The notes under the pieces: model-generated
Told to the model about the DNA's origin: nothing
The model's database searches: none
Seen by the model: only the letters and a program-made list of their open reading frames with translations
Shown: positions 1-15,778 of the stretch, in pieces
Layout: every line of letters begins with the position of its first letter
Position numbering within the stretch: position 1 is the first letter of the stretch
Origin: Symbiobacteriaceae bacterium
Lineage (GTDB): Bacteria; Bacillota_E; Symbiobacteriia; Symbiobacteriales; Symbiobacteriaceae
DNA: 15,778 nt
Direction of reading: 5' to 3'
Assembly (NCBI GenBank): GCA_027356675.1
Contig: DAHVXO010000320.1
Span: 1-15,778 of the forward strand
Made by a program: the position numbers and the translations under genes

Positions 1-17
1 TGGACAAGACCAAGTAG
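1..17 (+). CDS. 3' tail of an upstream gene (partial)
   Basis: Only the last codons are visible: in frame 3 they read DKTK followed by TAG at 15-17. A hairpin typical of a terminator follows directly, which is why I read this as a gene end. Function cannot be judged from four residues. Confidence 0.3.
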
Positions 18-21
18 AGCA

Positions 22-50
22 GAGGCCTGGCGGAAATCGCCGGGCCTTCC
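22..50 (+). terminator. Probable intrinsic terminator of the upstream gene
   Basis: Arms at 23-32 and 38-47 pair over ten positions (one G-U) around the loop GAAAT. The tract after the stem is short (TT then C), so termination may be weak. It sits five bases after the TAG at 15-17. Confidence 0.4.
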
Positions 51-138
51 CCATGAGCCCCGGCCAACAGGGGTAGGCGGGATCGACGGCGAAGTGGCGT
101 CAGTGCGACATACACCGCAGCAGTGGAGGGACTCCATC

Positions 139-609
139 TTGGATCAAGCCTTCGGAAATATGGCGGGCAAGCTCTGCCTCATCACAGGCGCTTCGTCGGG
201 AATCGGCAAAGAGGCAGGAGTGGGCCTCGCCCGCCTGGGCGCCACGTCGATGGCCTCGAGCAGACGTTTGCGTTGAACCACCTGGGCTACTTCCTGCTCA
301 CCCACCTGTTGCTGGACCGCTTGAAGGCGAGCGCACCCGCCCGCATCGTCAACGTGGCCTCGCAGGCGCAGAGGGGCGGCACACTCAACTTCAGCGACCT
401 GCAGGGCGAGAACGGCTACAGTGCCTTCCGTGCTTATGCCCAATCCAAGCTCGCCAACATCGTCTTCACCTACGAACTCGCCCGCCGTCTCGCTGGCAGC
501 GGTGTAACGGTAAATGCCGTTCACCCGGGTGCCGTGGCCACGAACTTCGGCGCCAGCGCCCTGGGCGGCTTCAACTGGGGGGTCAAGTTGGCCAAGCCCT
601 TCATGACTA
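139..609 (+). pseudogene. Decayed short-chain dehydrogenase/reductase (SDR)
   Basis: Remains of an NAD(P)-dependent short-chain dehydrogenase of the retinol-dehydrogenase-like type. A TTG at 139 with GGAGGG at 125-130 opens a frame containing the Rossmann motif TGASSGIG and GLARLGAT. At about 241-250 the reading jumps to another frame, which continues with DGLEQTFALNHLGYFLLTHL, then NVASQ, the catalytic-type YAQSKLAN (Y-x-x-x-K) and NAVHPGAV. In intact family members roughly 70 residues, including the NNAG motif, lie between these two parts. An internal deletion plus frameshift therefore explains the break. Homology ends near KPFMT at about 605, just where the opposite-strand phosphoesterase ends, so the C-terminus is missing too. 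It cannot make a working enzyme. Confidence 0.75.
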
Positions 610-1644
610 GGTCCGGGGGATCGTCACCGCCAGGTCATCCAGCCAGCGTCCCGCTTCGTGATCACGGGCCCGCAGGACCGCGCGGTCTGACCAGACCTCG
701 AGGACCCGGCTCTGGCTCGCCGACCGGTCGATGCGCCCTGGTGGGGCCGCACCGGCAGCCGTGACATACTGGTAGCAGGTCGAACCGAGCGCCGCGAACA
801 GCGTGCGCCGTTGCCAGTCCACCTGACCCGCCAACTCCAGCCGATAGTGCGTATGACCTGAGAGCCAGAGGCGAATCTGCGGGTTCCGCCGCCAGATTGC
901 CCGCAGCTCAGCAGCCTGTCCGCTTCCCGCGAAGCCGTCGTCGGCCCAAGTGCCGGCGACGGTTTCCTGTAACGGCTGATGCAGCGAGACGATCGTGAAG
1001 CGGTCCCGGTGTTCGGTAAGGACCCGCTCGAACCAGCGCAACTGCTCCGGGGTGATCCAGGCCCAATCGGGGTTGCGTGGCGCACTCTTGTACTGTTCGT
1101 CCGCGAGCATTACGAAGTGAAGGCCCCCGTGGACGTGATTGCAGTACGTCTCCGGCAGGCCAAACGCCTCCCGGAAGCGGCGGCGGCACTCCAAGTCCGA
1201 GGCGGCGGCAGCGTAGAACTCGTGGTTGCCGGCGCTCACGAGGAGACGGTCGCCGATGCCGCCTCGGCGCACCAGATCGCCAAAGGCTGCATACTCACCG
1301 GGAAGACCGTGGTCCGTGACGTCGCCGTCCACAATCCACAGGTCGGGCTGAAACTGCTGTAAATCCACCAGCGCCTGTCCGATCTTCGCGTTGATTGTGC
1401 GGGCGAAGTACCCGTCAGCAGGCTGGGTGTGCGTATCGGAAAGAAGGGCGATCACGAGAGGGCGCTCTGGGTTGGCGTCGGTTCTGGCGCCAGGTTCCGG
1501 CAATGGCAGCGGGTCCGCCGCTCCGACCTGTGCCGCCTGCGCCTCTCCAGGCAACCCCGGACCCCCCGCCCTCCGCCCCCACCCCAGGACAACCCCCGCC
1601 ACCACCGTTGTGCCAAGGGCCAGGAACTGTCGGCGCGTCGCCAC
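607..1644 (-). CDS. Tat-exported calcineurin-like metallophosphoesterase
   Basis: Predicted metal-dependent phosphoesterase of 345 residues, likely exported. The GTG at 1644 is preferred because AGAGAGGG lies just upstream and because it places a twin-arginine signal at the very N-terminus: RRQFLAL at residues 4-10, then a hydrophobic stretch to about 21 and a proline/alanine-rich linker. The binuclear metal-site motifs follow in order: D70-T-H72, G107-D108, G139-N140-H141-E142, then SLHQP and GHTH near the C-terminus. A longer frame reaches 1809, but it would bury the Tat signal and has no better ribosome site. The substrate cannot be told from the sequence; the family includes phosphodiesterases, nucleotidases and acid phosphatases. 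A 7-bp hairpin (CCGACCC/GGGTCGG) lies in the leader near 1673-1691. The gene lies downstream of the ArfA-like gene and may receive read-through. Confidence 0.85.
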   Translation of the reverse strand: MATRRQFLALGTTVVAGVVLGWGRRAGGPGLPGEAQAAQVGAADPLPLPEPGARTDANPERPLVIALLSDTHTQPADGYFARTINAKIGQALVDLQQFQPDLWIVDGDVTDHGLPGEYAAFGDLVRRGGIGDRLLVSAGNHEFYAAAASDLECRRRFREAFGLPETYCNHVHGGLHFVMLADEQYKSAPRNPDWAWITPEQLRWFERVLTEHRDRFTIVSLHQPLQETVAGTWADDGFAGSGQAAELRAIWRRNPQIRLWLSGHTHYRLELAGQVDWQRRTLFAALGSTCYQYVTAAGAAPPGRIDRSASQSRVLEVWSDRAVLRARDHEAGRWLDDLAVTIPRT

Positions 1645-1742
1645 GGCTCCATCCCTCTCTCTGCTGCCGCCGACCCCTGGCGGGTCGGTTGTAAGGAAAT
1701 GGTAACACCTCCCTGCGATCCGCTCAGCACCCGACCCGCATA

Positions 1743-1964
1743 TCACCTCAGGGCTGACCAGAAGAAACGGCTCCGATCTGCAGACCTGTTGCCCAACAGT
1801 CCCCCCCAAAAAAACAGACCGCCGGCATGTGGCTCCGATCCCTTCTGGGGATGCTTGCCCTGCCGGCGGTATGCGCCCTTGCCCTTCTTCGGCTTCTCAA
1901 CCATGTGCCACTTGCTCCGCATATGCCCCAGCCCGGGCGGTCCGGCGGCCCGTTTCTTCTTCAC
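1743..1964 (-). CDS. ArfA/BrfA-like ribosome-rescue factor, terminator inside ORF
   Basis: Small basic protein, 73 codons from a GTG at 1964, with GGAGG nine bases upstream. Residues 22-38 read VEKPKKGKGAYRRQGKH. From memory, E. coli ArfA has VEKNKKGKGSYMRKGKH at the equivalent place, the stretch that enters the empty mRNA channel of stalled ribosomes and, with a release factor, frees them. An intrinsic terminator lies inside the reading frame: arms at 1870-1861 and 1827-1818, then seven T (1814-1808) over codons 50-52. Most transcripts would then end without a stop codon and encode about 50-52 residues. This matches the known arfA/brfA logic, where the truncated product is made and tmRNA removes it while trans-translation works. 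Read-through gives the full 73 residues with a less conserved tail. The family call rests on one short motif plus this architecture, so ArfA versus BrfA versus an independent analogue is open. Confidence 0.72.
   Translation of the reverse strand: MKKKRAAGPPGLGHMRSKWHMVEKPKKGKGAYRRQGKHPQKGSEPHAGGLFFWGGLLGNRSADRSRFFWSALR
1808..1870 (-). terminator. Intrinsic terminator within the ArfA-like ORF
   Basis: On the minus strand ACCGCCGGCA (1870-1861) pairs perfectly with TGCCGGCGGT (1827-1818). The 33-nt interval can form its own inner stem, ATCCC with GGGAT. The 3' arm is followed by CTG and seven T (1814-1808). The hairpin encodes residues around YRRQ to HAGG of the small protein, so termination removes the stop codon. 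Confidence 0.75.
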
Positions 1965-1985
1965 CTGACATCGCCTCCACCGACC

Positions 1986-1994
1986 ATTATAGCA
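1986..1994 (-). promoter_or_regulatory. Extended -10 promoter for the ArfA-like gene
   Basis: Minus-strand TGCTATAAT is a full consensus extended -10. It overlaps the TAA stop of the yaiI/yqxD gene at 1989-1987. No good -35 is visible 17 bases upstream, which is tolerable for an extended -10. The expected start near 1980 leaves a very short leader carrying GGAGG. Confidence 0.5.
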
Positions 1995-2427
1995 CGGGAT
2001 GCAACAGCTTGCGCAGCGCGCCCACGAACGCCTCGTCATCCGCCACCGACCGCCGCTTCGGCCCGGGCAGGCGTACCCCGCCCCGGCGCAACCGCGCGTG
2101 CAAGGCCCGCTGCGCCAGCCGCCCATCCATCTCATCGTCTGTGAAGATGTGCCCCCAGGGACTCACAGCCCGTGCCCCCTTCGCCAGCGCCAGGGCAGCC
2201 AGCCCCCAGTCCTGGGTCACCACCACATCGCCCCGGACGGTGCGGTTAATCAGGGCCATATCAGCGGCCTGCGGCTCCGGCCCGACCATGACGTGCTCCG
2301 ACCCCTCTGCCGCCGCGATGTCGTGCCGGAACGAGGAGACCGTCACCACGCTCACACCCGCCTGCGCACTGAGGCGCCGGATCTCCGCCAACACGGGGCA
2401 GGCGTCGGCATCCACCAGCACTCGCAT
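1987..2427 (-). CDS. YaiI/YqxD family (UPF0178, DUF188) protein
   Basis: A 146-residue protein of the conserved UPF0178 family. Its hallmark N-terminus MRVLVDADACPV is present, followed by VVTVSSFRHD, the acidic stretch GPEPQAADMALIN and VVTQDWGLAALAL. The family is thought to have a PIN/NYN-like fold with a cluster of aspartates, suggesting a metal-dependent nuclease, but no activity is established to my knowledge. I chose the ATG at 2427 because family members begin here and AAGGGAG lies about eight bases upstream; the frame stays open to 2544 but that extension resembles nothing known. The C-terminal part is arginine-rich (LRRGGVRLPGPKRRS). The next gene on the strand is the ArfA-like gene, whose promoter overlaps this stop codon. 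Confidence 0.85.
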   Translation of the reverse strand: MRVLVDADACPVLAEIRRLSAQAGVSVVTVSSFRHDIAAAEGSEHVMVGPEPQAADMALINRTVRGDVVVTQDWGLAALALAKGARAVSPWGHIFTDDEMDGRLAQRALHARLRRGGVRLPGPKRRSVADDEAFVGALRKLLHPVL

Positions 2428-2593
2428 GGGCGCCACTCCCTTCGACCGTTTCGGCAGTCTGCCCACAGGGGACTTTACCCCCATGGAATAGACCAGAACT
2501 GCCCTCAAGACCGTGCTGGCATAGCACCACGGGTGCTTTACCATCGCTGGGGGCCGCCACAGGGGGCCCCCGTTCGCACCCCCCGGTATCCCC

Positions 2594-2622
2594 GTGACGT
2601 GCCGGAGCGTCTGTGATACACT
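2594..2622 (+). promoter_or_regulatory. Candidate sigma-A-type promoter for uppP
   Basis: GTGACG (2594-2599) and TACACT (2617-2622) are separated by 17 bases, each matching four of six consensus positions. It lies about 40 bases before the uppP start in a region without genes. Confidence 0.35.
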
Positions 2623-2660
2623 GATAGACGTTTTGAACTCGTGGACCGGAGGAGATCACC

Positions 2661-3446
2661 GTGACGTTTCTGCACGCCATCGTGCTTGGGATTGTTCAGG
2701 GAGTGGGCGAGTTCCTGCCCATCTCCAGTTCGGCCCACCTGGTCCTCGTGCCCTGGATCTTCGGTTGGCCGGAGTCCGGGCTCAACTTCGATGTGGCCCT
2801 CCACATGGGGACCCTCGTGGCCGTTACTCTGTACTTCTGGCGTGACCTGCTCGGGTTGGCGAAGGCCGGCCTCACCGAAGGGACCCGCACTCCCACGGGC
2901 CGCATCGCCTGGGGCATCGTACTGGGCACCATCCCCGGCGCCGTCTTCGGCTTCTTGCTCAACGACAGGGCTGAAGCGGTCCGCAATCCGATCTCCATTG
3001 CGATTCTTCTGGCCATCATGGGCTTCGTGCTCTACCTCGCCGATGACCGGGGCGCCAAGACCAAATCCATTGCGGACGTCACCGTCATGGATGTGTTCTG
3101 GATGGGCGTCGGCCAGGCACTGGCCATCATCCCGGGGGTCTCCCGGGCCGGTGCGACCATCACCGCGGGTCTGATCCGCAAGCTCGACCGGGCGGCGGCA
3201 GCCAAGATCTCGTTCCTGCTCGGTTGGCCGATCATTCTGGGCGCCGGTCTGTTGGCGTTGCGACACATGCATGCCAGCGACCTGACCCCGGCCTTCTGGA
3301 CCGGAGTGGCCGTCAGCGCAATCGCCGGCTACACCGTCATCTCGTTCTTGATGGATTACCTGCGCAAGGGCACGTACGTGGTCTTTGCCTGGTACCGGGC
3401 CGCCGTGGCGGCGATCACGCTCTTCCTCGTCTTCCTGCGGGGTTAG
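2661..3446 (+). CDS. uppP: Undecaprenyl-diphosphatase UppP (BacA type)
   Basis: Integral membrane enzyme that dephosphorylates undecaprenyl diphosphate, regenerating the lipid carrier for peptidoglycan and other envelope polymers; overproduction is known to give bacitracin resistance. The 261 residues match the usual 260-280. Both signatures are visible: [14 protein letters not shown] at residues 13-26, with the catalytic-type glutamate E17, and [10 protein letters not shown] from residue 158, with arginine R162. Several hydrophobic segments fit the polytopic topology, for example 83-100, 111-126 and the C-terminal stretch. Translation starts at a GTG with a strong GGAGGAG site about seven bases upstream. 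It stands alone on the plus strand and converges with the GNAT gene 45 bases beyond its stop; no clear terminator lies between them. Confidence 0.96.
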
Positions 3447-3491
3447 GTGGCTACGGCCGCAGCAGTGCGGTCACCGTCACGCACCGGTACC

Positions 3492-4124
3492 CTAGGAGGC
3501 CCCGACCCGGTTGCGAATCATGACAGCCCAGTCCCCCTGGCTGTCGGTCATCATGCCGACCTGGCGAAAGCCGAGGTCGGTATAGATTTTGACCGCAGGC
3601 ACGTTCGACGGCCGGACCTCCAGCCGTGACCGCTCCACGCCGGCGGCATCGAAGCGCGCCATCGCCAGGGTGCAGAGATGGCGCGCGATCCCCCGCCCCT
3701 GAGCCGCCGGGTGAACCGCGACCGACAAAATGCGGGCATCCGCCTTCTCCTGGTCGGCCACGGCGTGCCGGAAGAAGCTCAGTTTGTTCGCCAGCACTAA
3801 CCCGATGGGCCGAAACCCCAGCCCATACTGCCCGCAGAGCCAGCCCCAGGCCCAACGGAACACATCCCCGCGCGCCAACGCTACCTTCCAGACCCGACTG
3901 AGGTGGATCGGTGCAAAGATGTACCCCGCCACCCGGCCATCCACGACCGCTACCCAGAAGCCTTCTGGCTCGCTGGCAAGGCAGACCGCAAACAGCGAGG
4001 CCGTCAGGGCCGGTAGCGGCTGCCGCCCGTGTCCGTAGATGTGTGCGATGGACTCCGGGAAGGCCGCGTGAAAGATCGACGCCACCCCGAGGAGGTCGCC
4101 TGACTGCGCCGCCCTGATCTCCAT
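3492..4124 (-). CDS. GNAT family N-acetyltransferase
   Basis: Predicted acetyl-CoA-dependent N-acyltransferase of 210 residues. The N-terminus (MEIRAAQSGDLLGVASIF) has the usual GNAT beta1-alpha1 pattern. Motif A is clear, ILSVAVHPAAQGRGIARHL, with the QGRGIA pyrophosphate-binding loop. It is followed by the typical RLEVRPSNVPAVKIYTDLGF, where Asn and Tyr line the CoA site. The arrangement resembles RimI-type or small-molecule acetyltransferases; the acceptor cannot be named. The ATG at 4124 is the natural start, with AGAGGCGGTGG just upstream. It follows the PIG-L deacetylase gene after 23 bases on the same strand, so the two are probably cotranscribed. That pairing of an N-deacetylase with an N-acetyltransferase hints at amino-sugar or related envelope chemistry, which is inference only. 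Confidence 0.88.
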   Translation of the reverse strand: MEIRAAQSGDLLGVASIFHAAFPESIAHIYGHGRQPLPALTASLFAVCLASEPEGFWVAVVDGRVAGYIFAPIHLSRVWKVALARGDVFRWAWGWLCGQYGLGFRPIGLVLANKLSFFRHAVADQEKADARILSVAVHPAAQGRGIARHLCTLAMARFDAAGVERSRLEVRPSNVPAVKIYTDLGFRQVGMMTDSQGDWAVMIRNRVGAS

Positions 4125-4147
4125 GACCCACCGCCTCTACCCTGTGA

Positions 4148-5518
4148 CTAATTCAAGTTCACCAGCCGCCAGCTGGTCTGGTCTACCTGCACCCCGCTGA
4201 AGCGGGTCTCGAACCCAACCATCAGCGCATCGGGATACCCCAGCGTCTTCAGCGGAATAGCAAACTCGGCCGCGTTCGTAGCCGGGTAAGCCCGGACCGG
4301 CGGCGCCCCGGGCGGCAGCACCGCATCCGGCTTCCCCGGGGGATGCCACACGGCCCGCAACAGGGGCCCCCAACCGGTCTCCTTGTGATACCCATGCACC
4401 ATGACCACGTAGGAGTTGCGTGCGGTCGCCCTGCCGCGCAGGTGCAGGCGCAGGTACACCATCTCTTCGTCCCGGGCGGCATCCACGCTAACCACATCGG
4501 CCGTGGGATCCAGGTCTTGGGAGAAGGTGTCGCCTGCCGGGTCCGTCGCGACTTGGACCCACGTCGGGACCCTCGTCTGCGACTTCGGCACGATCACGCG
4601 CGGCACTGTGCCGTAGAGTTCGTTGGTGCGGACAAAGCTCATCATATAGCGGCGCATGATGCCCACCTGCGTCTCGTACGCCCGGATGGCTTGTTCCTTA
4701 TGGAGGATCTCCAGCCCAGACAGCGGCTGCTCCTCCCACGTGGTCATGCCGCCGACCAGCGGCGCTGGCGGGACCAGGGGCTTGCCCGGCAGCATCCCCT
4801 TGGGCGCCGGCCAGTCCCCCCGATGGACGATGTAGAGCAACTCCGCCGGCGGATTCCATCCGGGTTCGGTCCGGCGCAGGTCCTCCAGGGCGGCCTCCGT
4901 GAAGTTGTGGACACCCCAGTGATCCACATGCGCATCGTTGGGGTGCGGATAGACGATGGTGGTCGGCCGTACCCTGCGAATCACGTCCTTGAGGTCTGCC
5001 AGCAGGTTGACACCGGTGTACGGTCGCCCCGGGCTGCTGTACGGTGAGACGCTCGCCCCCGTGTAGGTCGATATGAACGGGGTATCCCAGTAATCGAGCC
5101 ACATGGCGGCCGTGCCCTGGTCGGGATAACCCAGGAAGGTGACATCCGCGCGTGGGACGCCCAGGGCGTCCATGGCCTTGAGCGTCTCCTGCTGGCGGGC
5201 CTTGCCGAAGTTGATCATGTCCTGGTGGGAGAGCGTTAACCGGCCAAACCAGCGCTCGGCAGCCACCCGAAAGGCATCGCCGTTGGTGACCAGGACGACC
5301 TGGACCCGTCCGCCCTTGGCGAGGGTCTCCTGAATCAAACCGGCCGCCGCCAGTGATTCATCATCCTCATGGGGTGCGATCACCAGCGTGGCGCTGCCAC
5401 TCGCCAGCTGGGGTTCCTGCCGCAACTGGACCTTTGGTGGTTGCGGAAAGAAGTATCCCCAGCTCGAGAGCACGGCGAGGATCATGAGCACCAAAAAAGT
5501 CCAACGACGCAGCAGCAC
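4148..5518 (-). CDS. Membrane-anchored PIG-L family deacetylase
   Basis: Predicted zinc-dependent N-deacetylase of the PIG-L/LmbE family, 456 residues. A GTG at 5518 is chosen because GGAGGG sits eight bases upstream and the protein then opens with LRRW and a hydrophobic segment (about 7-24), a signal anchor; the frame continues to 5572 but without such a site. The zinc motifs are present: APHEDDE with H50, D52 and D53, and HPNDAHVDHWGVH with H192, H197, H200 and H204. PIG-L domains normally span about 200-250 residues. The extra C-terminal region, from about 330, begins ATDPAGDTFSQDLDPTADV and is rich in predicted beta strands, resembling a DOMON/CBM9-like sandwich that could bind sugar or heme. 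Substrates in this family include GlcNAc-containing lipids and thiols. It is first in a two-gene unit with a GNAT acetyltransferase. Confidence 0.88.
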   Translation of the reverse strand: MLLRRWTFLVLMILAVLSSWGYFFPQPPKVQLRQEPQLASGSATLVIAPHEDDESLAAAGLIQETLAKGGRVQVVLVTNGDAFRVAAERWFGRLTLSHQDMINFGKARQQETLKAMDALGVPRADVTFLGYPDQGTAAMWLDYWDTPFISTYTGASVSPYSSPGRPYTGVNLLADLKDVIRRVRPTTIVYPHPNDAHVDHWGVHNFTEAALEDLRRTEPGWNPPAELLYIVHRGDWPAPKGMLPGKPLVPPAPLVGGMTTWEEQPLSGLEILHKEQAIRAYETQVGIMRRYMMSFVRTNELYGTVPRVIVPKSQTRVPTWVQVATDPAGDTFSQDLDPTADVVSVDAARDEEMVYLRLHLRGRATARNSYVVMVHGYHKETGWGPLLRAVWHPPGKPDAVLPPGAPPVRAYPATNAAEFAIPLKTLGYPDALMVGFETRFSGVQVDQTSWRLVNLN

Positions 5519-5656
5519 GTTCGCTTCCCTCCAATGAACCGGCGACTCGGCACTCCGTGCGCAGGCGTTCATTCATCCACAGTATGCACCCATTGGGAGG
5601 CGTTAAGGCGGGTTTCTCGGCGACGCGGGCGACTACCTGCCGGTTGGCGAATGCGG

Positions 5657-5662
5657 TATAAT
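5657..5662 (+). promoter_or_regulatory. Candidate -10 element for the glutaredoxin gene
   Basis: A perfect TATAAT lies 78 bases before the ATG. I see no convincing -35 at 16-18 bases upstream, so the call rests on the -10 alone. The leader would be about 70 bases. Confidence 0.35.
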
Positions 5663-5740
5663 CGTATGCATAAACCGTTTCCCTCTGCAGGATGTTGCCG
5701 ACTCAAGTGTAGGACCAGCCACTGGAGGGATTCGATTCGC

Positions 5741-5989
5741 ATGGCACCACCGCGTGTTACGATTTATACCACGCCTACCTGAGTTCCTTGTCGGCTGGCG
5801 AAGGAGTTCTTCGCCGCCCAAGGCATCGAGTTCGATGCCAAGGACGTCATCAGCAATCCCGCGTACCTGCAGGAGATGCTTGAAGCCACGAACGGCATGC
5901 GGGGTGTACCCGTGATACTCATTAACGGTCACGTGACGCGTGGGTTTCACAAAGAGCGGGTCATGACCTTGCTAGGGCAGGGCGCCTGA
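5741..5989 (+). CDS. Selenocysteine-containing glutaredoxin (in-frame UGA)
   Basis: Read through one TGA, the frame gives an 82-residue glutaredoxin, a full-length size for the family. It opens MAPPRVTIYTTPT, then TGA (5780-5782, codon 14), then VPCRLAKEFF. The TGA stands exactly where the first cysteine of the C-x-x-C redox site belongs, giving U-V-P-C. After it the frame keeps family features: FDAKDVISNPAYLQEM, the cis-proline motif GVPVI, and INGHVTRGF. A hairpin fitting the bacterial SECIS model lies 15-33 bases after the TGA (separate entry). No frameshift is needed and conservation continues to TGA at 5987, so a selenoprotein is far likelier than a dead gene. ATG 5741 has GGAGGGA ten bases upstream. 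The role would be dithiol/selenol reduction of disulfides in the cytoplasm. Decoding needs selABCD and selC elsewhere in the genome. Confidence 0.85.
5797..5815 (+). promoter_or_regulatory. Candidate bacterial SECIS element
   Basis: GGCGAA (5797-5802) pairs perfectly with TTCGCC (5810-5815) around the 7-nt loop GGAGTTC. The apical loop starts 20 bases after the UGA and has G at its first two positions, both as required by the bacterial SECIS model (spacing about 16-37, early loop G). Below a C-C mismatch, two more G-C pairs can extend the stem. A competing 9-bp stem starting at the UGA (5781-5789 with 5801-5809) is also possible. Confidence 0.7.
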
Positions 5990-6004
5990 CCGCCCCGACA
6001 CGAA

Positions 6005-6040
6005 ACGACAAGGCCGCAGGCATGCCTGCGGCCTTGTCGT
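6005..6040. terminator. Bidirectional terminator-like perfect palindrome
   Basis: All 36 bases form a perfect inverted repeat; as RNA the stem begins ACGACAAGGCCGCAGG on either strand. It lies exactly between two convergent genes, the glutaredoxin (+, ends 5989) and the unknown protein (-, ends 6050). T-runs after the stem are short on both sides, so termination would rely on the very stable stem. Confidence 0.6.
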
Positions 6041-6049
6041 GCACAGAAG

Positions 6050-6415
6050 CTATGCCTCCGACGGTTCTTCTTCGTCGTCTGTCTCCGCAATTTCGGACGC
6101 CGTTGGCTTGGTGTACAGCAGTCCCGACCCTTCGGCCCAGCTGCGCCATGCCTCGATGGTACCGAAGCGTCTGAAGCCATAAGACTTTTGGTAGTACGTC
6201 TGATCGAACATGTTTTCGACGTACGGCAGCGTCAGCCCCGTAATCTGTACCAGCTCATCGCCCGTCATGGGCAGCCCTTTTTCCAGCAGGTGAGTGTTCA
6301 ACGCCCGCCACACCATCAGCGCAGGCGTATGCGTAGTGCTTGTGCCCAGGGCGTACGAAGTCGCGAACAGGACCTGTCGTGTGGGCTCCTGCCGAGCAGT
6401 CCCGGCTTTGGACAT
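6050..6415 (-). CDS. Protein of unknown function, 121 aa
   Basis: I do not recognise this family. It is a soluble-looking protein of 121 residues starting at ATG 6415 with GGAGGG nine bases upstream. The N-terminal 15 residues are charged and probably flexible (MSKAGTARQEPTRQ). The middle is a helical region with TPALMVWRALNTHLLEKGLPMTGDELVQIT, a pattern that could be a helix-turn-helix or a small regulatory fold. An aromatic-rich segment (MFDQTYYQKSYGFRRFG) follows, and the end is strongly acidic (ETDDEEEPSEA). There is no signal peptide or membrane segment. It stands alone, converging with the glutaredoxin gene and divergent from the phosphomutase gene 186 bases away. Its codon use is similar to its neighbours, so I take it as a real gene. 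Confidence 0.7.
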   Translation of the reverse strand: MSKAGTARQEPTRQVLFATSYALGTSTTHTPALMVWRALNTHLLEKGLPMTGDELVQITGLTLPYVENMFDQTYYQKSYGFRRFGTIEAWRSWAEGSGLLYTKPTASEIAETDDEEEPSEA

Positions 6416-6601
6416 AAAGGAAATCCCTCCGTCTTATCACTAAGGGTCAGTCTTTCCCTGGGGGATTCGCTCTATGTTTAAGCTTTTCCTGTCGGACGGA
6501 TGGTTCAACCTTTTCATCTAGCAGGAGACCGAGTATTGGAACGGAAAAAGTTTAATAGACTAGCGGACGGCAGAACACGGATGTAAAGAGGTGGATGACC
6601 G

Positions 6602-8317
6602 ATGGAGACAAGGCAGCAACTGTGGGCCACCCATCCGTACTTTGATGAACAGACGCGGGCGGAAGTGGCAGCCCTGCGCGGTCATCCAGCAGAACTCGAG
6701 GACCGATTTTATCGGGATCTGGAGTTCGGCACGGCCGGACTGCGTGGGGTGATTGGCGCAGGAACTAACCGGATGAACCGGTACACGGTGCGCCTGGCAA
6801 CCCGCGGCCTGGCGGATTGCATCGGCGCGGCCGGGCCGGAGGCCAGGGCGCGCGGCGTCGTGATCGCCCATGACTCCCGCCACTTCTCGCCGGAGTTCGC
6901 CCTGGAGGCGGCGCTGGTCCTGGCTGCCGCCGGCATCAAGGCCTACCTATGGGATAGCCTGCGGCCCACGCCCATGCTCTCCTTCGCCGTCAGGCGCCTG
7001 AAGGCCATCGCCGGGATCATGGTCACGGCGAGCCACAATCCCCCGGAATACAACGGCTACAAGGCCTACTGGGAGGACGGAGCGCAAATCTCCCCCGAGC
7101 GCGCCGCCGAGGTGCTGGCATGCATCCGTGATATCGCGGATGTGACGGCGGTGGTGCCTCTGCCCGAGCCGGATGCCCGGGCCACCGGGCTGCTGCAGAC
7201 GGTGCCGGGTTGGGTCGACCGGGGCTACCTCGACCACCTCAAGGCCCTCGCCGCGGATCGCACGATGGACCGGGCCGCCTGCCGTATCCTCTACACGCCG
7301 CTGCACGGCACTGGGAACATCCCGGTGCGGCAAGTTCTCAGTGAGGTGGGCTATCAGGTCTCGGTGGTGCCCGAGCAGGAACTGCCCGATGGGGACTTCC
7401 CAACCGTCAAGTCCCCGAATCCGGAGGAGCCGGCGGTCTTCGCTCTGGCTTTGCGGCAGGCCAAGCGCGAGCACCCCGATGTGATCATGGCCACCGACCC
7501 CGATGCGGACCGCCTGGGCGTCCTCGCCCGTGACGCCCACGGCGAGTACAGGCCGCTGACCGGCAACCAGATTGGCGCCGTGCTGGTGGACTTCATCCTG
7601 GCCAGCCGCAAGGCGCAGGACCACCTGCCGGCCAACGGGGTGGTCATCAAATCGATCGCCACCTCGAACATGGTCGCACCGCTCGTCGCCGCGTATGGCG
7701 TTGGCCTGATCGATGTCCACACGGGCTTCAAGTTCATCGGGGACCTGATCCGGGAGTATGAGATTACGCATGAGCACACATTCCTCTTCGGGTTCGAGGA
7801 GAGCTACGGGTACCTGGCTGCCCCCTTCGTGCGCGACAAGGATGCCGTCATGGCGGCGCTGCTGGTCGCTGAGGCAGTCGCCTATCACAAGGGGCAGGGA
7901 CGGACGCTTTACGAGGCGCTGGAGTCGCTCTGGGAGCGGTGCGGGTGCTTTCAGGAGGGCATCCACTCCGTGACGCTGCCGGGGAAGGCAGGCCCGGAGC
8001 GGATGGCCCGACTGATGGCCGACCTGCGGGCGGCCCCGCCGCTGGAGTTCGCCCATATACCGGTGGCTTTGGTGGATGACTACGCTGCCGGGACCAGCCT
8101 TGAGGTGGCCACCGGCACCGTGCGGCCGCTGGCCCTGATCAAGGCCAACGTGCTGCATTACCGCTTCGCCGACGGTGGCTTCGTGATGGTCCGGCCGTCG
8201 GGGACGGAGCCCAAGCTGAAGGTTTACTTCTCCGTGCAGGCCGCTGGGTTCGATGCCGCGCAGGCCCTCCTGGAGCGGGTCCGGGGCGCCACCCTGGCCC
8301 GGATGGGGCTCGCCTGA
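6602..8317 (+). CDS. pgcA: Phosphoglucomutase/phosphomannomutase (PgcA type)
   Basis: Alpha-D-phosphohexomutase of 571 residues interconverting sugar 6- and 1-phosphates, close in length to B. subtilis PgcA (about 580). The four functional segments occur in order: an N-terminal RDLEFGTAGLRG substrate/phosphate loop; the phosphoserine loop TASHNP with Ser144 as the likely phosphorylated residue; the magnesium loop DPDADR at 299-304; and the C-terminal phosphate-binding PSGTEPKLKVY from 532. A GFEESYGY sugar-binding segment lies between the last two. The start ATG 6602 is preceded by AAAGAGGTGG. Whether glucose or mannose phosphate is preferred cannot be read from sequence. The product feeds cell wall, teichoic or exopolysaccharide precursors. 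It is monocistronic and converges with the T-box leader unit that comes from the other strand. Confidence 0.94.
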   Translation: METRQQLWATHPYFDEQTRAEVAALRGHPAELEDRFYRDLEFGTAGLRGVIGAGTNRMNRYTVRLATRGLADCIGAAGPEARARGVVIAHDSRHFSPEFALEAALVLAAAGIKAYLWDSLRPTPMLSFAVRRLKAIAGIMVTASHNPPEYNGYKAYWEDGAQISPERAAEVLACIRDIADVTAVVPLPEPDARATGLLQTVPGWVDRGYLDHLKALAADRTMDRAACRILYTPLHGTGNIPVRQVLSEVGYQVSVVPEQELPDGDFPTVKSPNPEEPAVFALALRQAKREHPDVIMATDPDADRLGVLARDAHGEYRPLTGNQIGAVLVDFILASRKAQDHLPANGVVIKSIATSNMVAPLVAAYGVGLIDVHTGFKFIGDLIREYEITHEHTFLFGFEESYGYLAAPFVRDKDAVMAALLVAEAVAYHKGQGRTLYEALESLWERCGCFQEGIHSVTLPGKAGPERMARLMADLRAAPPLEFAHIPVALVDDYAAGTSLEVATGTVRPLALIKANVLHYRFADGGFVMVRPSGTEPKLKVYFSVQAAGFDAAQALLERVRGATLARMGLA

Positions 8318-8335
8318 GGCCTCACTCGTAGCTGA

Positions 8336-8401
8336 TCATCCGGCCCGGGACGTAGGCTCGGACCGGACGCCCCGAAACCGCCGCCAGCGCTGCGTGGACA
8401 T
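8336..8401 (-). CDS. Short ORF or gene remnant downstream of the T-box
   Basis: ATG at 8401, with a strong AAAGGAGGG seven bases upstream, opens only 21 codons: MSTQRWRRFRGV, then RSEPTSRAG, ending in TGA. It lies where a T-box would place its regulated gene, and the phosphomutase gene ends 18 bases beyond on the other strand. The first five residues resemble the start of histidyl-tRNA synthetases (M-x-x-Q-R), but five residues prove nothing. A shifted frame reads AYVPGRMISYE before another TGA at 8319, so the region may join the two ends of a deleted gene. It may equally be a leader peptide. Confidence 0.35.
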   Translation of the reverse strand: MSTQRWRRFRGVRSEPTSRAG

Positions 8402-8430
8402 GGGGTACCCTCCTTTGAGCTTTCCCCACG

Positions 8431-8468
8431 AATAAAAGCCCTCGCCTCTGTGTCAAGAGGCGAGGGCT
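8431..8468 (-). terminator. T-box terminator hairpin
   Basis: Minus strand AGCCCTCGCCTC (8468-8457) pairs perfectly with GAGGCGAGGGCT (8448-8437), 12 bp with an 8-nt loop, followed by TTTATT. It lies directly after the T-box core, as expected for the leader's terminator. Confidence 0.88.
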
Positions 8469-8802
8469 TGCGCGCTCGCGGTACCACTCTTGTTGGGCTG
8501 CCGGTCGTACGCCCCGGCTGGCCCGTCTCGTGTTTCGGTGCGATCACACCGCTGTTTTTCTAACGGAGGCAGTACTCCGTCCGCAGCTTACGCCGGCGGC
8601 TGTGGGGCCGCCGAGGCGCTCAGCCGGCCGCTCGGGGAGGAGGCGCCAACTCCGGTGTGCCCGAAGCTTCCCGCCCGGCTCGCCCGTCAAGGGCGAAGCG
8701 GGGTGAGATCGTGCCGTGCCGCTGCTTTGCACCATCCAGCAGCTCTCTGAAGGCGTCGGCCACGAGGCGAACGAGTCCCGTCATTGCGTTATCCGTAGGT
8801 TA
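8432..8802 (-). promoter_or_regulatory. T-box leader RNA, probable histidine specifier
   Basis: A tRNA-sensing transcription attenuator. The diagnostic T-box core GAGTGGTACCGCG is at about 8489-8477 (consensus GGGTGGNACCGCG), followed by the terminator hairpin. The Stem I hallmark GAGAG and GGTGCAA motifs sit in CAGAGAGCTGCTGG and ATGGTGCAAAGCAGC at about 8752-8724. After them comes GGCACGATCTCACC, which aligns with the usual specifier-purine-AAC-TCACC pattern and puts the specifier at CAC, 8713-8711, for histidine. Uncharged tRNA pairing with the specifier and with the bulge would favour the antiterminator. About 260 bases separate Stem I from the core, enough for Stems II-III; the middle contains strong hairpins. 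The regulated gene appears to be gone: only a 21-codon ORF follows. Specifier assignment is less certain than the T-box call itself. Confidence 0.88.
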
Positions 8803-8808
8803 TTCAGA

Positions 8809-8837
8809 ATAGTATACCCGCGCTTGTCTGGTGTCAA
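8809..8837 (-). promoter_or_regulatory. Promoter of the T-box leader
   Basis: Minus strand has a consensus TTGACA at 8837-8832. Either TATACT (8816-8811, spacer 15) or TACTAT (8814-8809, spacer 17) serves as -10. The predicted start is near 8802. Confidence 0.65.
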
Positions 8838-8878
8838 GCTGTCCTCGCGGTGTTTCATATGTCGGAAGAGTCTTTGGC

Positions 8879-8908
8879 TTGACGCAAGGCAACATATTCG
8901 GTTAAGAT
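8879..8908 (+). promoter_or_regulatory. Promoter of the tetR-paa operon
   Basis: TTGACG (8879-8884) and TAAGAT (8903-8908) with an 18-base spacer, immediately upstream of a palindromic operator and 36 bases before the TetR start. It is back to back with the T-box promoter. Confidence 0.5.
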
Positions 8909-8932
8909 GTAACCAAGCAATCGCTTGGTTAC
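8909..8932 (+). promoter_or_regulatory. Palindromic operator, probable TetR-family site
   Basis: GTAACCAAGC and GCTTGGTTAC form perfect 10-base arms around AATC. The site begins at the base after the -10 and ends 11 bases before the TetR ATG, covering the transcription start. ACCAAGC-type arms are common for TetR repressors of acyl-CoA pathways, so autoregulation and control of the paa genes by the adjacent regulator is the natural reading. Confidence 0.72.
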
Positions 8933-8943
8933 GGGGTGGGGAC

Positions 8944-9534
8944 ATGGCACGGCCGGGTCGAAAGGAACACGTGATGGCGGCAGCGGTGGCGCTCTTCAGC
9001 CGCAAGGGCTACCACGGCACCACCGTGAGGGACATCGCCGAGGAGAGCGGCATGCTCTCCGGCAGCCTTTACGCTCACATCTCCACCAAGGAAGACCTGC
9101 TGTTTGACATTGTCCTGAAGGCGGCAGACCGGTTCATGGCGGCCGTTCTGCCCATCGTGGCCGGGGAGGGCGCCGCGGCCGACAAGCTGCGGTGGGCCAT
9201 GGCCGCGCATATGCGGGTCGTAGGGGAGTCGCTGGAGGCGGCCACGGTCTTCCTGCACGAATGGAAGGCGCTCTCGCCTGAGCGCAGGGCGGTGGCGGCC
9301 GGGCGGCGTGCCGCCTACGAGGCACTGTTCGCTGAGATCATCCGCCGGGGCGCTGATGCCGGGGAATTTGCGGTTGCGGACCCCAAGTTCGCCCGCCTTC
9401 TCGTCCTCAGCGCCGTCAACTGGCTCTACGAATGGTACGACCCGGCCGGCCCGCTGCCGCCCGAGGCTGTGGCCGATCGGTTTGCGGACTTGCTCCTGAC
9501 CGGGTTCAGCCAGCGGGAAGGCGGGGGCGTATGA
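8944..9534 (+). CDS. TetR/AcrR family regulator of the paa cluster
   Basis: A 196-residue TetR-type repressor. The N-terminal helix-turn-helix domain is typical: residues 1-50 include AAVALFSRKGYHGTTVRDIA, then SLYAHISTKEDLL, with the recognition helix around GSLYAHI. The C-terminal ligand-binding part is all-helical, with FLHEWKALSPE and LLLTGF near the end. ATG 8944 follows a GGGGTGGGG stretch and is the usual TetR start position; the frame is open upstream to 8716 but that runs through the promoter. Its TGA overlaps the paaA ATG (ATGA), so the genes are translationally coupled. By analogy with PaaR, a phenylacetyl-CoA-responsive TetR repressor, it probably binds the palindrome just upstream and senses an acyl-CoA; the ligand is inference. 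Confidence 0.9.
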   Translation: MARPGRKEHVMAAAVALFSRKGYHGTTVRDIAEESGMLSGSLYAHISTKEDLLFDIVLKAADRFMAAVLPIVAGEGAAADKLRWAMAAHMRVVGESLEAATVFLHEWKALSPERRAVAAGRRAAYEALFAEIIRRGADAGEFAVADPKFARLLVLSAVNWLYEWYDPAGPLPPEAVADRFADLLLTGFSQREGGGV

Positions 9535-10469
9535 CAGACGAAGAGCGGCTCGCAGCATTCATGGCGCGCATCGAGCGCGGCGAGAAGATCGAGGCCTCGG
9601 ACTGGATGCCTGCGCAGTATCGGGTCACCCTGGTCAAGTTCATGCAAATGCACGCCTTCTCCGAGATCATGGGCGCCCTGCCGGAGAAGGAATGGGTTCC
9701 CCGGGCCCCAACCCTGGCCCGCAAGCTCTCGCTCATGGCCAAGGTGCAAGATGAGATGGGCCACGGTCAGCTCATCCTCCGCATCACCGAGGACCTGGCG
9801 GCCCCTCTGGGCAAGACCCGGGAGGATCTGGTGGCGGATCTCTTTACTGGTCAGGCCAAGTTCCACAACGTCTTTCACATGCCGGCGCCCACCTGGGCGG
9901 ACTGCGGCGTCATCGGCTGGCTGGTGGACGGCGCGGCCGTCGTCTCCCAGGCGGCTCTGCTGGATTCCAGCTACGGCCCTTACGCCCGGGTGCTCCAGCG
10001 GGTCTGCGCGGAGGAGGGCTTCCACATCTAGCATGGGGAGTCCATCTGCCTCGCCCTGGCGGAGGGCACCGTGGTCCAACGGCAGATGCTCCAGGAGGCC
10101 CTGAACCGCTGGTGGGAATCGCTTTTGCTCTTCTTCGGGCCCGCCGAGACCACCAGTGCCTCGGCCACGGTCCTCATGAAGTACCGCTTCCGCATCAAGA
10201 CCAATGAGGAGCTGCGCCAGAAGTTCTTCACCAAGTACGTGCCGCGCATCTGGTCCCTGGGGCTGACGGTGCCTGACCCGGACTTCCGTTGGAACGAGGC
10301 CACACAGCTCTGGGAGTACACGCCGGCGGACTGGAGCAAGCTGGGGCTCATCGCCAAGAACCAGGGCCCACTGTCGCAGTACCGGCTGGGCCTGCGGCGC
10401 ATGTCCTACGAACAGACCCGGTGGGTGCGCGAGGCGCTGCTCGGCCGCAACCCCGCCGGCGTGGCCTAG
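9531..10469 (+). pseudogene. paaA: paaA, phenylacetyl-CoA epoxidase alpha subunit, with in-frame TAG
   Basis: Catalytic subunit of the diiron 1,2-phenylacetyl-CoA epoxidase, which adds oxygen across the ring of phenylacetyl-CoA. The 313-codon frame gives the usual length (about 310). Diiron ligands are recognisable: E45, E75-x-x-H78 (QDEMGHGQ), the carboxylate D133 and E162-x-x-H165 (EEGFH). However codon 167 is TAG (10029-10031), two residues after H165: EEGFHI, stop, HGESICLAL. Conservation resumes at once in the same frame and continues to TAG at 10467, and relatives have a basic residue near this point, so AAG to TAG would explain it. A 166-residue product would lack the C-terminal half and the complex would probably fail. 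Suppression or a sequence error is possible; no selenocysteine-like element applies to TAG. The gene overlaps tetR by ATGA and precedes paaB by 16 bases. Confidence 0.82.
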
Positions 10470-10485
10470 GAAGGAGTGGTCTGCG

Positions 10486-10809
10486 ATGGTCTTCGTCGTC
10501 TACGAGGTCTTCGTGCAGAAGGACCACGCCAGCCCGCACGTCTGGGTAGGCAGCGTGGATGCCGGGTCGCCGGATGATGCGCTCTTGCTGGCCCGGGAGA
10601 GCTTCCTGCGCCGTGAGGACGCCGTCTCGCTGTGGGTCGTGCGCCAGCAGGACGTGCACCGGACGGACTACGAGGACCGGGATTTCTTCGCCCGGGAGAC
10701 CGACAAGCAATATCGCACCCTGACGGGCTACAACAAGCAAAACGCCGAGAAGTGGCGGAAATACCGCAAGGGCCTCCTGGACCTCGAAAGGGACTTCGTA
10801 AAGGACTGA
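10486..10809 (+). CDS. paaB: Phenylacetyl-CoA epoxidase subunit PaaB
   Basis: Small structural subunit of the PaaABC(E) epoxidase, 107 residues against the usual 95-105. Recognisable PaaB features include YEVFVQKDHASPHVWVGSV at the N-terminus, the DALLLARESFLRREDAVSLW core and VVRQQDV. The charged tail (YRTLTGYNKQNAEKW onward) is longer than in E. coli PaaB. ATG 10486 has GAAGGAGTGG upstream. Its TGA overlaps the first possible paaC start by one base (TGATG), so the two are coupled. PaaB bridges PaaA-PaaC heterodimers in the known complexes. Confidence 0.93.
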   Translation: MVFVVYEVFVQKDHASPHVWVGSVDAGSPDDALLLARESFLRREDAVSLWVVRQQDVHRTDYEDRDFFARETDKQYRTLTGYNKQNAEKWRKYRKGLLDLERDFVKD

Positions 10810-10814
10810 TGGGT

Positions 10815-11615
10815 ATGAACCGGGACGCGCTGGTCGAGTTGCTGCTGCAACTGGCGGATGACGACCTGGTCATCGGGCACCGCCACTCCGAATGGCTGGG
10901 GCTCGCCCCTCACTTTGAGGAGGACATTGCCTTCGCGTCCAGCGCCCAGGATGAGGTGGGTCATGCCACGGCCTTATACCGCTTGCTGGAGGAGTTTGGG
11001 GTTGGAAAGGCGGATGACCTGGCCTTTGTGCGGCCGGGGGCGGAGCGGCGGAACGCGGTGCTGGTCGAGGGGGTCAACGGGTCGGGGACGTACCTGGAGA
11101 ATCCGGCGTTCGACTGGGGGTACGCCGTCGCCCGCAGCCTGGCCTACGACCTTTTTGATGCGGTCCGGCTCGAGGCACTGACGCGGTCGGCCTACGAGCC
11201 CCTCGCCTTGCTGGCGGGGAAGATCCGCCGGGAGGAGCGCTACCACCTGCTTCACCACGCCACCTGGTTCAAGCGGCTGGCACAGGGGACGGCTGAGTCC
11301 CGCCGCCGCCTGGAAGCAGGTATCGCCCGGACGTGGGCGGATGTGGACGGGCTCTTCGCGCCCGGGTCTGTCGCGGACCCGGACCTGCTTCCCGTCAGTC
11401 CGGTGCAGTTGGTGGAGCGCTGGGAGAGCGAGTTGCAGCCCCAGTTCGCGGCCGTGGGGCTGGCCTGGCCGGGGACGCCGGTTGCCTTGGCCGTGCCAGC
11501 CGCCCCCACCGCGGCCTTGCCCGATGGCCGCCGCGGCCAACATACGACCGCCCTGACCGACCTCCTCGCCACCATGTGCGAGGTCTACCGCACGGCACCG
11601 GAGGCTGTATGGTAG
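10815..11615 (+). CDS. paaC: Phenylacetyl-CoA epoxidase subunit PaaC
   Basis: Ferritin-like structural partner of PaaA, 266 residues, near the usual 250. Visible features are ALVELLLQLADDDLVIGHRH followed by SEWLGLAPHFEEDIAFASS, the SAQDEVGHATALY helix, the SLAYDLFDAVRLEAL helix, and RREERYHLLHHATWFKRL, all typical of PaaC. In studied complexes PaaC does not hold the working diiron centre; it stabilises PaaA. ATG 10815 is preferred because AAAGGA (10800-10805) lies nine bases upstream; ATG 10809, overlapping the paaB stop, would add two residues but places the site only three bases away. The C-terminal 30 residues (QHTTALTDLLATMCEVY) carry the usual final helix. It overlaps paaD by seven bases. 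Confidence 0.93.
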   Translation: MNRDALVELLLQLADDDLVIGHRHSEWLGLAPHFEEDIAFASSAQDEVGHATALYRLLEEFGVGKADDLAFVRPGAERRNAVLVEGVNGSGTYLENPAFDWGYAVARSLAYDLFDAVRLEALTRSAYEPLALLAGKIRREERYHLLHHATWFKRLAQGTAESRRRLEAGIARTWADVDGLFAPGSVADPDLLPVSPVQLVERWESELQPQFAAVGLAWPGTPVALAVPAAPTAALPDGRRGQHTTALTDLLATMCEVYRTAPEAVW

Positions 11616-12091
11616 CCCCCGCGGCCGTCTGGGCCGCCCTGGCCGAGGTGACGGACCCGGAGATCCCGCCTGTGAGCGTGGTTGACATGGGCATGGTCGC
11701 GCAGGTGGCCACCGACGGTGCTCACGTCCGCATTGACATGACGCCAACCTTCGTCGGCTGCCCTGCCCTTGAGCTGATCCGCCGGAACGTGATAACACGC
11801 ATCAGCCAGGTGGATGGGGTCGCAGGCGTGGCGGTCCGCTTCGTTTTTGACCCGCCCTGGACCTCCGAGCGGATCACAGCCCAGGGGCGGGATCGGCTCA
11901 GATCCTTTGGGATTGCGCCGCCGCTCCACGAGGGTACAGGAAACCTGATCAGCCTCGCAGAAGTACCCGACTGCCCGTATTGCGGTTCACGGCAGACCCA
12001 CATGGAGAATCTCTTCGGACCTACGGCCTGCCGGTCGATCTACTACTGCGACGCCTGCCGGCAGCCGTTTGAGGCCGTGAAGACCATCTGA
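11609..12091 (+). CDS. paaD: PaaD, phenylacetyl-CoA epoxidase maturation protein
   Basis: Fe-S assembly-like accessory protein of the epoxidase cluster, 160 residues as usual. The N-terminal DUF59/MIP18 domain is clear: ALAEVTDPEIPPVSVVDMG at about 10-28 and MTPTFVGCPALELIRRNV with its conserved cysteine. The C-terminal quarter is a zinc-ribbon-like segment with CPYCGS and then CRSIYYCDACRQPF, giving paired C-x-x-C motifs. PaaD is thought to help insert the cofactor of the epoxidase or the PaaE reductase; the exact role is not settled. ATG 11609 overlaps the end of paaC by seven bases and has GGAGG four bases upstream. It is the last gene of the unit, 15 bases before a terminator. No paaE follows. 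Confidence 0.93.
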   Translation: MVAPAAVWAALAEVTDPEIPPVSVVDMGMVAQVATDGAHVRIDMTPTFVGCPALELIRRNVITRISQVDGVAGVAVRFVFDPPWTSERITAQGRDRLRSFGIAPPLHEGTGNLISLAEVPDCPYCGSRQTHMENLFGPTACRSIYYCDACRQPFEAVKTI

Positions 12092-12106
12092 GGCCTGTTG
12101 CACAAT

Positions 12107-12135
12107 AAAGCCGCCCAGACGGGCGGCTTTGCTTA
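12107..12135 (+). terminator. Intrinsic terminator of the tetR-paaABCD operon
   Basis: AAAGCCGCCC (12107-12116) pairs perfectly with GGGCGGCTTT (12121-12130) around AGAC. The T-rich tract after it is interrupted (TTTGCTTAT). The A-run before the stem could make it work on the other strand as well. Confidence 0.8.
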
Positions 12136-12157
12136 TGGGCCGGTCCCTGGTCTGAGG

Positions 12158-12331
12158 TCAGCCGCTGGGATTGCTGGTGTGGTTCGTCGGACCACGCTCG
12201 GGGTCCTGGATATCCTGCTGACCACGAATCCGATTGAGTTCCTGCTTGGTGGTAGCCGCCTCCGGGTGCTTGGGGGTAAACTTGGCGCCTGCGCGCGCCT
12301 CAGGCTGCTCCTCGGGCTTATCCCATCCCAT
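12158..12331 (-). CDS. Possible small hydrophilic protein, 57 aa
   Basis: The only plausible gene in the 359-base interval between paaD and the RidA-Nudix gene. ATG 12331 has AGAGGTG eight bases upstream on the minus strand. The product starts MGWDKPEEQPEARAG and is hydrophilic and proline-, glutamine- and charge-rich, with no hydrophobic segment; such a composition is common for small spore or stress proteins, but I recognise no family. An in-frame GTG at 12343 is an alternative start. The rest of the interval holds the paa terminator and no recognisable promoter. Confidence 0.4.
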   Translation of the reverse strand: MGWDKPEEQPEARAGAKFTPKHPEAATTKQELNRIRGQQDIQDPERGPTNHTSNPSG

Positions 12332-12450
12332 CTTGCATTTCACCTCTTGCCTAGTCTCGCCCGGGGCTGTGTGCAGCTATGCGATCGGCAGGAGTTCCGT
12401 GCCGGCCGCGGGAATCAGTGATGCGACTCACGTAGTGGAGGCGATCGCTC

Positions 12451-13272
12451 TTGCAGCGGCAGAACATCGCGTCGGGAGCCCCATGGGAATCGATCGTCGG
12501 CTATTCGCGCGCCGTGCGGATTGGCTCGCACATTCACGTGGCCGGTACGATCGCCGCGGATGAGCACGGGAACGTGGTCGGCCAGGGCGACGCGTACAGG
12601 CAGACCATCGAGGCTCTGCGCAAGATCGAAGCGGCGCTGGCCTCCGCAGGTGCAGCGCTGCGCGACGTGGTCCGGACCCGCCTGTTCGTAACCAATATCA
12701 GCCTGTGGGAGCAGATCGGGCGGGCCCACGGCGAGTTCTTCCGCGATATCCGACCGGCTACCACCATGGTCGAAGTGGCCGGGTTGATCTCACCGGCGGC
12801 GCTGGTGGAGATTGAAGCCGAGGCTGTGGTGTCTGAGGAGACCGGGCCGGTGCGCCACCGGCACACGGGGGCCTATGCCGTCGTCGTGCACGACGGCCGG
12901 GTGCTGCTGGTGGCAAAGAGTCGCGGGCCATACACCGGCTCCTGGGACCTGCCCGGTGGCGGGATTGAGTTCGGTGAGACGCCGGAGGCGGCGCTCCGCC
13001 GGGAGGTGACCGAAGAGACCGGGCTGACCGTTACGGCGGCCTACCTGCTGACGGCCCTCTCCAACCGGGTGCGGTACCGGGGCGCCTCAGGTGTGGACGA
13101 GGACATCCACCACCTGGGTGTGCTCTACCGGGTGGAGGTCGATCCAACCCAGCCGCTGCTGGAGGGCCCGGACGGCCAGGATTCACACGGCGCTCGCTGG
13201 CTGGCGTTGGATGCCCTGCCGAGCCTGCCGCTCAGTCCATTTGCCCAACAGGTGCTCATTGCCGTGCGGTAA
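12451..13272 (+). CDS. RidA-like/Nudix hydrolase fusion protein
   Basis: Two domains in 273 residues. Residues 1-128 are a YjgF/YER057c/UK114 (RidA-like) domain: [36 protein letters not shown] and a C-terminal VEIEAEAVV strand. Residues 137-273 are a Nudix hydrolase: [25 protein letters not shown], and a complete Nudix box G170-x5-E176-x7-R184-E185-V-x-E188-E189-x-G191, which binds Mg and cleaves nucleoside-diphosphate-linked compounds. The arginine that RidA uses for 2-iminobutanoate deamination is absent: the motif reads RPATTMVEV where RidA has P-A-R-S/T, so imine deaminase activity is unlikely. Translation begins at TTG 12451 with GGAGG nine bases upstream; this start reproduces the usual N-terminus of the RidA subfamily. 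The two domains probably act on one damaged or signalling nucleotide, which is inference. It is monocistronic. Confidence 0.88.
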
Positions 13273-13307
13273 CGATCGCAAGTGGCCGTTCGCCTGGTGC
13301 CCGAGTG

Positions 13308-13343
13308 AAAAAAACAGGGGTAGCCCCGCGCCGGGGGCTACCC
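13308..13343 (-). terminator. Intrinsic terminator of the SPFH (hflK-hflC-like) operon
   Basis: The inverted repeat at 13318-13327 and 13334-13343 (GGGTAGCCCC with GGGGCTACCC) is followed on the minus strand by TG and seven T at 13314-13308. On the plus strand it is followed only by TTT, so it may also weakly end the RidA-Nudix transcript. Confidence 0.88.
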
Positions 13344-13365
13344 TTTCATCCATTACCGCATTGGG

Positions 13366-14250
13366 CTAGCGTCCCCGTTGGAGAGTCTCGTACAGTGGAT
13401 TGCCCGGGCCGAGGAACACCTTGGTCCCCTCCGGCAGGTTCGTCAACGCCTTCGTGGCTTCCAATTGCTGATAGAGGGCCGGGTCGGGCACTGCACTGCG
13501 CAGGATCTGCAGGGCCGCGGCGTCAGCCTCGCCGCGGCGCTTGCCATCGTACTCGTTGGCTTCGCCGGCGATCTCGCCGGCCTTCTTGGTGGTTCTGGCA
13601 TTGATCTCGGCGACCTGGGCCCGTGCCTGCGCGGTAATCTGCTCCGCCAGTGCGCTGACGGCCTGGACCTGAGACTTCAGGGCAGCCTCCTTGGCGCTGG
13701 GTTGCAGGTCCACCTCGGCTAGACGGATTTCCTTGACCTCGATGCCAAACTGGGACAGCTTCTTGTTCGTGCGTACGATGGTCTCCTTGAAGATGGACTC
13801 TGCCTCGGACGAGCCCTTCCTGGTAACACCGACCTTGATCGCTTGCGAGTCAAGGCCCCGCAAGGCTTCCTTTACATCGCTGTAGGCGATGTTATCGACC
13901 TGCCGGGTGCCCGGGCTCGGATCTGTGGTGGCGAAGGCTTTCCAGTATAATTCCGGGTCGGAGATGACCCATGGGATGGCAAAGTTGACGTCGAACTGCA
14001 CACCGTCGACGCTGGCGACATGGGATTTATCCGAGAGATAGGGGAAGGATGCCCTGGTGATACTCACCAGGTGGTTGATGCCAGGCACGGTGACATAGCG
14101 TCCGGGCGTCAGGTCCTTACTCAGGATCTTGCCGCCGGAGCTCACGCGCAGCCCCACGGAGTTCGGCTCGATTACGTTTGTGAATGCTGCGAAACCAATC
14201 AGGCCGATGAAAAGGAAGCCGGCGAGCATAGGACCGAGAAACTTGTTCAT
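13366..14250 (-). CDS. SPFH/Band 7 protein, HflC-like
   Basis: Membrane-anchored SPFH protein of 294 residues, near HflC (about 330). One N-terminal transmembrane segment (about 6-24, GPMLAGFLFIGLIGFAAF) precedes the Band 7 domain, which shows EPNSVGLRVSSGGK, LTPGRYVTVPG and DVNFAIPWVI. A long charged helix follows (about 180-250, alanine/glutamate-rich with AEQITAQARAQVAEINARTT), the coiled coil typical of SPFH oligomers. In E. coli HflK and HflC form a cage around the FtsH protease; whether this pair does so is inference. The upstream gene on the strand is a second SPFH protein 29 bases away, giving the HflK-HflC order. The start ATG 14250 is preceded by AGAAGGAGCG. The operon ends in a strong terminator after this stop. 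Confidence 0.85.
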   Translation of the reverse strand: MNKFLGPMLAGFLFIGLIGFAAFTNVIEPNSVGLRVSSGGKILSKDLTPGRYVTVPGINHLVSITRASFPYLSDKSHVASVDGVQFDVNFAIPWVISDPELYWKAFATTDPSPGTRQVDNIAYSDVKEALRGLDSQAIKVGVTRKGSSEAESIFKETIVRTNKKLSQFGIEVKEIRLAEVDLQPSAKEAALKSQVQAVSALAEQITAQARAQVAEINARTTKKAGEIAGEANEYDGKRRGEADAAALQILRSAVPDPALYQQLEATKALTNLPEGTKVFLGPGNPLYETLQRGR

Positions 14251-14279
14251 GATGAGCGCTCCTTCTGGCCAAGTAGCAG

Positions 14280-15266
14280 TTAATTGTTCATGGGAAGGTA
14301 CTTGACCGTAGAACCGTCCTCGCGCATCAGGTAAATCTGGATGCCCTTCTTCCCGATCAAACTCTCCAGGGCCTCCCAGTAGAGTTTCTTGCTGGCCAGA
14401 TCGGGGTTGGCCTTGTATTGCTCGTACCAGGAGCTGAACTGTTTGGCTGAGCCGTTGGCAGAGCCCACGGTCAGACTGTAGTACCTGTCCGCTTCGGCCT
14501 TCTTGCTGGTGGCATCGGCTGTGGCGTTGGCTACCCCGGTTTCATATTTGGTCTGGGCCGTCTTGATGTCCGCTTCGGCCTGGGACCTGGCCGTGGCGAC
14601 CTTGTTGTAGGATTCCATGACGGAGGACGGCGCTTTGACGTTCTGCAGGTTCACCGACTGCACCTTGGCGCCGAGATCCATATCCTTCAGAAAAATGTCT
14701 ACGTTCGTCTTGACCTCGTCCTGGATGTCGCCCTGGGTCTTGGACTGGAGCCCTTCGTCCAGGGTGTGCTCACCGAAGCCCCGAATCAGCGAACTGGCTA
14801 CGATGGAACGGATCAGTTCGTTCCGGTTCTTGGACCCGTAGACCCACTTGAACGGGTCGGTGGGGATGAGGTTGACCACGGCTTCGGCATGGATGTAGAA
14901 GCTATCCTTGGTGAGGTCCTCAGCTTCGGTGGGAAGCTCCCTGTACTGGGGCGGCTTACCGTCTGCCCCCGCGGTCTGGGTCCGAAAACCGAACTCGACC
15001 GAGTCGGGGCGGTTCATATTGACCTTCACGACAGTAGAGGCGGCGAAGCCCCTGGGGTTGGCGTAGTGCCAACCGGGGTCGGAAACCACCTTGGTCTTGC
15101 CGGATTGACTGACCACTGCGGCCGTGCCGGCGGGCAGCGTGTAGATGCCTGTGGACAGCCAGCCCAGGAGCGCTACCACGGCCAGTGCTGTGGTCGCCTT
15201 GCCAATCAGTGGGCCCTGGGCCGCGACCTGCTTGGCGTAGTCGTCGGGTGCGAATCGATCGGACAT
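14280..15266 (-). CDS. SPFH/Band 7 protein, HflK-like
   Basis: Membrane SPFH protein of 328 residues, first in the pair. A short charged cytoplasmic head (MSDRFAPDDYAKQVAAQG) leads to a transmembrane segment at about 25-42 (TALAVVALLGWLSTGIYTLP). The Band 7 domain follows with AGTAAVVSQSGKTKVVSDPGWHY, which is a usual membrane-proximal strand pattern, then DSFYIHAEAVVNLIP. A glutamate/alanine-rich helix (about 215-265, SQAEADIKTAQTKYETGVA) is the oligomerisation coiled coil. The glycine- and proline-rich N-terminus of E. coli HflK is absent. ATG 15266 has AAGGAGGA about seven bases upstream. The gene has a long structured 5' leader. The assignment to HflK rather than a general prohibitin rests on gene order and partner. 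Confidence 0.85.
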   Translation of the reverse strand: MSDRFAPDDYAKQVAAQGPLIGKATTALAVVALLGWLSTGIYTLPAGTAAVVSQSGKTKVVSDPGWHYANPRGFAASTVVKVNMNRPDSVEFGFRTQTAGADGKPPQYRELPTEAEDLTKDSFYIHAEAVVNLIPTDPFKWVYGSKNRNELIRSIVASSLIRGFGEHTLDEGLQSKTQGDIQDEVKTNVDIFLKDMDLGAKVQSVNLQNVKAPSSVMESYNKVATARSQAEADIKTAQTKYETGVANATADATSKKAEADRYYSLTVGSANGSAKQFSSWYEQYKANPDLASKKLYWEALESLIGKKGIQIYLMREDGSTVKYLPMNN

Positions 15267-15622
15267 GTTGGGTCCTCCTTGTGGTCTGGTACGGTCTCGG
15301 CCGGTATGGCCGCGGCCGAGACCGTTTTCGTCAGCAGGGGCTTCGACTGGTCTGGCAGGGTCGAACCCCCTCGGCCTTCGTGGCCCTCCTGGAGAAGCCG
15401 CGGCGTGTTCTGCCTGCTCCTGTTTGGCGAAACTTCATATTTACCCCCACGGAGTCGACATCTCACAAGAGTTAGCGGGGTGACGGTTTGGTTCAGTCAG
15501 CCACTGGCTCTTCGGGTTGCAAAGGCAACCTTCCCGGTGATTTACCGCTCTGCTTGATGCTATTTGACGGCAGGTCGCGTTTACCTGTGCGACATTATGT
15601 AAATTTAAAGAAACCGTTCGAA
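15267..15622 (-). promoter_or_regulatory. Promoter and long structured leader of the SPFH operon
   Basis: Minus strand -10 CATAAT (15599-15594) has TTCGAA 17 bases upstream at 15622-15617, giving a start near 15587 and about 320 bases of leader. It contains a stem GGTTGC/GCAACC (15530-15525 with 15520-15515), a stem AGCC/GGCT at 15509-15499, and a large hairpin ACGGTCTCGGCC/GGCCGAGACCGT (15325-15314 with 15302-15291) ending 11 bases before the ribosome site. A 35-codon ORF (15438-15331, MKFRQTGAGRTRRG...) lies inside it. I cannot assign the leader to a known riboswitch class. Confidence 0.4.
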
Positions 15623-15634
15623 TCATGCTGTCCG

Positions 15635-15694
15635 TGGACCGATCGAGTCCATCTGCGGTCTCCTGCCGCTGCGGGCAGGAGGTCCCAGGGACCC
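15635..15694 (+). other. Three adjacent hairpins near the window end
   Basis: TGGAC/GTCCA (15635-15639, 15647-15651), CTCCTGCC/GGCAGGAG (15660-15667, 15674-15681) and GGTCC/GGACC (15682-15694) follow one another. They may belong to the leader of a plus-strand gene starting near 15772, where an ATG follows a GGGGGG stretch, but the window ends after two codons and nothing can be said of that gene. Confidence 0.3.
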
Positions 15695-15778
15695 CTAATC
15701 CGGCTGGAACGGGGTTACTGTTTTAGGGCGGCCGACAAGGGTCAAGAATGGAAGACCAGGGGGGTACGCTATGCAGGA

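What the first reader, a model, noticed from the sequence alone, without database searches (positions are those of the whole stretch)
1743..1994. Hidden ArfA/BrfA-like rescue gene that encodes its own non-stop mRNA
A 73-codon ORF with a KKGKGAY-RRQGKH core matches the mRNA-channel segment of ArfA. Inside the frame is a perfect 10-bp terminator stem followed by seven T, so typical transcripts would end around codons 50-52 without a stop. This is the regulatory trick known for E. coli arfA and B. subtilis brfA. ArfA proper is mainly described in Proteobacteria, so a high-GC Firmicutes version would widen the distribution or represent convergent evolution.
Basis: partly seen in the sequence, partly recalled or inferred. 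Interest (0 to 1): 0.88.

Follow-up and report, generated by a model that had tools for sequence, protein, structure and literature searches.

The report
ArfA-like rescue gene with internal terminator
A tiny, easily overlooked bacterial gene appears to make a protein that frees stuck ribosomes, and a transcription stop signal sits inside the gene, so its own message would usually lack a stop codon; this self-sensing trick is known from E. coli and Bacillus, and this copy appears to be a divergent form from outside the Proteobacteria.

Summary
On the minus strand, a 73-codon GTG ORF (1964-1743) carries EKPKKGKGAYRRQGKH, the mRNA-channel module of ArfA. It passes Pfam PF03889 (26.9 bits, cut-off 25.5), and the six PDB chains it matches at E up to 1 are all named ArfA. 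A 10-bp stem plus T7 lies in frame at codons 31-53. None of 20,000 synonymous recodings gave a stem this long before T6 or more. An extended -10 (TGCTATAAT), unique in the window, and GGAGG precede the start. Two relatives keep the core and AGGLF; the three sequences then diverge abruptly at the T-tract. Best reading: an ArfA-like, RF-dependent back-up rescue factor made from its own non-stop mRNA and held down by trans-translation. It is not simply ArfA: the N-terminal part that engages RF2 in ArfA is not recognisable, whereas all 27 ArfAs found in 299 proteobacterial genomes match further N-terminal. The host looks non-proteobacterial by its phospho-sugar mutase; two genes lean to Bacillota, but the lineage is unproven. 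Termination and rescue are inferred, not shown.

The parts
1743..1964 (-). ArfA-like ORF, 73 codons, GTG start, TGA stop
   Evidence: PF03889 above cut-off; codon usage fits frame 1 only over codons 1-50 (0.27 bits/codon, other five frames negative)
1851..1889 (-). core KKGKGAYRRQGKH (codons 26-38): ArfA mRNA-channel module
1815..1873 (-). in-frame hairpin: perfect 10-bp stem 1870-1861/1827-1818, extendable at the base to the T-tract across one mismatch, nested helices in the apex
1808..1814 (-). T7 tract (codons 51-53); predicted mRNA 3' end without a stop codon
1743..1807 (-). 3' remainder of the ORF after the T-tract; not conserved in the two relatives
   Evidence: alignment; GC by codon position of codons 51-73 (23 codons only) unlike that of genes
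1986..1994 (-). extended -10 promoter element TGCTATAAT overlapping the yaiI stop codon
   Evidence: only match in the window, 0.04 expected
1974..1978 (-). Shine-Dalgarno GGAGG, 9 nt before GTG
   Evidence: sequence
1987..2427 (-). yaiI/yqxD-like gene (DUF188), upstream neighbour, same strand
   Evidence: Pfam PF02639 120.9 bits; start at 2427 is my choice within the ORF 1987-2544
607..1644 (-). metallophosphoesterase gene downstream (Tat-like signal by eye); would be insulated by the terminator
   Evidence: Pfam PF00149 on 607-1656; start at 1644 is my choice

Best explanation
The gene encodes a short basic ArfA-like protein whose C-terminal half (EKPKKGKGAYRRQGKH plus the following residues) would enter the empty mRNA channel of a ribosome stalled at a message end, letting a release factor (most likely RF2) free the peptide. 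Transcription, from a promoter at the yaiI stop codon or from yaiI, normally ends in the U-tract at codons 51-53, so the message has no stop codon. While trans-translation works, the roughly 51-residue product is tagged and destroyed. When trans-translation is saturated or lost, untagged product is released, partly by itself, and takes over rescue. Shown by sequence: the ORF, core motif, hairpin plus T7, promoter-like element and ribosome-binding site, and the conservation break at the T-tract. Inferred: termination in vivo, tagging, RF recruitment, rescue.
For: PF03889 above cut-off in the window protein and in P0003. The six PDB chains matched at E up to 1 are all named Alternative ribosome-rescue factor A. 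The hairpin plus U-tract is not a by-product of the protein (0 of 20,000) or of base composition (0 of 1000). The hflC-like gene of the window is followed by a terminator of the same style: a 10-bp stem, TG, then T7. Relatives P0003 (44 of 51 residues identical up to F51, my count on the alignment) and P0004 (28 of 31) share AYRRQ and AGGLF, the codons that form the two arms and the T-tract here, and match the window no further; the listed proteins end 3 and 7 residues past F51. The T-tract lies 13 codons after KH. In BrfA the KH is at 49-50 and the product is about 62 residues (PMC6881298, passages). E. coli arfA carries its hairpin in the ORF (PMC3989581, passages). A unique extended -10 and an SD precede the start.
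Against: The ArfA match covers only 17 of 44 Pfam positions and is barely over the cut-off. The N-terminal minidomain (Leu19, Leu24, Phe25 in E. coli, PMC5378476, passages) is not recognisable, so the RF2 link is a guess. The nucleotide sequences of the relatives could not be obtained, so conservation of the hairpin itself is untested, and whether their proteins end at a stop codon or at a contig end is not shown. AGG may also be kept for protein reasons (several ArfAs have WEASG nearby, and P0003 and P0004 have GWEP.AGG). Only the window's protein and two relatives were found among 5.8 billion proteins. The homopolymers and broken genes elsewhere in the contig allow for sequence errors near the tract.
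Confidence: 0.77

Rival explanations
1. Same protein, but the non-stop message is made mainly by RNase III cutting the long hairpin rather than by termination, as described for E. coli.
For: The hairpin is long, with mismatches and nested helices; the E. coli route is described in PMC3989581 (passages).
Against: T7 directly after the helix, and the same style at the hflC-like gene terminator, point to termination.
Confidence: 0.12
2. The hairpin is merely the terminator of yaiI, and the ORF over it is either not translated or a relic.
For: yaiI ends 22 nt upstream on the same strand; no short-loop terminator was found in 1500-2700.
Against: Family match; codon usage in frame; protein conserved in two relatives; own SD and extended -10.
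Confidence: 0.06
3. A proteobacterial arfA brought in by recent transfer or by a chimeric contig.
For: Core wording VEKPKKGKGAY is also found in Pseudoalteromonas.
Against: No recognisable N-terminal similarity to any of 27 ArfAs in 299 proteobacterial genomes; profile A2 matches only the core there, in 11 of 299; codon usage of codons 1-50 fits the window.
Confidence: 0.05

Closest known systems
ArfA (YhdL; PF03889), E. coli and other gamma/beta-proteobacteria
   Same: Small basic protein; KKGKGxY...KH module; hairpin inside the ORF giving a stop-less message; aromatic and hydrophobic residues after the hairpin in the window's ORF, where E. coli ArfA has a hydrophobic tail (PMC3989581, passages).
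   Different: N-terminal minidomain with the F next to the core (27 of 27 proteobacterial ArfAs) not recognisable; T-tract 13 codons after KH against 22-23 in four of the five proteobacterial cases measured and 12 in the fifth; host looks non-proteobacterial.
BrfA (YqkK), Bacillus subtilis
   Same: Intrinsic terminator inside the ORF; Lys-His motif; end of product about 12-13 codons after KH (PMC6881298, passages).
   Different: No sequence match found; by that paper BrfA has N-terminal helices and shares a Lys-His motif with ArfA despite lack of sequence homology, whereas this protein has the full ArfA core.
ArfT (Francisella and others) and ArfB
   Same: Back-up rescue of non-stop ribosomes.
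   Different: ArfB carries its own GGQ, which is absent here by sequence; ArfT was not compared.

Membership tests
ArfA (PF03889) | Scores above Pfam's gathering score | tested here: met
   26.9 against 25.5 bits, and 26.0 for relative P0003; positions 27-43 and 27-44 of 44 only
ArfA (PF03889) | C-terminal KGKG...KH mRNA-channel module | tested here: met
ArfA (PF03889) | N-terminal minidomain that engages RF2 (Ala18, Leu19, Leu24, Phe25) | tested here: not met
   No significant HMMER profile match before residue 22; 27 of 27 proteobacterial ArfAs have the F, read by eye. A very diverged version with a 3-residue insertion (M/L15 near the F place in one alignment) cannot be excluded; hhalign aligned residues 10-50 at 96% overall
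ArfA (PF03889) | Made from a non-stop message via a hairpin inside the ORF | tested here: met
   By sequence only. Not universal in ArfAs: a stem plus T4 or more was detected in 10 of 27 with my simple scan
ArfA (PF03889) | Peptide release through RF2 | not testable with these tools
   -
BrfA | Sequence relation to B. subtilis BrfA | tested here: inconclusive
   No BrfA chain among the seven PDB hits at E up to 10; the BrfA sequence itself was not fetched
BrfA | Intrinsic terminator within the coding region | tested here: met
   By sequence only; an analogy of regulation, not evidence of descent
ArfB | GGQ catalytic motif | tested here: not met
   No GGQ in the 73 residues
ArfT | Charged helix recruiting RF1/RF2 | not tested
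   -

The most novel reading that the evidence does not exclude
A non-proteobacterial lineage has an RF-dependent rescue factor that joins ArfA's ribosome-sensing C-terminal module to an unrelated N-terminal part tuned to its own release factor (perhaps a different RF). It independently keeps the non-stop-mRNA control loop, so the module and the regulatory trick are older, more mobile or more often reinvented than the published distribution says.
Probability: 0.4. Interest if true: 0.8.

Novelty: new variant of a known kind. Interest (0 to 1): 0.66.

Why it matters
A survey of 15,259 genomes calls ArfA restricted to gamma-proteobacteria, some beta-proteobacteria and ten species of the B. subtilis group (PMC11633108, section 5; its table gives 5 of 2,633 Firmicutes and 1 of 3,213 Actinobacteriota), and the BrfA authors argue that sequence similarity alone cannot find further factors (PMC6881298, passages). 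A short ArfA-core protein elsewhere, with its terminator inside the ORF, would link the two known cases. It also gives a search recipe: a KGKG-type small ORF with an in-frame terminator. It suggests that the ribosome-facing half of such factors is conserved while the RF-facing half turns over.

Tried and rejected
Short-loop terminator scan of 1500-2700: 0 hits, the apex here being long. Rfam at gathering scores: none in the window. NCBIfam and PADLOC on the ORF: none. Phage records by tblastn at E up to 1: none; plasmids: one weak hit in an unrelated gene, E 0.6; viral contigs: 67 pattern matches, 0 relatives. Ribosomal eL33 as the source of the basic stretch: E 0.75, rejected. The 130-aa ATG ORF over the same frame (1743-2135) runs back into yaiI and was rejected as the start. 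The third protein search added nothing. Taxonomy by plasmid-collection hits is coarse; phyla of the listed genera are from my own knowledge. No structure was predicted: ArfA's N-terminus is described as unstructured, or disordered in one of two states (PMC6881298 and PMC5378476, passages), so a lone model would say little. First extraction of proteobacterial ORFs did not turn the minus-strand loci and was redone for all 27. In one search, of the ten loci L009-L018, L012 gave no motif, the start of L010 was not resolved and L009 repeats L001; these three were left out of the nine-row yardstick.

Full report
What is there. The window's minus strand has yaiI/yqxD (DUF188), ending at 1987. Then come an extended -10 element TGCTATAAT at 1994-1986, overlapping the yaiI stop and unique in the window (0.04 expected), GGAGG at 1978-1974, and a GTG start at 1964. 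The two-hexamer promoter scan found nothing in 1500-2700. The ORF has 73 codons and ends at 1743. Over codons 1-50 its codon usage fits the window's genes in this frame only (0.27 bits per codon; the other five frames are negative), and GC by position is 0.68/0.50/0.80 against 0.67/0.47/0.82 for nine reference ORFs of the window. Codons 51-73 are unlike genes (0.43/0.61/0.65; 23 codons only).

Family. Pfam gives ArfA, PF03889, 26.9 bits against a cut-off of 25.5, residues 22-38 on profile 27-43 of 44. phmmer against PDB sequences finds six distinct sequences at E up to 1, all named Alternative ribosome-rescue factor A; the aligned part of the best equals the E. coli protein. A profile of the window protein and P0003 finds the same six plus a chance eL33 match at E up to 10. 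NCBIfam has nothing.

Relatives. In 5.8 billion proteins three searches found only the window's own protein and two relatives: P0003 (54 aa, source 'jgi') and P0004 (38 aa, source 'lgn', which I take to be Logan; it begins at the internal Met). P0003 equals the window at 44 of 51 residues up to F51, P0004 at 28 of 31 (counted). PKKGKGAYRRQGKH and AGGLF are identical in all three. After F51 the window shares nothing with either; the two relatives share only Leu52. The window continues for 22 residues; the listed P0003 and P0004 end after 3 and 7, and the answers do not say whether at a stop codon or a contig end. In the window, AYRRQ and (H)AGGL are the codons of the two hairpin arms, and F51-F52 the T-tract. 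The break in conservation therefore sits where the message is predicted to end. I could not read the relatives' DNA, so whether they have the hairpin is open; several ArfAs also carry WEASG in this place, so protein-level constraint could explain part of AGG.

Hairpin. The 10-bp stem plus T7 is real. Given the protein and the window's codon usage, 0 of 20,000 recodings reach it, 9 of 20,000 reach 9 bp, and 2741 of 20,000 have T6 or more at all. In 1000 dinucleotide shuffles of the window, 0 have a 10-bp stem plus T6 or more, 2 have 9 bp, 6 have 8 bp and 16 have 7 bp. The window itself has two such sites, both on the minus strand. T7 occurs only twice; the other one follows a 10-bp stem and TG just after the hflC-like gene (that fold as a whole is not unusual against shuffles, z -0.54), a plausible ordinary terminator of the same organism. 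The T-tract begins 13 codons after KH; for BrfA, KH is at 49-50 and the natural product about 62 residues (PMC6881298, passages).

ArfA in Proteobacteria as yardstick. PF03889 rings in 27 of 299 whole genomes of the phylum of a Pseudoalteromonas, and in 1 of 14 control genomes (E. coli). All 27 matches begin at profile position 13 or earlier; the window's begins at 27. All 27 carry, by eye, the F that in E. coli is Phe25. Phe25 with Leu19 and Leu24 binds the RF2 switch loop (PMC5378476, passages). The window has PPGLGHMRSKWHMVEKP there. A profile of the window group matches 11 of 299 genomes, always from position 21-22 onward. With a simple scan (stem score 8 or more, then T4 or more) 10 of 27 proteobacterial ORFs have an internal hairpin, so the feature is common but not universal there; the Pseudoalteromonas genes have none by these scans.

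Whose genome. No whole genome is held. The phospho-sugar mutase of the window matches Bacillota best: the first 13 of 15 listed rows (479 records matched), up to 48%. Among 60 Pseudomonadota genomes one has a strong match (263 bits, 39%) and the other 59 reach at most about 65 bits. YaiI: 7 of 7 records are Bacillota. Others are neutral or point elsewhere: UppP best in Rubrobacter and Deinococcus (about 42 and 40%), PaaA in Deinococcus (56%), HflK under 30% in the 12 of 54 records listed. GC is 64.6%. I conclude: probably not proteobacterial, Bacillota or a neighbour likely, unproven. In the GTDB species set, 120 stretches matched one of six 8-residue patterns and six encode a relative, all Pseudoalteromonas over residues 22-38 only; that scan reaches close relatives only.

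How it would work and what is known. E. coli ArfA and B. subtilis BrfA are both made from stop-less messages and are kept low by trans-translation (PMC3989581 and PMC6881298, passages; review PMC8012679, passages). The anatomy here fits the same loop. The C-terminal half is ArfA's; the RF-facing half is not recognisable. I therefore call it ArfA-like, works-like-ArfA, and do not file it as ArfA proper. In print: the listings of my searches and the passages I read show no such variant, but that library lacks most subscription papers; PMC6514570 (passages) discusses ArfB and ArfT distribution and hardly ArfA.

Shown by sequence: ORF, core, hairpin, T7, promoter-like element, SD, conservation break. 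Inferred: termination, tagging, RF recruitment, rescue, host lineage. Confidence in the best explanation was lowered from 0.78 to 0.77 on re-checking, because the relatives' ends are not shown to be stop codons.

Noticed in passing
window 10030-10032 (+): In-frame TAG inside paaA (GFHI*HGE): PaaA profile positions 1-152 match before it and 170-289 after it. A nonsense change or a sequence error; TAG also ends the metallophosphoesterase ORF at 607-609.
   Followed up: partly
window 94-640 (+): Short-chain dehydrogenase-like stretch (recognised by eye) spread over two frames, apparently with a piece missing in the middle and a cut end: remnant or misassembly.
   Followed up: no
window 13308-13352 (-): Terminator-like site (10-bp stem, TG, T7) after the hflC-like gene, same style as the one inside the ArfA-like ORF.
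   Followed up: partly
window 13366-15266 (-): Pair of adjacent genes, one matching HflK below the curated cut-off and the other HflC only weakly; HflK identity under 30% in the 12 of 54 plasmid-collection records listed.
   Followed up: no
window 6050-6415 (-): 121-residue ORF without NCBIfam or PADLOC match; not run against Pfam.
   Followed up: no
L031 and L032 (unnamed proteobacterial genomes): arfA genes with very strong in-frame hairpins (19 positions with one mismatch, and 18 with none, then T5) at codon 78, only a few codons before the stop.
   Followed up: no
L037-L047 (unnamed proteobacterial genomes): A compact ArfA class of 50-64 residues (AQPLFRSRQE....KGKGSYRREA); none of the 11 shows the KH, and 1 of 11 has an internal hairpin by my scan.
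   Followed up: partly
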